64,000 bases of DNA, from positions 434,001 through 498,000 of the forward strand of contig NZ_KB823011.1 in the NCBI RefSeq assembly GCF_000365025.1, given 5' to 3'. The position numbers and the translations under genes were made by a program. How positions within the stretch are numbered: position 1 is the first letter of the stretch; each line of letters begins with the position of its first letter. The notes below the pieces were generated by a model. It made no database searches and had not been told where the DNA came from. It was given only the letters and a program-made list of their open reading frames with translations. Source of the stretch: Robiginitomaculum antarcticum DSM 21748 (lineage in GTDB: Bacteria > Pseudomonadota > Alphaproteobacteria > Caulobacterales > Maricaulaceae). This document shows positions 1 to 64,000 of this stretch, piece by piece.

Positions 1-1633
1 TCATCAATTTGTGCAGTCCCGCACGACGCAGTTCCGCGACCAGGTTATGCGCCGTTTGGATGGCCGCCTGACAGAAGAGCAGTTCAGGCCACTGCGCCTA
101 ATGAACGGGCTATATCTGCAATTGCACGCTTATATGCTCCGCGTGGCTGTGCCATATGGAACGCTGCGCAGTGACCAATTGCGCAGGCTTGCTGATATAG
201 GCGAAAAATATGATCGCGGCTACGGCCATGTCACAACGCGCCAGAATATGCAGTTCAATTGGCCTGAACTGGTCAATGTACCGTCAATATTGGACGATCT
301 GGCCGAGGTTGAAATGCACGCCATTCAAACCTCCGGAAATTGCATTCGTAATGTGACGTCTGACCCTTGGGCCGGTGCGGCGCAGGACGAAGTTGAAGAC
401 CCGCGCCCGACCTGCGAGCTTTTGCGCCAATGGAGCAGTCTGCATCCGGAATTCACATTCTTGCCGCGCAAGTTTAAGATTGCGGTTACCGCATCTGAAA
501 ATGACCGCGCTGCAATTCGCGCCCATGATATCGGTATCAAGATTGTTCGCAACGCGGCAGGTGAGGTCGGTTACCACATCTATGTTGGTGGTGGTCTGGG
601 CCGAACGCCCATCATCGCAAAGAGCCTGAATGATTTTGTCCCGCGCGACGAGCTGCTCAACTATCTGGAAGCTGTCATGCGGGTTTATAACCGTTATGGG
701 CGCCGCGATAACAAATATAAAGCGCGCATCAAGATATTGGTGCAAGAGACTGGAATTGAACAGTTTCGCTGTAATGTAGAGGCCGAATATGCCGCGATGA
801 TCCCTGCCGACATTACGGTTGACGCAGAGGAGCTGGAGCGCATTGCAGAATATTTTTCGCCGCCGAAATTTGAAGCCGTGAGTCAGAATTCCGGCGAAAT
901 AGAGGCGCAGCGCAAGGCTGACCCTGAATTCGCGCGCTGGTGCAATGCCAATTTAGGTGAGCACCGCATGGCCGGCTATGCCATCGTCAATGTCTCGCTA
1001 AAGCCCATCAAGGGCGCGCCGGGTGATATCACAAGCGAGCAAATGCGCGTTGTTGCGGATTTAGCGGATGACTATAGCTTTGGCGAAATTCGCTTCACTC
1101 ATGAGCAAAATGTTGTCTTGCCGCATGTGAAACGCTCTGAGGCTTTAGCTGTTTATGACGGCCTAAAAGCGGCTGGACTAGCAGCGGCGAATATTAACAA
1201 AATTACCGATATAATCTGCTGCCCCGGTATGGATTATTGCGCGCTGGCGACGGCCCGCTCAATTCCGGTCAGTCAGGCGATAGCCCAGCGTTTCGCCGAT
1301 CCTGAGCGCCAGACTGTTATCGGCGAAATGAAGATCAAAATCTCAGGCTGCATCAATGCCTGCGGTCATCATCATGTCGGTCATATTGGCATTTTGGGTC
1401 TCGAGAAATCCGGCGTGGAATTCTATCAGGTCACGTTGGGCGGCGATGCGACAGAGACGGCCACAGTGGGCGATAAGACCGGTAAGGGCTTTTCACAGGA
1501 CGAGCTTATTGACGGTATTGAGCGGATGGTTGATTTTTATATTGAAGCCCGTGAGGGACAGGAGCGTTTCTTGGACACTTACCGCCGCATGGGCATAGCC
1601 CCCTTTAAGGAGGTGCTTTATGCCGATCATTAA
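1..1633 (+). CDS. cysI: Nitrite/sulfite reductase hemoprotein, 5'-truncated by window edge
   Basis: Assimilatory sulfite (or nitrite) reductase hemoprotein, which reduces sulfite to sulfide with siroheme and a [4Fe-4S] cluster in the cytoplasm. The repeated ferredoxin-like half domains (RPLRLMNGLYLQLHAYMLRV, and later an EIRFTHEQNV stretch) and the cofactor cysteines are visible near the C-terminus as CCPGMDYC (C-x5-C) and SGCINACGHHH (C-x3-C). The reading frame is open to the first base. The residues before the first GTG at position 11 (HQF) still look like family sequence, so the true start lies upstream and only a few N-terminal residues are missing. The 3' end overlaps the next gene by 14 nt, so the two are one operon feeding sulfide to cysteine synthesis. 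Sulfite rather than nitrite is inferred from the neighbouring cysH. Confidence 0.93.
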   Translation, partial: HQFVQSRTTQFRDQVMRRLDGRLTEEQFRPLRLMNGLYLQLHAYMLRVAVPYGTLRSDQLRRLADIGEKYDRGYGHVTTRQNMQFNWPELVNVPSILDDLAEVEMHAIQTSGNCIRNVTSDPWAGAAQDEVEDPRPTCELLRQWSSLHPEFTFLPRKFKIAVTASENDRAAIRAHDIGIKIVRNAAGEVGYHIYVGGGLGRTPIIAKSLNDFVPRDELLNYLEAVMRVYNRYGRRDNKYKARIKILVQETGIEQFRCNVEAEYAAMIPADITVDAEELERIAEYFSPPKFEAVSQNSGEIEAQRKADPEFARWCNANLGEHRMAGYAIVNVSLKPIKGAPGDITSEQMRVVADLADDYSFGEIRFTHEQNVVLPHVKRSEALAVYDGLKAAGLAAANINKITDIICCPGMDYCALATARSIPVSQAIAQRFADPERQTVIGEMKIKISGCINACGHHHVGHIGILGLEKSGVEFYQVTLGGDATETATVGDKTGKGFSQDELIDGIERMVDFYIEAREGQERFLDTYRRMGIAPFKEVLYADH

Positions 1634-2816
1634 TGCCGGTCGCGCTGTGACGGATCACGGTGATACGCCGCCTCCAATGGAGGATTTCCTTGGCCGTAAT
1701 CACGGGCGCAGCGTCACGCTGCCGCCGGACGCGGATCTCAATACGCTGGAACCAAGATTATCCGGGCTAACTGACATAGAGGTTGGATTTCCGGCTTTTA
1801 CCGATGGGCGCGGTTTTTCCATCGGAAAACAGCTTCGCAGAATGGGCTTTGAGGGCAGGTTGACCGCCACAGGGCCGATTATTCCCGATCAATATGTTTA
1901 TGCATTGCAATGCGGATTTGACCAGATCAAAATTGATGAGGAGACATTTTCGCGCTTTGGCGAGGCGGATTTCAAAACGGCGCTCGATGCTTTTGCGCTG
2001 ACGTATCAACCCGGCTACGCACATCCGCTCGGCCCGGCGACCAATATATTTAAAGCGCGCGCTGCGCTGCGTAAAAAAAAACCCGATGATTCGGTCTTAG
2101 ACCCTAATCCTGATCTATATTCAGGCTTGTCGGGACAGGACTCACTTCGTCGCGCCATTACACAGGACTTCAAGGGTGAGATTGTCCTAGCGAGTTCATT
2201 GGGCGTTGACAGTGCTGTATTGCTGCACATGGTCAGCGAGATTGATCCCGGATTGCCCATATTGTTCCTCGAAACCGGTCAGCATTTTAAAGAAACTCTG
2301 GCCTATCGCGACCAGCTTGTTGCGCGTTTGGGGCTGACGCATTTTCGCTCGATCCCCCCATCTCCGAAAGAAGTCGCCGATATTGACCCGGACGGCACGC
2401 TAAACCAGCGCGACCGTGATTTGTGCTGTAATCTACGTAAAGTGCGCCCGCTTGACCGTGAAATTGAACCGTTCAAGGCCCGTATTACAGGCCGCAAGCG
2501 TTACCAGACGCCGCAGCGCGCCACTATGCCGATATTAGAAACAGGCGGCCGCCAGATTAAGGTTAATCCGCTGGCGTTCTGGTCTGCCAAAGATGTTACG
2601 GCCTATATTCGGGCCCATGACCTGCCGCCCCATCCGTTACTTGCGCTTGGCTTTTTATCGATAGGCTGCGAGCCGTGCACGACGCGCGTCACTGATGGTG
2701 AAGATCCGCGGGCGGGGCGCTGGCGCAATTCGGATAAAACCGAATGCGGAATTCATATGATTGACGGCAAATGGGTCAGCGTTGCGCCAGAGGTGCAAAC
2801 GCATGAGGTGTTTTAG
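1620..2816 (+). CDS. cysH: DUF934 - adenylyl-sulfate (APS) reductase fusion protein
   Basis: A 398-residue fusion. Residues about 25-135 match DUF934, a small protein of unknown detailed role usually encoded beside sulfite reductase. Residues about 165-390 are a CysH-type reductase. The CysH part has the modified P-loop SSLGVDSAVLL (192-202), the paired cysteines Cys269-Cys270, a Cys350-x2-Cys353 pair and the catalytic ECGIH Cys376. The CC-x79-CxxC arrangement is the [4Fe-4S] signature of assimilatory APS reductases, so the substrate is probably APS, not PAPS. A linker of about 30 residues joins the domains without a stop or frameshift. ATG 1620 lies inside the end of the sulfite reductase gene, with AAGGAGG just upstream at 1607-1613. 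DUF934 and CysH are commonly separate genes in alphaproteobacteria. Confidence 0.93.
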   Translation: MPIINAGRAVTDHGDTPPPMEDFLGRNHGRSVTLPPDADLNTLEPRLSGLTDIEVGFPAFTDGRGFSIGKQLRRMGFEGRLTATGPIIPDQYVYALQCGFDQIKIDEETFSRFGEADFKTALDAFALTYQPGYAHPLGPATNIFKARAALRKKKPDDSVLDPNPDLYSGLSGQDSLRRAITQDFKGEIVLASSLGVDSAVLLHMVSEIDPGLPILFLETGQHFKETLAYRDQLVARLGLTHFRSIPPSPKEVADIDPDGTLNQRDRDLCCNLRKVRPLDREIEPFKARITGRKRYQTPQRATMPILETGGRQIKVNPLAFWSAKDVTAYIRAHDLPPHPLLALGFLSIGCEPCTTRVTDGEDPRAGRWRNSDKTECGIHMIDGKWVSVAPEVQTHEVF

Positions 2817-2826
2817 CTAAATCTGA

Positions 2827-3141
2827 CTAACCTTCAGCGATTTGAACGCGGGCCTCTTCCATCAACGCGTCCATTTTTGTTCTAAGGTCAACGTCCGTAA
2901 TGCTCGCGCCGGCCTTGTCGAGATCCGCCTTAACCTTACGGAAGACATCCATATCGCCGGCTTCTTCGAAATCGGATTTAATGACCTCTTTTGCATAGGC
3001 GTCAGCGTCTTTGTGACCGATGAGCGGCGCGGCCCATAAGCCCAGCAGCTTGTTACGTCGCGCGCCGGCTTTGAATTCCTGTTCAGCGTCCAGCTCGAAC
3101 TTTTTCATGGCTGCGCCTTTGCGCTCGTCAAAACCACTCAT
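2827..3141 (-). CDS. DUF1476 protein, F1-ATPase inhibitor subunit zeta
   Basis: A 104-residue soluble helical protein beginning MSGFDERKGAAMKKF, which is the DUF1476/PF07345 signature. In Paracoccus this family (zeta subunit) binds and inhibits the F1 motor of ATP synthase, blocking ATP hydrolysis. Length and the conserved core (LLGLWAAPLIGH, YAKEVIKSDFEE) are typical. An AAAGGA ribosome binding site lies about 8 nt before the ATG. The gene converges on the cysH fusion, with 10 nt between the stops. It is transcribed divergently from purC. The role in this organism is inferred from the family. Confidence 0.9.
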   Translation of the reverse strand: MSGFDERKGAAMKKFELDAEQEFKAGARRNKLLGLWAAPLIGHKDADAYAKEVIKSDFEEAGDMDVFRKVKADLDKAGASITDVDLRTKMDALMEEARVQIAEG

Positions 3142-3340
3142 GGTGAAATCCTTTCAAAAGATATGTTACTTTGATGTGGCGGTTTTATCGCGCAGGTCAA
3201 GAGCCGTTAGATAAGCCATGCAACTTTTGTGTGTATGGGCCGCGCCGCGCCATTGTCGCGGCAGAGGCTTTAAGCTAAGGGGGTCGCTTAACGATTGCAG
3301 GCCGATTCAGGTATGGGCTGCGACCAGTGAAAGTCATGCT

Positions 3341-4123
3341 ATGAGCCGCCGCAAGCAAATATATGAAGGTAAAGCCAAAATCCTTTACGAAGGACCTGAG
3401 CCGGGCACTTTGGTGCAATATTTCAAAGATGACGCGACCGCGTTTAACGCTCAGAAAAAAGCGACACTTCAGGGCAAAGGCGTCCTTAATAACCGGATCA
3501 GTGAACATATTATGGTCGCGCTGGGCCGCGTCGGTATCCCGACCCACTTTATCAAACGCCTGAATATGCGCGAACAGCTCATCCGCAAGGTTGAGATTAT
3601 TCCGCTGGAAGTGATCTGCCGGAATGTGGCTGCCGGATCCATGTCTAAACGCCTGGGCATTGAAGAGGGTGAGCCGCTCCCCCGCGCGATCGTCGAATTC
3701 TGCCTGAAAGACGACAAATTGGGCGATCCCTTAGTGGCCGAAGAGCATGTTACAGCCTTTGGCTGGGCCAGTCCGTCCGAGATTGACGAATTGATCGCGA
3801 TGACTCTGAGGATCAATGATTTTCTGCAAGGCATGTTCTTTGGTATCGGGATTCGCCTTATTGACTTTAAAATCGAATTTGGACGTCTATATGACGGTGA
3901 TATGATGCAAATCCTGCTGGCCGATGAAATTAGTCCTGACAGCTGCCGTCTGTGGGACTTGGAGACAAACAAAAAGCTCGACAAAGACCGTTTCCGCCGT
4001 GACCTGGGCGAGGTGACTGAAGCTTACGCCGAAGTTGCGACGCGTCTGGGCATTATGAAAGATAATCCGGGCCCGGTGACAAAGCTCTCCGTGGTTCGCA
4101 ATGAAAAAAGTGACGAGGATTAA
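3341..4123 (+). CDS. purC: Phosphoribosylaminoimidazole-succinocarboxamide synthase
   Basis: SAICAR synthetase, which ligates aspartate to CAIR with ATP in step 8 of IMP synthesis. The 260-residue protein starts [15 protein letters not shown], the normal PurC N-terminus, and carries the family stretches [32 protein letters not shown] and [10 protein letters not shown]. The frame is open upstream to 3218, but those 41 residues (Cys/Arg-rich) look nothing like PurC, so the ATG at 3341 is preferred even though its ribosome binding site is weak. It is the first gene of a purC-purS-purQ-purL run. The 1-nt gap to purS suggests translational coupling. Confidence 0.95.
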
Positions 4124-4124
4124 T

Positions 4125-4367
4125 ATGAAGGCGATTGTTTATGTAGGCCTCAAGCCCGGCGTTCTGGATCCGCAGGGACGGACGATTGCGGGGTCATTGC
4201 AAAACCTTGGATTTGACGAGGTCAAGAGCGCCCGCCAGGGCAAAGTTATTGAGCTGGATCTGAAAAGTGAGAATGCAGAAGCCGCTGAGGCCCGCGTGAC
4301 TGAGATGTGCGAAAAATTACTCGCCAACACGGTTATCGAAAGTTACCGCATTGAGATTGAAGCCTAG
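4125..4367 (+). CDS. purS: Phosphoribosylformylglycinamidine synthase subunit PurS
   Basis: An 80-residue small subunit of the three-part FGAM synthase (PurSQL), which bridges the glutaminase and synthetase. The sequence has the PurS pattern [18 protein letters not shown], then [11 protein letters not shown] and a C-terminal SYRIEIE strand. ATG 4125 is chosen because it follows the purC stop by one base and has GACGAGG about 7 nt upstream; an earlier in-frame ATG at 4101 would add residues not seen in PurS. It is followed after 2 nt by purQ. Confidence 0.95.
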
Positions 4368-4369
4368 CC

Positions 4370-5032
4370 GTGCGCACTGCTGTCATTGTTTTTCCGGCCA
4401 GTAATTGTGATCGCGATGCCCGCGACGCTCTGGCTAAAGTCACGGGCCGCGAGCCTATTATGGTCTGGCACCGAGAAACAGAATTGCCTGATGTCGATTT
4501 TGTTGTAATTCCGGGCGGCTTTTCCTATGGCGATTATCTCCGCTCCGGCGCAATAGCTGCGCGCAGCGAAATTATGGCCGATGTCAAAACCAAAGTGGAA
4601 AAAGGCCTACCGGTTGCGGGGTTTTGCAATGGTTTTCAAGTGTTGACCGAGGCCGGAATTCTGCCTGGCGCCCTGATGCGCAACCGAAGCCTGAAATATA
4701 TTTGCAAGCCACAGCCTCTGACGATTACAAATACGAAAACCCGTTTTACCTCCGGCTTTAACGGACAAAAAGAAGTGGTTTTCCCGATTGCCCATCATGA
4801 TGGCAATTATTTTGCCGATAAGAAAACGATCGACCGTCTGGAGAAGAATGGTCAGGTGGTTTTCCGCTACAACGGCAACCCTAATGGGTCGATCAACGAT
4901 ATCGCCGGCATCACAAATGAAGCGGGGAATGTGCTGGGCATGATGCCTCATCCCGAACGGGCTGTGGACCCGCTGCATGGCGGAACTGACGGTCTGGCTC
5001 TCTTCAAATCTGTTCTGGGCGCGCTTCAGTAG
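4370..5032 (+). CDS. purQ: Phosphoribosylformylglycinamidine synthase, glutaminase subunit
   Basis: Class I glutamine amidotransferase subunit (220 residues) that releases ammonia from glutamine for FGAM synthesis. Visible features are the [18 protein letters not shown] segment, the nucleophile elbow GFCNGFQVL with Cys86, and the C-terminal MMPHPERA carrying the His and Glu of the triad. It starts with GTG, two bases after the purS stop. Length and spacing match the small PurQ that works with a separate PurS and PurL rather than the fused enterobacterial enzyme. Confidence 0.96.
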
Positions 5033-5044
5033 CGCGAAATTATA

Positions 5045-7273
5045 ATGAGCAAATCTATCAAAATTACGCCTGAAATAGTTGCGGAACATGGTCTGTCTAC
5101 CGGCGAGTACCAGATTATTCTGGATCGTTTGGGCCGCGAGCCGAACATTAACGAACTGGGTATTTTTTCGGTGATGTGGTCAGAGCATTGCTCTTACAAA
5201 TCCTCGCGCCGTCATTTGGGGAAGTTTCTGACCAAAGGCAAACGTGTCATACAAGGCCCGGGTGAGAATGCAGGCGTTGTAGATATCGATGATAACCAAG
5301 CCATAATCTTTAAAATGGAATCCCATAACCACCCGTCCTATATTGAGCCCTATCAAGGCGCGGCCACGGGCGTTGGCGGCATTATGCGCGATGTGTTCAC
5401 GATGGGCGCACGGCCGATTGCGTTGATGAATGCCCTGCGCTTTGGCGAGCCGGATCATCCTAAGACCCGTAGTCTTGTCTCCGGCGTTGTGGCCGGTATT
5501 GGCGGCTATGGCAATTGCGTCGGGGTTCCGACGGTTGGCGGTGAAACCAATTTCCACAAGGGGTATAACGGCAATATTTTGGTCAACGCCATGTGTGTCG
5601 GCCTCGCCGATCAGGACAAGGTTTTCTACTCTGCGGCCAAAGGCTCAGGGAATCCGGTCTTTTATGTGGGCTCTAAAACCGGACGCGACGGCATTCACGG
5701 CGCCACCATGGCATCGGCTGAATTTGATGACGACAGTGATGAGAAGCGCCCGACTGTGCAGGTTGGCGACCCATTCACGGAAAAACTGCTGATCGAAGCC
5801 TGTATGGAGCTGATGGCCACTGATGCAATTATAGCTATTCAGGATATGGGCGCAGCAGGACTAACGTCGTCTTCCGTTGAAATGGCTGACAAAGGCGGCG
5901 TCGGTATTAAAATCAATCTTGATAATGTGCCGCAACGCGAAACAGATATGACCCCGTACGAGATGATGCTTTCGGAGTCTCAAGAGCGCATGTTGATGGT
6001 GTTGCAGCCCGGCAAAGAACATTTGGCCTTCGATATTTTTAACAAATGGGAACTCGATGTTGCGCAAATCGGCGTCACAACTGATACCGGCCATCTTGTT
6101 CTAACCCATAAAGGCAAAACGGTTTGCGATATCCCAATTGCGCCTTTAGGCGATGATGCCCCCAATCTGAACCGCCCGCATAGCGCCACCCCGCAGCGCG
6201 AATATCTTGCCCCGGGCGATGCCCGCGCGCCGGAGAACTGGAACCAGACCATGCTGCAAATCATGGCATGTCCCGATGTGGCGTCCAAGCGTTGGATTTG
6301 GGAGCAATATGACCGTCACGTTATGGGAGACACAGTTGATAGCAGCCAGTCCGGCGGAGATGCGGCCATTGTGCGTATTCATGGCACCAACAAAGCTGTG
6401 GCGATCACGACTGACTGCACGCCGCGCTATTGCTATGCTGACCCGTATGAGGGTGGCAAACAGGCCGTCGCGGAAACTTATCGTAATTTGTGCGCCGTGG
6501 GCGCCGAGCCGATAGCAATTACGGATTGCCTGAATTTCGGCAATCCCGAACGTCCTGAAATTATGGGCCAATTCGTTGGCTGTGTTGAAGGCATGAATGA
6601 AGCCTGCCGCGCGCTGGATTATCCGGTCGTCTCCGGAAATGTATCTCTTTATAATGAAACCAATGGCGTTGCTATTCCGCCAACCCCTGCCATAGGCGGC
6701 GTGGGACTGATCGATAATCTGGGCAAGCATGCAACGCTGTCCGGCGCAAAAGACGGAGATACGCTTGTGCTCATCGGTAAAACCGATGGTTGGCTAGGCT
6801 GCTCTCTCTATGCACGTGAGGTTTTGGGTCATGAAAATGACGGCGTAGAGCAAATCTGTGCCCCGCCGCCTGTCGATCTGACGGCTGAGAAGGCTCATGG
6901 CGACTATGTCCGCCGGCTGATCCGGGACCGCCGCGTTACGGCCGTCCATGACTGTTCTGACGGCGGTATTGCGCTGGCCGCGATTGAAATGGCGTTTTCA
7001 AGCGGACAGGGGGTCACTCTCAAAAACCATCCGGATCTCCCGCTTCATGCCTGGATGTTCGGTGAAGATCAGGGGCGCTATATTCTTGCCGTTGATGAAA
7101 ACAGCGTTAATCCGGTTATCAGTACGGCAAATAGCAAGGGGCTTGAGGCGCGGATCATAGGAAAAGTTAGCGGCGAGCAGGTTCAAGTTGAAGGCGGATT
7201 TAATATCAGTCTCGAGAAATTGCGCGAGACTTATGAAGGCTGGATGCCTGAATTTATGGCAGAGATTGACTAA
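5045..7273 (+). CDS. purL: Phosphoribosylformylglycinamidine synthase, synthetase subunit
   Basis: The ATP-dependent subunit (742 residues) of FGAM synthase, of the small PurL type. It shows the AIRS-like halves: [15 protein letters not shown] near the N-terminus, [11 protein letters not shown] and the KMESHNHPS motif, [17 protein letters not shown]-like segments, [16 protein letters not shown] in the first half, and [18 protein letters not shown] in the second. It lies 12 nt after purQ. Its TAA overlaps the ATG of the BolA gene (TAATG), so downstream translation is probably coupled. Confidence 0.96.
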
Positions 7274-7518
7274 TGGCGATGCGCGCAGACGATATTCGGG
7301 ATTTGCTCGCTAAAACGTTCCCGCAAGCGCAGATTGAGATTCTCGATCTGGCAGGGGACGGAAATCATTATAAAGCTATCATCACCAGTGCCCAATTCAC
7401 CGGATTATCCCGTGTTGCGCAACATCAATTGGTCTACGCCGCGCTCAAAGGCGCAATGGATGGCACCAATGACGCGCAGCTTCACGCACTGGCGCTGGAG
7501 ACCAAACCCCCATCTTAG
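7273..7518 (+). CDS. BolA family protein
   Basis: An 81-residue BolA/IbaG-type protein with the class II KH-like fold. The segment VEILDLAGDGNHY-like (here IEILDLAGDGNHYKAIITS) contains the conserved His that ligates an Fe-S cluster together with a monothiol glutaredoxin, followed by the LSRVAQHQLVYAAL helix. The start overlaps the purL stop. The next gene encodes a CGFS glutaredoxin, the usual partner of BolA in iron sensing or Fe-S trafficking. The subfamily (BolA1/2/3) is not resolved from sequence alone. Confidence 0.92.
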   Translation: MAMRADDIRDLLAKTFPQAQIEILDLAGDGNHYKAIITSAQFTGLSRVAQHQLVYAALKGAMDGTNDAQLHALALETKPPS

Positions 7519-7539
7519 AGTGTGCTCGGTAGGTCTATT

Positions 7540-7564
7540 GCGGCAAATGCAGTACATTTACCGC
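7540..7564. other. Hairpin between bolA and grxD
   Basis: GCGG pairs with CCGC and AAATG with CATTT around a 5-base loop, with one mismatched pair inside a stem of about 10 bp. No run of T follows, so it is not a convincing intrinsic terminator. It could stabilise the transcript or mark a processing point between bolA and grxD. Confidence 0.35.
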
Positions 7565-7622
7565 GCAGGCCTTGATATCGTTATCATGCAGTCTTAGCTG
7601 AGAGATATCATAGGAGTTTTAC

Positions 7623-7958
7623 ATGTCCAATCCCGCTCACGCGCAAATCAAAAAAACCAACAGTGAACATGACGTTGTTCTCTACATGAAGGGAACGCCT
7701 GTCTTCCCACAATGCGGGTTTTCTTCAACTGTTGTACAAATCCTTGATTATGTCGGCGCGCCCTATCACAGCGTCAATGTGCTGGAAGACATGGACGTGC
7801 GTCAGGGGATTAAAGAGGTCAATAATTGGCCGACTATTCCGCAACTCATAGTCAAAGGTGAATTTATCGGCGGATGCGATATTCTGCGCGAGATGTTTGA
7901 GTCCGGAGAGCTAAAGTCGTTTCTTGAAAATAAAGGTGTCGCGCTCACAGCCGCTTAA
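7623..7958 (+). CDS. grxD: Monothiol glutaredoxin (CGFS type)
   Basis: A 111-residue Grx4-type glutaredoxin. The active site is CGFS within [13 protein letters not shown], and the glutathione-binding [19 protein letters not shown] segment is intact. Such proteins hold a [2Fe-2S] cluster bridged with glutathione and pass it to apo-proteins or to BolA. AGGAG sits 7 nt before the ATG. The gene follows the BolA gene by about 100 nt, a standard alphaproteobacterial pairing. Confidence 0.95.
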
Positions 7959-8001
7959 TTTTTATGTCTTAAGCGATCATTGACCCCTTTGCTCTATTTT
8001 A

Positions 8002-8020
8002 CCGTGAAACGCACTCACGG
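8002..8020 (+). promoter_or_regulatory. Hairpin overlapping the ribosome binding site of the 8032 gene
   Basis: CCGTGA and TCACGG form a perfect 6-bp stem with a 7-base loop. The last bases of the 3' arm are part of the GGAGG ribosome binding site (8019-8023) that precedes ATG 8032 by 8 nt. If formed in the mRNA it would partly hide the site. This is inference from the sequence. Confidence 0.35.
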
Positions 8021-8031
8021 AGGCTCTTTAA

Positions 8032-8604
8032 ATGAGCAAGTCAGCAGAACAGATCCAGCTTGACGCCAAGATGAGGCGGTCGGAAAAAAACCATAAAAAA
8101 TCAAAAGGTGGCAGCAAATCCGGCGGATTTTCAATAGGCTCCATATTGTTGTTCGGTATCACGGCGGCTCTGGTCTATGCCGGCCTTCATTATGTCGGCG
8201 CCTTTATTGATCTCAACAAAATTGCAGGCGTTTCTGCAAGGACGCTTGATCTGAATGCAGGGCCGCAGGGCGTCCGCAAATTAACCGCGCCATTGACTAA
8301 CCGCTCCAATGTGAAGAAAATATTCCTGCGCGAGGGGCAGGCGCTATCTGTCGAATATGCTCTGCCGGATAATGCCAATCTTGATTTGATTGTATCGCGG
8401 TGCAGTCCACGGCCTATCATAGAGGTCTTTAACTGCGAACCCGTAAGTAGTCGCATCGTTAAAATCCGCAACAAGACACAAGGCAGTTCGACAATTTTTG
8501 TTCAAGAGCCCGGCTTTTATAACTTTTCTGAAAAAGTCGTTATGGGCGCTGGCAAAACGGCAAAACGCGGCAAATCTTATGCTTTGGTCTGGCGCCGCGC
8601 CTAA
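8032..8604 (+). CDS. Hypothetical single-pass membrane protein
   Basis: I do not recognise this 190-residue protein. The first 32 residues are highly charged (Lys/Arg/Ser/Gly-rich), followed by one membrane segment (about residues 33-55, FSIGSILLFGITAALVYAGL) and a soluble domain of about 130 residues rich in beta-type sequence. That domain has two cysteines (RCSPRP, NCEP), which could form a disulfide if the domain is periplasmic. The positive N-terminus predicts an N-in, C-out anchor. GGAGG precedes the start. It converges on the thioredoxin-like gene at 8617, with 12 nt between the genes. Confidence 0.75.
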   Translation: MSKSAEQIQLDAKMRRSEKNHKKSKGGSKSGGFSIGSILLFGITAALVYAGLHYVGAFIDLNKIAGVSARTLDLNAGPQGVRKLTAPLTNRSNVKKIFLREGQALSVEYALPDNANLDLIVSRCSPRPIIEVFNCEPVSSRIVKIRNKTQGSSTIFVQEPGFYNFSEKVVMGAGKTAKRGKSYALVWRRA

Positions 8605-8616
8605 GAGCGTCAAAAT

Positions 8617-9063
8617 CTATCGGTTCGGCCCCGGACATGTCAGGTCAAAATTCTCGCCGTCGCGTAAAGCGATTTGCTTTAATCCAGATATATGTGCCTT
8701 CATGGCACCTGCATCATAGGTCATGTTTACACATCCAAGGCTGCGTTTAGTGTCTGGATCAACAATGACAGCAAAACCGGTGAGTCCGGCCCACATGTTA
8801 TATTGGTCAACTACATTGGCATCAAAAGCGACATTGGCGACCTGCATGCTTGCGCCATTGGTCGTATCGATCGTCACAACCTGAATCTGAGGGTCGTTAA
8901 GCTGGCGCAAAGCGGTTTTGAGAGACGGCTCCATAATTTTGCATGGTCCGCACCAATCAGCACGAAAGACGACGACTTGGATTTCGGGTTTGACATAGGA
9001 TCTCGCGCTGGCGGGAACAACCGCAGCAAAGAGCAAGGCGCAGACGCCTATTAGCTTTTTCAT
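8617..9063 (-). CDS. Secreted thioredoxin-like protein, WCGPC active site (paralogue 1 of 3)
   Basis: A 148-residue protein with a cleavable signal peptide (residues 1-20, ending PASA) and a thioredoxin fold. The active site is the classical WCGPC (Cys38, Cys41). Two further cysteines, Cys111 (GCV) and Cys143 (TCPG), are shared with the two paralogues upstream. The usual cis-proline loop is replaced by GLTGF. ATG 9063 is chosen because GGAGA lies 7 nt upstream and it begins the signal peptide; the frame is open further upstream. It is the last of three tandem genes on the same strand, probably periplasmic thiol-disulfide proteins. The substrate is unknown. Confidence 0.85.
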   Translation of the reverse strand: MKKLIGVCALLFAAVVPASARSYVKPEIQVVVFRADWCGPCKIMEPSLKTALRQLNDPQIQVVTIDTTNGASMQVANVAFDANVVDQYNMWAGLTGFAVIVDPDTKRSLGCVNMTYDAGAMKAHISGLKQIALRDGENFDLTCPGPNR

Positions 9064-9139
9064 ATTTATCTCCGGATGCCGATAACGGCTTATAACAGGA
9101 CAAATATGAACGCAGCCCTTTACGCGAACCTCTATAAGC

Positions 9140-9161
9140 AAAAATCCCGCCAGATGGCGGG
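9140..9161 (-). terminator. Intrinsic terminator after the 9176-9634 gene
   Basis: On the - strand CCCGCC-atct-GGCGGG forms a perfect 6-bp GC stem followed by ATTTTT. It lies 15 nt beyond the stop of the 9176-9634 gene and ahead of the next - strand gene, so paralogue 1 may need its own promoter or readthrough. Confidence 0.8.
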
Positions 9162-9175
9162 GTCTTAATGCAAAA

Positions 9176-9634
9176 TTAGTGTGGTAATTTATTTTTTACG
9201 GGCGGACATTGATAATTGCCGGACAAGACAGGGGAGCTACCTTGGCGCGACGCTGCCGCCGTTTGTATCAAATCGGTTATCTTGGATGAGTTGTCATCGT
9301 CGTCCACACATCCGATAAGGCTGTCCGTCTTAGGGTCAACCACGGCTGTAAACCCGGTCAGTCCGGCATATTGGTTAAAGGTCGGAACAACATCAGCGTC
9401 AAACGCCCCGTAGGCGCTGCCTTCCCATTTGGCCGCATTAGACGTATCGATTGTAACACTGGTCACGTTAGCCGTGCCAACCCGCGCAATCGCTGTGTCG
9501 ACAAGGTTTTCCATCGTGCTACAGTTCTGGCAGTCATCTGCAACAAATTTCATGACCACAACATCTGTTGCGCTAACCGGCGAGGCGAGTGCAATGGCTG
9601 TCATAGCCGCGGTAAAAATGAATGTTTTTCTCAT
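9176..9634 (-). CDS. Secreted thioredoxin-like protein, DCQNC site (paralogue 2 of 3)
   Basis: A 152-residue paralogue of its two neighbours. It has a signal peptide ending at PVSA (about residue 22), then VVVMKFVADDCQNC, where the tryptophan and Gly-Pro of the classical site are replaced and only Cys35-x2-Cys38 remains. Cys109 (IGCV) and Cys143 (YQCP) match the extra cysteines of the other copies. The loop that normally carries the cis-proline reads YAGLTGF, with threonine at the expected place. It is separated from paralogue 3 by about 130 nt and followed by an intrinsic terminator. Redox activity is possible but atypical; a sensor or metal-binding role is also conceivable. Confidence 0.82.
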   Translation of the reverse strand: MRKTFIFTAAMTAIALASPVSATDVVVMKFVADDCQNCSTMENLVDTAIARVGTANVTSVTIDTSNAAKWEGSAYGAFDADVVPTFNQYAGLTGFTAVVDPKTDSLIGCVDDDDNSSKITDLIQTAAASRQGSSPVLSGNYQCPPVKNKLPH

Positions 9635-9765
9635 AACTAAGTTCCCCTTAGGTGTGTCTGTAAAATTCCATCATATATTGATGTCTTTTTAAAGTGGTTA
9701 ATGCGGTTTCCACTGTAAAAAATGCCCTACGAGGATGTCATAGAACATTCTTGAAGATTTTGCAC

Positions 9766-10224
9766 TTAAAATTTATTGTACGGAGCCGGGCAGCGGTAGT
9801 TCTCTATGGCGACTGATGCGCTGCTTTGATGCGGAATTCTGGCCGCGCTTTTGATCAGATTAGCGACATCATTCGGATTATAATTGCTGTTCACACAGCC
9901 AATCAGGCGTTTGGATTGCGGATCCACAATTGCTGCAAATCCCGTCAGTCCGACATATTGATTAAACACAGGCACAACATTGGCATTAAATGCATCATGC
10001 GCGCTGCGTTCCCAGAGCGCCGCATTTGAAATATCGATTGTGACAGTCTTGACAGATCTGTCCCCAACCAGAGACACAGCGGTATCAACATTTGTTTCTA
10101 GTGGCGCACAGGTTTGGCAATCACTGGAAACAAATTTCATGACAACAACCTCGGAGGCATTGGCTTGAGTTGCAAAAGACGCAAGAAGAAGTGCTGCGCC
10201 CACCATAGACGTTAATTTTATCAT
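9766..10224 (-). CDS. Secreted thioredoxin-like protein, DCQTC site (paralogue 3 of 3)
   Basis: A 152-residue secreted protein with a signal peptide ending near residue 24 (QANAS), then VVVMKFVSSDCQTC (Cys36, Cys39), YVGLTGF in place of the cis-Pro loop, IGCV (Cys110) and YRCP (Cys145). Over its length it is most like paralogue 2. It is the promoter-proximal member of the tandem set, facing the long upstream gap at 10225-10573. The three genes arose by tandem duplication; this copy and paralogue 2 share the altered active site, so the split between canonical and altered forms predates their own duplication. Confidence 0.82.
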   Translation of the reverse strand: MIKLTSMVGAALLLASFATQANASEVVVMKFVSSDCQTCAPLETNVDTAVSLVGDRSVKTVTIDISNAALWERSAHDAFNANVVPVFNQYVGLTGFAAIVDPQSKRLIGCVNSNYNPNDVANLIKSAARIPHQSSASVAIENYRCPAPYNKF

Positions 10225-10573
10225 CTCTGAAATCCTTTTCGTTAGAGAAATTATTGTGTGCCGTCTGAATACACTCCAATGGTTTATAAACCGCGAATCA
10301 CGCGCTAACGCCTCGTTTACGATGTTTAAAATCAGGCTTTAATTATTATTAAGCGATTGAAATATATACATAAAAAAGAATGTGATATTTTTTAATGTTC
10401 ACTGCATCAGAATATTTTATGCTAATATCTCCCTTACACCTGCCTCAATCTCGTTCATAAATCACTTCTGTTATGGGACCGGGCTGTGAAATCGCCGACT
10501 TTCGCGCTTTACCCTCTATCCACGCTGCGCCATAACGCCATATAATAACCTTTATTGAGTCTGAGACACAGTT
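10225..10573. other. Divergent intergenic region
   Basis: About 350 bases between the thioredoxin-like set (-) and the NDUFA12-like gene (+), with an AT-rich core (roughly 10330-10440). It must carry both promoters. A TATAAT hexamer at 10541-10546 could be the -10 element of the NDUFA12-like gene, but no good -35 stands 17 nt upstream. No gene or RNA was recognised. Confidence 0.5.
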
Positions 10574-10975
10574 ATGGCCAAATTTTTCAAACGACTATTT
10601 GCCTGGTGGGATGGCGCGACGCTGGGGACCCTGCTGCAGATTGCCCGTAAAGGCACTAAGATCGGCAGTGATGATTATGGCAACACCTATTTTGAGGAAA
10701 AAGGATCTGGCTATGACGGCCGCAAACGGCGCTGGGTCACCTATAAGGGCTATGCCGACGCCTCGCGGGTTCCGTCCGAATGGCATGGCTGGCTCCACCA
10801 CATGTTCGACGCGCCGCCCACCGTAGCGCCGACGGCTCATTATGCGTGGGAAAAACAACACCGGCCCAATATGACCGGAACAGTTCACGCCTATAAACCC
10901 AAAGGCAGTTTAGATCGGGGCGGCAAGCGCGACCGCGTTCTCGGTGATTATGAAGCGTGGAAACCCGATGCTTAG
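10574..10975 (+). CDS. NDUFA12-family NADH:ubiquinone oxidoreductase subunit
   Basis: A 133-residue homologue of the complex I accessory subunit NDUFA12 (B17.2). Visible signatures are FKRLFAWWDGATLGT at the N-terminus, KIGSDDYGNTYFEEK, and RRWVTYKGYADASRVPSEWHGWLHH. The family is shared by mitochondria and alphaproteobacteria and assists assembly or stability of complex I at the membrane. It overlaps the DUF2155 gene by 8 nt, the usual order in this class. The start has only a weak GAGAC site upstream. Confidence 0.93.
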   Translation: MAKFFKRLFAWWDGATLGTLLQIARKGTKIGSDDYGNTYFEEKGSGYDGRKRRWVTYKGYADASRVPSEWHGWLHHMFDAPPTVAPTAHYAWEKQHRPNMTGTVHAYKPKGSLDRGGKRDRVLGDYEAWKPDA

Positions 10976-11369
10976 AGCGATATGTTGTCTTGCGGCTTTG
11001 GGGCTGACCTTTACAGCCCAGGCCGAAAATCTGATGGGCGTGTCAGCAAAGCTGCGGACTCTGGACAAGGTTACGGCAAATACGCAGGATTTCGACGTAA
11101 AAATTGGCGAGAATCTTAACTTTGGCTCTTTGGTGGTCTCCGTTCCGCATTGCGAAAAACGTCCTCCCGAAGAAACGCCCGAAACCTATGTATTCTTGCA
11201 AATTAAAGATAAGCGGCTGGACGGCAAAGGTAAAGCCGGGGAACCGGAGACGGTATTTTCAGGTTGGATGTTCGGGTCAAGTCCTGCCCTTAACGCGCTT
11301 GAGCATCCTGTATACGATGTCTGGGTTATTGATTGCGATGCGCCGCCTAATGAAGATGAACTCCGTTAG
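10968..11369 (+). CDS. DUF2155 secreted protein
   Basis: A 133-residue exported protein with a signal peptide (MLRAICCLAALGLTFTAQA) followed by the DUF2155 domain: AKLRTLDKVTANTQDFDV, a VSVPHCEKRPPEETPET segment, FSGWMFGSSPALNALEHPVYDVWVIDC. The function is unknown; the two conserved cysteines may form a disulfide. ATG 10968 lies inside the end of the NDUFA12-like gene, which argues for coupling; an upstream in-frame ATG would spoil the signal peptide. Its 3' end overlaps the convergent aat stop by 4 nt. Confidence 0.9.
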   Translation: MLRAICCLAALGLTFTAQAENLMGVSAKLRTLDKVTANTQDFDVKIGENLNFGSLVVSVPHCEKRPPEETPETYVFLQIKDKRLDGKGKAGEPETVFSGWMFGSSPALNALEHPVYDVWVIDCDAPPNEDELR

Positions 11370-11962
11370 TCAAACCGCGCCTGTATTGTAATCGCGTCTT
11401 GTAACATTGCCTGATAATCAGCCCGCGAGACTTCTATCCCGCCCAATGTTCGCAAATGATCGGTGATGAACTGTGTGTCCAGCAAAGTAAAACCGCGCGC
11501 ATTTAAACGCTCGACCAAAGCCACAAGCGCAACTTTACTGGCATCCGTTCTCAGTGAAAACATGGATTCACCGAAAAACGCGCCGCCAATACTGACGCCG
11601 TATAGACCGCCGACACGCTCATCATCAAGGTAAGCCTCGACGCTGTGGGCGTGACCCTGTCGGTGTAAATCCGAATATAGTCTCGCAATGGGCGCGTTTA
11701 TCCATGTATTTTCCCGCCCGATAGAGGGCTTGGCGCAATCGGCCAATGTACCGTCAAAGTCAGCGTTGAATCGGATGGTAAACTCATTTTTGCGCAAACG
11801 TTTGGCCAGTGACCGGGATATTTTAAGCCCGTCCAGCGGAATGATACCCCGCTCGTCCGGATCCAAAAGGTAGATATGAGGATCATCTTGGCTGTCAGCC
11901 ATAGGAAAAACGCCGCGGCGGTAGCACTCTAAAAGCTGTGATGAACCGAACAAAGTTGACAT
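11366..11962 (-). CDS. aat: Leucyl/phenylalanyl-tRNA-protein transferase
   Basis: A 198-residue aminoacyl transferase that adds Leu or Phe to N-terminal Arg/Lys of proteins, marking them for ClpS/ClpAP (N-degron pathway). Family motifs are LLECYRRGVFPMADS, FTIRFNADFD, ENTWINAPIARLYSDLHRQGHAHSVEAY, VGGLYGVSIGGAFFGESMFS and LLDTQFITDHLRTLGG. Length is typical. It sits in the conserved NDUFA12 / DUF2155 / aat / accC neighbourhood. Confidence 0.96.
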   Translation of the reverse strand: MSTLFGSSQLLECYRRGVFPMADSQDDPHIYLLDPDERGIIPLDGLKISRSLAKRLRKNEFTIRFNADFDGTLADCAKPSIGRENTWINAPIARLYSDLHRQGHAHSVEAYLDDERVGGLYGVSIGGAFFGESMFSLRTDASKVALVALVERLNARGFTLLDTQFITDHLRTLGGIEVSRADYQAMLQDAITIQARFD

Positions 11963-12068
11963 GTGCTGACCATATCATAAAGCGCGCGATTGTCAGTATC
12001 GCTAATATGTACTGTTATGACGGCTATAGAATGCCTCTGATATAAATAAGGTCCAAAGCTCTTAAAGG

Positions 12069-13424
12069 CTATTTTTCCTCTTGCTCCTTCAGCCAGTTTT
12101 CAAGCCAGTGGATATTATAATCACCGGACACAATATCGGGCTGGTTCAGCAAGTCTTCGAACAGTGGGATCGTGGTATTGATGCCGCCGACAACCATCTC
12201 GCCTAAAGCCCGCTTTAGACGCAAAATCGCGCCTTCACGGGTTTTGCCATGGACGATTAACTTGCCGATGAGGCTGTCATAATAAGGCGGAATTTTATAG
12301 CCAGCATAGAGCGCGCTATCGAGACGGACATTGAGACCGCCCGGAGCGTGAAAATCTGTAATTGTACCGGGCGAGGGGGCAAAGGTGCGCGGATGTTCAG
12401 CATTAATGCGGCATTCAATAGCGTGACCGTGAAAAACGATGTCTTCCTGTTTAAATGATAATTCCAACCCTGCGGCAACGCGGATTTGTTCGCGCACCAA
12501 ATCAATATCAGTGATTTCTTCGGTGACAGGATGCTCGACCTGAAGACGCGTATTCATCTCAATGAAGAAGAATTCGCCGTTCTCATACAGAAACTCAATC
12601 GTCCCCGCACCGCGATAGCCGATCTTTGCCACGGCTTTGGCGACAACGTCGCCGATTTCCGTACGCTGTTTTGGGGTAAGCGCGGGCGAGGGGGCTTCTT
12701 CAAGAATTTTTTGGTGCCGCCGTTGCAGGCTGCAATCGCGCTCACCCAAATGAACGACATTGCCATGTGTGTCGGCCATGATTTGAACTTCAATATGACG
12801 CGGAAGCGTAAGGTAACGCTCCAGATATACGGAGCCGTCACCGAAAGCTGCTAAGGCTTCCTGACGCGCGCCGGATAAAGCTTCGTCGAGATCATCAGCT
12901 GTTTTCGCCAGACGCATGCCGCGCCCGCCGCCGCCCGCCGCCGCCTTAACGAGGAGCGGAAAGCCCACATCTTTGGCCACGCGGTGCGCGTCTTCGAGCG
13001 TGTCAACGCCGCCTTCAGAGCCGGGAACAACCGGAATTCCAGCCTCCATAACCGCTTTTTTGGCGGCAATCTTGTCCCCCATCAGGCGGATATGATCCGC
13101 CGTCGGACCGATAAAGACCATACCATGTGCTTCGACGATTTCGGCGAATTTCGCATTTTCAGAAAGGAAACCATATCCGGGGTGTACAGCATCGGCATGC
13201 GTGATCTCGCAGGCGCTGATAATGGCGGGTATGTTTAAATAACTTTTCCCAACAGGAGCGGGCCCGATACATACGCTTTCGTCGGCAAGCCGGACATGCA
13301 TAGCGTCGCGGTCAGCTTCGGAGTGTACGGCTACCGTTTGCAGCCCCATTTCCTTGCAGGCGCGGTGGACGCGCAGCGCGATTTCACCGCGATTAGCGAT
13401 CAGAACTTTGGTAAGCTTGGGCAT
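12069..13424 (-). CDS. accC: Acetyl-CoA carboxylase, biotin carboxylase subunit
   Basis: A 451-residue biotin carboxylase that carboxylates the biotin of AccB with bicarbonate and ATP, the first step of fatty-acid synthesis. It has the [18 protein letters not shown] start, the ATP-grasp loop [32 protein letters not shown], and the catalytic [14 protein letters not shown] segment. Its ATG overlaps the accB stop (TAATG), so the two subunits are translated together. Confidence 0.97.
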
Positions 13425-13927
13425 TAGCCGATCACAAATAAGGGTTCGCCGAATTCAACGGGCTGTGCGTCCTCGACTAAAATGTCGAGTATTGTGCCCG
13501 ACTTTTCTGCGCCAATGGGATTGAAAGTCTTCATCGCCTCAATCAGCATAATGGTATCGCCCTCTTTAACCGTGTCGCCGACGGAGACAAAGCTGTCAGC
13601 TTCCGGGCTTGGGCGGACATAGGCTGTGCCGACCATAGGAGATTTTTGCGCGTCCGTATGAGCCTCGGGCTTAGATGCAATTGGAGGCGTAGCTGCGGCA
13701 GGCGCAGCTGACGGCGCGGGCGTTTGCATCGGAGCAGAGGCGGGAGCGCTCATCATCACGGCCGCGCCGCCGCGGGCGACGCGGATCTTCAGTGTCCCTT
13801 TTTCCATCTCAATTTCGGACAAATCCGTCTCATTAAGAATTTTGGCCAGTTCACGAACCAGCTTAGTCTCTGCGGTGGACGTTTGAGGCGGTTTTTTGGG
13901 AGAAGATTTAGACGGGGTCCGGGCCAT
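13424..13927 (-). CDS. accB: Acetyl-CoA carboxylase, biotin carboxyl carrier protein
   Basis: A 167-residue carrier protein. After a basic N-terminal tail and the [25 protein letters not shown] segment comes an Ala/Pro-rich linker (about 55-95). The C-terminal biotinyl domain carries the biotin-accepting Lys133 in IEAMKTFNP. It is the first gene of accB-accC; aroQ lies about 50 nt upstream on the same strand, a widespread bacterial arrangement. Confidence 0.96.
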
Positions 13928-13979
13928 GTGATTGCTCTTTATTGCGACCGCGGGCGGCCAGAATCTTTTATTCGCGCGT

Positions 13980-14408
13980 CTATAACAAGTTTATCGCAGC
14001 TTGTAGCCCCAAAAGGTAACTTTGCGCGCCAAAACCGCTGACCGTGCCCGTTGCGCCCATAGCGACATAAGACAGAGTGCGAAATGTTTCGCGCGCAGCA
14101 GGGTTGGACAAATGAATTTCAATGACGGGAATATCCAGCGTTTTGATGGCATCCAGCAGCGCTACAGATGTATGGGTATATGCGGCAGGATTGATCAAAA
14201 GCGCGCTGCCATAGGTTCGCGCTTCGTGGATCTGGTCAATCATCGCGCCTTCGCTGTTATGTTGAGAAAAGACGATGTCACGTTTTCCGGCAGCATCGCG
14301 GCATAGAGCCTGTATGTCGGTAAGTGTCTGAGATCCGTAAATGTCCGGCTCGCGCTGCCCAAGCAGGTTTAAATTCGGCCCGTTAATGATGTAAATTGGT
14401 TTTGTCAT
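13980..14408 (-). CDS. aroQ: 3-dehydroquinate dehydratase, type II
   Basis: A 142-residue type II dehydroquinase of the shikimate pathway, a dodecameric enzyme dehydrating 3-dehydroquinate through an enolate. Signatures: [57 protein letters not shown] and [16 protein letters not shown], which include the catalytic Tyr loop and His. It is divergent from thiS, with a short shared promoter gap. Confidence 0.96.
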
Positions 14409-14488
14409 ATGTCCCGGCGGGGTTTATCTTGAACTGAATTGTCTACGCTACTATGCCCCCATATGACAAGACGAGGATGAATAAACGC

Positions 14489-14692
14489 ATGAAGCTGAAA
14501 ATAAACGGAGAATGGGTCGATGATTTGCCGGACGCGTTGAGCGTGTCAGCATTACTAACCCACTTGCAGCTTCCCGTAAAAAAAATCGCCGTCGAAAGAA
14601 ATTTGAAAATCGTCCCTAAATCCACATTTGATACGGCGACATTGGCCGAGGGTGACCAGCTTGAAATCATACATTTTATCGGAGGCGGATAA
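14489..14692 (+). CDS. thiS: Sulfur carrier protein ThiS
   Basis: A 67-residue ubiquitin-like sulfur carrier for thiazole synthesis, ending in the essential GG (FIGGG). The core [19 protein letters not shown] and VAVERN-like segment ([12 protein letters not shown]) are typical. I prefer ATG 14489 because ThiS proteins begin MKL/MKI; an ATG at 14477 is also in frame, but the GAGG site ends directly against it. The stop overlaps the thiG ATG (TAATG). No TPP riboswitch is apparent in the short leader. Confidence 0.92.
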
Positions 14693-15465
14693 TGCGCGAT
14701 ACTGCACTGAAAATTGCCGGACACTCATTTGGCTCCCGCCTTATTATCGGCACCGGAAAATTTAAAGACTATGCCGAGAACGCCGCTGCACTTGAGGCTA
14801 GCGGAGCCGAAATCGTTACAGTCGCGCTACGCCGGGTTAATCTGTCTAACCCGAAAGAGCCAATGTTGGTTGATTATCTTAATCCTAAGACGGTAACCTA
14901 TCTGCCTAATACGGCAGGATGTTTTACTGGCGAAGACGCCGTGCGGACATTGCGTTTGGCGCGCGAAGCCGGCGGATGGAATTTGGTCAAACTCGAAGTG
15001 CTCTCTGATCCACGTCACCTTTATCCGGATATGGAAGAGACTTTGCGCGCGGCAAAGCTGCTGATCGCAGACGGTTTTGACGTCATGGTCTATTGCACGG
15101 ATGATCCCGTTTTTGCCAAAAAGCTCGAAGATATTGGCTGCTGCGCCATCATGCCTTTGGCCGCGCCGATTGGATCGGGATTGGGTATTCTTAATCCGGT
15201 GAACATCAGGCTTATTATTGAACAATCCTCAGTTCCTGTATTTGTCGATGCCGGTATAGGGACGCCGTCAGATGCTACGATCGCTATGGAACTAGGCTGT
15301 GACGGCATTATTGCTAATACGGCCATTGCTGGGGCGAAGCACCCTATTTTGATGGCTGAGGCCATGAAACACGCTGTCATCGCAGGGCGCAAAGCCTATC
15401 TTGCGGGGCGTATGCCCAAGAAAAAATACGCTGATCCGAGCAGTCCATTGGCAGGGTTGATTTAG
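14692..15465 (+). CDS. thiG: Thiazole synthase
   Basis: A 257-residue TIM-barrel enzyme that forms the thiazole phosphate of thiamine from DXP, dehydroglycine and ThiS-thiocarboxylate. Landmarks are [62 protein letters not shown] with the Schiff-base lysine, and the phosphate-binding [19 protein letters not shown]. It is translationally coupled to thiS. Confidence 0.97.
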
Positions 15466-15481
15466 GTTTCAGGGTTATAGC

Positions 15482-16699
15482 TTATGCTACCCGGGCTGTT
15501 GCGCTGTCTATTGCTGTATCGGAATGTGATAAGACTTTTCCGGCAGAAAACCGGGCCTGGAATGTGGACCCTTTTCCCTGTTCGCTTTCAACCGTTATGT
15601 CGCCATCCATTAAACGCATAATTCTGCGCGATATGGATAACCCCAATCCTGTGCCGCCATATTCGCGCGTTGTACTATTATCAGCTTGGGTGAAGGGTTC
15701 AAAGAGTGCTTCTGTCGCTTCGGTATTGAGACCAATCCCGCTATCACTCACGCTCACCGTAATGATGTGATTTTGCGGTGTTTCGACACTCGACACATGA
15801 GTTCTAACAAAACCTTTATGTGTAAATTTTACCGCATTTGAAATGAGGTTGCTAATACATTGTCCGGCGCGTTGGGCGTCGATTTGCAGTAAAGACGGAA
15901 AATCGGGTTGAATTGTTGTTGAGTAAGTAAGGTTTTTCTTTTCAGCAGTGGCTCTGTGCAACTTGGTGATACGTTCCAAGGTCATTCTAAAGTCGCTTTC
16001 TTCTGGCGCGATTAAAATATGCCCGTCTTCAATTTTTGACATATCAAGAACATCGTTAAGGACTGTGAGGAGCGTTTCCCCGGAGACTTTAATGATATTA
16101 ATCATCTCTTTTTGACGCACGCTTAACCCGTCCGCGCCGATAACCTCCGCCATACCCAAAATCCCGTTTAGAGGCGTTCTGAGTTCATGACTCATTGTGG
16201 CCAAGAATCGTGTTTTCGAATGGTTAGCCGCTTCGGCCGCGAACTTTTCTTTTCTTAAATCTGTGGCCATAGTCCGGGCTTCGTTTAACAGGCCTTGATA
16301 TAGTTTTGTCGCAAACAAGAAATCCATCGAACTATCTGTCGGGGGGAAATCTTCAAACCCGAGTTTTACGCGGTCTATGTCCTTGGGCCTCACCGGAACG
16401 TGACCCAGATACATGATAAGACGGCTTTCCCGGTAGATTACAGGGCCGCGCAGTTCCAATCCTAGAGCTTTTCCTTTGCCTTTGACTTTTACGCTACGCA
16501 TCTGCTTTGTCAGCTCACGGTTCTTAAGGCGATCATCGAGTTGAACACTAAAAAATTCAGATATGGGCCGGCCAATCGCAGCGTGACCAATATGGCTGAG
16601 CAGAGACGGCCCAAACCCGATAATTCGGCCCTGCTTGTCACATTGTAAAAATGCGGGGACAAGCACGCCGAGTTCATCATTGGAGAGTTGAACCGTCAT
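15482..16699 (-). CDS. H-NOX-associated sensor histidine kinase
   Basis: A 405-residue cytosolic histidine kinase with no membrane segment. The N-terminal 110 or so residues form a PAS-like, HNOBA-type domain (LGVLVPAFLQCDKQGRIIGFGPSL, GKALGLELRGPVIYRESRLIMYLGHVP). A coiled-coil linker follows, then HisKA with phospho-acceptor His171 (MSHELRTPLNGI) and a HATPase domain (NLISNAVKFTHKG, DSGIGL, GGTGLGLSISRR). There is no receiver domain, so it is not a hybrid kinase. It lies 1 nt after the H-NOX gene, so the two form an operon in which H-NOX should gate kinase activity. No response regulator is encoded next to it. Confidence 0.9.
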   Translation of the reverse strand: MTVQLSNDELGVLVPAFLQCDKQGRIIGFGPSLLSHIGHAAIGRPISEFFSVQLDDRLKNRELTKQMRSVKVKGKGKALGLELRGPVIYRESRLIMYLGHVPVRPKDIDRVKLGFEDFPPTDSSMDFLFATKLYQGLLNEARTMATDLRKEKFAAEAANHSKTRFLATMSHELRTPLNGILGMAEVIGADGLSVRQKEMINIIKVSGETLLTVLNDVLDMSKIEDGHILIAPEESDFRMTLERITKLHRATAEKKNLTYSTTIQPDFPSLLQIDAQRAGQCISNLISNAVKFTHKGFVRTHVSSVETPQNHIITVSVSDSGIGLNTEATEALFEPFTQADNSTTREYGGTGLGLSISRRIMRLMDGDITVESEQGKGSTFQARFSAGKVLSHSDTAIDSATARVA

Positions 16700-16700
16700 T

Positions 16701-17345
16701 TTAAGCTGTTTTAGACATTGTCATAGGGGGGTTCAATATCGAACCTTTTAATACGAAATCCCCACTTAGCTTATATTTGCCGTCTGTACTGTTTTCAGAA
16801 ATTGAAGTTAGGCTTTGCCGGTGTTTTAGACTAAATCGAATGCCATCTTTGTCATCTTCAAAAATAATATGCATGGGCGTATTATAATACTCGCATAAGC
16901 CCATGAGAATGCCTTCTACAAATGTTGCAAAGCCCGTACGCTGTGACCGATAGATGAGTTCAAAACCTTCATTCGTCGATTTGATGAGTTGAAAAGACGG
17001 CATGACGGCATTGGGTAATGTTACCGTTAGGCTATTGTGCATGCGATCCAGGTTGATCAGGAATTTCTCAAGCGTATCCCCTGCATGTGTGAAAATGGAA
17101 TTATATCCTTCACTGACCGTGAATTCCACCCAATGTTCACCGACGATTTTGAGCACTTCATCGCGGCTTTTTCCAAACTTTGTTGCGACAGCATCAACAA
17201 GGCGCATCGTGACTTCGTCATCATAATAATCTGCACTTAAAACGACTTCAGATTGACCGGCATCAGATAGAATGTCGTCCCAGGAGTTCTTGTCTGAGAT
17301 GTTGATCACAGCACTTCGCGCAGCTTTATGAATTAGTCCGTACAA
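16701..17345 (-). CDS. H-NOX (heme NO-binding) sensor protein
   Basis: A 214-residue haem-based gas sensor of the H-NOX/HNOB family, starting with the typical MYGLIHKAA. Proximal haem ligand His103 (LDRMH), Pro116 (VMPSF) and the haem-propionate YxSxR motif (Tyr132-Arg-Ser134-Gln-Arg136) are all present. The region around residue 141, where the oxygen-binding distal tyrosine of the Thermoanaerobacter protein would fall, has no tyrosine (TGFATFVEG). That favours NO selectivity, by inference. It is coupled to the downstream kinase gene. The last 35 residues extend past the usual domain of about 180 residues. Confidence 0.92.
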   Translation of the reverse strand: MYGLIHKAARSAVINISDKNSWDDILSDAGQSEVVLSADYYDDEVTMRLVDAVATKFGKSRDEVLKIVGEHWVEFTVSEGYNSIFTHAGDTLEKFLINLDRMHNSLTVTLPNAVMPSFQLIKSTNEGFELIYRSQRTGFATFVEGILMGLCEYYNTPMHIIFEDDKDGIRFSLKHRQSLTSISENSTDGKYKLSGDFVLKGSILNPPMTMSKTA

Positions 17346-17494
17346 TAGAGTGACCTCATGAACAGCTTTAATTAAACACCTAATATCTGTAAGTAATTCA
17401 ATAATATGACGTTAATATACAGTGTGGATAGTTCCAAACCATGGTATATAGTTACTTTGACGGGCTGAGGATTAGCTTATCCACTTTGGCCAAC

Positions 17495-18274
17495 CTAATC
17501 TCCCGTCGTGAAGACGACATCCGGCGGCAGGCTGTCATCAAGAAAAACGCCATTGCGTAGGTAATACAGCGTCTGCGTGATCACCTCGTCATTATTCATC
17601 ATATAGGTGTGGCTGACGGGTAGGGTGATATGCCCGCTCATCCCTTCGACTTTGGTGTAATCGACGGCGACTTTGCCATCATCTTCGCCGGGGATTCGGT
17701 CGGAGAGCAGCGGGTTTATCGATTTATCACCCGCTATTACGCCCAGCTCGAATGTCACAGGCGGCAAATGGGCGGGCAGGCTGTCCTCACCCGTACCGAG
17801 CTGTGCTCCCGCAGGACCGTTGAATAAGTCAAAGCCGATCCAGTCTCCCATTTCATCGGGAATATGGCTGCCTTGGTTTGGCGGGGCGAGCATAACACTT
17901 CGGCCCAAATTAAGGATCTCAGCTTCCGTCAAATATTGCCGCAGTAATATTCCGCCTAGCGAATGGGTCACGAAGTGAATGCGCGATCCGCTTTCGCATC
18001 TGTTCAGCGCGGGAGGGATGGCGATGAGGGCGAGCTCTTCAATGGGGGCCTCCCGGGACGGATAACCCAAATTGACCACCTGATAGCCGTCTTCATCCAA
18101 AGCGCGCTCAAGTTTGGACATGGAGCGCGGCGTGCGGATCAGCCCGTGAAGCAGGATAGCGCAATGCGGCTGCGCGGCCTGCTCGCCGGTATCGCCTTGA
18201 ACTGAAGGCGTAATGCCCGCAATCAATGCCAAAATGAAGACAAGCGGGAGTGAGTGGGTAGCGCGGCGGATCAT
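17495..18274 (-). CDS. Secreted alpha/beta hydrolase, lipase-like
   Basis: A 259-residue exported hydrolase. A signal peptide (about residues 1-27) is followed by AILLHGLIRTPRSMSKL (oxyanion region) and the nucleophile elbow THSLGG with Ser105. LAPPNQGSHIPDE and a later PVSHTYMMNNDEVI are consistent with the acid/His part of the triad. It resembles PGAP1/lipase class 2-type hydrolases and probably cleaves esters in the periplasm. The substrate is unknown. It stands alone between two gaps of more than 100 nt. Confidence 0.82.
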   Translation of the reverse strand: MIRRATHSLPLVFILALIAGITPSVQGDTGEQAAQPHCAILLHGLIRTPRSMSKLERALDEDGYQVVNLGYPSREAPIEELALIAIPPALNRCESGSRIHFVTHSLGGILLRQYLTEAEILNLGRSVMLAPPNQGSHIPDEMGDWIGFDLFNGPAGAQLGTGEDSLPAHLPPVTFELGVIAGDKSINPLLSDRIPGEDDGKVAVDYTKVEGMSGHITLPVSHTYMMNNDEVITQTLYYLRNGVFLDDSLPPDVVFTTGD

Positions 18275-18396
18275 GGTCCAATTAAACCATATAATATATG
18301 TATGTGAAATGAATTTGCGGTCATGGAGATATTAAAACTAAGCGCACGGAATTGCCGGCAGACTGTGCTGCATAACCCCGAATAGAATTTCAACGG

Positions 18397-19149
18397 TTAA
18401 GGCGATGCCCTTGCGCGTTTCTCCCCGCCAAATATCTCATCAATTGCCGTTTGGCGTGAGATGTCTTCCCATCCCGAGCGCCAATCCTGAGGGACGGCTT
18501 GGGCGGCAGGCCTAGCTTTTAACGGGGCGCGCGTGCGCGGCGAAGGCGCCGCGTATTGAGGGGTCGTGGGCGCAGGCGCGACAACGTCCCCGCCGCCTCT
18601 CAATTCAGAGGGAATAAAATAAATCGTCGGCAGCGCATCTAGCCTGTGCGGGGGCCGCGCCTCCCGCCGCGCGAGGCTGCATCCGCGCAGCACGCTCGGC
18701 CCGCGCTTAATCGGCTCCAGCGCATAGTCCGGGGTTCCGGCATAGATCAGCGGATGTTCATCACAGGGCCGCGCCCATCCGGCTGTGCGCAGGGCCTTTG
18801 CCCGCAATTTGGCCTGATGCTGCTCTATCCACCATAGCGGCTTAGGCTTACGGTGGGACGCCCCGATACGCGCCGCCTCGGACGCTTTGCGCCGCTCCCA
18901 TGCGGACAGCGTTCTCTCGCCGCCGAGACGGCACATGACCCGCCCGCGCCACTGCGGTGAGGCCAAAATCTGCGCCTTGCGCCGGATCACAGCATTGAGG
19001 CGCTCAAGGCGCGAGAGCTTGCGCGCCGCGCGGCGCAGATCATCGCTCAGCTTAAACAGCTCGCGCCCCATCGGCAGAGCGCCCAGCGCCGTGAGCATCG
19101 CATGTATCGTGGCCACCAGACCGCGCGTGCATATCAAATCCTTACTCAT
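18397..19149 (-). CDS. Orphan basic hypothetical protein
   Basis: I do not recognise this 250-residue, strongly basic, Arg/Ala-rich protein. The N-terminus (CTRGLVATIHAM) is followed by a predicted helical stretch (about 25-115), a Trp-rich patch (LWWIEQHQAKL), then a low-complexity Pro/Ala region (about 190-225). The G+C content is visibly higher than that of the genes on either side. Its first 20 codons and upstream region recur in degraded form at 21718-21852, so it belongs to a duplicated family. It could be DNA- or RNA-binding by charge, but nothing proves this. I am confident the frame is coding because the N-terminus is conserved in the second copy. Confidence 0.6.
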   Translation of the reverse strand: MSKDLICTRGLVATIHAMLTALGALPMGRELFKLSDDLRRAARKLSRLERLNAVIRRKAQILASPQWRGRVMCRLGGERTLSAWERRKASEAARIGASHRKPKPLWWIEQHQAKLRAKALRTAGWARPCDEHPLIYAGTPDYALEPIKRGPSVLRGCSLARREARPPHRLDALPTIYFIPSELRGGGDVVAPAPTTPQYAAPSPRTRAPLKARPAAQAVPQDWRSGWEDISRQTAIDEIFGGEKRARASP

Positions 19150-19189
19150 AATTGCATCATAAGGGTAAACGGACAGGCGTGGATTGATT
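19085..19189. repeat. Direct repeat copy A (5' end and promoter region of the 18397-19149 gene)
   Basis: This stretch covers the start codon region and upstream DNA of the orphan gene. It aligns over about 105 nt with 21750-21852, in the same orientation, including the blocks CCGCGCGTGCAT and AGGCGTGGATTGATT. The start codons of the two copies line up. Confidence 0.75.
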
Positions 19190-19316
19190 GATATCCAGTG
19201 TGACTATAAACTTTAGCGAATTAGGGCCGTGCAAGCTTTTAAACTCACTTGTTAATAGAATAATTGCCGTCGATTTCCTGTTTACTTATTACCGTCCTCA
19301 CCATACGAAAGATGTA

Positions 19317-19679
19317 ATGCGTCACTTATTGACATCTTTGTTTTGTATCATGTTTTTGGTGTCTGGAGGGCTGATAACGGCAGCCCATATGACGGCGCAT
19401 ATACAACCATTTGTTGGGGATGTGCTGTCTGCAGATCATCATCAACACCTACAAGACGATGAAGATCATGACAGCCTTCAAAGTGTGGACATATCGGATC
19501 ATCATGATAATTCTCATGACACATCTGAACATGGTGCCGAGCTTCACTTTACAGTGCTTGATGTGGCCGCATTATCCATATCTGTAACAGTTACGACTCG
19601 GAGCCTGGACTCGCCTTACGCTCAGACCTCTTATCCGACCCATAAGCTCCCCCCTGATCCGTTCCCTGACCGCGCCTGA
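19317..19679 (+). CDS. Histidine-rich small exported or membrane-anchored protein
   Basis: A 120-residue protein with an N-terminal hydrophobic segment (about residues 4-25). Next comes a His/Asp-rich stretch (roughly 38-75, with HHQH, DHH and DHDS clusters) suited to binding divalent metal, then a second hydrophobic segment and a Pro-rich tail ending PPDPFPDRA. Small proteins of this build often precede heavy-metal efflux or uptake genes. I place the start at ATG 19317 because the upstream in-frame extension has no signal-like sequence. It heads a + strand cluster with DUF3147, HupE/UreJ-like and anchor proteins. The metal is unknown. Confidence 0.72.
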   Translation: MRHLLTSLFCIMFLVSGGLITAAHMTAHIQPFVGDVLSADHHQHLQDDEDHDSLQSVDISDHHDNSHDTSEHGAELHFTVLDVAALSISVTVTTRSLDSPYAQTSYPTHKLPPDPFPDRA

Positions 19680-19691
19680 TTTTGAGTATTA

Positions 19692-19715
19692 CCGGCTGAC
19701 TTAGAGGTTAGCCGG
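19692..19715 (+). other. Hairpin after the His-rich gene
   Basis: CCGGCT and AGCCGG form a perfect 6-bp GC stem with a 12-base loop, 12 nt after the stop of the His-rich gene. No T-run follows. It may be a weak terminator or an attenuator before the small ORF at 19748. Confidence 0.4.
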
Positions 19716-19747
19716 CCAATTATTCTTGGTCAGGAGGGTATAATCCC

Positions 19748-19900
19748 ATGTTACTTAAATTATCAGGGTGCGCATTTGCATCACCCCAATTTGCAAGTGT
19801 TATGCACGCGCAAACCATGTCCTTTAGCGGCGACATTTATGACGCTAATTCGAATTTTGTCATGCATATCGCCGCACACTCTGCGGAGGTATATGTATGA
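19748..19900 (+). CDS. Small ORF (50 aa) coupled to the DUF3147 gene
   Basis: A 50-codon ORF preceded by a near-perfect AGGAGGG ribosome binding site (19732-19738) 9 nt before its ATG. Its TGA overlaps the ATG of the DUF3147 gene (ATGA), so ribosomes leaving it could re-initiate there. The DUF3147 gene also has its own CGGAGG at 19883-19888 inside this ORF. The peptide has no recognised domain and contains several Met, His and one Cys. It could be a leader peptide, a genuine microprotein, or the remnant of a longer gene. Confidence 0.5.
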   Translation: MLLKLSGCAFASPQFASVMHAQTMSFSGDIYDANSNFVMHIAAHSAEVYV

Positions 19901-20253
19901 TGTATTTTATCATTAAATCTGCTGCGTCGGGAATTTTGATTGCCGTCATCTCCATAATTGCGAAGCGTTATCCAAGCTTTGGAGGACTAATTGCATCGCT
20001 ACCCTTGATTTCGCTGCTGGCCATTATCTGGCTCTGGCGGGATACGGGCGGCGACATTGCGCAGGTGGCAGGACATGTCCGCGCAACGCTTTGGTATGTG
20101 GTGCCGAGCCTGCCGTTTTTTCTAATCTTGCCGGCTTTGATGGAGCGAGGCGTTAATTTCTGGTTTTCGCTACTGGTCGCCAGCCTCATCACAATCAGCC
20201 TTTACTGTGTCGCGATCTGGATCGCTGCTCGGTTCGGCATCACATTTCAATAG
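19897..20253 (+). CDS. DUF3147 family inner-membrane protein
   Basis: A 118-residue protein with about four membrane helices (IIKSAASGILIAVISIIAKR, GGLIASLPLISLLAIIWLW, WYVVPSLPFFLILPALM, FWFSLLVASLITISLYCVAIW). The SFGGLIASLPLISLLA segment is typical of DUF3147. The function is not established; members are often found with metal-related transport genes. It starts with ATG 19897 inside the previous small ORF, preceded by CGGAGG. Confidence 0.85.
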   Translation: MMYFIIKSAASGILIAVISIIAKRYPSFGGLIASLPLISLLAIIWLWRDTGGDIAQVAGHVRATLWYVVPSLPFFLILPALMERGVNFWFSLLVASLITISLYCVAIWIAARFGITFQ

Positions 20254-20263
20254 GATATTTATC

Positions 20264-20332
20264 ATGGTAAAACTTAATTCAAAGTTGGGCCTAAGCCGCA
20301 TGAGAGTAGGGGAGGTGAGAGATGCATCTTAA
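20264..20332 (+). CDS. Possible 22-aa leader ORF overlapping the HupE/UreJ-like gene
   Basis: ATG 20264 with TAGGA a few bases upstream opens a 22-codon basic ORF whose TAA (20330-20332) lies 8 nt inside the next gene. The strong GGGGAGG site of the HupE-like gene is contained in it. It may be a coupling ORF, but such short frames also occur by chance. Confidence 0.25.
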   Translation: MVKLNSKLGLSRMRVGEVRDAS

Positions 20333-21050
20333 CTCTCCAAACCCTGCTTTTCGCGGCGTGACAGCCCGGCTTCTCATCATCACGCTGTTTCTTCTCGCAA
20401 TGATTTTAACGATCTCCGGCGAGGCCTTTGCACATGCCGTTGCCGAGGGCGATAAGGGCTATATCCAAGAAATCACGGGCGTCAATTTAATCGCGTTTCT
20501 CTATCTTGGGGCTAAACATATGGTGACAGGCTATGATCACATCCTGTTCCTTTTAGGCGTCATATTCTTTCTCTACAAAATGAAGCATATTGGCATTTAT
20601 GTCAGCCTGTTTGCTATCGGTCATTCCACGACAATGTTAGCGGGTGTCTATTTTAATTTCGGGATTAACAGCTATCTCATAGACGCAATTATCGGGTTAT
20701 CAATCGTTTACAAAGCCCTCGACAATATGGGGGCTTATCAGCGCTGGTTTGGCGTTCAGCCCGATACCAAGGCCGCGACGCTGATTTTTGGGTTTTTCCA
20801 TGGCTTTGGTCTGTCCTCTAAAATACTTGATTATGAAATTTCGCCGGACGGGCTGCTGCCGAACCTGCTCGCCTTCAATGTCGGTGTTGAGGCCGGACAA
20901 CTGCTTGCACTCGGAGCAATCCTGATTGTTATGGGATTTTGGCGGCGAACGCCCAGTTTCTTCAAACACGCTTTCACGGCAAATGTCGTTATTTTGGCCG
21001 CTGGCTTTTTGCTGATTGGCTATCAACTCACCGGCTATGCCGTAACTTAG
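20322..21050 (+). CDS. HupE/UreJ-type membrane protein
   Basis: A 242-residue polytopic membrane protein. After an N-terminal hydrophobic segment ending EAFAHAVAEGDKG there are about six helices carrying family motifs: GAKHMVTGYDHILFLLGVIFF, FAIGHSTTML and FGFFHGFGLSSKILDY, with conserved His and Asp inside the membrane. This corresponds to the HupE/UreJ_2 family, thought to move nickel or cobalt. The ribosome binding site GGGGAGG is strong. It sits between DUF3147 and a membrane-anchor gene. The substrate metal is inference. Confidence 0.87.
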   Translation: MHLNSPNPAFRGVTARLLIITLFLLAMILTISGEAFAHAVAEGDKGYIQEITGVNLIAFLYLGAKHMVTGYDHILFLLGVIFFLYKMKHIGIYVSLFAIGHSTTMLAGVYFNFGINSYLIDAIIGLSIVYKALDNMGAYQRWFGVQPDTKAATLIFGFFHGFGLSSKILDYEISPDGLLPNLLAFNVGVEAGQLLALGAILIVMGFWRRTPSFFKHAFTANVVILAAGFLLIGYQLTGYAVT

Positions 21051-21063
21051 GAGACTACAGACA

Positions 21064-21696
21064 ATGTATAATGAAGATATGCCCACCCGTGCTGAGCTGC
21101 CAAGTAGCCGCAAGCTCATACGTTCAACTGTTATAGCTATTCTGGCTGCCATAGCCCTTCTTGTAACGGTCGTTCTGCCTGCCGAATATGCGATTGACCC
21201 GACAGGCGTTGGCAAAGTGCTGGGCCTCACCGAAATGGGGCAGATTAAACAGCAACTTGCTGAAGAAGCGGAAATTGCAGAGGCCGCAGAGATAGCAGAA
21301 GGTACAGTAAATGCGTCTGTAGGGGACGCTGCGCCTTCGGAAGCTATTCAGCCCGCTCCAACTGAAGCGCAAAAACAGAACTGGCAAGATGTTGTCACCG
21401 TGACATTAGCGCCGGGCGAAGCTGCCGAGGTCAAATTGACGATGGAAAAAGACGGGATAGCTCAATATGAATGGGTCACGAACCAGGGCCATCTCAACTC
21501 CGACCTCCATGCTGATGGTTCGGGCAGAGCTTTCATCAGCTACCGCAAAGGTCGCGCCGAAGTCACTGATGCGGGCGAATTAACAGCTGAATTTGACGGC
21601 TCCCATGGCTGGTTTTGGCGCAATCGAAGTGATGTAACTGTAGAGATTACCTTAAATATTCGCGGAGCTTATAGTGATATCAAACGAATGCTTTGA
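21064..21696 (+). CDS. Transmembrane anchor protein associated with HupE-like gene
   Basis: A 210-residue single-pass protein. There is a basic N-terminus, one membrane helix (about 21-41), an acidic Glu/Ala-rich helical region (about 60-78, AEEAEIAEAAEIAEG), then a periplasmic beta-type domain (about 105-205: VTLAPGEAAEVKLTM, AQYEWVTNQGHLNSDLHAD, FDGSHGWFWRNRSDVTVEITLNIRGAY). This is the pattern of proteins annotated as transmembrane anchor next to HupE/UreJ genes. It starts 13 nt after the HupE-like stop, in one operon with it. The biochemical role is unknown. Confidence 0.82.
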   Translation: MYNEDMPTRAELPSSRKLIRSTVIAILAAIALLVTVVLPAEYAIDPTGVGKVLGLTEMGQIKQQLAEEAEIAEAAEIAEGTVNASVGDAAPSEAIQPAPTEAQKQNWQDVVTVTLAPGEAAEVKLTMEKDGIAQYEWVTNQGHLNSDLHADGSGRAFISYRKGRAEVTDAGELTAEFDGSHGWFWRNRSDVTVEITLNIRGAYSDIKRML

Positions 21697-21717
21697 CACT
21701 TTTCAGATAGTTTAAAA

Positions 21718-21813
21718 TTAATACCCGATACGTTGACGGTAGAGTTTATACGCCGCCGGCATGGCGTTTATCGTGGCTAACAGGCCGCGCGTGCATGTGA
21801 ATTTATGGTTCAT
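21718..21813 (-). pseudogene. Remnant of a paralogue of the 18397-19149 gene
   Basis: A 31-codon frame whose first residues (CTRGLLATINAM after a six-residue start) match the N-terminus of the orphan protein (CTRGLVATIHAM). It then diverges and stops, so about 220 residues are missing. The upstream DNA is also conserved (see the repeat at 21750-21852). It looks like a truncated duplicate, though a short functional peptide cannot be excluded. Confidence 0.6.
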
Positions 21814-21852
21814 AACATAGCATAGCACGGGGACGCGAGGCGTGGATTGATT
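21750..21852. repeat. Direct repeat copy B (degraded)
   Basis: A degraded, same-orientation match to 19085-19189. The two copies bracket the His-rich / DUF3147 / HupE-like / anchor cluster. Conserved blocks include TATCGTGGC, CCGCGCGTGCAT and AGGCGTGGATTGATT. Confidence 0.75.
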
Positions 21853-21942
21853 AAGGCGCAGCCGCTATATTATATACTGAAACATTGGGCGGCTGCACCA
21901 AATATGTGTGGCTTTACATAGCTTTAAGTCGGTCTTATAACT

Positions 21943-22374
21943 TTATGTACTGGCAACGCTATCCGGTGTGAGTTTGGCATAAACCGCCCCCAAAACACCG
22001 CCGAATATAATGTGCAGCATCATCGTCATGACCGGCGCCATAATACCGAGATCCATTCCGAAGAGACCTTTCTCGGCCATAGGCATCATAACGACCATCA
22101 TGATGAGCCAGACGGCCAGCCCAAAGACAATACCCTTAATAATGCTATTGCCGCTGGGGATAAGCTTATAGATTAGGGCGAAACCCCCGCCCCAAGCTAC
22201 TGTTCCGATAACAAAATGCATAAGCCAGCCCAGAGCAATGCTGCCTCCAAGCATACCGGCCAGCATAGCGGCTACGTCAAGCTCCGGCATAAGGCCCATC
22301 ATAGATTTCATGACCATTATAGCCGATAAGACTAGCGTCGCGATAAAGCCCGCAATCATTCCTTTAATTAACAT
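21943..22374 (-). CDS. DUF6789-like integral membrane protein
   Basis: A 143-residue, very hydrophobic, Met/Gly-rich protein with about four helices: MIAGFIATLVLSAIMVMKSM, AMLGWLMHFVIG-like, GIVFGLAVWLIMMVVMMPMAE, TMMLHIIFGGVLGAVYAKL. It resembles DUF6789-type proteins of unknown function. ATG 22374 has AGGGAG about 8 nt upstream, so the in-frame extension to 22410 is not used. It faces the remnant at 21.8 kb and is divergent from the HWE kinase gene. Confidence 0.75.
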   Translation of the reverse strand: MLIKGMIAGFIATLVLSAIMVMKSMMGLMPELDVAAMLAGMLGGSIALGWLMHFVIGTVAWGGGFALIYKLIPSGNSIIKGIVFGLAVWLIMMVVMMPMAEKGLFGMDLGIMAPVMTMMLHIIFGGVLGAVYAKLTPDSVAST

Positions 22375-22706
22375 TTTTCTCTCCCTTTTTGGGTTTCTTG
22401 ACGTAATCACTTATGGAAGCGCGCAAGATGGATTCATGGCTATCACAGCGTTTCGCGTGTTCCTAAAAACAAGTCCGTGATATGGGGATATGCGGTCTGT
22501 CCAAATTCCTACTTCTATTAAATTGAAATACGTACGATGGGTCAAATGTGCGAGGCGTCAAATGATGAGCAGAATGAATGAAATCACCTCTTGAACCTGA
22601 TGATTATCAATTGAAATAAGCCCTTTACCCGATTATATATTAGAGAGTTTTGCCAAGACGAGTCACAGCGAAATTATGATGGACGCTGTCGTAGAGAGCC
22701 CTGAAA
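22375..22706. other. Divergent intergenic region
   Basis: About 330 bases between the DUF6789-like gene (-) and the HWE kinase gene (+). It holds only very short frames. I found no convincing terminator, repeat or sigma-factor consensus; the promoters of both flanking genes must lie here. Confidence 0.5.
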
Positions 22707-24437
22707 ATGTTATCAAAATTAAAAGCACAGAATGAGCATGCCCGTCAAAACGTGCATATTATGGTCGCAGAAATGGGACCGGATTTTAAATTTACCTATG
22801 CAAATGATGCTTATGCAACGCTATACGGGATGACGCCGGACGAGGTAATTGGAAAACACCCCCGGGATTTCATGACGGACGCGATCTACGCGCAAGTTGC
22901 CCCTAAATTAGAGTCGTCGCTTTCAGGGCAGCCCTTCAAGTATAATCTGGACTTAAGTTCGCTAAAGTCGGGCCCCCGGTTTGTAGAAGTCTATTATCAA
23001 CCTGAACTGAGCGTGGATAACTTAGTATCGCGGATAATGATTGTTATTGTCGATGTGACGCAGCAGCGCCTGTATACAGATATGGCAGAAACATTGGACA
23101 CCCGTTTGAAAGCGGCTCATCAACTCTCGCCGGATGGGTTTATGGTTTTTGAATCGGTGCGCAACTCTGAAGGCTCCATCGAAGATTTCATCTGGCAATA
23201 TTCAAATGATGCAGGCGTAATTATAGCCAAACACCCCCTAGAAGATTTGATAGGATCCAGGTATCTGGATAAGTTTCCGGCAAGTCGAGCGGAAGGATTT
23301 TTCGCGTCCTATGTCAATGTGGTTGAAACAGGAGAAACGTTCGAGACTGTAAGCTATTATAACCGGGACGGTCTTAATTTGTGGATCGAAGTGACCGCTA
23401 TCAAACTGGGTGACGGGTTTGCCGTGTCCTTTTCTGATGTCACAAAGCATAAGCAACAAGAAATGAGTTTAAAGGAAAATGAAGCCCGTTTAAATGTCGC
23501 GCTTAATGCGGCGAAGCTGGGAGTATGGGAACTTGATCCGGTCGCAAAAACTTCAAAACGCTCTGCGCGACATGATTATATATTCGGATATCCCAACGGA
23601 ATAGAAAATTGGTCTCATGAGACATTTTTGAACCATGTCGTTCCCGAGGAGCAGGCCCATATATCAGAAATTATGGAAAATGCTTTAGACAACAAAGACC
23701 CTTGGTATATTGTAACGCGTATAAATGCTGCCGATGGACTTGTAAAATGGGTGTCTATTAACGGAGAGCCTATTTTTGATGATCATGGTGACATTGATCG
23801 GCTGATTGGAACAATTGGCGATATTACGGCCGATAAAAATGCGGAAGAACATCGTGAGCTCTTGGTCAGAGAGCTCAATCACCGCGTCAAAAACTCTCTT
23901 GCGACAATACAGGCAATTGCCAAGCAAACCATGCGGTCTGCTGAAAATATGGAAAATTTCGAAACATCATTTAACGCACGGCTTCGGGCTATTTCAGCGG
24001 CCCACGAAATATTGATGAACTCATCTTCGGCCAGAGCGGATGTTGCAATGATGATTGACAAGCAAGTGCGGCCCTATGCTTCGGAGACATCGCAGCTCAC
24101 TATATCCGGCGACACAGTCTCATTGTCCGCGGAGAGCGCACATAGCTTGGGTCTGGTTCTCCACGAGCTTGCCACAAATGCGTCCAAATACGGGGCGCTA
24201 TCGAAAGATGGCGGGACTGTGACGATAAAAACAACGGATTTAGGCAGCAATGACGTCAGAATTGTCTGGCTGGAAGCCGGGGGGCCGCCCGTCTCAACTC
24301 CCACCAGCACAGGGTTCGGGTCGCGGCTTATAAAACAGTCGATTGAATATTCTCTGGAAGGCAGCGCAGAGTTGAGTTACAAACCGGAAGGATTTGAAGC
24401 AGTTTTGGTATTTCCAAAAAACTTTGATGTAAAATAG
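22707..24437 (+). CDS. PAS-domain HWE-family sensor histidine kinase
   Basis: A 576-residue cytosolic kinase without membrane segments. Three PAS-type domains can be read: about 12-115 (FTYANDAYATLYGMTPDEVIGKHP), about 125-250, and about 255-385 (LGVWELDPVAKTSKRS ... IGTIGDITADKNAEEH). The catalytic part begins RELNHRVKNSLATIQAIA with phospho-acceptor His392 and continues to LVLHELATNASKYGAL and VWLEAGG, the features that define HWE kinases, common in alphaproteobacteria as light, redox or general-stress sensors. No LOV-type GRNCRFLQ cysteine motif is seen. It lies 8 nt before a response-regulator gene. Confidence 0.92.
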   Translation: MLSKLKAQNEHARQNVHIMVAEMGPDFKFTYANDAYATLYGMTPDEVIGKHPRDFMTDAIYAQVAPKLESSLSGQPFKYNLDLSSLKSGPRFVEVYYQPELSVDNLVSRIMIVIVDVTQQRLYTDMAETLDTRLKAAHQLSPDGFMVFESVRNSEGSIEDFIWQYSNDAGVIIAKHPLEDLIGSRYLDKFPASRAEGFFASYVNVVETGETFETVSYYNRDGLNLWIEVTAIKLGDGFAVSFSDVTKHKQQEMSLKENEARLNVALNAAKLGVWELDPVAKTSKRSARHDYIFGYPNGIENWSHETFLNHVVPEEQAHISEIMENALDNKDPWYIVTRINAADGLVKWVSINGEPIFDDHGDIDRLIGTIGDITADKNAEEHRELLVRELNHRVKNSLATIQAIAKQTMRSAENMENFETSFNARLRAISAAHEILMNSSSARADVAMMIDKQVRPYASETSQLTISGDTVSLSAESAHSLGLVLHELATNASKYGALSKDGGTVTIKTTDLGSNDVRIVWLEAGGPPVSTPTSTGFGSRLIKQSIEYSLEGSAELSYKPEGFEAVLVFPKNFDVK

Positions 24438-24445
24438 ACTGAATT

Positions 24446-24808
24446 ATGAACAAAAACCGTACTGTATTACTGGTCGAAGACGAAGCCATTATCGCCATAG
24501 AGGCGGAAATGTCATTAAGAGATATGGGCTGGACCGTTATGGGGCCGTTCGCGACCGTTGAAAGGGCGTCAAAAGCTTTGGAAGACACGCGGCCGGATAT
24601 TGCGGTTCTCGATTTTAACTTAAGAAGCGGGACCAGCGAAGCTTTAGCCGTCACCCTTTTAGAGCAATCTATGCCTGTCATATTTTTATCCGGCGATACA
24701 AGAAGCACGACTATTGAGAGTTTAAAGACCTGTCATGTGGTTGAAAAACCTGCCTCTATGGATGATTTGAATGCCCTTCTTTGCGAACTGCTCGACATTA
24801 AACGCTAG
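24446..24808 (+). CDS. Single-domain response regulator
   Basis: A 120-residue receiver domain without an output domain. Acidic pocket Glu11-Asp12 (LLVEDEAII), phospho-acceptor Asp56 (AVLDFNLRSG), the conserved Ser/Thr (IFLSGD) and Lys (VEKPAS) are present. Receivers of this type with HWE kinases can act as phosphate sinks or pass phosphate to a PhyR-like regulator. It is the second gene of the operon with the kinase. Confidence 0.93.
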   Translation: MNKNRTVLLVEDEAIIAIEAEMSLRDMGWTVMGPFATVERASKALEDTRPDIAVLDFNLRSGTSEALAVTLLEQSMPVIFLSGDTRSTTIESLKTCHVVEKPASMDDLNALLCELLDIKR

Positions 24809-24911
24809 TTTTTATGCGTACAGTTAATTCCGGCAAAAAGGGGAGGCTATTGATTTTAGAATTTTCGCGCCCATATCGTAAACTCTTAAAATTATTACTG
24901 AGGAATGCATT

Positions 24912-25175
24912 ATGGCTGGTGGATGGACACGTGATGGAGCCTTACAGGATCAGATTGATGACACGGTGTCGGATGCCGTGAAACTTGCAAGAGGACAAAT
25001 GCCCAAAGGCGAGAGCGCAAAACTGTGTGTTGAGTGTGGTGATGACATCCCTGAACGCCGCAGGCTTGCTGTCCCCGGAGTCAAAACCTGCATCCTCTGC
25101 CAGAATGAGCGTGACAGTAACCGCGCCGTGATTGGCTTTAACCGGCGCGGGAGTAAGGATAGTCAACTGCGTTAG
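24912..25175 (+). CDS. DksA/TraR C4-type zinc-finger protein
   Basis: An 87-residue protein with the DksA/TraR C4 zinc finger CVECGDDIPERRRLAVPGVKTCILCQ near residues 38-64. It lacks the long coiled coil of true DksA, like the YbiI-type short members. Such proteins may bind RNA polymerase, but for this short form that is inference. Its ATG follows a GAGG site. It converges on the membrane protein gene at 25259. Confidence 0.88.
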   Translation: MAGGWTRDGALQDQIDDTVSDAVKLARGQMPKGESAKLCVECGDDIPERRRLAVPGVKTCILCQNERDSNRAVIGFNRRGSKDSQLR

Positions 25176-25258
25176 AGCATGACGTCACGTATGAGCCTAT
25201 CAATAGAGCAGGGGCGTAATGTAACATTTTAACGCACCACTGAAGCTCTCAAAATCAT

Positions 25259-25951
25259 CTATTTTTCTTCAAAATGCTCAGGGTTTTCTTCAATTACCTT
25301 TTCGATAGTATTGGAGAGCAAACCCCGCCCGCGCCGGCGGGATTTTAGAAAAATATAACCCGCCATGGCGCCCATTGCGGCGCCAATAATATCGACTATA
25401 AGGTCATACATTGTGTCCATAAGACCATTTTTTTGCATATTCGTGCCAAAAATCTGATCCATACCAAATTCAAAAACTTCCCAGACCGCGCCTATCGAAA
25501 CGGCAAAGCTAAAGGCCATCAACACAAGCATGGATGGCGGGCTTGCCGAAATTTGATCTCCTCGCACGAGGAATAGGACGATTATCACCCCTGTTAAGCC
25601 GAAGCCGACAGCAGAGAATGTGTGCAAAAACGCATCCCACCACCAAAACCGCTCATAAAAGTCTCCGGCTTCGCCAAGAAATATTGTTCCGACCATGAAA
25701 AAAACAATGCCTCCGACAAACCCAATAGGAAGTTTGATGTGAACAACAGATTGGAAAAAGAACGGCAGCATCGTCAGGATAAAAACCATTACTGCTAGAA
25801 ACACCATGTTCCAGCTTTGCGTGAATATGCCGAATGCGAGCGCGCCCAACAGCAAAGCCCAACACAGATAAGTCACGATACTCTGGCGCTCTTTTACGAT
25901 CTCTTTAGTATCTTCAAGCGTTTGCTCAATGATTTTAGCGGCGTCGGTCAT
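25259..25951 (-). CDS. YjdF-like (DUF2238) integral membrane protein
   Basis: A 230-residue membrane protein with about six helices. It shows the YjdF/DUF2238 signatures: FWWWDAFLHTFSAVGFGLTGVIIV, AVWEVFEFGMDQIFGTNMQ, and DTMYDLIVDIIGAAMGAMAGYIFLK, then a basic and acidic cytosolic tail. The conserved His, Glu and Asp inside or near the helices suggest a transporter or enzyme, but no function is known to me. It is monocistronic by spacing. Confidence 0.85.
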   Translation of the reverse strand: MTDAAKIIEQTLEDTKEIVKERQSIVTYLCWALLLGALAFGIFTQSWNMVFLAVMVFILTMLPFFFQSVVHIKLPIGFVGGIVFFMVGTIFLGEAGDFYERFWWWDAFLHTFSAVGFGLTGVIIVLFLVRGDQISASPPSMLVLMAFSFAVSIGAVWEVFEFGMDQIFGTNMQKNGLMDTMYDLIVDIIGAAMGAMAGYIFLKSRRRGRGLLSNTIEKVIEENPEHFEEK

Positions 25952-26393
25952 AGTAGATCCTAAAGGGTAAAAGTTGCTTTTGATACGTGCGTGTTGGCGG
26001 GAGGGTTCCCAACGGTCGTTTTAAGAATCGACGCTGTCATATTTCGCTGTAAATGACAAATTGAAACGAGCTATGCCGGGAAATAGCACCTGCTTTAGAG
26101 GGTAGAACGTGATTTGCAAAATTTGCTGAATGAAAGTCCAAGTCATTTTCCTGGAATTGAATTTTGACAGTATCGCTCAGGCGCAAATTATTCGGCCGCC
26201 GGCAAAAATCTGAAGCCCCCTGTCGAGGGCATATTTACCCTAAGCTCAACACGTCTTTGTTTATAGCATGTGCTTACTTAAATGAGCCTGCATTCGCCAA
26301 GGTTGCAGCGTGGCATCTTTGGCTTCGTAAACGCTTGAAATTGGATTTAAGTGGAAAATGGCCTGCCATCTAAAGCTTCGTAGAAGCGAAGGA
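25952..26393. other. Intergenic region before tRNA-Phe
   Basis: About 440 bases. The only notable frame (26164-26373, 69 codons, basic, Cys/Trp-containing) has no ribosome binding site and no recognised motif, and I treat it as spurious. The promoter of the YjdF-like gene should lie near 25960-26010. Confidence 0.45.
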
Positions 26394-26469
26394 TGGTGCC
26401 CGAACCTGGATTTGAACCAGGGACACACGGATTTTCAATCCGTTGCTCTACCAACTGAGCTATTCGGGC
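26394..26469 (-). tRNA. tRNA-Phe (GAA)
   Basis: A 76-nt tRNA including an encoded CCA. The acceptor arm GCCCGAA pairs with TTCGGGC. The D arm is GCTC-AGTTGGTA-GAGC. The anticodon arm ACGGA-TTGAAAA-TCCGT carries GAA (Phe), and the T arm is CCTGG-TTCAAAT-CCAGG. All stems are complete, with a variable loop of normal size. It is isolated, with no other tRNA beside it. Confidence 0.97.
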
Positions 26470-26663
26470 ATAACTTTGGCGTCCAAAGCGAGGCGCGTTA
26501 TAGGTTAGGGTTTTCGCGCTGTCCACGGCAAATATGGCATTACCTGCAATGAAATGCGAAGGGAGCTGCAATCAAATTTACGGCCGAATTTCCCAGATTA
26601 TACCATGCTTTCACTAGGATATTGCTGCGATAGCCCTGTTGCAATTAAGAACAGTTCGCAGTA

Positions 26664-26942
26664 ATGAAAGTGCTCAATTGCGGATATTCATTCATGCCTG
26701 ACGCACAAACACTCGATACGCTTAAAAAGAACATTGTTGCCCGGATTACAACGATTGAATCCGTTGAAGCGGGCGTCGAGACGCGTCTGCGCGAGATCGG
26801 GTTTGCCGAAGGTGACGAGGTCGAAGCTCTGCATTTTGGTCTCTTTGGCCGTAATCCCATGTCCGTCAGGTTAAATGGAGCCTTGATTGCGATGCGCCGC
26901 CGTGAAGCGGCCTGCATTTTTGTGAGCCCTATCCATGGCTGA
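26664..26942 (+). CDS. feoA: Ferrous iron transport protein A
   Basis: A 92-residue SH3-like FeoA protein: GVETRLREIGFAEGDEVEALHFGLFGRNPMSVRLNGALIAMRRREAACI. FeoA stabilises or regulates FeoB. ATG 26664 lacks a clear ribosome binding site; the in-frame ATG at 26694 (MPDAQTLD) is an alternative. It overlaps feoB by 8 nt, indicating an operon. No FeoC gene follows feoB. Confidence 0.93.
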   Translation: MKVLNCGYSFMPDAQTLDTLKKNIVARITTIESVEAGVETRLREIGFAEGDEVEALHFGLFGRNPMSVRLNGALIAMRRREAACIFVSPIHG

Positions 26943-28806
26943 AGCCGATGTCATGATAGCAGACAATAAAACCCGTGCCGTTCGGCTGGCGCTGCTCGGC
27001 GCGCCGAATTGCGGCAAAACTTCGCTGTTTAACGCCCTGACCGGCGGCCGCGCTAAAGTGGCCAATTACCCCGGCGTGACCGTAGAATACCGCAAAGGCG
27101 CGTTCACTCTGCCGTCCGGTGCGCCGATTGAGCTACTCGATCTGCCCGGCGTCTATGGCGATTGTGGTCACAGCATGGACGAGCGCGTGGCCATTGACGC
27201 CGTGCGCGGTAATTTGACCGGAGAGCGCGCGCCGGATGCTATCATGTTTATGATGGACGCCTCGCATGTCAGCACCCATTTGCATAATGTTCTTCAGGCC
27301 AAGAATTATGGTCTGCCGGTCGTGCTTGTCCTGAATATGATGGACATGGCCGCGCGCGACGGAATCGATATCGACGTGCAGCAGTTGGAAGCGCAAATCG
27401 GCGTTCCTGTGATCTCCTGCGTGGCCGTGCGGGCTGCGGGTCGTGCACATTTGCTGGATTACCTTCAGGAATGGACAGGGGATGTCGCCGCTAATTTCGC
27501 CGCTAAGCCGGAACCGGAACCCGGTACGCTCAAAGAACTGCAAGCCAAAGCGCGCACAATTTCGCGCGGATGTGTGAGCCGTATACAGAAAGCTGAAACC
27601 TTTACGCAGCGTATAGATAGTTTCGTCCTGCATCCTGTTTTGGGTGTGGTCATTCTCTTTGGTATTCTGTTCTTTATGTTTCAGGCCGTCTATTCATGGT
27701 CAGGACCGGCTATTACCGCTATTGAGGACAGCTTTGTTGGATTGTCCGGCATTGTCGGCGGCGTCCTGCCGGAGGGCTGGATACGATCCCTAATTTCTGA
27801 CGGCATTATCGCCGGCGTCGGCAGCGTGATTGTTTTCCTGCCCCAAATTGTTATTCTTTTTGCCTTCATACTGCTCTTGGAAGCGTCAGGGTATATGGCG
27901 CGCGCGGCCTTCCTCGTTGATAGTTTGATGGCCAAGGTCGGTCTGAACGGGCGGGCCTTTATCCCGCTTCTGTCCAGTTTTGCCTGCGCTATTCCCGGCG
28001 TTATGGCGGCGCGTACGATTGAGAATGAAAAAGACCGCCTGACCACAATTATGATAGCGCCGCTGATGACATGTTCAGCGCGCTGGCCGGTTTATCTGCT
28101 GATTGTCGGAGCCTTTATCCCGGCATCAAATGTGGGGCCGTTTAACCTCCAGGGCCTTGTCTTACTTGGCCTTGTGATCGTCGGCATTATTTTTGCCATG
28201 ATCATGGCTTTTATATTCAAGCGGATTTTGGCGCGCGGCGTACAAAGCTCTCTGCTGATTGAGCTGCCGTCTTATAAAACCCCCGTCTTCAAAGACTATC
28301 TGCGCGGGCTTTGGGACAGAGCTATGATTTTCGTTAATCGGGCAGGGCGCATCATCCTGCCGGCCTCTATCATTGTCTGGCTTCTGGGCACTTATCCGAA
28401 CCGTGATAGCGGATTTGAGGGGACATTTGCCGGCATGATTGGCCGTGTGTTGGAGCCTGTCTTTACGCCGATCGGATTTAACACTGAAATCGTATTCTCG
28501 CTTATTCCGTCCATGGCCGCGCGCGAAGTCGCGGTTGGCACGCTCGGTACGCTTTACGCCCTGGAAGAAACGCAAATAGACGACAAACTCGGCGGATTGC
28601 TGGCGGTGGACTGGTCTCTGGCAACGGCTTTGGCGTTTCTGGCGTGGTTCGTTTTTGCGCCGCAATGCCTGTCAACATTTGCGATTATCAAGAAAGAAAC
28701 CAATAGCTGGCGTTGGCCGCTGATCACATTTGCCTATCTCTTCGTGCTCGCATATCTGGCCTCGCTGCTCACCTATCACGCAGCGCTAAGCTTCGGTTGG
28801 GGCTAA
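26935..28806 (+). CDS. feoB: Ferrous iron transporter FeoB
   Basis: A 623-residue Fe(II) transporter. The N-terminal G domain has G1 GAPNCGKTS (residues 22-30), the switch NYPGVTVEY, G3 DLPGVYG and G4 NMMD. The membrane part has the Gate motifs GYMARAAFLVDSLM and IPGVMAARTIENEKDR, with PLMTCSARWPVY, and the second Gate region PSMAAREVAVGTLGTLYAL. It is shorter than the E. coli protein of about 770 residues but complete in its domains. It imports Fe2+ across the inner membrane using GTP hydrolysis. Confidence 0.96.
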   Translation: MAEADVMIADNKTRAVRLALLGAPNCGKTSLFNALTGGRAKVANYPGVTVEYRKGAFTLPSGAPIELLDLPGVYGDCGHSMDERVAIDAVRGNLTGERAPDAIMFMMDASHVSTHLHNVLQAKNYGLPVVLVLNMMDMAARDGIDIDVQQLEAQIGVPVISCVAVRAAGRAHLLDYLQEWTGDVAANFAAKPEPEPGTLKELQAKARTISRGCVSRIQKAETFTQRIDSFVLHPVLGVVILFGILFFMFQAVYSWSGPAITAIEDSFVGLSGIVGGVLPEGWIRSLISDGIIAGVGSVIVFLPQIVILFAFILLLEASGYMARAAFLVDSLMAKVGLNGRAFIPLLSSFACAIPGVMAARTIENEKDRLTTIMIAPLMTCSARWPVYLLIVGAFIPASNVGPFNLQGLVLLGLVIVGIIFAMIMAFIFKRILARGVQSSLLIELPSYKTPVFKDYLRGLWDRAMIFVNRAGRIILPASIIVWLLGTYPNRDSGFEGTFAGMIGRVLEPVFTPIGFNTEIVFSLIPSMAAREVAVGTLGTLYALEETQIDDKLGGLLAVDWSLATALAFLAWFVFAPQCLSTFAIIKKETNSWRWPLITFAYLFVLAYLASLLTYHAALSFGWG

Positions 28807-28851
28807 AACACGCCTTTTCCACAAGGTTTGGGCTAAAAACACCTCATTTTT
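28795..28851. repeat. Short imperfect direct repeat at the feoB 3' end
   Basis: The motif GGTT(T/G)GGGCTAAAA(A)CAC occurs at 28795 across the feoB stop codon and again at 28825. It looks like a tandem duplication of about 30 bp that copied the end of the gene into the downstream spacer. Confidence 0.5.
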
Positions 28852-28919
28852 ACACAATCTCTTTTGCGCGCGCCTGACAATCGTTTAGACGATAGAGCAA
28901 ATGAGTCAGGAAAATCCCC

Positions 28920-30896
28920 ATGAGCAAAATCACACATACAGAGATGGCAAACGCCATTCGCGCCCTGTCTATGGACGCTGTCCAAGCCGCCAATTCCGGC
29001 CATCCAGGCATGCCGATGGGCATGGCCGATGTCGCGACCGTACTTTTTGACAAGTTTCTCAAATTCGATCCCAAGCGCCCCGACTGGGCGGATCGTGACC
29101 AGTTTATCCTCTCCGCAGGTCACGGATCTATGCTGATTTACAGCCTGCTGCATCTGACCGGCTACAAAGCCGTAACATTGGAGCAGATTAAAAACTTTCG
29201 TCAGATTGGCTCCAATACGGCTGGCCATCCGGAATATGGACATACGCCGGGCGTTGAGACAACGACAGGGCCTTTAGGTCAGGGCATTGCCAATGCTGTC
29301 GGGTTTGCACTTGCCGAGCGCCATATGAACGCCAAATATGGCGACGACATCGTCGATCATCACACCTATGTCATTGCCGGTGATGGCTGCCTGATGGAGG
29401 GGATCAGTCAGGAAGCGATTGCGCTGGCCGGACATTTAAAGCTCAGTAAACTTGTCCTGTTCTGGGATGATAACAGCATTACAATTGACGGTGCCGTGGA
29501 GCTGTCTGACAGCACGGATCAGAAAAAGCGCTTTGAGGCCTGTGGCTGGAAGGTCATTTCTGTAGATGGCCATGACAGCCGCAAAGTCGCGGGCGCGATA
29601 CGCCGCGCGCAAAAATCCGATCAGCCCGTCATGATTGCCTGCAAAACCGTCATCGGCAAAGGCTCGCCAAATAAGGCCGGGACCTCCGGCGCTCACGGCG
29701 CCCCGCTTGGCGAAGAAGAGATTGCGTTAACCCGAAATGAGCTGGGTATTGAATATGGCGCCTTTGATGTCCCTGAAGATATTTACAAAGCGTGGAAACG
29801 TCCGGGACGCAAAGGTGGACGTGCCCGCCGTTTGTGGGCGGACCGTCTGGCCGGACACGAGGCTGCCGATCAATTTGAAGCTGATATGTCCGGCAATTTG
29901 CCTGCCGATTGGATGGAGTCGCTGCAAACCTATAAAGACAGCATTGCAAAATCGGCACCCAAGATCGCAACGCGAGCTTCCTCCGGCAACGTATTGAAAG
30001 TTATAACCGAAGCTATTCCGACTATGATTTCCGGCTCTGCAGACCTTGAAGGCTCAAACAAGACAAAAACGCCGGCCACAGCCATTGAAATACAGGCCGG
30101 CGAATATGGCGGGCGTTACATTAATTACGGCATTCGCGAACATGCTATGGGCGCGGTGATGAACGGCCTTTCGCTGCATGGGGGGATTATCCCGTATTCA
30201 GGCACATTTCTCGTCTTTGCAGATTATGCCCGTCCGGCGATCCGCCTCTCCGCTCTGATGGGCGTGCGGGTCATCTATGTTATGACCCATGACAGTATTG
30301 GCGTCGGCGAAGACGGCCCGACTCATCAACCCGTCGAGCATGTGGCCAGCCTTCGGGCCATCCCAAACTGTTATGTTTACCGTCCGGCTGACGCGCTTGA
30401 AACGGCGGAGTGCTGGGAACTTGCCGTACAACGCGATGATTCACCCTCTATCATGGCGCTGACGCGCCAAGGCCTTCCGGCAGTCCGTGATGATGCATCG
30501 AGGAATATGTGCGAGCGGGGCGGGTATGTCCTTCGCGCGGGTGCGGGCAAAGATCAAATTGTTCTAGTGGCGTCGGGATCTGAAGTGCACAAAGCCGTTG
30601 AAGCGCATGAGCGACTGGCCAAAGATGGGATCAGCGCCCGTGTTGTATCAATGCCTTGCATGGATATCTTCATGGAGCAGGACGAGAAATATATCACTTC
30701 CGTGATGGGCAAAGAGCTTCCGAAAATTGCAATTGAAGCCGGTATTCGTCAGGGCTGGGATGCTTTGATAGGCCGCCGAGGCGGTTTTATCGGAATGAAC
30801 AGTTTCGGGGCGTCCGGGCCGGGTGACGCGTTGTTTGAGCATTTTGGCATTACAACGGACGCTATTGTTACTAAAGCCAAAGAGATGACAGGATGA
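28920..30896 (+). CDS. tkt: Transketolase
   Basis: A 658-residue thiamine-diphosphate enzyme of the pentose phosphate pathway, transferring two-carbon units between sugar phosphates. It has SGHPGMPMGMADVA, SAGHGSMLIYSLLHLTGY, GPLGQGIANAVG, the ThDP/Mg motif GDGCLMEGISQEA, the transketolase signature RYINYGIREHAMGAVMNGLSLHGG, DSIGVGEDGPTHQPVEH, and the C-terminal domain SGSEVHKAVEA. AGGA lies upstream of the start. It overlaps the DUF442 gene by 4 nt (ATGA). Confidence 0.97.
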   Translation: MSKITHTEMANAIRALSMDAVQAANSGHPGMPMGMADVATVLFDKFLKFDPKRPDWADRDQFILSAGHGSMLIYSLLHLTGYKAVTLEQIKNFRQIGSNTAGHPEYGHTPGVETTTGPLGQGIANAVGFALAERHMNAKYGDDIVDHHTYVIAGDGCLMEGISQEAIALAGHLKLSKLVLFWDDNSITIDGAVELSDSTDQKKRFEACGWKVISVDGHDSRKVAGAIRRAQKSDQPVMIACKTVIGKGSPNKAGTSGAHGAPLGEEEIALTRNELGIEYGAFDVPEDIYKAWKRPGRKGGRARRLWADRLAGHEAADQFEADMSGNLPADWMESLQTYKDSIAKSAPKIATRASSGNVLKVITEAIPTMISGSADLEGSNKTKTPATAIEIQAGEYGGRYINYGIREHAMGAVMNGLSLHGGIIPYSGTFLVFADYARPAIRLSALMGVRVIYVMTHDSIGVGEDGPTHQPVEHVASLRAIPNCYVYRPADALETAECWELAVQRDDSPSIMALTRQGLPAVRDDASRNMCERGGYVLRAGAGKDQIVLVASGSEVHKAVEAHERLAKDGISARVVSMPCMDIFMEQDEKYITSVMGKELPKIAIEAGIRQGWDALIGRRGGFIGMNSFGASGPGDALFEHFGITTDAIVTKAKEMTG

Positions 30897-31324
30897 CGGG
30901 CGGACTGCGCAAGCTTAACGAGGACGTTTATGCGGCGGGACAAATTTCTCCCGCTGATATCCCTGCATTGAGTGAAGCCGGTATAAAATCTATTCTCAAC
31001 AACCGTCCCAACGGCGAAGTTTTCGGTCAGCCCTCATCTGAGGATATGCGAATCGCCGCGGAAGCCTTCGGTCTGCAATACGCCTATGTGCCTATGGCAG
31101 GCGGGGCTTTATCCGAGCAACTCGTCAAAGAGGCTGCAGAGGCTTTTAGGGCTTTGCCCAAGCCCATTCTGGCCCATTGCGCAGGCGGCATGCGCAGCGC
31201 GGTTTTATGGGCTTTTTCCAACGCGAAAACTGATGGCGTCGACGCCGTCATCGCGGCAGCAGGCGCGGCCGGTTTTGCGCTTGAGCAATTCCGGCCGATG
31301 TTAACGCGTCACGCCCAAAGCTAG
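30893..31324 (+). CDS. DUF442 (TIGR01244-type) phosphatase/sulfurtransferase-like protein
   Basis: A 143-residue protein of the beta-lactamase-hydrolase-like DUF442 family, related to dual-specificity phosphatases. The catalytic loop HCAGGMRS contains Cys96 and Arg101, and the N-terminal RKLNEDVYAAGQISPADIPALSEAGIKSILNNRP is typical. Members are thought to transfer sulfane sulfur or act as phosphatases, often next to persulfide dioxygenases. Here it is coupled to transketolase and followed after 9 nt by a SulP transporter gene, which makes a sulfur-related role plausible but unproven. Confidence 0.87.
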   Translation: MTGGLRKLNEDVYAAGQISPADIPALSEAGIKSILNNRPNGEVFGQPSSEDMRIAAEAFGLQYAYVPMAGGALSEQLVKEAAEAFRALPKPILAHCAGGMRSAVLWAFSNAKTDGVDAVIAAAGAAGFALEQFRPMLTRHAQS

Positions 31325-31333
31325 GGCCTGAAA

Positions 31334-33100
31334 ATGGCCAATTCAACCCAAGATAAAAAGAGCGGACGCCGGATCATATTTTTACCCAGCTGGCTTATGC
31401 ATTACAGCCCTTCCGTTTTGCCGGATGATATTGCCGCCGCCATTATCGTAACGGTTTTACTTGTGCCGCAGTCTCTCGCCTATGCTTTGCTGGCAGGATT
31501 GCCTGCACAAATGGGCATTTACGCCGCGATATTGCCGCTGCTCGTATATGCCATGCTCGGTACGTCGCGCCATATGTCCGTTGGACCGACCGCCGTGATC
31601 TCACTCATGACAGCGGCAGCTATTGCAAGTGTGCCTGAGGGAATGCGGGTGGAGGCTGCGGCGATGCTGGCCGTTTTGGCGGGACTTATGATGCTCGGTC
31701 TTGGCCTGCTTAAATCAGGCGCTGTGATGAATTTTGTCAGCCGCCCTGTCGTATCTGCCTATGTGACAGGTGCGGCCATATTGATCATGATAAGCCAGCT
31801 GCGCCATATTTTCGGCGTCTCCTCAAACGGAAATACTGCGCTTGAGCTGCTGAGATCTATGCTTCCCGAGCTTATCCAGACAAATTTACCGACTCTTTAT
31901 CTTGGCGCAGGTGCTATCGTTTTCTTACTTTTGGTTCGAAGATACGCCGCTTTCGGGTTTTATAAATTGGGCGTGCCACCGCGCGGCGCGCGTCTTATGG
32001 CGCGTTTCGGACCTTTTGTGGCAGTCATTTTTACCGTCGCCTTGTCTTACACAATGGGTCTATCAGAGCAGTCTAATGTCGCTGTCGTTGGTATTGTGCC
32101 ATCCGGCCTGCCGCGGTTGGATATCCCGTCAACCAATTGGGCTATGTATCGGGATCTTATTTTGGCGGCTTTTCTAATTGGTCTTGTGGGATTCGTGGAC
32201 GGGATGTCGACGGCTCAGACTCTCGCCGCCCGTTCACGGTCGCGCATCGTACCGGACCGTGAAATGATCGCGCTTGGCGTCGCCAATATCAGCGCCGGTA
32301 TATCGGGCGGCTATCCGGTCAATGCCTCCATGTCGCGCTCTGCGGTAAATTTTAGCGCAGGCGCCAAAACGCAGATGGCAGGCGTGATAACCGCAGCCCT
32401 GATGTGCCTAACAGCTGTATTTTTAACGCCGCTACTTTATCATTTACCGCTGGCGACACTCGCGGCATTGATCATAGTCGCCTGTTTCTCGCTATTTGAT
32501 TTCCGGCATTTATGGCGCACCTGGCAATATAGCAAAGCAGATGGCCTCACCGCATTTGCGACCTTTATGTCCGTGCTGGTCTTTGGAATTGAAATCGGCG
32601 TTTTAGTGGGCGTGATATTATCTATGGCAATCCATATCCGCCTGACGCTGCGGCCCCATGCCGTCTTGGTCGGACGCTTTCCGGGGACAGAGCATTACCG
32701 CGATGCCTCGCGCTATAATGTCGAGACAAGCGAACGGATCAAAACCCTGCGCATTGACGAAAGTCTGTATTTTGCCAATGCGCGTTTTCTTGAAGACCGC
32801 GTGGCCGAACTGGTCGAGCAAAGCCCGCACATGAAGCATTTGGTTTTGATGTGCCCGGCGGTCAACCGCATTGACGCCAGCGCGCTAAACAGCTTGATGA
32901 GCATCAACAAACGTCTCGATATGGCGGGTGCCAAATTGCATCTTTCCGAGCTTCACAGCCATGTCAAAGACCGCCTTCACCGCTCAACATTTTTCAAAAA
33001 ACTGACAGGCGAGGTGTTTTTATCGCAACACGATGCCATGGAAGCCCTGGCGGAAGAGCCGGACTGGGCGGCGCTGTCCGACCATATCGACATCCATTAG
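31334..33100 (+). CDS. SulP family anion transporter with STAS domain
   Basis: A 588-residue inner-membrane carrier. The transmembrane core (about 20-430) carries the SulP signature region IIVTVLLVPQSLAYALLAGLPAQMGIYAAILPLLVYAMLGTSRHMSVGPTA (split here only for description), GFVDGMSTAQTLAARSR and GGYPVNASMSRSAVNFSAGAKT. A cytosolic STAS domain (about 455-570) follows, with MCPAVNRIDASALNSL. Substrate could be sulfate, bicarbonate or another anion and cannot be read from sequence. It follows the DUF442 gene closely. Confidence 0.92.
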   Translation: MANSTQDKKSGRRIIFLPSWLMHYSPSVLPDDIAAAIIVTVLLVPQSLAYALLAGLPAQMGIYAAILPLLVYAMLGTSRHMSVGPTAVISLMTAAAIASVPEGMRVEAAAMLAVLAGLMMLGLGLLKSGAVMNFVSRPVVSAYVTGAAILIMISQLRHIFGVSSNGNTALELLRSMLPELIQTNLPTLYLGAGAIVFLLLVRRYAAFGFYKLGVPPRGARLMARFGPFVAVIFTVALSYTMGLSEQSNVAVVGIVPSGLPRLDIPSTNWAMYRDLILAAFLIGLVGFVDGMSTAQTLAARSRSRIVPDREMIALGVANISAGISGGYPVNASMSRSAVNFSAGAKTQMAGVITAALMCLTAVFLTPLLYHLPLATLAALIIVACFSLFDFRHLWRTWQYSKADGLTAFATFMSVLVFGIEIGVLVGVILSMAIHIRLTLRPHAVLVGRFPGTEHYRDASRYNVETSERIKTLRIDESLYFANARFLEDRVAELVEQSPHMKHLVLMCPAVNRIDASALNSLMSINKRLDMAGAKLHLSELHSHVKDRLHRSTFFKKLTGEVFLSQHDAMEALAEEPDWAALSDHIDIH

Positions 33101-33210
33101 AGTCTTCTATCGAATTTCCTTTGAAACTGCCCGCATTCGTTTATGATGTGCGGGAACTGATCCGCAAGAGCGCCTGCTTGGCGACGCGGACAAAACATTG
33201 AAGGAACGCC

Positions 33211-34350
33211 ATGTCGGACGAGCACACGTCCGCCAAGGGTCCACATAAAACGGAGAGCAGCGGGTCGACGCCGCGCCGTTGGGCAGGGCAGCGCAAACCG
33301 CGCAACAGCCCGTCAGGCTACGCCAGCACCTTTGGCGCGCTTGATCTTGGCACAAATAATTGCCGCTTGCTTATCGCTAAGCAGACGGGAGAGACTTACC
33401 GTATTATTGACAGCTTCAGCCGGGTCGTCAGGCTGGGCGCCGGTCTGTCCTCTTCCGGAAAGCTATCAGAAAAGTCTATGGACGCAGCCGTCGGCGCGAT
33501 AGAAATTTGCGCGTCGAAAATGAAGGCAAAAAACGTGGCCCGCTGGCGCTGTATTGCCACCCAAGCCTGTCGTCAGGCGCGTAACGGTGACGAATTTCTG
33601 GCCCGTGTGAAATCCGAAACCGGAATTACTCTCGAGTTGATTTCGCCGCGTGTCGAAGCGCGCCTTGCTGTGATGGGCTGTCTGACACTGATCGATAAAA
33701 CCAAAGATGTCGCCATGGTTTTTGATATTGGCGGCGGCTCCAGCGAGCTATCTTGGGTCGATATTCGTCGCATAAGAGCCGGTGAGGGCACGGACCGCGT
33801 TCACAGGCCGCCGATTAGTGCCTGGGCCTCATTGCCCGCAGGCGTCGTAACCCTGTCCGAGGCTATACCAGGTGACAATGAAACACCCGAAGGCCTTACC
33901 GCCCGTTATGAAGCGATGAAAGCTCATGTGCGCGGTTTAATTGCCAAAGCGGGGTGTGAAAACCGGTTTACGAACACATTTGCGGAAGGTCGCGGGCATC
34001 TGATCGGCACGTCGGGTACGATTACAAGCCTCGCCGGTATCCATCTGGATCTGCCATATTACCAACGCGACAAAGTCGACGGATTATGGATGGACGGGTC
34101 GGATGTCACGGCCCTCTCACGCAAAATGGCCGCCATGACAGTTAATCAGCGCGCAGATATACCGTGTATTGGCTATGACCGCGCCAGCCTCTTGATCGCC
34201 GGATGCGCGATCATGGATGTGCTGCTGGAGATGTGGCCTGCGCAGCGTGTGCGCGTGGCGGATCGCGGTTTGCGCGAAGGTATGTTAATGGGCCTTATCG
34301 CATCGCATAATAAGCGGCAAAACAAAGGCAATCACAATGGCAAAGGATGA
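33211..34350 (+). CDS. Ppx/GppA family phosphatase
   Basis: A 379-residue exopolyphosphatase/guanosine pentaphosphatase-type protein of the ASKHA fold: FGALDLGTNNCRLLIAK (phosphate 1), a Glu-containing TQACRQARNGDEFL segment, DIGGGSSELSWV (phosphate 2), GTSGTITSLAGIHL. The N-terminal 40 residues are a disordered Ser/Pro/Arg-rich extension. It hydrolyses polyphosphate or pppGpp and so affects the stringent response. AAGGA precedes the ATG. It overlaps rlmE by 14 nt, an arrangement often kept in alphaproteobacteria. Confidence 0.93.
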   Translation: MSDEHTSAKGPHKTESSGSTPRRWAGQRKPRNSPSGYASTFGALDLGTNNCRLLIAKQTGETYRIIDSFSRVVRLGAGLSSSGKLSEKSMDAAVGAIEICASKMKAKNVARWRCIATQACRQARNGDEFLARVKSETGITLELISPRVEARLAVMGCLTLIDKTKDVAMVFDIGGGSSELSWVDIRRIRAGEGTDRVHRPPISAWASLPAGVVTLSEAIPGDNETPEGLTARYEAMKAHVRGLIAKAGCENRFTNTFAEGRGHLIGTSGTITSLAGIHLDLPYYQRDKVDGLWMDGSDVTALSRKMAAMTVNQRADIPCIGYDRASLLIAGCAIMDVLLEMWPAQRVRVADRGLREGMLMGLIASHNKRQNKGNHNGKG

Positions 34351-35044
34351 ACCCCCGCGCCGCGGCCGCGTGACCAAACCCGATACATCTGAGCAACATA
34401 TGCGCTTAATGGATCAAAAGGTCAAAACCGCCCGCAAGCGCAAGCATTCCTCGACATTATGGCTAAGACGCCAGCTTAACGATCCCTATGTCGCCAAAGC
34501 GAAAGCCGAAGGTTACCGTAGCCGCGCGGCGTTTAAAATTCAGGAGCTGGATGATAAATTTCGTCTGTTCAGGCCGGACAGCCTTGTCGTGGATTTGGGC
34601 GCTGCGCCCGGCGGCTGGGTACAGATTGCGATGGAGCGCGGCGCGCGCGCAGTCATTGGTATTGATCTGATATTTGTCGAACCCATAGGCGGGCTGGATT
34701 TTGTTCAGAAAGACTTCATGGATCCCGATGCACCGGCCGTGATTGAAAAAATGCTCGGCGGCGCGCCTGATTTGGTCATGTCTGATCTTGCGGCCAATAC
34801 GACGGGACACCGCAAGACTGATCATTTGCGTACAGTAGCCTTGGTTGAAGCCGCTGCAGACTACGCCATGTCGAGCCTTAAACCCGGCGGACATTTCGTA
34901 ACAAAGGTGTTTCAGGGCGGCGCGGAAAAAGCGCTGTTAGACCGCCTGAAAGCCCATTTCAAAACGGTTAAACACGCCAAACCCAAATCTTCACGCGATG
35001 GTAGCCCGGAAATGTACCTCGTTGCCCTCGGGTTTAAAGGGTAA
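34337..35044 (+). CDS. rlmE: 23S rRNA (uridine-2'-O-)-methyltransferase
   Basis: A 235-residue FtsJ/RrmJ-type SAM enzyme that methylates U2552 of 23S rRNA. It has SRAAFKIQELDDKF with the catalytic lysine, the SAM motif VVDLGAAPGGWVQIA, the catalytic Asp in VMSDLAANTTGHRKTDH, and the FVTKVFQGG lysine. A basic N-terminal tail of about 40 residues (KVKTARKRKHSSTLW) probably binds RNA. The stop abuts the palindrome of the following toxin-antitoxin operon. Confidence 0.95.
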   Translation: MAKDEPPRRGRVTKPDTSEQHMRLMDQKVKTARKRKHSSTLWLRRQLNDPYVAKAKAEGYRSRAAFKIQELDDKFRLFRPDSLVVDLGAAPGGWVQIAMERGARAVIGIDLIFVEPIGGLDFVQKDFMDPDAPAVIEKMLGGAPDLVMSDLAANTTGHRKTDHLRTVALVEAAADYAMSSLKPGGHFVTKVFQGGAEKALLDRLKAHFKTVKHAKPKSSRDGSPEMYLVALGFKG

Positions 35045-35063
35045 AGATATTCTTTGAATATCT
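35045..35063. promoter_or_regulatory. Palindromic operator of the toxin-antitoxin operon
   Basis: AGATATTC-ttt-GAATATCT is a perfect 8-bp inverted repeat starting directly after the rlmE stop codon. Its last base is the first of a TTGACA hexamer. This is the expected position for binding by the ribbon-helix-helix antitoxin. There is no T-run, so termination of rlmE is less likely. Confidence 0.65.
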
Positions 35064-35090
35064 TGACAGACTGCTCAATCGCACTAACAT
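35063..35090 (+). promoter_or_regulatory. Sigma-70-type promoter of the toxin-antitoxin operon
   Basis: TTGACA (35063-35068), a 16-nt spacer and TAACAT (35085-35090) lie just ahead of ATG 35099. With this geometry the transcript would begin at or within a few bases of the start codon, so the antitoxin mRNA may be leaderless; indeed no ribosome binding site is visible. Confidence 0.55.
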
Positions 35091-35098
35091 ATAAAACT

Positions 35099-35356
35099 AT
35101 GAACAAACCCCTTAATCTCAACATTCGTGTTAGCGGCAGTCTTGGAAAATTTGTGACGCATAAAGTTTCTGGCGACGGAGATTATGACAATTACAGTGAA
35201 TATGTACGAGACCTTATCCGTAAAGATAAAAACGATTACGATCGCAAAATATTCGAAATCAAAAAAGCTGAGTTACAGAAGGCTTTTGCTTCACGGGATG
35301 AAGACTATCTTACGCTATCAGCTAAGGATATTATTCAGCGCAACCGTACCCTCTAG
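35099..35356 (+). CDS. ParD-like ribbon-helix-helix antitoxin
   Basis: An 85-residue antitoxin. The N-terminal LNLNIRVSGSLGKFVTHKVSGDGDYDNYSEYVRDLIRKDK is a ribbon-helix-helix DNA-binding pattern as in ParD. The C-terminal half is a charged helix that should wrap the toxin. ATG 35099 is used; an in-frame start at 35054 would place the promoter inside the gene. The toxin gene follows after 8 nt. It is expected to repress its own promoter through the palindrome at 35045-35063. Confidence 0.85.
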   Translation: MNKPLNLNIRVSGSLGKFVTHKVSGDGDYDNYSEYVRDLIRKDKNDYDRKIFEIKKAELQKAFASRDEDYLTLSAKDIIQRNRTL

Positions 35357-35364
35357 GCACAAAT

Positions 35365-35667
35365 ATGGCCTATAGTATTCTACGGTCTGCCAGTCATCAA
35401 ATAGACGATATATATATTTATACGGCTAAAACTTGGGGCGAAGTTCAGGCTGACGCATATATCACAGGTCTGTTCGAGTGTTTTAACATGATTGTTGATC
35501 GAAAGATTTTGTGGCGTTCAATTCCAGCAGCATATGGTGTTGATGGCTATTATGCGGATTACGAAAAACACAGAGTCTATTGGAAAGTCCTTATGGATGG
35601 TGAAATCGGTATCGCAGCCGTTTTGCATGAGCGCATGAATCACGGGGATAGATTGACTGAAATGTAA
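35365..35667 (+). CDS. RelE/ParE-family toxin
   Basis: A 100-residue RelE/ParE-superfamily toxin: YSILRSASHQIDDIYIYTAKTWG, AYITGLFECFNMI, then the Gly/Tyr-rich strand region GVDGYYADYEKHRVYWKV and a C-terminal LHERMNHGDRL. Pairing with a ParD-like antitoxin favours ParE (gyrase inhibition) over RelE (mRNA cleavage). Base composition is more AT-rich than the flanking housekeeping genes, consistent with acquisition by transfer. Confidence 0.85.
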   Translation: MAYSILRSASHQIDDIYIYTAKTWGEVQADAYITGLFECFNMIVDRKILWRSIPAAYGVDGYYADYEKHRVYWKVLMDGEIGIAAVLHERMNHGDRLTEM

Positions 35668-35745
35668 AATAGAATTGCGACTACAACATTTCCACAATAT
35701 CGCGCCACTGTTCAAAGGTGTAAACAATTGCGCTAGCCCCCCTAG

Positions 35746-37254
<1,509 letters not shown>

Positions 37255-37265
37255 AGGACTCCATA

Positions 37266-37679
37266 ATGGACAACACGCTCGATATTTTCAAACCTGTATT
37301 CGTACAGGCTATTATGATGATGCTGATTGCATGCTGGCTGGTCTGGGCGCGCGTTGGGTCTGCGGTTCGCGGCAAAGTCGATATGCGTGACGTTGTGAAA
37401 AACGGCTGGCCGCGCGGCTGGATTAAAAATTCCGGTGACAATTTTGACAATCAATACCAGGTTCCTCTTTTATTCATTGCGGTCTGCATTATTGCCTTTG
37501 TAACCGCGCAGGCCGATCATAATCTCGTTTTGCTGGCCTGGGCTTTCGTCGCCTTGCGCATCGTGCACGCGGCCATTCACCTCACCTTTAATCATATCCT
37601 TATGCGGTTCTCGGCTTTCCTCGCCTCGACACTGATTTTATTCGCTATGATCATAAAACTCGCACTGGCGGTATTTTAA
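37266..37679 (+). CDS. MAPEG family membrane protein
   Basis: A 137-residue protein with about four helices: FKPVFVQAIMMMLIACWLVWARVG, NQYQVPLLFIAVCIIAFVTAQ, LAWAFVALRIVHAAIHLTFNHILMRFSAF, and a C-terminal helix. The NFDNQYQVPLLF and ALRIVHAAIHLTFNH segments are MAPEG signatures (membrane-associated eicosanoid/glutathione family). The bacterial role is not known. It sits between guaB and the methyltransferase gene, with which it is contiguous (0-nt gap). Confidence 0.88.
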   Translation: MDNTLDIFKPVFVQAIMMMLIACWLVWARVGSAVRGKVDMRDVVKNGWPRGWIKNSGDNFDNQYQVPLLFIAVCIIAFVTAQADHNLVLLAWAFVALRIVHAAIHLTFNHILMRFSAFLASTLILFAMIIKLALAVF

Positions 37680-38990
37680 ATGAAACTTGGCGGACGCATA
37701 CAGGCGGCAATAGAAGTTCTAACGGACATCACGCAGCGGCATACGCCGGCAACGGATGCACTTCGTGATTGGGGCAAAGCAAACCGCTATGCCGGATCCA
37801 AAGATCGCAGCTTTATCGGCAATGTTGTCCATGATGCCCTGCGCCGCAAAAGCTCTTTGGCCTATATGATGGGCGATGACAGTCCGCGCGCTATTGTGCT
37901 GGGAACAGTTGTGCATAGCTGGGACATGGAGGTGGCTGAGATTGAAGCCGCATTTGACGGCGATAAGTTCTCGCCCAAAGATTTGACGGATGATGAGCGG
38001 GCTGCGTTGACACATCCGCAGCTTTTAGCCGCCGCTGATGAATGGGTGAGGGCGGATGTCCCCGAATGGCTGTGGCCCGCCTTTGAAAATAATTTTGACG
38101 ATGAGGCTGTGGCCGAAGGGCAGGCCATGTGCGCCCGCGCGCCGCTTGATTTGCGCGTCAACACGCTGACGACCACGCGCGAAGCCATGTTGACTGCGCT
38201 TGCCGCGCACGGCGTTGAGCCCACCCCGATTGCGGCAACAGGACTGCGCATCCCTGCACCCGGACCTCAGGGGCGTTTGCCGAATATTCAGATTGAAAAA
38301 GAGTATCAGCTTGGTCAGGTCGAGATTCAGGACGAGGCGAGCCAAATCGCGTCGCGCCTTATCGATCCGCAGCCCGGCGAGATTGTGCTGGATCTCTGCG
38401 CAGGTGGCGGCGGGAAAACGCTCGCACTGGCCGCTTTGATGAAAAATGAAGGACAGCTTCACGCCTTTGATGTCGATAAACGCAGACTTTCTCCGATCTT
38501 TGAGCGTCTGCGCCGTGCAGGCGTGCAAAATGTAACCGTTCATTCCCCTGGCGAAAACACGCTGGACGCGTTGAAGGGCAAGGTCGACCGCGTTGTCGTG
38601 GACGCGCCGTGTTCAGGCGCCGGTACATGGCGTCGTAAACCGGACGCGAAATGGCGCCTATCCGAGCAAGCCCTTGATTTGCGTTTGTCTGAACAAGCTA
38701 AAGTGTTGCGCCAAGCGGCCGAATATGTGCGCCCGGGCGGCTATCTCATCTATATGACATGCTCGGTCATAGCCGAAGAAAACGAATCGCAGATATATAA
38801 ATTTATTGAAGAAAATAAAGCCTTTACGCTGATAAGCGCAGGTGAATTATGGGAAGATGTTTTTGGCGTTGATGCTGCTAAGCCGTGGTCGGCCGATGGC
38901 TGCTCTCTGACCATGTCACCCGCCTCGACCGGTACAGACGGATTTTTCTTCTCCATCATGGAATACATGCCCGAAGGCACACCGGAATAG
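37680..38990 (+). CDS. RsmB/NSUN-family rRNA cytosine-5 methyltransferase
   Basis: A 436-residue RNA m5C methyltransferase. The N-terminal part includes a NusB-like helical region. The catalytic domain has QDEASQIASRLI, the SAM-binding LDLCAGGGGKTLALAALM, the proline-cysteine motif VDAPCSGAGTWRRKPDAKW, and the nucleophile motif YMTCSVIAEEN. These two cysteines are diagnostic. The target is probably 16S rRNA (RsmB or a paralogue). It is 13 nt before guaA, in the same operon. Confidence 0.93.
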   Translation: MKLGGRIQAAIEVLTDITQRHTPATDALRDWGKANRYAGSKDRSFIGNVVHDALRRKSSLAYMMGDDSPRAIVLGTVVHSWDMEVAEIEAAFDGDKFSPKDLTDDERAALTHPQLLAAADEWVRADVPEWLWPAFENNFDDEAVAEGQAMCARAPLDLRVNTLTTTREAMLTALAAHGVEPTPIAATGLRIPAPGPQGRLPNIQIEKEYQLGQVEIQDEASQIASRLIDPQPGEIVLDLCAGGGGKTLALAALMKNEGQLHAFDVDKRRLSPIFERLRRAGVQNVTVHSPGENTLDALKGKVDRVVVDAPCSGAGTWRRKPDAKWRLSEQALDLRLSEQAKVLRQAAEYVRPGGYLIYMTCSVIAEENESQIYKFIEENKAFTLISAGELWEDVFGVDAAKPWSADGCSLTMSPASTGTDGFFFSIMEYMPEGTPE

Positions 38991-39003
38991 CAGGACAAGA
39001 TAG

Positions 39004-40584
39004 ATGAGCACTTTGCAAGACGAGTTACGCGAACATCACGAACGTGCACTGATTATTGATTTTGGCTCCCAAGTGACCAAATTGATCGCGCGGCGTTTGC
39101 GTGAGAGCGGAGTATATTGTGAAGTTCATCCTTATAATAAAGTCGATAACGACTTTCTGGACAGCTTTGCCCCGCAAGCGATTATACTGTCCGGCGGTCC
39201 AAGCAGCGTTGCAACGGCCAAGAGTCCGCGTGCGCCGCAGCATGTCTTTGATTTTGGGGTTCCGGTACTCGGCATTTGCTATGGTCAGCAAACCATGTGC
39301 GAACAGCTGGGCGGGAAAGTCGAAGCGGGAGACACACGCGAATTTGGCCGTGCTGATATTGAAATCGTCTCTGACAGTCCATTATTCGAAGGCGTCGCGC
39401 TTCCCGGCGAGACATTACGCGTGTGGATGAGTCATGGCGACCGCGTCAGTAAACTCCCACAAGGTTTTGAAGTTATTGCGAAATCTGATGGCGCACCGCT
39501 CGCGGCAACAGCTGATGAGACCCGTCATTATTATAGCGTGCAGTTCCATCCCGAAGTTGTCCATACGCCTGCGGGCGCAGATATACTGCGTAACTTCACA
39601 CACCGTATTGCCGGAATGAAGGGCGATTGGACCATGAAGGCCTTTCGCGAAGAAGCCATTGCGAAAGTTCGCGAACAGGTCGGCGACGGTAAAGTCATTT
39701 GCGGTCTGTCCGGCGGCGTAGACAGCTCTGTCGTTGCGGTCCTGCTACACGAAGCGATAGGCGATCAACTGACCTGCGTCTATGTCGATACCGGCATGAT
39801 GCGCAAAGGCGAGTCAGAGCAGGTTATTTCTTTGTTTTCAAAGCATTACAATATGAACCTCGTTCATGTAGATGCGGGTGAAGAGTTTCTGTCTTTGCTC
39901 GAAGGTGTCGATGATCCCGAAAAGAAGCGCAAAATTATCGGCGGGACCTTCATTGATATTTTTGAACGGGAAGCCAAGAAAATTGGCGGTGCAAAATTCC
40001 TCGCTCAGGGCACATTATACCCCGATGTGATCGAATCGGTCTCATTTGACGGCGGGCCGAGCGTAACGATTAAGTCTCATCATAATGTCGGCGGCTTGCC
40101 TGAGCGTATGGATATGGCCTTGGTCGAGCCGCTGCGTGAGCTGTTTAAGGACGAGGTGAGAGCACTGGGACAAGAGCTGGGCCTGCATAAAGACTTTGTT
40201 GAGCGTCACCCATTCCCGGGGCCGGGGCTGGCGATCCGGTGTCCCGGCGTGATTACAGGCGAGAAGCTTGATGCGCTGCGGGAAGCGGACGCTATCTATC
40301 TCGACGAGATCAGAAAAGCTGGACTTTACAACGAGATATGGCAAGCTTTTGCTGTAATTCTGCCTGTTAAAACAGTAGGTGTTATGGGGGATAGCCGCAC
40401 ATATGAGCATGTGCTTGCATTGCGCGCTGTGACGTCAACAGACGGCATGACCGCTGATTACTATCCATTCGAGCATGATTTTTTGGCCCGTACAGCCACG
40501 CGTATCATTAATGAAGTGCGGGGCGTAAACCGCGTCGTCTATGACGTGACGTCCAAGCCACCCGGCACGATTGAATGGGAATAA
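39004..40584 (+). CDS. guaA: GMP synthase (glutamine-hydrolysing)
   Basis: A 526-residue enzyme converting XMP to GMP. The class I amidotransferase domain has [17 protein letters not shown] with the nucleophile Cys and FHPEVVHTP. The ATP pyrophosphatase domain has [17 protein letters not shown]. The C-terminal dimerisation domain ends in [15 protein letters not shown], typical of GuaA. It closes the guanine nucleotide operon that starts at guaB. Confidence 0.98.
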
Positions 40585-40888
40585 TCAAAAAAATTTTATC
40601 CCGCGAGTTAATTTGCGGCCGTGTCGCAAATTGGAAACTATATCTCCCGCATATCGGATTTATAGATCATGGGATTAGCTCCTTGTTAGGCTGTGAAAAT
40701 GAAGATTTATCACGGTAATAGCGGCGAGATAAATCATGACTGTTCGTTCTGATGCGCGTTAATAGTTTTGCACTATAAAACAATGGGTTACTTGGTGTAA
40801 CTTAACCCTAATATTCACTTCTTACTAAGGGTATGATAACCTCGTTCGGCTATACATAATTTATGCGGCATAGATCGCAACTTGGTGT
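40585..40888. other. Intergenic region between guaA and the fibre-like locus, with hairpin
   Basis: About 300 bases without a credible gene. At 40610-40632 AATTTGCG and CGCAAATT make a perfect 8-bp stem with a 7-base loop. No T-run follows, so it is at best a weak terminator for guaA or an operator. The promoter of the 40889 gene must lie in the AT-rich second half. Confidence 0.5.
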
Positions 40889-41338
40889 ATGGGTGGTGAA
40901 GTGAAGTCTTTACTTAAATTATTGATGATTTTTACGGTCGGGCTGTTTCAGGCTCCATTTGTGAATGCGCAAGAGACTGGGAATACCCCGCTCATGTTAG
41001 ATATCATCGACGGGGAGACGTCATTTATCGTTATTCCCGGTCTAAATACGGCTTACTGGGTTCTTGGCGAATGTCGCCGCGATATCCCAATGAAGCCGCA
41101 GACTAAAAACAACAGCGCGTCTGCGCTGATGTCCCGGAAACTGTCGGACAAGGTGACACTTGGCCGGGAGCAAGTTGTGCTTGAGCAGCAATTCAAGTTC
41201 AACTTGACCGACACACCTGTCAATGTGGAGGTTTTCAATTCCGTACGTGGCGGATGGACAATAATTCCTGTCCGCCTCAATCAGCAGTGCCGCTTAGACG
41301 CGTCCTGTCTGGCCCGTATGGAATTGCCTATCTGCTAG
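40889..41338 (+). CDS. Small secreted protein of the chaperone-usher-like locus
   Basis: A protein of about 149 residues with a signal peptide (LLKLLMIFTVGLFQAPFVNAQ). I do not recognise the mature part. It has four cysteines (GECRR, QQC, ASC, PIC), enough for two disulfides, and mainly beta-type sequence, suiting a periplasmic or surface protein. A GTG at 40901 is an alternative start with a better-spaced GGTGG. It is followed after 47 nt by the large barrel protein on the same strand, so it is probably part of the same machinery, for example as an adaptor, tip or accessory factor. Confidence 0.65.
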   Translation: MGGEVKSLLKLLMIFTVGLFQAPFVNAQETGNTPLMLDIIDGETSFIVIPGLNTAYWVLGECRRDIPMKPQTKNNSASALMSRKLSDKVTLGREQVVLEQQFKFNLTDTPVNVEVFNSVRGGWTIIPVRLNQQCRLDASCLARMELPIC

Positions 41339-41385
41339 ATCCGCCCGTGGGCGCGCTATTTCCTATATTTTTCAACACATTACGC

Positions 41386-44300
41386 ATGTGGTTGTGTTGC
41401 GCTCTGCTCATCTGCGCCATGTCTTATGCGTCCGGTGCTTTCGCTCAGAACGAATCTTCTTTGAGCACAGTTCAATCGACAAACACGCCAGCAATTGACC
41501 CTGCCATAGAGAAAATTGTCGAAACCAAAAACAAGCTGATCGCCACTCCTGACCTTGCTCTGTCGATTACGATTGAAGGCCAAGCTCTGCCGATGGCCCA
41601 GGTCATGCGCAATGAAGAGGGTCATGTTTTCGTTCGCGCAGAACCTATCCTGGATTTTCTTAATGATAGCTATAACTTCGACGGAGAGGCAGGCGTGCTT
41701 GTGGTTAGGCGTAGTCAGGACGGCGTTCGCATGGAGCTTTATACTGATACGGGCGTTATCAAAGCTAATGGTAAAACGATCGGTAAGCTTCGCATATTCG
41801 GGCAGGTTACGCCGGAAGCAATAACGTTAACCCCTAACGCCATTGCTGTTCTATCCGGCGCGCGCCCCAAACATGATGAAGTCGCCGGAATTCTGCATTT
41901 CGAACTGGATCCCCGTCTGAAAGTCGCCACAGGATTTCAGATCTACGTTAATGATTCCCTTTTGATTAATCCTGAGCCCGCTGCGAAGTCTGTGGGCCCC
42001 GTCTTATTACTGCCGCTACTGCCTATAGCCGACGAACTGGGCAGTTTTGTTACCATGAGCCCGGACCGTAGTACGGTATCAATTCGCCGCGCGCAGGACA
42101 GCGCCGAGTTCGATCTTAATCTTTCTACCGGGCTCATCCGTGATAAAGGGCGCCCGATTGGCGTCAGCAAAGATGCGACCTATATCGACGCCGTCAATCT
42201 TCTTTTGCCGGTTAGTGCAATCGAGGTTCTGACCGGAACGCATATCACTGTTGATGCGGGTTCGGACCGGGTCAGTATCGAACTCGATGAACGGCTAAGT
42301 GGGTCCGTTGCGCCCGATTCAAAGATATCCGATCTGGCCTCGACGGAGACGTTCACGCTTGAGAGCCTAAAGTTTACCGTCGGTCCGGATGTCAGAAACG
42401 AAGTGACGGTTAATTTCAGGGCGCGAGGCCTTAACGGCAAAATACGCTATGAAATTCCGGATATGCCGACAAGTTCAGGAGAGCTAAAGCCCAGTTGGGG
42501 CGCATTGCAATACCGTACGCTGAACGGGCTTTCCGGGACAGTTGGAGATTATTCTGCCGACCTTCGTGAACTGGACGGGGTCGGTATTCGCCGTATTAGA
42601 GGGGCGAGCGCATCAAAAGCTGGTAAGAAAGGCCGCTGGGCTCTGGCTGCAGGCACGCCGGTCAATGGCAGCGTCAAAGTTAGCGATGAGCAGTCCCGAT
42701 TTACATTTGGCGGGATGGCGGCGGGACTGCGCTGGGCCGACATTGACGGATGGGAAGCCGGACTATCTATGCGCTATGATGAGCAATCCGAAGATCAAAG
42801 GCTTGTCCTGTCTTTCCTCAGCGGCAAACTTGGCAGCCAAGAAGGCAGTCGTGTAAAATGGAATGCACGCGGCGATATGGGCTATTTCTCGGGGCCGGAC
42901 AGGGATAAATCACTGGACATTCGCGCAGGGGCTGCGGCGCGTATGAAAATTACTGATAATTGGGACGTCGATGTCACGGCCAGCTATGATGGCGCTGAAT
43001 TTTTAAAATCAGTTCTGTCCCGTGAAGCCTTGGAAAAACGTCTTGCGGAGATCGAACGGGGTGAAGAGGATGTAGAGGATGGGCGCACCATCCCGGACAT
43101 TCGCTCACCCGGACAGGATCAGGCAACATTATCTTCCACTTTGCAATATAGCGCGCGCCGTATTATCGGTCCTTTAAAAAATCCGGGCGTCGCCCTGCGT
43201 GTCCAGCGCTCAACATCAGGCGTATCCGTTGGGGCGGGCACAGCCGTCACGCTTGATAATTGGGGCCTTACCGGGTCGACCACTTTAGCGAAAACCAATA
43301 CTTACTTAACAGCGGCCTATACCCAATATAGCCGTGAAGACACTTCTGAAACTAAGCTCACTGAAGACGGTTACAGCCTGTCCGTTCAGGGGTACCAAAC
43401 AACAAAGCTTGGAACAATCCGGGCGCAATATAGTCAAAGCGAGCAGGGCGGGACATCCTTATCGCAGCGCGCCGATATGGCCTATTCGATTAAAGCCCGT
43501 AGCTTTAATATGCCTAAATCCGCCAAATTAAGTGTTGCACCGACGATCAATGCTGTTTGGACTCCGGAGCAAAGTTTTGTGCGCGGCGGCCTGGTCGCCA
43601 ACGCAGATTCCGGCGATATATTCGGACGTAAAAACCGCGTTACAGCCGCATTTGGCGTACTTCAAAATTTCGGGGGCAAAGGCAGCGGCGAGCCGGATAC
43701 ATATTTTACTCTCAGTGCGGGGCGCCGATTGCAGATTAATAATAATCTGACTATGGGCCTTAGCTACCGTAATGATTTAAAAGGGGAACAGCGCATTGGC
43801 CTGAGGCTTGATGGACGTTATAACTTTAATGAGGGACGTAAGTTCAAAAATACTGAAACCGGTCGCGGCGTTTTAAAAGGCCGCGCCTTTCTGGACAAAA
43901 ACCGCGACGGTGTCCGCCAAGACGGGGAGCCGGGATTGCCCGGCATCACCTTACGCGTTGCAGGCGGAAGCAAAAGGCTCGCGCTGCGCACTGACAGTGG
44001 CGGTTATTACACGATCCAGAATATTAAAACCGGGATTAAAACCATGACTCTGGACGGTCGAAGCTTACCTTTGGGGTTTGCGCTCTCTGATGAGACTTTG
44101 CTACGCGCGACTATTCGGGATGGACATATTACTACCGTTGATTTGCCGATTGTTCAGCGCGGACAGATTACAGGCTTCGCCTATATTGATAAGAACGCAA
44201 ATGGTGAGTATGAGCGCGGCGAAATCCGTTTGGAAGGCGCGCGTCTTCGATTGACGGATAAGTCGGGTTTAACTCTACCCCAAGATATTTTGACCACCAG

Positions 44301-44580
44301 CTTTGGCCAATATGCCTTTGATGATCTGGCAGCGGGCAATTATGAACTCACAATTGTGAAGACTAATAATCCTAACTCGGTTCCGGGGACTAAAATGGCC
44401 GTTGCCCTCGACCCCGCACGCCAGCTTATGAGTAAAACGGCTATTGGCGCCCTCACTAAAATCACAAAACGGGAATTTGTCGAAGATGAGGGGACGACGA
44501 CCATCATTGCGGACAACCACATTCAAGACAATTATGAAGGTGGAGATTACAAAGAGGGAGACGTTATCGGCAGTCCGTAG
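41386..44580 (+). CDS. Usher-like outer-membrane barrel protein with SdrD-type B domains
   Basis: A 1064-residue exported protein (signal peptide about 1-21, ending GAFAQ). Order of parts: two related modules resembling the copper-amine-oxidase N-like/stalk fold (about 62-158 and 184-301), then a long Gly/aromatic, alternating-hydrophobicity region (about 345-825) expected to form an outer-membrane beta-barrel. Two SdrD/CnaB-like B domains follow (about 826-911 and 925-1005) with calcium-loop-like LDKNRDGVRQDGEPGLPG and IDKNANGEYERGE, then an acidic tail. This build recalls divergent fimbrial ushers. Genes for a periplasmic chaperone and two subunit-like proteins lie opposite. I see no classical PapC-type signature, so usher is inference. 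The frame is open further upstream, but ATG 41386 starts the signal peptide. Confidence 0.72.
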   Translation: MWLCCALLICAMSYASGAFAQNESSLSTVQSTNTPAIDPAIEKIVETKNKLIATPDLALSITIEGQALPMAQVMRNEEGHVFVRAEPILDFLNDSYNFDGEAGVLVVRRSQDGVRMELYTDTGVIKANGKTIGKLRIFGQVTPEAITLTPNAIAVLSGARPKHDEVAGILHFELDPRLKVATGFQIYVNDSLLINPEPAAKSVGPVLLLPLLPIADELGSFVTMSPDRSTVSIRRAQDSAEFDLNLSTGLIRDKGRPIGVSKDATYIDAVNLLLPVSAIEVLTGTHITVDAGSDRVSIELDERLSGSVAPDSKISDLASTETFTLESLKFTVGPDVRNEVTVNFRARGLNGKIRYEIPDMPTSSGELKPSWGALQYRTLNGLSGTVGDYSADLRELDGVGIRRIRGASASKAGKKGRWALAAGTPVNGSVKVSDEQSRFTFGGMAAGLRWADIDGWEAGLSMRYDEQSEDQRLVLSFLSGKLGSQEGSRVKWNARGDMGYFSGPDRDKSLDIRAGAAARMKITDNWDVDVTASYDGAEFLKSVLSREALEKRLAEIERGEEDVEDGRTIPDIRSPGQDQATLSSTLQYSARRIIGPLKNPGVALRVQRSTSGVSVGAGTAVTLDNWGLTGSTTLAKTNTYLTAAYTQYSREDTSETKLTEDGYSLSVQGYQTTKLGTIRAQYSQSEQGGTSLSQRADMAYSIKARSFNMPKSAKLSVAPTINAVWTPEQSFVRGGLVANADSGDIFGRKNRVTAAFGVLQNFGGKGSGEPDTYFTLSAGRRLQINNNLTMGLSYRNDLKGEQRIGLRLDGRYNFNEGRKFKNTETGRGVLKGRAFLDKNRDGVRQDGEPGLPGITLRVAGGSKRLALRTDSGGYYTIQNIKTGIKTMTLDGRSLPLGFALSDETLLRATIRDGHITTVDLPIVQRGQITGFAYIDKNANGEYERGEIRLEGARLRLTDKSGLTLPQDILTTSFGQYAFDDLAAGNYELTIVKTNNPNSVPGTKMAVALDPARQLMSKTAIGALTKITKREFVEDEGTTTIIADNHIQDNYEGGDYKEGDVIGSP

Positions 44581-44605
44581 CTTACTGTAAAAGAACACCA
44601 ACTTG

Positions 44606-44639
44606 ACGCGGTCGCCTTATCGGCACCGCGTTTTTTTTT
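44606..44639 (+). terminator. Intrinsic terminator after the usher-like gene
   Basis: ACGCGGT (44606-44612) pairs perfectly with ACCGCGT (44625-44631). An inner GCC/GGC pairing extends the stem, and nine T residues follow. It lies 26 nt after the stop of the usher-like gene. Confidence 0.92.
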
Positions 44640-44699
44640 GTCTTCTAATAGAGTGAGATTTAAATGCAGCCGTTTTAAAACCGTGGCGCTATTTTTGAT

Positions 44700-45551
44700 T
44701 TAGGGGTTGGAGCTTTGCTCACGGTAAAAATCAAAGGTGACATCTATGTTCATTTCACCAATGCCCATGGACATATCATAGTCGGGCATGCGGTAATTGA
44801 AATCAATACGGATTGTTTGATCCCCCAGATTACCGTTACGTCTGCGAATACCTGCTGAGCGCCCAAAATGAATCAGGCGTGTCGGATTGCTTTCCAAATC
44901 CCCGAGATCATTTATCCCCGTCAATATTGTTACGTTTTGGGTTCTTGCATCTGAGCCGTAGGAAAAACCGTTATCTGTGCCGCGGTTCGAAATTGCCGTC
45001 TCCAATTGGATATCACCAAGGGTCAGCGTATTGGCAAAATCGCCGGAGGCGTCACTGATATTGGCTCTCGCACGCAGCGAGAAACGTGTATTTCTTGATG
45101 AAACCCAAAAACTATGACTGTAGGCGCGTCCTTGTGCGTCAAGTTGCAGATCGGTCTGGCTGGACAGGTTGAAGGCCGAGTAAGTATCCGAAGCATCCAG
45201 ATATCCGTCCCCGTCATCTATCCGCGACCGCGTCAGGCTTCCTTCAATTATATCAAACCCGAACCCCTGACCATTTGCGGGAGCGGGAGCAACCGCATTG
45301 GTTGTTCCGGTCGTGCGAAATGTCTGATTTGGGTTATAATATGTTTGCATCGGCGCGCCATAGGCTACGCAACATTGTCCGGTATCGAAGATATAATTAT
45401 CGTAGATTTGGTAGTTCTCACTGTCATAGACCACAGCGCAGCCGTAGTTTTGACAATAAAAGTCATCATCTAAAAAACTGGCTGCTGCGGGTGCAGCGGC
45501 CAGCATAGCCGCAGTGCCGAGCAGGCTATATTGGAACAATGGTCTTTTCAC
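44700..45551 (-). CDS. Secreted subunit-like protein (minor) of the fibre-like locus
   Basis: A 283-residue exported protein (signal peptide about 1-24, ending PAAAS). The mature N-terminus has a Cys/Tyr-rich segment of about 40 residues (FYCQNYGCAV, GQCCVAYG). The rest matches the 46569-47459 protein: a DDGDGYLDASDT calcium-loop-like motif, SFWVSSRNTRFSLRA, ASGDFANTLTLG, LIHFGRSAGIRRRNG and the C-terminal strand MNIDVTFDFY, here with a 7-residue tail. It starts with GTG 10 nt after the chaperone stop, so it is coupled. The extra Cys-rich head suggests a tip or base subunit, by inference. Confidence 0.72.
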   Translation of the reverse strand: MKRPLFQYSLLGTAAMLAAAPAAASFLDDDFYCQNYGCAVVYDSENYQIYDNYIFDTGQCCVAYGAPMQTYYNPNQTFRTTGTTNAVAPAPANGQGFGFDIIEGSLTRSRIDDGDGYLDASDTYSAFNLSSQTDLQLDAQGRAYSHSFWVSSRNTRFSLRARANISDASGDFANTLTLGDIQLETAISNRGTDNGFSYGSDARTQNVTILTGINDLGDLESNPTRLIHFGRSAGIRRRNGNLGDQTIRIDFNYRMPDYDMSMGIGEMNIDVTFDFYREQSSNP

Positions 45552-45561
45552 GCGGTTAAGA

Positions 45562-46413
45562 TCAATCCGCTACAAATATGATCGGTGATATTTCGACGGC
45601 AGTGCTGCGGAATTTATTTTGCGGCGCGAAGACATTGTTCATATCAAATTCAACGCTATATTCACCGGGCGTAATCTTCTCGCTATCGGTGAGTTTGACA
45701 TTATAAGTGCGGCTTTGACGATCAAGAACGACAGTCGAAAGCGGAGTCTCGGACACCGTTTCTCCGGATTCATTTTTAACGTGGGCTATACCTTGAAGGC
45801 GCGCATGCGCATTGCCTTCATTTTTAATCTCCATCGAAAGCATTGGCGCATCACCGCCCACAAAGGAAACAGTCTTTACTGAAGGTTCGGATGATGACGG
45901 CGTCAGTGTCAGATAAAACAGGGAGGCGAGTTGATAGCGGTTCCACACGCCGGAGTTATCGCCGCGCTTATCCAGTTCCGGTAGAAGCGTGGTTGCGAGT
46001 AAAGCAAAGCGGTGATCCCCTTTTTCTTCGACTTTCATGGGCACCGTAATTTCGACCACCACGTCCTGTGATGTTTCAGGTTTCAACGTCACTGAAGCGG
46101 GCGAGAAGCGGACCCATTCGGAGGCACTGCGCGGGCTGTCACCCGGGGCGTCCAATACGAGCTTGCCGTCTTTATCCAGACTCCAATCAGCCAGGGACAT
46201 GGTCAAACTGATAGTTTTTGTCTTATGAACATTTCCGATCGTGACGACTTGGCGTTGTCGGTCACCGGGCTTGATGGTCATTTCGACCGTACTGGGCTGT
46301 ACGCCCAGTCCAAAGGCTCCCGCGACATGCGCAGTCCCAAAGCTTAGACCCAATAAGGCCGCGCAGATCAGCGCAGACGTGCTTGTTAATTTTGCGAAAC
46401 TATGAATGCCCAT
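45562..46413 (-). CDS. Periplasmic chaperone of PapD/archaic-usher type
   Basis: A 283-residue exported protein with two Ig-like domains. After the signal peptide (to about residue 33) the first domain has GLGVQPSTVEMTIKPGDRQRQVVTIGN and SEWVRFSPASVTLKPETSQDVVVEITVP followed by GDHRFALLATTLLP. This is the WxxxxPxxxxLxPGxSQ pattern of fimbrial chaperones, closest in style to archaic (sigma-type) chaperone-usher systems. The second domain (about 175-283) has FVGGDAPMLSMEIKNEGNAHARL. Such chaperones fold subunits by donor-strand complementation and deliver them to an usher. It is followed by the minor subunit gene and preceded by a terminator that separates it from the major subunit. Confidence 0.78.
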   Translation of the reverse strand: MGIHSFAKLTSTSALICAALLGLSFGTAHVAGAFGLGVQPSTVEMTIKPGDRQRQVVTIGNVHKTKTISLTMSLADWSLDKDGKLVLDAPGDSPRSASEWVRFSPASVTLKPETSQDVVVEITVPMKVEEKGDHRFALLATTLLPELDKRGDNSGVWNRYQLASLFYLTLTPSSSEPSVKTVSFVGGDAPMLSMEIKNEGNAHARLQGIAHVKNESGETVSETPLSTVVLDRQSRTYNVKLTDSEKITPGEYSVEFDMNNVFAPQNKFRSTAVEISPIIFVAD

Positions 46414-46509
46414 TTTATGCCCCGGATATGATTAAGTATTTGGTTAGCGTAGTCTTAAACCGTTTTTCATTCGTTAAAGTGCGCCGTTAAAAGCTGCATA
46501 CGCTGAGCC

Positions 46510-46543
46510 AAAAAAATAGCCCCCGGCGCGAGCCGAAGGCTAT
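46510..46543 (-). terminator. Intrinsic terminator between major subunit and chaperone genes
   Basis: On the - strand ATAGCCTTCGGC pairs with GCCGGGGGCTAT (12 bp with two G-T pairs) around TCGC, followed by seven T residues. It lies 26 nt beyond the stop of the 46569-47459 gene and about 100 nt before the chaperone start. It should cut most transcripts after the major subunit. Confidence 0.92.
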
Positions 46544-46568
46544 AATTGCGTGAACTAAACGCGTATTC

Positions 46569-47459
46569 TTAAGGGACGTAAACTGTGTAAGTAACGTCGG
46601 CTTGAAGCGTACCTGAACCCATTGACAAATCGTAACCCTTGTCCGCGCCGGGAGCATTTGGGTCTATCAATGAATATTGGGCGTCGAAACGGACGGATTG
46701 CTGAGCAATTGATCCGCGCGAGGCGGCTGTACGGCGACCGCCGTCAAAGACTTTTGTCGCAGATGCCATATCATCAAGGCTGTTAATTGCCGTGACGATA
46801 CCCGTTCCGCCGGTTGACGGATCCTGCGCTTTATCGCCAACTCCGGAAAGAGAAGAGGAATCTGCTGTTGCAACGCCAAGACTGAATTTGATATTAGAGG
46901 CCGTCATATTTCCGGTTGTGACACCTAAAGCATCAGTTGTGCCGGCAAAATCGCCTGTTGCGACAACGTTAGAAGACGATGCATAGATGTCAAATGCAGC
47001 GTTAGATGCGACATAAAATGATCCTTTGTGAACGTTCGATAAAGCGCCGTCGATATCAAGGGTATTGTCGATCCCGAATGCCGTGAGCGTATCTCCGGCA
47101 TCAAGCAAACCGTCTGAATTAGTGTCACCGATTGTTGAGCCCGTAATCGGATCTATTGTCCCGCCGCCGGTAGCCGTTGTTCCGTCAACCGGGTCTAGGT
47201 CGCCAGTGACGACAGCAAAAGTATCAGCCGCTGTTCCGCCAATTAGATCTTTACCGGCATTGCCGCTGCCTTCGGTCAATAGAACAAAGTCAGACACAAC
47301 CGGTCCATCTGTCGCGTCAGCTGCAAAATCATCAGCACCCCAAACGACAACGACGCCCAAAACTTTAAAGAATGGACGATCGATAACGGATGCGTAGGCT
47401 GTTGATGCAGTCATAAGTGTGGCAGCGCTCGCTGCCATAGCAAGTTTTTTAATAGACAT
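46569..47459 (-). CDS. Secreted subunit-like protein (major) of the fibre-like locus
   Basis: A 296-residue exported protein (signal peptide about 1-23, ending TAYAS), low in charge and rich in Gly, Asp, Thr and Ser. It carries a dockerin-like calcium loop DTNSDGLLDAGDT, then regions shared with the 44700-45551 protein (SFYVASNAAFDIYA, ATGDFAGT, FDGGRRTAASRG, VRFDAQYSL). The last 16 residues read GSGTLQADVTYTVYVP: Gly at the 14th place from the end and alternating hydrophobic residues, as in the C-terminal beta-strand motif by which chaperone-usher pilins are recognised. It has no cysteine. Terminator placement makes it the most abundant product of the locus, as expected of a main fibre subunit. 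Confidence 0.75.
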   Translation of the reverse strand: MSIKKLAMAASAATLMTASTAYASVIDRPFFKVLGVVVVWGADDFAADATDGPVVSDFVLLTEGSGNAGKDLIGGTAADTFAVVTGDLDPVDGTTATGGGTIDPITGSTIGDTNSDGLLDAGDTLTAFGIDNTLDIDGALSNVHKGSFYVASNAAFDIYASSSNVVATGDFAGTTDALGVTTGNMTASNIKFSLGVATADSSSLSGVGDKAQDPSTGGTGIVTAINSLDDMASATKVFDGGRRTAASRGSIAQQSVRFDAQYSLIDPNAPGADKGYDLSMGSGTLQADVTYTVYVP

Positions 47460-47572
47460 AATATTTTCCCATTTTTACAGCGCCGGACTCCCACCCGACG
47501 TCTTAGGAGAATTAATTAAGGGGGAACGGTTAGAACTGCGTTTAAGGACAGGGTAAAAATAGAGTAAACATT

Positions 47573-47622
47573 TTGCCGTGACATTGCCTCAAAAATTTCC
47601 ATATATTGCCGTGACGTTGCCT
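47573..47622. promoter_or_regulatory. Paired 17-bp direct repeat, putative regulator site
   Basis: TTGCCGTGAC(A/G)TTGCCT occurs at 47573-47589 and 47606-47622, one mismatch apart, with a 33-nt period (about three helical turns). The site lies between the divergent major subunit gene and the alpha-2-macroglobulin gene, ending 46 nt before the latter's ATG. The spacing suggests two dimers of one regulator on the same face of the DNA. Confidence 0.5.
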
Positions 47623-47668
47623 TATTCATGGTTATGGTAAAGGGGCGACTTACAACAGGGGCAGGATT

Positions 47669-50600
47669 ATGAATAAACAGGCAGGTTTGATCGCCGCAAT
47701 TATTGCACTCGTTTTCGCGGCATGGTGGGCGGGATACGCTTTGATTGGACAGCCCGACCCGACGCCTAAGGCCGACACGCCTGTTACTGTCATTACTGAG
47801 CCGCAGCCCTTCGGCAATAATGATGGTCTTGGGGAGGTCTCCGAAGATGGAGGGGACGCGAAAAAAGATATTGCCTTTCGGTTTGAGGGATGGGAGCCGG
47901 ATATGAGCGGCAATCTGACCAAGGCCTGTCTGAATTTCACAGACTCGATCGGAATGGATGATACGCGCTTCACCGATTATGTGACGACCACTCCGGATGC
48001 AAAGCTGGCGGCCTCTGTACAGGGCCGGCGCGTATGTCTCTCGGGTTTTGATTTTTCCAGAGAATATGAATTGACCATCAAAGCCGGTTTGCCCGGCCCG
48101 GAAGGTAAAACTTTGGCCGAAGACCGTAACGTCACCATTGACTTTGGTGACAAGCCCTCTGTCCTGCGCTTTGCGGGCGACGGCATCATCCTGCCGCGCA
48201 TTGGCGCGCAGGGGCTGGCGATTGAGACCATCAATGTCGACACGATAAGTTTGGACATATCTTCTGTGAATGACCGCATCATCGCGCAGCGTGACCCGCA
48301 ATCCGGAGAGTCCGCCGCAGAAGGCGATTATAGTTATGTCTATGAGAACGCTGCCACATCTGTTCGTGAAAGCGTTTGGAGTGGTGAAATATCGGTGAAA
48401 TCAAAGTCAAACCAGACAGTCACGACTGTCGTGCCGATTGCAAACATCATTGGTGATTTGAAACCCGGAGCATATGTCATCAGCGCGGAACGTAAAAGTG
48501 ACGATAGCGAAAACCGTCCTGCGCGGGCTTGGCGCTGGGTTATCGTCACTGATTTGGCCATCACCAGCTATCAAAGTGATGACGCGCTTAACATCACCCT
48601 ACGCTCAATCAATACCGCCCGCACGGTTTCTAATAGCCGCGTCACGCTTGTGGCGAGTAATAACCGCGTTTTGGGCGAGGCGCGCACGGATGTAAACGGT
48701 CACGCCCGCTTTGACGGTGCGCTCCTCAAAGGGCAGGGCGCAAGCGCGCCGCGGATGATCATGGCCTATGGTCCTGATGGAGATTATGCGATGCTGGACA
48801 TGCAGCGCAGTCCTCTGGACCTCTCGGACCGCAATGTGAACGGCCGAACAGTCAGCGGCGCGCTGGATCCTTATATCTATACGGACCGCGGCGTTTATCG
48901 TCCGGGCGAGACAGTGCATTTGGTGGCCATGCTGCGTAGCCATCGCGGCGCAGCGGCCCCGCGCGACGGGACATTTAAACTCGTTCGCCCTAACGGAATT
49001 GTCGCGCTGGAAAAGCGCTTTACACAAAAAGACCTCCTCTCCGGTTCTTGGGTACATAGCTTCGATCTGCCCGAATCGGCTCCGCGCGGTGTATGGCGCG
49101 TTGAGATTTACGCAGACGGACTTGATCTTGTCGGGTCACAATCGATTGCGGTTGAGGATTTCATTCCGCAGAAAATCACGGTCGATATCAAATCGGGCGA
49201 CGGATTTGTCACCAATGAGGACGGCGTTAAAATCACTCTGGCCAGCGAATTTCTCTATGGCGGACCGGGCAAGAACCTGACAGCCGAAGCGCAAATGCGC
49301 GTACGCGTAGATCCCAATCCGTTCCCGGCTTATTCTGACTTTAACTTCGGACTGGCCACCGAAACTTTTCAGGAAGAAAGTGTCATTCTCGTTCAAGGCA
49401 TAACAAATGAAAAGGGCGAGCTTATTACAGAAGCTTCGCTGGCCGGTCTGAACATTAGCTCAAGTCACCCGCTGCGCGGCGAGATTACAGCGGGGATTGC
49501 AGAGCCGGGCGGACGTTACGTCAAAAACTCGGGCCGCATCGCGATCCGCACAAACCCGCTCTATCTGGGTATTCGTCCAAATTTCGACGATGACCGCGCC
49601 GCCCGGCGCAAGCCTGCCACACTTGATCTCTTGGCGGTAAACGCAGAAGGCGCGCCGCAAGCTAAAACGCTGGACTGGAAGCTGGTTTATGAGGACTGGG
49701 ATTATGTCTGGTATCGTAGCCGCGGGGAGTGGAAATACCGCTACACCATTAATGACGAGCTACGCGATAGCGGTGAGGTCGCCACTGGTGCCGACGGTAT
49801 GGCGGAAGTCAGCCAGACCCTGGATTGGGGCCGTTACCGCCTTATCGTGACGGATCCTGAAACAGATGTAACCTCATCTTATCAATTCAGCGTCGGCTGG
49901 GGCGGAGCGAGCACAAGCGACCGACCTGACCAATTGGTGATTGCCGGTCCGACAGAGCCGGCGCGCCCAAACAGTATTGTCGAACTAACCCTTAAAGCCC
50001 CGTATGCAGGACAGGGTGAACTGGTCATTGCCAGCGATAAAGTGCACGAAATCCGCGCAATCACTATTCCCGAAGGCGGTAGTACAATTTCAATTCGTAC
50101 AGATGCGTCATGGGGGGCAAGCGCCTACGCCATGATTACGCTTTACACACCGCGCGACACAGCCGCCCGGCCGGTGCCGCGCCGTGCCGTTGGAGTAGCC
50201 CATATTGCAATGAGTGCAAAAGCACAAACTTTAGGCCTGTCTATTGAAGCGCCCGAAGTCACCCGCCCGCGCCAGGTGCAGAATGTCACAGTCAAGATAG
50301 ACGGAATAGGCAACGGTCAAAATTATCTGACGCTTGCTGCGGTGGACGAAGGCATATTGCGTATCACCAAATTTGAGAGCCCGAATGCACAGGACTGGTA
50401 TTTTGGCAAAAAGGCTCTGAGTTTGGAAGTGCGCGATGATTATGCGCGGCTGCTAAACCCCAATATGGGGCAGGCCGCTATGGCCAATTCCGGCGGTGAC
50501 GGTCTGGGCGGCGAAGGTTTGACGGTTACGCCGACCCGTATTGTGGCGCTGTGGAGCGGCATTATAAATGTCAAAGGCGGCAAAGCCGTTATTCCGCTTA

Positions 50601-52588
50601 GCCTGCCGGACTTTAACGGCGAAGTGCGCTTGATGGCGACGGCGTGGAATGACCAATCGGTCGGCAGTGCCAGCCGCTCCATGAAAATTCGCGACCGCGT
50701 TCCGGCCACATTGACCTTGCCGCGCTTTATCGCGCCGGGGGACACAGCCATTGCAACCCTGTCGCTGGATAATGTCGAAGGTGATTCCGGCCTCTATAAT
50801 TATACTATCACTGGCGGCGATTTAAAAACATCTGCCGATTCCAGCGGAGCTGTTCAACTCGCCAAACAGCAAAGAGAGCGCGGCCTGATTACTCTGTCCT
50901 CTGACGATGAAGGCATTAGCACGGTTGATTATACTGTCACCGGCCCGGGCGATTATACGGTTAGCTCGGATTATCAAATCCAGAGCCGTTCGCCTTATAT
51001 GCCGGTCGAACGCCGTATAGAGACGCGGATGAGTCCGAACCAGACATTGGCCATGCCTGATGATTTGATGACAGGCCTCAATCCCGAAAGCGTACAGATC
51101 AATATCTCATTTTCTGCGTCTCCGGATCTTGACCCGACGGCTTACGCGGCCTCGCTGGTGCGCTATCCCTATGGATGCACGGAGCAAACCGTCAGTTCGG
51201 GCCTACCGCTTTTATATGCCTCTGATCTGGGCGGCATGCCGCGCACGGATGAAGGTGAGTTGAAACGGCAAATGCAAAATGCGGTTTACAAAATTAGCAA
51301 CCGTATGGACGCGCAAGGCAGCTTCGGTCTGTGGCGTGCGGGCGATAATGCCGGTCAAGCTTGGCTCGGCGCTTACGCGACTGAGTTTCTGCAGCGCGCA
51401 GACGCGAAAGATTATGACGTGCCGGATGATGTCATGCGCCGCGCCTATAGTGCGCTGCGTGAAATGACCCGTATGGAAAGCTATTCCTCTCTGGCGTATG
51501 AAGACTACCGCTACCAAAGTGACCGTGACGGCGCAGCACGGAAAATCCGTATGGCGCAAACCGCAGCCTATGCCCATTACGTTCTCGCGCGCGGCGGCAA
51601 GGGCGATTTGTCAAAAATGCGCTATTTCTACGACACACACCGCAAAAACCTGCGCTCGCCTATGGCCTTTGCTCATATCGGCACAGGATTTTCCATGATG
51701 GGCGACAGCGTACGGGCCAAAAATGCCTTCGACGCCGCGTTTAGCGCTGTCGGCTATGATGATAATAAAGATTATTATCAGACACCTTTGCGCGACAGTG
51801 CGGCGCTGGTCTATTTATCAGACGAAGCGAAAATGCCTGATCGCGTAGCTCAGGCGCAGTCCGGTTTTGCCAAATTACTCCGTGATCCCGATATGCTATC
51901 GACGCAGGAGAAAGCCCAAACTATTATGGCCATGCGGGCGGTTCGCGCGGGCGCGGCAGATATAGATGTGTCATCACGCGGCGTCAGCGGTTTTGGCTCT
52001 AATGAGACCGTCGCGTTAAGCGGAGCTGAAATGTCCGGTGATATTGCTTTCACCAATACAGGGCAGTCGGACATCTACCGGGTCGTCAGCATTTACGGTA
52101 CGCCGAACCGCGCGCCGCAGCCCGTTTCCCAAGGCTATCAAGCCAATAAAAAGTCTTATTCCATATCCGGAAACCCTGTGGATTTAAGCTCCATGGTCAA
52201 AGGGCAGCAAGCCGTCATCGTCCTGACTGTGCGCTCCGATATGAACCGCACACGCCAGACGGTGATCGCCGATCTGCTTCCGGCAGGGTTGGAGATTGAG
52301 ACGATATTGCGCCCCGCTGACGGAAAAACAAATGGGGGTATTAACGGCCCGTTTGAATGGGTTGGCGAGATTGCGGATCTGGACATGGCTGAGGCTCGCG
52401 ACGACCGTTTTGTCGGCTCGCTCAAGCTCAGCAATCGTAACTGGGTTCGTATGGCTTATGTTGTCCGCGCCGTAACCGCGGGCGACTTTGCTATTCCCGG
52501 CGCAATTATCGAAGACATGTACCGCCCGGGCGATATTGCGATTACGCCGGCTGGGCGCATAACAATCCTAACCGATAAGCCGGGGTAA
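47669..52588 (+). CDS. Alpha-2-macroglobulin family protein (thioester type)
   Basis: A 1639-residue periplasmic protease-trap protein anchored by an N-terminal helix (about 5-27); no lipobox is seen. A series of MG-type beta domains includes the MG pattern DRGVYRPGETVHLVAMLR and the macroglobulin core TPTRIVALWSGIINVKGGKAVIPLSLPDFNGEVRLMATAW. The thioester site YPYGCTEQTVS has Cys1170 and Gln1173, followed by an alpha-toroid domain (about 1160-1450). These proteins trap attacking proteases and work with PBP1c in cell-envelope defence and repair. CAGGA precedes the ATG by 5 nt. Its stop is immediately followed by the pbpC start. Confidence 0.95.
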   Translation: MNKQAGLIAAIIALVFAAWWAGYALIGQPDPTPKADTPVTVITEPQPFGNNDGLGEVSEDGGDAKKDIAFRFEGWEPDMSGNLTKACLNFTDSIGMDDTRFTDYVTTTPDAKLAASVQGRRVCLSGFDFSREYELTIKAGLPGPEGKTLAEDRNVTIDFGDKPSVLRFAGDGIILPRIGAQGLAIETINVDTISLDISSVNDRIIAQRDPQSGESAAEGDYSYVYENAATSVRESVWSGEISVKSKSNQTVTTVVPIANIIGDLKPGAYVISAERKSDDSENRPARAWRWVIVTDLAITSYQSDDALNITLRSINTARTVSNSRVTLVASNNRVLGEARTDVNGHARFDGALLKGQGASAPRMIMAYGPDGDYAMLDMQRSPLDLSDRNVNGRTVSGALDPYIYTDRGVYRPGETVHLVAMLRSHRGAAAPRDGTFKLVRPNGIVALEKRFTQKDLLSGSWVHSFDLPESAPRGVWRVEIYADGLDLVGSQSIAVEDFIPQKITVDIKSGDGFVTNEDGVKITLASEFLYGGPGKNLTAEAQMRVRVDPNPFPAYSDFNFGLATETFQEESVILVQGITNEKGELITEASLAGLNISSSHPLRGEITAGIAEPGGRYVKNSGRIAIRTNPLYLGIRPNFDDDRAARRKPATLDLLAVNAEGAPQAKTLDWKLVYEDWDYVWYRSRGEWKYRYTINDELRDSGEVATGADGMAEVSQTLDWGRYRLIVTDPETDVTSSYQFSVGWGGASTSDRPDQLVIAGPTEPARPNSIVELTLKAPYAGQGELVIASDKVHEIRAITIPEGGSTISIRTDASWGASAYAMITLYTPRDTAARPVPRRAVGVAHIAMSAKAQTLGLSIEAPEVTRPRQVQNVTVKIDGIGNGQNYLTLAAVDEGILRITKFESPNAQDWYFGKKALSLEVRDDYARLLNPNMGQAAMANSGGDGLGGEGLTVTPTRIVALWSGIINVKGGKAVIPLSLPDFNGEVRLMATAWNDQSVGSASRSMKIRDRVPATLTLPRFIAPGDTAIATLSLDNVEGDSGLYNYTITGGDLKTSADSSGAVQLAKQQRERGLITLSSDDEGISTVDYTVTGPGDYTVSSDYQIQSRSPYMPVERRIETRMSPNQTLAMPDDLMTGLNPESVQINISFSASPDLDPTAYAASLVRYPYGCTEQTVSSGLPLLYASDLGGMPRTDEGELKRQMQNAVYKISNRMDAQGSFGLWRAGDNAGQAWLGAYATEFLQRADAKDYDVPDDVMRRAYSALREMTRMESYSSLAYEDYRYQSDRDGAARKIRMAQTAAYAHYVLARGGKGDLSKMRYFYDTHRKNLRSPMAFAHIGTGFSMMGDSVRAKNAFDAAFSAVGYDDNKDYYQTPLRDSAALVYLSDEAKMPDRVAQAQSGFAKLLRDPDMLSTQEKAQTIMAMRAVRAGAADIDVSSRGVSGFGSNETVALSGAEMSGDIAFTNTGQSDIYRVVSIYGTPNRAPQPVSQGYQANKKSYSISGNPVDLSSMVKGQQAVIVLTVRSDMNRTRQTVIADLLPAGLEIETILRPADGKTNGGINGPFEWVGEIADLDMAEARDDRFVGSLKLSNRNWVRMAYVVRAVTAGDFAIPGAIIEDMYRPGDIAITPAGRITILTDKPG

Positions 52589-52589
52589 T

Positions 52590-54632
52590 GTGGCGCGGCG
52601 AATTACATATTCGGCACGGCTTAAATGGGGACTGACCTTTATTGTCAGCCTTCTCATCCTCGCCAATTGGGTCTTTCCGCCGCCGCTTGAGAAGCTTCAG
52701 ATCGTCTCGCCCGAAGTCACAGCGCGTGACGGGCAGTGGCTTTCCGGCTTTACAGTTGAGGACGGACGCTGGCGTCTAAAGGCGCGCCTAGGTGATATTG
52801 ATCCGCGCTTTACGCAGCGCCTGATCGCGATTGAAGATAAACGGTTTTACGATCATTGCGGCGTCGATCCGGTGGCCGTCCTTCGCGCAGCCAAAAGCGC
52901 GCTAAGCAATAGAAAATTTGTCTCAGGCGCATCGACGCTGACTATGCAACTGGCGCGTCAGTTAGAGCCGCGTCCGCGCACATTGCGTTCCAAAGCCATC
53001 GAAATGGTGCGGGCGGCGCAAATAGAGATGCGTTTGTCAAAGGATGAAATTTTAGAAGCTTATTTGACCCATATTTCCTATGGCGGAAACCTAGAAGGCG
53101 TGCGCGCGGCCAGCCTGTCCTGGTTCGGTTATGAGCCGCACGGATTAACCGACGCGCAAATCGCCCTACTTATTGCTTTGCCGCAAGCGCCCGAAGCGCG
53201 CCGCCCGGATCGTCACGCAGCCATGGCCCGTAAGGGCCGCGATGATATCATTCGGCGTCTGGAGGCGTCGGATCATTTGACCGCGAGGCAGGCCTTTGAG
53301 GCGCGCGAAGCCGGATTGCCGCCACTGCGATTGGCGCTACCGCAAACGGCGTGGATGACCGCGCACCGCTTGTCGGCAAACGGACCTTATACGCGCTCGA
53401 CATTGGACGCGGGATTGCAAGACCGCACGCAAAGACTGGCCACGGCTTATGCGGCGCAAAACCCAAGCCTCAGCAATATAGCCATAATGATTGTGCATAA
53501 TCCGACGCGTGAAGTGCGGGCCAGCCTGGGCTCACTATCACGCGATCTTCCCGGCGGCTGGATTGATATGACGCAGAGAATGCGCTCGCCCGGCTCGGCG
53601 CTAAAGCCTTTTATTTTCGCGCTGGCTTTCGAAGACGGTATCGCTAGCCCGGGGAGTAAATTAATGGACGCGCCGACGCGGTTCGGCTCTTACCAGCCAC
53701 AGAACTTTACGCGGCGCTATCATGGCGATGTCACCGTTGAGCAAGCGTTGCAACACTCGCTTAATGTGCCCAGCGTCATCGCGCTCGACCAGATTGGCAG
53801 CGCCCGTTTCGAAGCGGCATTACAGGCTACCGGCATTAATATGTCAGTGCCCCAGCGCAGCGCAGAGGGCGGCGGTCTCGCGGTCGCCCTTGGCGGGCTT
53901 GGCGTGACGCCCGAAGGTCTGGCTACGCTTTATACCGCTTTGGCCAATGGCGGCATGGCCGCGCCGCTCACCTGGCATGAAAAGCAAGATCGCCAAAAGC
54001 CCAAAGCCTTTATCAGCGAAAAAAGCGCCGCGCAGATTACCCGCATTTTGCGCCAGGCTCCGCATCCACGCGGACATGTTCCGTCTTGGCTGTCGCAAAA
54101 TGCGCCGCCTATTGCTTATAAGACCGGGACATCTTACGGCCACCGCGATGCCTGGGCGGCAGGCTATACGGATGAGTGGACTGTGGTCATTTGGACGGGT
54201 CGCGCGGACGGCGCGCCGCGCTACGGCATGACAGGGCGCGATGCTGCCGCGCCGCTATTATTTGATGTTTTCGCCTTATTGCCCCACGTTCCAGGCCTAT
54301 CCAGACCTTACCGCGCATCTGAAACGGCTCCGACCGGACTTGCGCGCGTATTAGGGCCTGACGAGACGCAACCGCAAATCCTGTTTCCGGAAGACGGTGC
54401 GCAAATTGCCTTAAGCGTAACCGACGGGTCTAAATCCTTGCCATTATCCGCGCTATCACCGGACGGCAGCGCGCTGGCCTGGTATGTTGATGGGTCTAAA
54501 CTCAGCAAAAGCGATCTGGATCCGACAGCGACGCTTTGGTCGCCGGACAAGCCGGGTTTTTATACCTTGCGCGTCGTCAACACTGCCGGAAAAAGCGGGC
54601 GCGCGCGCGTCGAAGTCACGTCACTTAACTAG
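52590..54632 (+). CDS. pbpC: Penicillin-binding protein 1C
   Basis: A 680-residue bifunctional peptidoglycan synthase. There is an N-terminal membrane anchor (about 12-30), then the glycosyltransferase (GT51) domain with catalytic Glu82 in AIEDKRFYDHCGVD, GASTLTMQLARQL and EILEAYLTHISYGGNLEGV. The transpeptidase has Ser336-x2-Lys339 (SPGSALKPF), the SLN motif and KTGT. A C-terminal BiPBP_C-like domain closes the protein. It begins with GTG 52590, one base after the alpha-2-macroglobulin stop. The pairing of these two genes is well known and suggests they jointly repair breached envelope. Confidence 0.95.
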   Translation: MARRITYSARLKWGLTFIVSLLILANWVFPPPLEKLQIVSPEVTARDGQWLSGFTVEDGRWRLKARLGDIDPRFTQRLIAIEDKRFYDHCGVDPVAVLRAAKSALSNRKFVSGASTLTMQLARQLEPRPRTLRSKAIEMVRAAQIEMRLSKDEILEAYLTHISYGGNLEGVRAASLSWFGYEPHGLTDAQIALLIALPQAPEARRPDRHAAMARKGRDDIIRRLEASDHLTARQAFEAREAGLPPLRLALPQTAWMTAHRLSANGPYTRSTLDAGLQDRTQRLATAYAAQNPSLSNIAIMIVHNPTREVRASLGSLSRDLPGGWIDMTQRMRSPGSALKPFIFALAFEDGIASPGSKLMDAPTRFGSYQPQNFTRRYHGDVTVEQALQHSLNVPSVIALDQIGSARFEAALQATGINMSVPQRSAEGGGLAVALGGLGVTPEGLATLYTALANGGMAAPLTWHEKQDRQKPKAFISEKSAAQITRILRQAPHPRGHVPSWLSQNAPPIAYKTGTSYGHRDAWAAGYTDEWTVVIWTGRADGAPRYGMTGRDAAAPLLFDVFALLPHVPGLSRPYRASETAPTGLARVLGPDETQPQILFPEDGAQIALSVTDGSKSLPLSALSPDGSALAWYVDGSKLSKSDLDPTATLWSPDKPGFYTLRVVNTAGKSGRARVEVTSLN

Positions 54633-55220
54633 ATCTGCCACGCGGTCTTTCAAATGGCTTAGGACATCTTCGAACCAGTTATGTTTTTTGATCCAGCCAT
54701 TATTGCGCCATGACGGGTGGGGCAGGGGCAAAATATCCGGCCCGTAATCGCGCCAGTTCCGCACGGTCTCGGTCAATGTGCGCTTTGCCGCTTTGCCGAG
54801 AACCCATTTCTGCGCGTAGCCGCCGACAAGGAGCGTGAGCGGAATATCCCGAAGCTCTGTATCCAGACGGCTTTGCCAGAGCGGCGCGCATTCGGGCCGC
54901 GGCGGTAAGTCTCCACCATTTTTGTCATATCCCGGAAAGCAAAATCCGACCGGCGTGATAGCGAAATTGTCAACATTATAAAATTGAGCCTCATTAACGC
55001 CAAGCCAGTCGCGCAGCCGCACTCCGCTGGGATCATAAAACGGCAGCCCTTTTTTGTCGGCTAAATTTCCGGGGGCCTGACTGATAATCCGGATTTTTGA
55101 GTGTGCACTTGCCATACAGATAGGCTGCGCCGGATGGGGCAGAGGCGGAAGAGATGTTTCGCAAACGCGGCAATTGCGAATGCTTCGCAGCAAAACCGCA
55201 AATTCATCTGCCGGGCTCAT
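54621..55220 (-). CDS. Uracil-DNA glycosylase family protein, Fe-S type
   Basis: A 199-residue UDG-superfamily protein. Motif 1 reads IISQAPGNLADKKGLPFYDPSGVRLRDWLGV, and the HPS motif is LPLPHPSWRN. Cys17, Cys20, Cys94 and Cys111 have nearly the spacing of the four cluster ligands in family 4 (Fe-S) glycosylases, so a [4Fe-4S] cluster is likely. Base specificity is uncertain, as motif 1 carries Asn instead of the usual Glu/Gly pattern near APG. It overlaps the polymerase stop by 4 nt (ATGA) and so is co-expressed under SOS control. Its 3' end overlaps pbpC by 12 nt. Confidence 0.87.
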   Translation of the reverse strand: MSPADEFAVLLRSIRNCRVCETSLPPLPHPAQPICMASAHSKIRIISQAPGNLADKKGLPFYDPSGVRLRDWLGVNEAQFYNVDNFAITPVGFCFPGYDKNGGDLPPRPECAPLWQSRLDTELRDIPLTLLVGGYAQKWVLGKAAKRTLTETVRNWRDYGPDILPLPHPSWRNNGWIKKHNWFEDVLSHLKDRVADLVK

Positions 55221-56518
55221 AATCGCGCGCGGGGCCGGATTTTTCGTGTCATTTTAGACTCGGCGAAATCATCGTCTGTCGGGACTCGGCCAAATGCAAT
55301 TTTAGCGCCGGCATAGCCGCCGGGCAGCGCTTCACGCGGTCCCAAATGAATGAGCGCCTGACCTGATTTTGAATTGATACTGTCCATCACATCACTGAGT
55401 TTTTCACGGGATGTCCTTGTCGCGTTTTCTTCGCTCCAGGTAAAGAGATCGCCCGGTGTTTCCTCCGGCTTTGACAGGCCGTGTAGGGTTACGCTGACTT
55501 TTTTGACCCGTTTACTACGCGACACGGCGATCATCGCGGTGAAGGCCTGATCCATTTCCCCGACAAATCGAAAATCATCCTTTGATGGCGGGAATTGCCG
55601 CTCTACGCCCAGCTTTTGCCCGTCGATGAAGGAGAGTGAAATCGAGAGTTTCCGTGCGTAAAATCCGTCCGCGCGCAGCCGCCTTGCCGCCTTGCAGGTG
55701 AGCAGACGTAAGCATTCTTTTGCCCGGTCGGGATAAGACCATTCACGCGTCAAAATCCGGCCATGGCCAAACATCCGGCGCTTTGTCGGGGGCCGCATGA
55801 CCGGATAGCCCTTAAGCTGTGCCCAGAGGCGCTCGCCTTCAATATTGCCCCACAAAGCGCGCGCCTGTTTGGCCGATATGGCGAGGAGTTGCTCCATATT
55901 CCAGATTCCGGCCGCGTCCAGCCGACGTAAATTGCCTTTGGCGACACCGGGGATATCACCCAGCGGCACATTTAATAATTTACCCGGCATATCGGCGGGA
56001 TGGAGCACAACAAAACCATTTGGTTTTTCCATCTCAGAGCAAATCTTGGCCAGAAGCTGATTTGCGGCCAGACCGATAGAGGGCGTTACATATTCGCCAA
56101 TATCAAGGCGGATATCCGTCTGAATTTTGCGGGCAATCTCGATCGCTTGTGCGCGGGTAAAGCCGCGAAGGTCGCATTCCATTTCGTCAATCGACCAAAC
56201 CTTTTCGACTTTTAAATGCCGTTCGATACACGCAATGATCCGCTTATGGTAATCGACATACACGTCATGGCGGGCGGGTAGGAGTGTGATTTCAGGGCAA
56301 AGGTCTCTGCACTCGGCGGTCTTCGTCCCGCGCTTAATGCCTGCGGCTTTAGCTTGGTAACAACAGGCGATAACCCCTGAATATTGGGAGTCAAATGGCT
56401 GCACGCCCACAGGACGGCCATGGAGCGCAGGATTGTCCTGCTTCTCCACATTAGCAAAGAAGGCATCGAAATCAATATATAGCGTTTGCAGCTCTGTTGG
56501 GACGGTACGTTCTCTCAT
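55217..56518 (-). CDS. Y-family (DinB/UmuC-type) translesion DNA polymerase
   Basis: A 433-residue lesion-bypass polymerase. The catalytic acidic residues are in LYIDFDAFFANVE and VWSIDEMECDLRG. The fingers/palm segment YSGVIACCYQAKAAGIKRGTK, the thumb helix-hairpin-helix (DIPGVAKGNLRRLDAAGI) and a little-finger domain (about 245-380) follow. There is no obvious clamp-binding motif at the basic C-terminus. ATG 56518 is chosen because a LexA box lies 5-19 nt upstream, inside the longer TTG-started frame. No ribosome binding site is visible there. It forms an operon with the UDG-like gene. Confidence 0.92.
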   Translation of the reverse strand: MRERTVPTELQTLYIDFDAFFANVEKQDNPALHGRPVGVQPFDSQYSGVIACCYQAKAAGIKRGTKTAECRDLCPEITLLPARHDVYVDYHKRIIACIERHLKVEKVWSIDEMECDLRGFTRAQAIEIARKIQTDIRLDIGEYVTPSIGLAANQLLAKICSEMEKPNGFVVLHPADMPGKLLNVPLGDIPGVAKGNLRRLDAAGIWNMEQLLAISAKQARALWGNIEGERLWAQLKGYPVMRPPTKRRMFGHGRILTREWSYPDRAKECLRLLTCKAARRLRADGFYARKLSISLSFIDGQKLGVERQFPPSKDDFRFVGEMDQAFTAMIAVSRSKRVKKVSVTLHGLSKPEETPGDLFTWSEENATRTSREKLSDVMDSINSKSGQALIHLGPREALPGGYAGAKIAFGRVPTDDDFAESKMTRKIRPRARL

Positions 56519-56522
56519 AGCA

Positions 56523-56537
56523 GAACATAAGCAGAAC
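56523..56537 (-). promoter_or_regulatory. LexA (SOS) box, GAAC-N7-GAAC
   Basis: GAACATAAGCAGAAC is an exact match to the direct-repeat LexA operator of alphaproteobacteria (GTTC-N7-GTTC on the coding strand). It ends 5 nt before the start codon of the Y-family polymerase, so LexA would block transcription initiation of the polymerase-UDG operon. Confidence 0.85.
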
Positions 56538-56634
56538 ATATTAGCTCTGTCCAATCAGAAACACTTAACCATCCACAACATTTGCCTGCGCGGCGAAACC
56601 TGCTAGCACAGACAAAACCAATAGGATATTTGCC

Positions 56635-57840
56635 ATGACCCGCGCTAATTTTTTCGCTGACCTTTCAAATGAGCTAGCCGATATTGCCGATGCCGGGATG
56701 TATAAAACCGAGCGTCTCATTACGAGCAAACAGGCCGTCGAGATCACGGTTACGGATAATGGCAAGACGCGCGACGTCCTGAATTTTTGCGCGAATAATT
56801 ATCTGGGCCTCGCCGACCATCCCGATCTGATTGCCGCGAGCAAAACCGCGCTGGATGACCACGGCTTCGGCATGGCCAGCGTGCGTTTTATTTGCGGAAC
56901 GCAAGTGCAGCATAGAACGCTGGAGCAAAAGCTGGCCAAATGGCTCGGTTATGACGACACCATTCTTTATGCAGCGTGTTTTGATGCCAATGGGGGACTA
57001 TTTGAGCCGCTATTGGGTAAGGAAGACGCGATAGTCTCCGACAGTCTCAATCATGCCTCAATCATTGACGGTATACGCCTGTGCAAGGCGGCGCGCTACC
57101 GCTATGCCAATTCCGATATGGCCGATCTGGACACACAGCTCAAGGCGGCACGCGCGGCGGGCGCGCGGCGTATTATAATCGCCACGGATGGCGTATTTTC
57201 GATGGATGGCTTCGTCGCCAAGCTAGCGCAAATTTGTGATCTGGCTGATAAATATGAGGCGTTGGTCATGGTGGATGATTGCCACGCAACAGGCTTTATG
57301 GGCAAGAGTGGCCGCGGCAGCGCGGAACATACAGGCGCGCTGGGCCGCGTCGATATATTGACCGGAACGCTTGGCAAAGCCCTTGGCGGCGGCATGGGCG
57401 GGTTTACCTGCGCGCGGCAGGAAGTCGTCGACATGCTCCGCCAGAAATCACGGCCTTACCTGTTTTCCAACAGTCTGGCTCCTTCACTGGTAGGCGCGAG
57501 CCTCAAAGCGATAGAGATGGCTGAGCAGGGCGATGATATGCGTGAACGTCTCCGGCGCAATTCCGCGCAATTCCGCAAAGGCATGAGCGCAGCCGGATTT
57601 GATTTGCAGCCCGGCGACCACCCGATCATTCCGGTTATGTTATATGAGGCGGATTTGGCACAAAAATTTGCTGAGAAGCTGCTGGATGAAGGTATCTACG
57701 TCATCGGATTTTTCTATCCCGTCGTCGCCAAAGGAAATGCCCGCATACGAACGCAAATGAGCGCGGCGCATACGCCTGAGCATATTGACCGCGCGATCGC
57801 CGCATTTACAAAAGTCGGTAAAGAGCTGGGCGTAATCTAA
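56635..57840 (+). CDS. kbl: Glycine C-acetyltransferase (2-amino-3-ketobutyrate CoA ligase)
   Basis: A 401-residue PLP enzyme of the alpha-oxoamine synthase family, cleaving 2-amino-3-ketobutyrate with CoA to glycine and acetyl-CoA. It shows [56 protein letters not shown], and the PLP lysine in [15 protein letters not shown]. It works with the threonine dehydrogenase encoded at 58577. AGGA precedes the ATG. Its stop overlaps that of the opposite-strand ZIP gene by 4 nt. Confidence 0.96.
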
Positions 57841-58538
57841 TGACTGATCTCCTGCAGGCAGATCGCCAGTACCAAACCTAAAGTCACAGCAATACCGGCC
57901 ATATGCCGCGTATTTTTGTAAGCGCTTGGGAAAATCTCGGTGGCGAGCGAGGCAATAACTGTTCCGGCTGTAAAGGCCTGAATATAGCTAAGGGTGACAT
58001 CCTGAACATGCGCAAAAGCCAGATTGCCCAGCACAGCTGCCGCAATCAGGAGACAGGCGGTTCCCGACCAGATGGTAAGAATGCTTTTTTTACTGCGGCC
58101 TGCCTTTTTCATCTCTTGAGCCGCGCCGGCGGCTTCAGGCAAATTGGATAGAAAAATTGATCCGGCCAGAGCCGTAACAGCCATCGGACCGGCGGATATT
58201 AGGGCCACGCCCAATGCAATATTTTCAGGAACCCCGTCCAGCGTGACTGCGGCTACAAGGCCAAGTCCATCTGGGTTATCAGTTTTCTTATCGATACGAT
58301 GATTAACTCCCGTAAAGACAATTCCGCCGAGCATGACGGCAATTACAACAGGCCACAGAGACGCAATTTCTATGGACGGCATGATAAGTTCAGCGGTAAC
58401 GGCATAAATCAGCGCGCCGCCCGCTAGCGCCAAGAGGAATCCCGAAGCTTTATCATTGAACCACCTGGACAGGCCGATCACGGCACCGATGATTAGGGCT
58501 AGTGAAACAATAACAGAAACGATAAGAACGGTGAGCAT
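57837..58538 (-). CDS. ZIP family metal transporter
   Basis: A 233-residue membrane protein with about seven to eight helices. The ZIP metal site is seen as [15 protein letters not shown] in helix IV and [19 protein letters not shown] in helix V. The usual first His of the HNxPEG motif is Asp here, which may change metal preference. It probably imports Zn2+, Fe2+ or Mn2+. It lies on the opposite strand between kbl and tdh, interrupting a pair that is usually adjacent, and is divergent from tdh with 38 nt between starts. Confidence 0.88.
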
Positions 58539-58576
58539 AAACCCTCAGAATTGCAACGACGCGACAGGAGATCCCA

Positions 58577-59623
58577 TTGGTTGAGACTATGAAAGCTTTG
58601 GTCAAGGCGAAATCGCAAAAAGGTCTGTGGATGCAGGACGTCCCTGTCCCGACCATAGAGCCGGACGAAGTCTTGATCCGTATTCATAAAACCGCGATTT
58701 GTGGTACGGATATGCATATTTATAAATGGGACGAATGGGCACAGAAAAATATCCCTGTCCCTATGGTTGTCGGGCATGAATATGGCGGTATTGTCGCCGC
58801 TGTCGGCTCGACCGTGCGCCGCGTCAAAGTCGGAGATAAAGTCTCGGGTGAAGGCCATATCGTCGGCAACCGCTCCCGCAATGCCCGGGCGGGACGCTTC
58901 CATCTTGACCCCGACACCAAAGGCATTGGCGTTAATTTGCCCGGTGCGTTCGCCGAGTATCTCGCCCTACCGGAATTTAACATCATACCGCTGAATGATG
59001 ATTTTGATCTGGACATTGCAGCGATTTTGGATCCGATGGGCAATGCCGTGCATACTGCGCTCGCCTTTGATCTGGTGGGGGAGGACGTCTTAATTACGGG
59101 CGCAGGCCCGATCGGAATCATGGCCGCTGCTATCGCGCGGCGGGCAGGAGCGCGCCGCATTATGTTGACCGATGTCAATGATTGGCGGCTTAATTTGGCC
59201 CGTAAAGTCGCGCCGGATATTCGCACGGTTAATGTTTTGAATGAGAACCCGCGCGAGGTCATGCTTGCCATAGGTATGCGCGAGGGTTTTGACGTTGGGC
59301 TGGAGATGAGCGGGCAGCAAAGCGCCTTCGATACGATGCTCGATCTGATGTTGATGGGCGGGAATATTGCCATGCTCGGCATACCATCAAAGCCTTATCC
59401 GGTTGATCTGGGTAAAATTGTCGGTAAGGCGCTGACTCTGCGCGGTATTTATGGCCGCCAAATGTATGATACTTGGTATAAAATGCTGGCCATGCTGGAT
59501 AGCGGTCTGGATATGCGCGCGATGATTACCCACCATTTCGATGCAGTGGATTTTCAAGATGCATTCGATCTTATGGAGACAGGAAAAAGCGGCAAAGTGA
59601 TATTGGATTGGACGAAATTTTGA
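58577..59623 (+). CDS. tdh: L-threonine 3-dehydrogenase lacking the structural zinc site
   Basis: A 348-residue medium-chain dehydrogenase oxidising threonine to 2-amino-3-ketobutyrate with NAD. The catalytic zinc ligands are kept (Cys42 in AICGTDMH, His67-Glu68 in VVGHEYGG), as are [30 protein letters not shown] and the [14 protein letters not shown] segment typical of TDH. All four cysteines of the structural zinc lobe are replaced: [21 protein letters not shown] has Gly97, Ser100, Ala103 and Asp111 instead. TTG 58577 is preferred as start because AGGAG ends 6 nt before it; ATG 58589 is in frame but 18 nt away. It acts with kbl. Confidence 0.94.
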
Positions 59624-60300
59624 GCGTCAAGGACGACCACATTGCGCTGACGGGCTATGATCGCCGCTCCGAAATTGAAATGCAGGCCCGCGCCCAAGCG
59701 GTGCTGGATACATTATTGACCCGGCGCTCTATTCGAGACTTTTCAGATGAGCCTGTGCCGCGCGATTTGATAGAAACCTGCATCCGCGCCGCCGGAACCG
59801 CGCCAAGCGGGGCCAATCATCAGCCTTGGCATTTCGTCGCGATTTCTAATTCTGAGACGAAACGGCAAATCCGCATGGCTGCCGAGGCTGAAGAGGCTGA
59901 GTTTTACGGTGGCCGTGCCAGCGAAGAATGGCTGGACGCTCTTGCTCCGCTCGGAACAGATGCCAGCAAGCCATTTCTGGAAACCGCGCCTTGGCTCATC
60001 GCAGTGTTTGCACAGCGCCGCGGCGGCGAAACCCCGGGGCAGGACAAAAAGAACTATTACGTGACTGAGAGCGTCGGCCTCGCGACAGGTATGCTCATTA
60101 CAGCCCTGCACAGTGCGGGGCTTGGGACGCTAACCCATACGCCTGCGCCCATGGGCTTTCTGACTGAAATTTGCGGGCGTCCAAAATCCGAAAAACCATT
60201 CGTTCTGATGGTCGTGGGTTATCCCGCGATAGATTGCACAATTCCCAAACACGCTTTGATCAAAAAAGATCTACCGGAAATTACGACATTTATGGAGTAG
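59620..60300 (+). CDS. Nitroreductase-family flavoprotein, iodotyrosine-deiodinase-like
   Basis: A flavoprotein of about 226 residues. It contains [13 protein letters not shown], the FMN-binding [18 protein letters not shown] and a C-terminal MVVGYPA. The lid-like [12 protein letters not shown] stretch, with Glu and Tyr as in the substrate-binding lid of iodotyrosine deiodinases, is followed by SKPFLETAP carrying a lysine. This resembles the IYD subgroup more than classic nitroreductases, so reductive dehalogenation of halotyrosines is possible; this is inference. The TTG at 59620 overlaps the tdh stop by 4 nt; a TTG at 59608 is an alternative start. It is probably co-transcribed with tdh. 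Confidence 0.85.
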
Positions 60301-60390
60301 TCAATCTGCTACGGTAAATGTTTAACCGACATATCACCTATACGTTTTGAACACTTGCACTACAGCGCGGGGTAGCGCATAGCGCGCGGC

Positions 60391-61656
60391 ATGAGAAAAC
60401 CGGTCGGCATACAGCATTTATCGAACGCTCCTTTGCCTATGCCTGTATGGGAATTCGTGGGCATGGTCGCATGCATGATTGCTCTGAACGCGCTGGCAAT
60501 TGATGTCATGTTGCCGGCCTTAGGCGTCATCGGTGAGCATTTTGAGCTTCAAAATCCCAATCACCAGCAATTTATACTTTATGCTTATATTGCCGGATTT
60601 GGCGCGCCGCAGCTAATTTTCGGTCCCATTAGTGACCGGTTCGGGCGCAAGGGTTTGTTGAATATATGTTTGATCGGCTATGCGGCTATGGGCGTTTTAT
60701 GCATGATTGCGCCAAGCTTTACTCTGCTGCTCGTCGCCCGTTTTGTTCACGGCGTCTTCTCGTCTGGCGTCCGCGTCATCGGCGTATCAATTGTACGCGA
60801 CCTTATGGCCGGGCGGGCTATGGCGCGTATTATGTCCCTTGTCATGACCGTCTTTATGATTGTTCCGATTATTGCGCCGGCTATCGGGCAGGGCATTATG
60901 ACATTTGCTGATTGGCATTGGACGTTCGGCGTTACGGCAATCGGCGCGATCGGATTGATAATTTGGGCGCATATAAGATTGCCCGAAACTTTGCCGGAAG
61001 ACCACCGTCAGGATTTGAAGTTTAGCCGGGTAATGAAGAGCTTTTGGTCGGTTCTATCGACCCGCGTCACCTGCGGATATATGGTCGCCAGCGGCGTCAT
61101 CTTTGGGTCTCTATTTTCATTTATCGCGGCCAGCGAGCAGATTTTTGATGTTGTATTCGGACGTGGCGATCAATTTGCGTTGTGGTTTGCCATTATTGCG
61201 GGTGCTTTGGCCGTATCGAATTTTGCAAATTCAAAGATTGTCGAAGCCATCGGGATGCGCCGCATCAGTCATACTGTTCTATTCGTATTTATTACAATGT
61301 CGGCCGCGACAGCTCTGACTATGAGTATTGTCGGGCCGAATTTGTATGTCTTCCTGCCGATGTTCTGCATTGTTTTTGGATGTTTCGGTATGATGGGCGC
61401 GAATTTCTCGGCGCTGGCTATGGAAGCACAGGGCAATATTGCCGGTACGGCCAGTGCTGTTTACGGCTTTTTCACAACCACTGTCGCTGCCGGATTTGGC
61501 TGGATTGTCTCCAGCCAATTTAACGGCAGCGTTGTGCCGATGATGATAGGATTTGTGGGTCTGGGACTATTATCTCTATTTATCATTACATATACCGAAA
61601 AGGGAAAGCTCTTCGGTATAGGCGAGGGTAAAGAAGACGAAACAGTTAACGTTTAG
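60391..61656 (+). CDS. MFS transporter, Bcr/CflA drug-resistance type
   Basis: A 421-residue, 12-helix proton-driven exporter. Motif A FGPISDRFGRKGLLNI follows the second helix, and LAIDVMLPALGVIGEHF in the first helix is characteristic of the Bcr/CflA subfamily. There is also FVHGVFSSGVRVIGVSIVRDL in helices 4-5. It exports drugs or small metabolites, substrate unknown. A gap of about 90 nt separates it from the nitroreductase gene. Its stop overlaps that of the convergent ligase gene by 4 nt. Confidence 0.9.
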   Translation: MRKPVGIQHLSNAPLPMPVWEFVGMVACMIALNALAIDVMLPALGVIGEHFELQNPNHQQFILYAYIAGFGAPQLIFGPISDRFGRKGLLNICLIGYAAMGVLCMIAPSFTLLLVARFVHGVFSSGVRVIGVSIVRDLMAGRAMARIMSLVMTVFMIVPIIAPAIGQGIMTFADWHWTFGVTAIGAIGLIIWAHIRLPETLPEDHRQDLKFSRVMKSFWSVLSTRVTCGYMVASGVIFGSLFSFIAASEQIFDVVFGRGDQFALWFAIIAGALAVSNFANSKIVEAIGMRRISHTVLFVFITMSAATALTMSIVGPNLYVFLPMFCIVFGCFGMMGANFSALAMEAQGNIAGTASAVYGFFTTTVAAGFGWIVSSQFNGSVVPMMIGFVGLGLLSLFIITYTEKGKLFGIGEGKEDETVNV

Positions 61657-63272
61657 TCTAATACGTAGTCCTTATACTGAACCTTTAATTCCCGCTTGAG
61701 AATTTTACCGGTGGCACCAATCGGAAGCGCATCGGTAAATTCAATCGCGTCAGGCATCCACCATTTCGCGCATTTTGCCGCGATACATTCCTTTATTTCA
61801 GCCTTATCAGGCGTCTTACCCGCAACAGGCTGCACAATTAAAATTGGGCGCTCCTGCCATTTCTCGTGACGGACACCAATACACGCCGCCATCGCCACAT
61901 CCGGATGATCAGACGCCGCATTTTCGATCTCAATGGAGCTTACCCATTCGCCGCCGGATTTAATAACGTCTTTAGAGCGGTCAGTAATTTCCATATAGCC
62001 GTCGGGATGTAGCGCTGAAACATCACCCGTGCGGAACCATCCATCGTCGGTGAAAGCATCGCTACCCGCGCCTTTAAAATAACCTTTGGCGACCCAAGGC
62101 CCGCGCACATGTAAATGCCCGCTGGTCTCGCCGTCTTCGGGGAGAATTTTACCTTCATCATCAACAATGCGCATTTCCACACCGAAAATGCGCCGTCCGG
62201 CCAGTAGCTTATGAGGGACCGTGGATTCATAGTCAGGATAATCCGTCATCGGGTCGGGCGCATATGTACTGCCCAGCGGACTGGTCTCCGTCATACCCCA
62301 GCCTTGCTGCATGGGTATGCCCAGTTCTTGCTCGTAAGCGCGCAACAGTGATTCGGGCAGGGCCGAGCCGCCGACCAATGCCTTTTCAACAGTAGGCATA
62401 GACTGCTTGGTCTCGCGCAAATAGTTGAGAATACCTAGCCAGACAGTCGGCACGCCCGCCATGAGCGTGACTTTTTCCTGATTAATCATTTTGGTCAGGT
62501 TTTTACCATCCAGACCGGGCCCGGGCATGACAAGCTTTGCGCCAACCATAGCGGCTGAATAAACGAGCCCCCACGCGCTAACGTGGAACATGGGCACGAC
62601 GGCGAGGATCACTGCGTCTGCACGCGCGCCGATCACATCGGGAAATGAACCGGCCATGGCGTGAAGAATAGTCGAGCGATGAGAGTACAGGACGCCCTTG
62701 GGATCGCCTGTCGTTCCGGATGTATAACACAATGTACACGCCGTCTTCTCGTCAAACCGTGGCCACGTAATCGTGTCAGACGCGTGTTCTATAAAGCTCT
62801 CATAATCTTGAACTTCCGCCTTGTAGTCGGGCATTCCGGCTCTGTCGGATAGGCAGATGAATTTCTCGACCGATTTACAGTGGGTATGAATGCCGTCGAT
62901 AATCGGACCGAATGTCGTATCGAACATTATATATTTGTCTTCGGCATGGCTGATCATCCACGCAATTTGATCGGGCTTGAGACGGGGATTAATCGTGTGA
63001 ACAATTGCGCCGATGGAGCTGACCGCATAATAAATCTCGACATGACGGTAATTATTCCACGCAATCGTTGCAATCCGGTCTCCGGGTTTAACACCGGCGG
63101 AGAGCAGGGCATTTGCCAGTTTGCGAACGCGTTTGGCGCAGTCCGCCCATGTATAGCGGTGCTCCGTTCCATCCGTGTTCAATGTGTAGATTTCGCGGCG
63201 ATTATGCACCTTTGCCGCGTGTTCAATCAAATCTGAAATCATCAGATCGTGATCCATCATCAAGCCTTGCAT
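61653..63272 (-). CDS. Fatty-acid (DmdB-like) acyl-CoA ligase
   Basis: A 539-residue AMP-forming ligase of the ANL superfamily. A5-type P-loop CTLCYTSGTTGDPKGVLYSHRS, the GWGMTETSPLGS motif, DGWFRTGDVSALHPDGYMEITDRSKDVIKSGGEWVSS, and the catalytic lysine GATGKILKRELK are all intact. Length and the start (MMDHDLMISDLIEHAAKVH) fit medium/long-chain fatty acyl-CoA ligases, including the 3-methylmercaptopropionate ligase DmdB of marine bacteria. The exact acid is not readable. It is divergent from the dehydratase gene. Confidence 0.9.
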   Translation of the reverse strand: MQGLMMDHDLMISDLIEHAAKVHNRREIYTLNTDGTEHRYTWADCAKRVRKLANALLSAGVKPGDRIATIAWNNYRHVEIYYAVSSIGAIVHTINPRLKPDQIAWMISHAEDKYIMFDTTFGPIIDGIHTHCKSVEKFICLSDRAGMPDYKAEVQDYESFIEHASDTITWPRFDEKTACTLCYTSGTTGDPKGVLYSHRSTILHAMAGSFPDVIGARADAVILAVVPMFHVSAWGLVYSAAMVGAKLVMPGPGLDGKNLTKMINQEKVTLMAGVPTVWLGILNYLRETKQSMPTVEKALVGGSALPESLLRAYEQELGIPMQQGWGMTETSPLGSTYAPDPMTDYPDYESTVPHKLLAGRRIFGVEMRIVDDEGKILPEDGETSGHLHVRGPWVAKGYFKGAGSDAFTDDGWFRTGDVSALHPDGYMEITDRSKDVIKSGGEWVSSIEIENAASDHPDVAMAACIGVRHEKWQERPILIVQPVAGKTPDKAEIKECIAAKCAKWWMPDAIEFTDALPIGATGKILKRELKVQYKDYVLD

Positions 63273-63360
63273 TATATATTCCCTTATGTGTTTTTATTGT
63301 TGCGCTCTTGTGTCAATTTACATCTATCAGGTCAATCAAAACGCCGCGCAGGGAGACAAT

Positions 63361-64000
63361 ATGAGCATAAATTATCATGATGTTGCGGACGCTTCGCAGC
63401 GTCTGAGGGGCAAAACAAAACTTACGCCGGTGCTTCAAAGCAAAGTGCTCTCGCAGATCGCCGGATACAATATTTTTTCCAAGGCCGAATGCCTTCAACA
63501 TACAGGGTCATTTAAATATCGCGGCGCTTATAACCGCCTCTCGGCGATGAGCGCAGATGAGCGCGCGAACGGTGTCGTGGCATTCTCATCAGGAAATCAC
63601 GCGCAAGGCGTAGCGCGCGCCGCTAAAGAATTGGGGATTGACGCAATTATCGTGATGCCGAGCGATGCGCCTAAAGTGAAAGTCGATGGCGTCCTTGCCG
63701 ATGGCGCGCGTATCCACAGCTACGATCGAATGACCGAGTCGCGTGAAAAGATTGCCGCAGATATATCCGCCCGCGACGGGCGGATCGTTGTTCCATCCTT
63801 TGACGACCTTTACATTATTGCCGGTCAAGGCACGGCCGGAATTGAACTCGCCAAACAATGCGAAGAGATGCATATAACGCTGGACGCGTTGATTATTTGT
63901 TTGGGCGGGGGCGGGCTTTGCGCGGGCATCAGTACGGCGTTCAAGCACTTGTCTCCGCACACCAAAATATTCGGCGCGGAGCCGGCAGATTATAACGATC
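63361..64000 (+). CDS. Threonine/serine dehydratase-like PLP enzyme, 3'-truncated by window edge
   Basis: The first 213 residues of a fold-type II PLP enzyme (threonine dehydratase or serine racemase type). Lys52 in TGSFKYRGAYNRL is the PLP lysine. SSGNHAQGVARAAKELG and the glycine-rich phosphate loop LGGGGLCAGI are present. AGGGAGA precedes ATG 63361. The frame is open at the window end, so the C-terminal part and any regulatory ACT domain are unseen. Together with kbl/tdh it points to threonine use as a carbon source. Confidence 0.92.
   Translation, partial: MSINYHDVADASQRLRGKTKLTPVLQSKVLSQIAGYNIFSKAECLQHTGSFKYRGAYNRLSAMSADERANGVVAFSSGNHAQGVARAAKELGIDAIIVMPSDAPKVKVDGVLADGARIHSYDRMTESREKIAADISARDGRIVVPSFDDLYIIAGQGTAGIELAKQCEEMHITLDALIICLGGGGLCAGISTAFKHLSPHTKIFGAEPADYND

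Follow-up and report, generated by a model that had tools for sequence, protein, structure and literature searches.

Predicted exported thioredoxin-fold proteins of Caulobacterales with threonine at the probable cis-proline position

Three adjacent genes in the window (the whole 64,000-nucleotide stretch of Robiginitomaculum antarcticum DNA that was analyzed) encode proteins, P0001, P0002, and P0003, that are predicted to be exported thioredoxin-fold dithiol proteins, and the mark of their family would be a GxTG loop replacing the cis-proline loop. The reading put forward here, tentatively, is of exported dithiol proteins that lack the cis-proline lock, are probably slow or dedicated to particular partners, and are paired with a paralogue able to become a pure binder.

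The ORFs of P0001, P0002, and P0003 were all intact and all on the minus strand (Table 1). The mechanically called ORF of P0001 begins upstream at 9141, and its signal-like sequence begins with the ATG at 9063. By inspection, all three N-termini were signal-like, and a GCV motif and a near-terminal CP were present in each protein. An earlier note on this DNA had described the active sites WCGPC, DCQNC, and DCQTC, each accompanied by a GLTGF loop, and this description held for the three intact ORFs. It had also described two extra cysteines, which are present and conserved, but their numbering needed correction: the residues in P0001 are Cys111 and Cys143, not 110 and 145. A search of the genome with P0002 alone (E <= 0.01) matched P0001, P0002, and P0003, and a profile search of the same genome added a fourth, remote family member on another contig. 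The fourth member (L309:4487-5008, plus strand; contig 2 at 60558-61004) had a WCASC active site, an ITG loop, and a lipoprotein-like start, and was without the extra cysteine pair.

Table 1. Coordinates within the window of the three genes and of their active-site, loop, and cysteine features.
Feature	Coordinates	Strand	Length, motifs, or basis
P0001, type A: exported thioredoxin-fold protein (predicted)	8617..9063	-	148 aa, WCGPC, GLTGF, Cys111, Cys143
P0001 CGPC active site, Cys38-Cys41	8941..8952	-	sequence
P0001 GLTGF loop, Thr95, probable cis-proline position	8773..8787	-	sequence, alignment, profile comparison
P0001 Cys111, last strand of model	8731..8733	-	sequence, model
P0001 Cys143, C-terminal tail of model	8635..8637	-	sequence, model
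P0002, type B paralogue, DCQNC, GLTGF	9176..9634	-	152 aa
P0002 CQNC	9521..9532	-	sequence
P0002 GLTGF loop	9350..9364	-	sequence
P0003, type B paralogue, DCQTC, GLTGF	9766..10224	-	152 aa
P0003 CQTC	10108..10119	-	sequence
P0003 GLTGF loop	9937..9951	-	sequence

Relatives were found in 70 of 137 genomes of the host's taxonomic family (E <= 0.001) and in 125 of 299 sampled genomes of the order (E <= 1e-12). In total, 140 family-level proteins were extracted from stretches of all 70 genomes. One type A protein, like P0001, was found in 53 of these genomes, and both active-site cysteines were present in all 53 type A proteins. The partners in the type A genomes were as follows: one type B protein in 51 genomes, two in the window genome, and none in genome G105, in which the locus (L080) kept type A with a short gap between purB and A and no type B in it. 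The remaining 17 genomes contained proteins of two further subfamilies, g18a and g18b, named after their main genus code: 16 had one g18a and one g18b protein, and one had two g18b-like proteins.

Named relatives, at 20 of 79 loci, included Hellea, Robiginitomaculum, Litorimonas, and further Caulobacterales. A class-level sample gave matches in 51 of 385 genomes at E <= 1e-8, own genome included, and these were mostly proteins of about 300 residues aligned over the CxxC part. Clear members beyond the order were found in three of the 385 genomes of the class sample and in one of the 249 genomes of a phylum sample, and all four carried TG in the loop. By their sequences, the loop-threonine proteins are an old family of the order Caulobacterales (the order as given by the named relatives) and are rare outside it. 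No relative was found when a viral collection was searched with P0002. A further scan of that collection, A1, kept 80 of 227 matches, all of them partial (query residues 9-127) and most near the CxxC.

Fixed columns were read from an alignment of 159 sequences, comprising the 140 family-level proteins and 19 from other parts of the order. At the Thr95 column, the 123 rows with both active-site cysteines contained Thr in 121, Val in two, and Pro in none, and the 36 rows without either active-site cysteine, all of them type B, contained Pro in every case. A cruder tally of the 140 family-level proteins (101 T, 36 P, 2 V, plus one STGF row) agreed with the column count. Among the CxxC members, Val in place of Thr (GKVGF) occurred only in L056:3903-4388 and L088:2083-2568, both from one genus. 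Twenty-eight members were hand-picked for diversity (18-47% identity to P0001; CxxC-less rows and both Val rows excluded), and the positions invariant among them were C38, C41, G93, T95, and G96. As controls, 58 ordinary thioredoxin sequences were extracted from 59 loci; 57 had Pro at the conserved column, and the remaining one was cropped before it.

On sequence grounds, the loop threonine is a family signature and not local decay, because it was invariant together with the CxxC in the 28 diverse members. The earlier note had called threonine for proline in this loop unusual, which the controls bear out. It had also described an eroding active site in an enzyme that had moved away from redox chemistry. 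Trp is indeed replaced by Asp in P0002 and P0003, but Thr is the usual state of the family, and its invariance with the CxxC, together with the TG loops of the four members from outside the order, speaks against a reading of an enzyme in decay.

AlphaFold2 predicted a thioredoxin fold for P0001 (pLDDT 92.6) and P0003 (pLDDT 92.7) from alignments of 33 and 34 rows. The elements of the P0001 model are ordered strand-helix-strand-helix-helix-strand-strand-helix, and the modelled mature proteins, of 129 residues, share the same eight elements. DsbA has a helical domain inserted in its fold; unlike DsbA, the two models have none. Matches from fold searches were generic and thioredoxin-like (Foldseek TM about 0.5; VIA Z 7.8-9.1 and 7.5-9.1). 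The top VIA rows, at Z 9.1 each, were the PDILT b' domain (rmsd 3.2 over 105 residues) and a designed thioredoxin (rmsd 3.0 over 88). The match to human Trx2 (1uvz_C) had a Z of 8.5 in one VIA search (91 residues, rmsd 2.9) and 8.7 in the other (89 residues, rmsd 2.8), and many thioredoxins lay within one Z unit of the best row. No closer fold family emerged from the Foldseek and VIA lists, absence from which excludes nothing.

The Pfam thioredoxin model PF00085 matched P0001 with an E value of 7.6e-10 over residues 27-73, covering only profile positions 19-64 of 103; P0002 and P0003 fell below the Pfam cut-off, and 27 of the 28 diverse members were matched at E <= 0.01. No NCBIfam model reached its cut-off for P0001-P0003 or for nine relatives, and no family-specific Pfam or NCBIfam model matched. 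The predicted thioredoxin fold was accompanied by a CxxC in all three window proteins and in 123 of the 159 aligned sequences. No canonical cis-proline was found beside the CxxC, as judged from sequence and predicted secondary structure: Pro occupied the Thr95 column in 0 of 123 rows. A second feature of thioredoxin, the buried acid that helps it resolve its intermediates, was also absent; at that position, six residues before the first active-site cysteine, Asp or Glu was found in 0 of 159 family rows vs. 57 of 58 controls.

Thr95 is the probable cis-proline position, although its register is uncertain and some sequence comparisons disagree. Family profiles were compared with ordinary thioredoxins by hhalign, using three settings each. 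With the whole family, Thr fell on the cis-Pro in all three settings; with type A, a single setting extended as far as the loop, and there Thr fell on Pro. The g18a-like set placed Thr on Pro in two of three runs, the third stopping short of the loop, and the g18b-like set did so in one of three, the cis-Pro being placed upstream in the other two. For CxxC-less type B, Pro fell on Pro in two of three settings, at 4.5% probability. For type B with CxxC, the template cis-proline fell on a Pro nine residues upstream of the Thr. In mixed MAFFT alignments with thioredoxins, and likewise in comparisons with TlpA-like profiles, the cis-proline fell about three residues downstream of the Thr.

Position in the models favored Thr95. 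In both, the fourth strand starts two residues after the Thr (76 and 78 in P0001; 71 and 73 in P0003). The residue at +3 belongs to this strand, whereas the upstream Pro in the P0003 model sits within a helix, eleven residues short of the strand. The +3 register was rejected by judgement, since its residue falls within the strand. The upstream Pro was rejected as a cis-proline on account of its helical position in P0003 and its absence at -9 from 97 of the 123 CxxC members. This Pro was found at -9 in 26 of the 123 (15 of 17 type B with CxxC and 11 of 53 type A, P0001 not among them) and at -10 in eight (g18b). A register shifted by one, onto Gly96, is possible; that column was Gly in 159 of 159 rows, and the loop would still be Pro-less there. 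Of these registers, only the upstream one would give some members a cis-proline, and even then P0001 would lack one. The earlier note had named, as a combined finding against its reading, a proline in the cis position elsewhere and extra cysteines not conserved in homologues. That objection is removed only in part. Counted from the Thr, Pro was absent between -5 and +6 in 121 of the 123 CxxC members and stood at -2 in two, but the upstream Pro of type B was aligned with the cis-proline by profile comparison.

One alternative is that the proteins are ordinary periplasmic thiol reductases or oxidases in which the loop drifted with little consequence, or the cis-proline lies elsewhere, and Thr is tolerated rather than selected. 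The retained CxxC and overall predicted fold, the Val in two members, and the profile alignment of the type B upstream Pro all suit such an enzyme. Nonetheless, we hold it doubtful: across the 28 chosen members at 18-47% identity to P0001, Thr and the active-site cysteines are equally invariant, the upstream Pro is missing from P0001 and from most CxxC members, and DsbA is strongly impaired by the same change (PMC13269488).

A tree of 90 of the 159 rows, built by a quick method, placed type B in one clade (SH-aLRT 99) and CxxC-less type B in one clade inside it (SH-aLRT 100). The CxxC state changed a single time on this tree, and Pro went with the same rows. Because it amounts to one event, the coupling of Thr or Pro with the CxxC carries no statistical weight as covariation and is suggestive only. 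P0002 and P0003 grouped together with moderate support (SH-aLRT 88), and on this grouping the triplet is probably a B-A pair plus one duplication in the window lineage.

CxxC-less type B of the sister genera is under purifying selection and is not decaying. The median dN/dS was 0.128 for CxxC-less type B (151 usable of 630 pairs), 0.152 for type A (67 pairs), and 0.194 for type B with CxxC (22 pairs). Over 630 genome pairs, mean identity was 0.682 for CxxC-less type B vs. 0.677 for type A, with B higher in 334 pairs. Type B with CxxC was conserved less well than type A (mean identity over 120 genome pairs 0.585 vs. 0.656, with B higher in 14 pairs), a point against the reading put forward here.

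Both extra cysteines were present in 129 of the 159 aligned rows, neither in 29, and one in a single row cut by a contig end. Together with the Thr in 121 of 123 CxxC sequences, this carries the pattern pointed out in the earlier note beyond chance. All 36 CxxC-less proteins kept both extra cysteines. The proteins without either comprised 18 g18b and 11 order-level proteins, all with a CxxC. Cysteines were also counted over the final 135 residues of each of the 140 family-level proteins: four in type A, four in type B with CxxC, two in type B without CxxC, four in g18a, and two in g18b. In the cut-off L035 protein, the fourth cysteine of the count was a signal-region Cys. Cys111-Cys143 would be a structural disulfide that anchors the C-terminal tail on the sheet; this is favored over a relay because the two cysteines are kept or missing as a pair and are retained in every CxxC-less protein. 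The relay or metal site suggested for them in the earlier note is weakened by the same pattern, although their conservation stands; the truncated row is the only exception to their loss as a pair.

Metal could also enter through the loop change itself, with a metal or [2Fe-2S] cluster held on the CxxC, with or without the extra cysteines, in proteins serving as metal carriers or sensors. Human thioredoxin 1 with P75S/T/A incorporates a [2Fe-2S] cluster (PMC6210436), and the cis-proline may keep metal off the CxxC (PMC2757866). The human cluster seems to need Cys73 too (PMC6210436), however, and in the family the position two residues ahead of the Thr holds Gly in 157 of 159 rows and Pro in two. 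Loss of the CxxC leaves the extra cysteines in place, and 29 members with a CxxC are without them. The type A columns with at least 95% conservation include a single His (H124, in the last helix) and no Met; we regard the metal reading as improbable. A relay passing electrons between Cys111/Cys143 and the CxxC, in either direction, is very improbable: most members have four cysteines, and Cys111 sits in the last strand of the P0001 model, a strand that in thioredoxins usually returns toward the end with the active site, but CxxC-less proteins keep both extra cysteines under similar constraint, and a relay without its donor site would not be kept.

The tandem B-A pair occupies a mostly fixed chromosomal place, and its neighbors give no functional link. 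Among 40 family-level loci with wide flanks, purB was found in 38, a PF07345 gene in 35, and both in 33. PF07345 is the ATPase inhibitor subunit zeta gene, which adjoins purC, and the common order was: purB, B, A, inhibitor gene, purC-purS-purQ-purL. At the order level, purB was found in nine of 20 loci. Same-site tandem pairs from other subfamilies and other genera were seen at L053:4045-4958 and at g18 loci such as L049:4326-5322, and some same-site pairs of other genera were without the extra cysteine pair. A gap of about 2.8 kb separated the B and A genes in L041 and L046; in L041, a two-subunit molybdo-hydroxylase-like enzyme (named by eye; 3104-5753, minus strand) lay between them.

In the window genome, purB was distant (contig 1 at 762 kb), and the cluster was flanked by a glutaredoxin/hypothetical pair on one side and an NDUFA12 gene on the other. 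In two genomes of the window genus (L033 and L034), A still adjoins the inhibitor gene. Given these two genomes and the distant purB, the window cluster has probably moved from the usual site. A role connected with purine synthesis was weighed but not accepted, since the proteins appear to be exported, the association is one of position, and the window cluster is off the site. The hypothetical protein adjoining the cluster (8032-8604, plus strand) had no Pfam match, and a protein 39% identical to it was found beside grxD in L033.

Compared with known systems, the family resembles thioredoxin (PF00085) in its predicted fold, in a CxxC at the start of a helix, and in the WCGPC of P0001; it differs in apparent export, in the two extra cysteines, in a loop in which no cis-proline was found, and in the missing buried acid. 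TlpA and ResA (Thioredoxin_8, PF13905) have a helix and a strand inserted mid-fold. The family shares with them export and the CxxC, gave an hhalign probability of 97.8 to a TlpA-like profile from relatives, and had TlpA and ResA among its Foldseek matches. Unlike the family, all 28 TlpA-like sequences (from 29 loci) had Pro in the loop by inspection. The DsbA P151T and QSOX1 P119T mutants also carry Thr for the cis-proline beside an intact CxxC (PMC13269488, PMC6295897), but in those mutants the substitution was made in the laboratory and impairs turnover, and here it is the usual natural state. Peroxiredoxins and Sco are likewise thioredoxin-fold classes, and peroxiredoxins have Arg at the cis-proline position; they differ in their cysteines: one alone in most peroxiredoxins, at the second position of the CxxC, and CxxxC spacing in Sco in place of the CxxC of P0001-P0003 (PMC2757866). 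Eps1p is a naturally occurring thioredoxin-fold protein that departs from the classic geometry; going by the title of its report, its motifs are kept, whereas the family here lacks the Pro itself. Since a non-proline residue at this position is already known from peroxiredoxins (PMC2757866), the family would be a variant within a known fold class and no new kind. In the open-access literature, as far as excerpts cover it, searches for a natural Thr at the cis-proline position, a missing cis-proline, or a purB-linked gene in Caulobacter returned nothing describing the family.

The preferred reading, of dithiol proteins without the lock, would have the CxxC operate with neither a cis-proline nor thioredoxin's buried acidic residue. 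The lack of both points to slow turnover on general substrates and to service to one or a few dedicated periplasmic partners. Type B would be the partner paralogue, weakly enzymatic or non-enzymatic, and type B that has lost the CxxC may act by binding alone. Its loop Pro is proposed to reflect the loss of whatever favored Thr. The window genome encodes DsbB and DsbD domains, which could recycle the dithiols, so that oxidizing and reducing supply may both exist. That the members are natural thioredoxin-fold oxidoreductases doing dithiol chemistry on a Thr-Gly loop, with Thr selected while the CxxC is present, seems to us rather unlikely.

One possible route to dedicated action is through long-lived mixed disulfides with the partner. 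In earlier work on DsbA, the Pro-to-Thr change stabilized mixed disulfides, and the corresponding QSOX1 mutant had a trans bond (PMC6295897). DsbA P151T keeps its redox potential, with about 36% of the rate constant and a plateau near 50% turnover, and gave no stable mixed disulfide in vitro (PMC13269488). This last result opposes the long-lived-intermediate version of the preferred reading.

A 2026 paper presents the cis-proline lock as the single invariant feature of thioredoxin-fold catalysis (PMC13269488), and the family looks like a natural set of exceptions to it. It comes with a built-in comparison, as sister paralogues without the cysteines carry Pro at the same place, and this would allow a direct test of the role of the proline. 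The family is also a possible source of stable covalent binders. If, in the less likely case, Thr is selected for as long as the CxxC is there, a substitution engineered as a substrate trap would also be a naturally evolved way of holding a dedicated partner.

Follow-up and report, generated by a model that had tools for sequence, protein, structure and literature searches.

A probable chaperone-usher pathway in Robiginitomaculum antarcticum with a very divergent usher predicted to lack a plug

Do five adjacent genes for exported proteins, whose products match neither PF00577 nor the solved ushers, chaperones and pilins in sequence, encode a machinery for assembling a surface fibre? The genes occupy positions 40889-47459 of a 64-kb stretch of the genome of Robiginitomaculum antarcticum DSM 21748, the whole stretch being called the window here. 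They follow immediately after guaA. A small protein with four cysteines (40889..41338, 149 aa) and a 1064-aa barrel protein (41386..44580) are encoded on the plus strand, and the genes for subunit 2 (44700..45551), a chaperone (45562..46413) and subunit 1 (46569..47459) lie on the minus strand and converge on them. All five open reading frames are present as an earlier note on this DNA described them. Pfam and NCBIfam provide no family name for subunit 1, subunit 2 or the small protein. Among named organisms, Robiginitomaculum, Litorimonas and Hellea have the closest relatives of the barrel gene, and Henriciella more distant ones. The terminators claimed for the locus stood in one place only: a strong 12-bp hairpin followed by a T-run between the genes for subunit 1 and the chaperone (46516..46543, minus strand), a possible partial terminator, was matched in 1 of 200 shuffles, and a scan of eight loci turned up such a hairpin only in the window and in L150. 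Overall, terminator-like sites were not in excess (10 found, 9.2 expected by chance). A gene for a bacterial alpha-2-macroglobulin (47669-52588) is divergent from that of subunit 1, and similar genes also flank subunit 1 in several relatives (L021, L028, and L150).

The barrel protein matches only SdrD_B-like and Cu_amine_oxidN1 domains in Pfam, and no usher family. Its claimed layout of two stalk modules, a barrel and two SdrD-type B domains was borne out by Pfam, hhalign and AlphaFold2. N-terminal modules 1 (aa 52-184, 41539..41937) and 2 (aa 185-310, 41938..42315) are duplicates of each other (hhalign 99.1%, E 5e-19), and the second, which is Cu_amine_oxidN1-like, matches PF07833 at aa 204-298 (E 2.6e-6). 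The two SdrD_B domains (aa 827-1000, 43864..44385; PF17210, E 5.5e-17) take the position of CTD1 and CTD2 of ushers. An AlphaFold2 model built from 25 homologues (pLDDT 80, pTM 0.58) has two N-terminal alpha/beta modules, approximately 26 strands according to DSSP (aa 324-813, 42355..43824), and C-terminal beta-sandwiches. When this model was compared with the PDB using Foldseek, a structural check proposed in the earlier note, it proved closer to ushers than to any other type of barrel: FimD and PapC make up the top five and most of the top 15 matches (best E 3e-17), and the best LptD and TonB-receptor matches (approximately 1e-6) are some ten orders of magnitude behind. The TM-scores are low (0.27/0.34), and the Foldseek result therefore backs the class and domain order of the barrel protein, not its detailed geometry. 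Within that limit, the model has the domain order of ushers, namely an N-terminal periplasmic domain, a large barrel and two C-terminal beta-sandwiches.

The hallmarks of PapC-type ushers are absent from the sequence, as had been claimed: PF00577 is not matched by the barrel protein, although the same search does recover other ushers in related genomes. The barrel of PapC has 24 strands; its plug lies between the sixth and the seventh, and its gating helix between the thirteenth and the fourteenth (PMC4356140). No plug domain was found in the predicted barrel, because no loop is long enough to hold one; the longest has 43 residues, half of which are helical. An alpha-helix between predicted strands 13 and 14 (aa 537-558, 42994..43059) sits where PapC has its gating helix. 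The barrel protein thus resembles the classical ushers FimD and PapC in its best structural match, in this helix and in the two C-terminal beta-sandwiches, but differs from them in having no detectable sequence similarity, no plug, another N-terminal domain, and approximately 26 predicted strands instead of 24. The model supports the assignment of the 1064-aa protein as a very divergent usher. Cyanobacterial matches of the barrel profile were dropped, as the similarity was confined to the SdrD_B domains. Clusters that recur across cyanobacterial genera combine an SdrD_B protein of approximately 305 aa with one protein of 1200-1300 aa and another of 740-870 aa (L058:9401-16711, L062:9410-16542, and L057:69-7255); in L058, the cluster examined, the 740-870 aa protein contains DUF11.

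Another family of the order has operons of a PapD_N chaperone, a 902-923 aa barrel missed by PF00577, and DUF4402-type subunits (L165:6550-10618, L166:6463-10546, L168:7850-11547, and L171:6900-11098). The barrels of these operons are probably another usher clade without a family model. Their profile matches that of the window barrel protein from the end of the barrel through the two C-terminal domains (96%, E 1.9e-9), and their N-module is weakly matched by module 2 (E 1e-4). They also contain a plug-like segment of the kind LDLRGELPLGEEVELYVNEVL...GRYEFLDVPLAYGLNTIRLVFYG, which shows a weak alignment to the equivalent region of the L205 usher, a PF00577 protein. These operons resemble the window in having a PapD_N chaperone related to the window chaperone and in the matching part of the barrel protein, and differ in having one N-module, this plug-like segment, small DUF4402-type subunits and a compact gene order. 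It is plausible that the 902-aa barrels are intermediate between ordinary ushers and the plug-less window barrel.

The 283-aa protein with two Ig-like domains had been claimed as a fimbrial-type chaperone, and profile links and hhalign place it in the chaperone superfamily of chaperone-usher systems. Membership in the PapD superfamily was reached through intermediates; a direct PF00345 match is absent. Comparing profiles directly with EcpB, EcpC, FimC and FimD yielded no result that could be used by itself, which is why intermediates were used. The profile of the window chaperone matches those of the PapD_N chaperone relatives in the other family of the order (L165, L171, and others) with 97% and E 9.5e-11 in hhalign, and one of these relatives exceeds the PF00345 (PapD_N) cut-off. 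In a pool of 1681 ORFs, the nine best non-family matches of the chaperone profile represent eight distinct proteins, one being present under two loci. All are chaperones or chaperone-like proteins of loci of the chaperone-usher type, nearly all beside a barrel gene, and they include bona fide archaic chaperones next to PF00577 ushers; after them, the scores drop to noise. As a single sequence, the window chaperone gives weak Ig-like matches, including WxLIP_PGBD and fn3_5, and it could on that basis be a WxLIP- or Fn3-like protein that binds the cell wall or the surface. This is extremely unlikely, given that the chaperone of L205, which adjoins a PF00577 usher, matches the profile across both domains (residues 17-239), that the link to PapD_N exists, and that a signature arginine is present. 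This residue, Arg135 in the motif GDHRF, is invariant in seven homologues and all five relatives. In the alignment it falls on the arginine of EYR in the relatives and of YYR in EcpB (Arg89), whereas FimC has no equivalent. An arginine in strand F of domain 1 is characteristic of archaic and alternative chaperones (PMC4654587). The alignments support the assignment of the window protein as a putative chaperone of the archaic/alternative type within the PapD superfamily. The carboxylate anchor of this class also includes a second arginine and a tyrosine in domain 2 (Arg174 and Tyr196 in CsuC). Arg205 of the window chaperone lies in a GNAxxR-like context that resembles, by eye, that of Arg148 in EcpB, with no clear equivalent of the tyrosine.

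The distribution of the genes was examined in 299 genomes of the order, with a close chaperone defined by E below 1e-80. The 21 genomes that have a full-length barrel are precisely those that have a close chaperone; the Fisher p of approximately 1e-32 overstates the independent evidence, since the genomes are related. Subunit homologues, numbering two to five in each genome and often dispersed, were found in 18 of the 21 barrel genomes and in none of the 11 barrel-less genomes tested, and the small four-cysteine protein in 17 of the 21 (0 of 10 barrel-less genomes tested). The genes track together even when unlinked, as the co-occurrence search suggested in the earlier note has revealed: the two gene groups are approximately 80 kb apart on one contig in G016 and on different contigs in G057. 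Because they are often in separate loci, the co-occurrence is not explained by linkage alone. The same separation in many genomes would also fit a barrel for the export or display of just one surface protein or glycan, with the chaperone and subunits serving another process over the same taxonomic range, as would the 17 genomes that hold a diverged chaperone without a full barrel. Such independent processes, which we judge very unlikely, are at odds with the perfect match of the two distributions (21 of 299 genomes) and with the usher-like fold of the barrel. Subunits were not recognisable in the four of the 17 genomes that were tested. In a subgroup of Henriciella-like genomes, the barrel gene has shrunk to one for a 350-570 aa protein with one or more SdrD_B domains, beside tig (L174:5914-7356, L173:6059-7726, L013:1303-2400, and L012:742-1845), perhaps with a trace of an N-module in L174. 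These genomes retain the diverged chaperone elsewhere, and subunits were not found in them.

The two subunits are related, as claimed (36% over 79-294, E 2.6e-10). Subunit 1, the putative major subunit (296 aa), has no cysteine in its mature part, and subunit 2 (283 aa), which contains cysteine, adjoins the chaperone gene wherever both were found among the loci read. The glycine at -14 and the alternating C-terminal strand reported for subunit 1 are present and are conserved in most of 39 relatives, and the two subunits share an N-terminal segment (DRPFFKVLGVVVVWG in subunit 1). Together, this segment and the C-terminal strand fit the sequence pattern expected of donor-strand pilins. The earlier note had also presented calcium loops as typical of these subunits, a claim that did not hold for the family: subunit 1 has the EF-hand/dockerin-like loop DTNSDGLLDAGD (47091..47126, minus strand), but the acidic loop IDDGDGYLDASD of subunit 2 (45186..45221, minus strand) is only partially EF-like and lacks the first Asp, and a full EF-like loop occurs in 7 of the 39 related subunits, among which a looser GxLDxxD loop is commoner. 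Calcium-loop subunits were accordingly rejected as the defining trait, and calcium binding may occur in this genome without being a trait of the family. A 188-aa protein encoded elsewhere in the same genome (L198:1411-1977; G000:C2:479221) has the motif RRKTAARRGSVESQS in common with subunit 1 and is a candidate third subunit, either truncated or divergent.

The model of subunit 1 was poor (pLDDT 54), and its structural reading was set aside; its PDB matches, which include TasA, FimG, FimA, CfaB and PapA, are non-significant. The best of them, on this low-confidence model, is a TasA fibre (E 0.012), as might be expected if the locus made a donor-strand fibre of the TasA/camelysin type without a true usher, the barrel being a mere anchor or porin. 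We regard this as improbable, because the barrel is far nearer to ushers than to other barrels and a chaperone of the PapD superfamily tracks exactly with it. TasA fibres are not known to require an usher-like barrel or such a chaperone.

The small secreted protein has four cysteines after its signal peptide, as claimed. Cys62, Cys134, Cys140, and Cys149 are invariant in 22 homologues, and in almost all homologous loci its gene adjoins that of the barrel; the G031 locus lacks it. The small protein may be a partner of the usher.

The main inference of the earlier note, that the barrel is an usher and the set a chaperone-usher pathway, is supported by the Foldseek matches, the chaperone profile with its arginine, and the co-occurrence in 21 genomes. 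Usher-like architecture, chaperone homology and genome-wide co-occurrence agree on this reading, and the locus probably encodes a chaperone-usher pathway of a divergent kind. A cell-surface fibre, its assembly by donor strands and a role in adhesion would follow by inference. The exported subunits (subunits 1 and 2, and unlinked paralogues in relatives) would enter the periplasm, be capped by the two-domain chaperone, and dock at the N-terminal modules of the usher, which would face the periplasm. The barrel would serve as the pore, with the SdrD_B domains standing in for CTD1 and CTD2, and the subunits would be polymerised into an outward-growing fibre, with the conserved N-terminal segment probably serving in donor-strand exchange. 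If the usher has no plug, as predicted, module 2, the four-cysteine protein or the helix-bearing loop would have to shut the pore.

The proposed pathway resembles the archaic (sigma, Csu-type) and alternative (alpha, ECP/CFA-type) pathways in its two-domain chaperone with the F1-strand arginine, its usher-like barrel, and its exported subunits, which have an extension at the N terminus and an alternating strand at the C terminus. It differs from them in having no PF00577, SCPU or DUF4402 match, a predicted barrel without a plug, two copies of the N-module, SdrD_B domains where CTD1 and CTD2 would be, genes divided among separate loci, and the extra four-cysteine protein encoded upstream of the barrel. 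A separate class of chaperone-usher systems, in which the plug was lost, the duplicated N-module or the four-cysteine protein took over gating, and SdrD-type C-terminal domains handle the subunits, is conceivable, and we propose it tentatively. Literature searches, in which subscription papers were mostly beyond reach, found no description of the system, and it is apparently an undescribed, very divergent version of the chaperone-usher machinery.

The finding extends the chaperone-usher superfamily past the current family models and into marine prosthecate bacteria. The 902-aa barrels offer a path to new family models that would reveal similar systems now annotated as hypothetical. A natural usher seemingly without a plug would allow a direct test of what keeps closed a pore that folded subunits can pass through.
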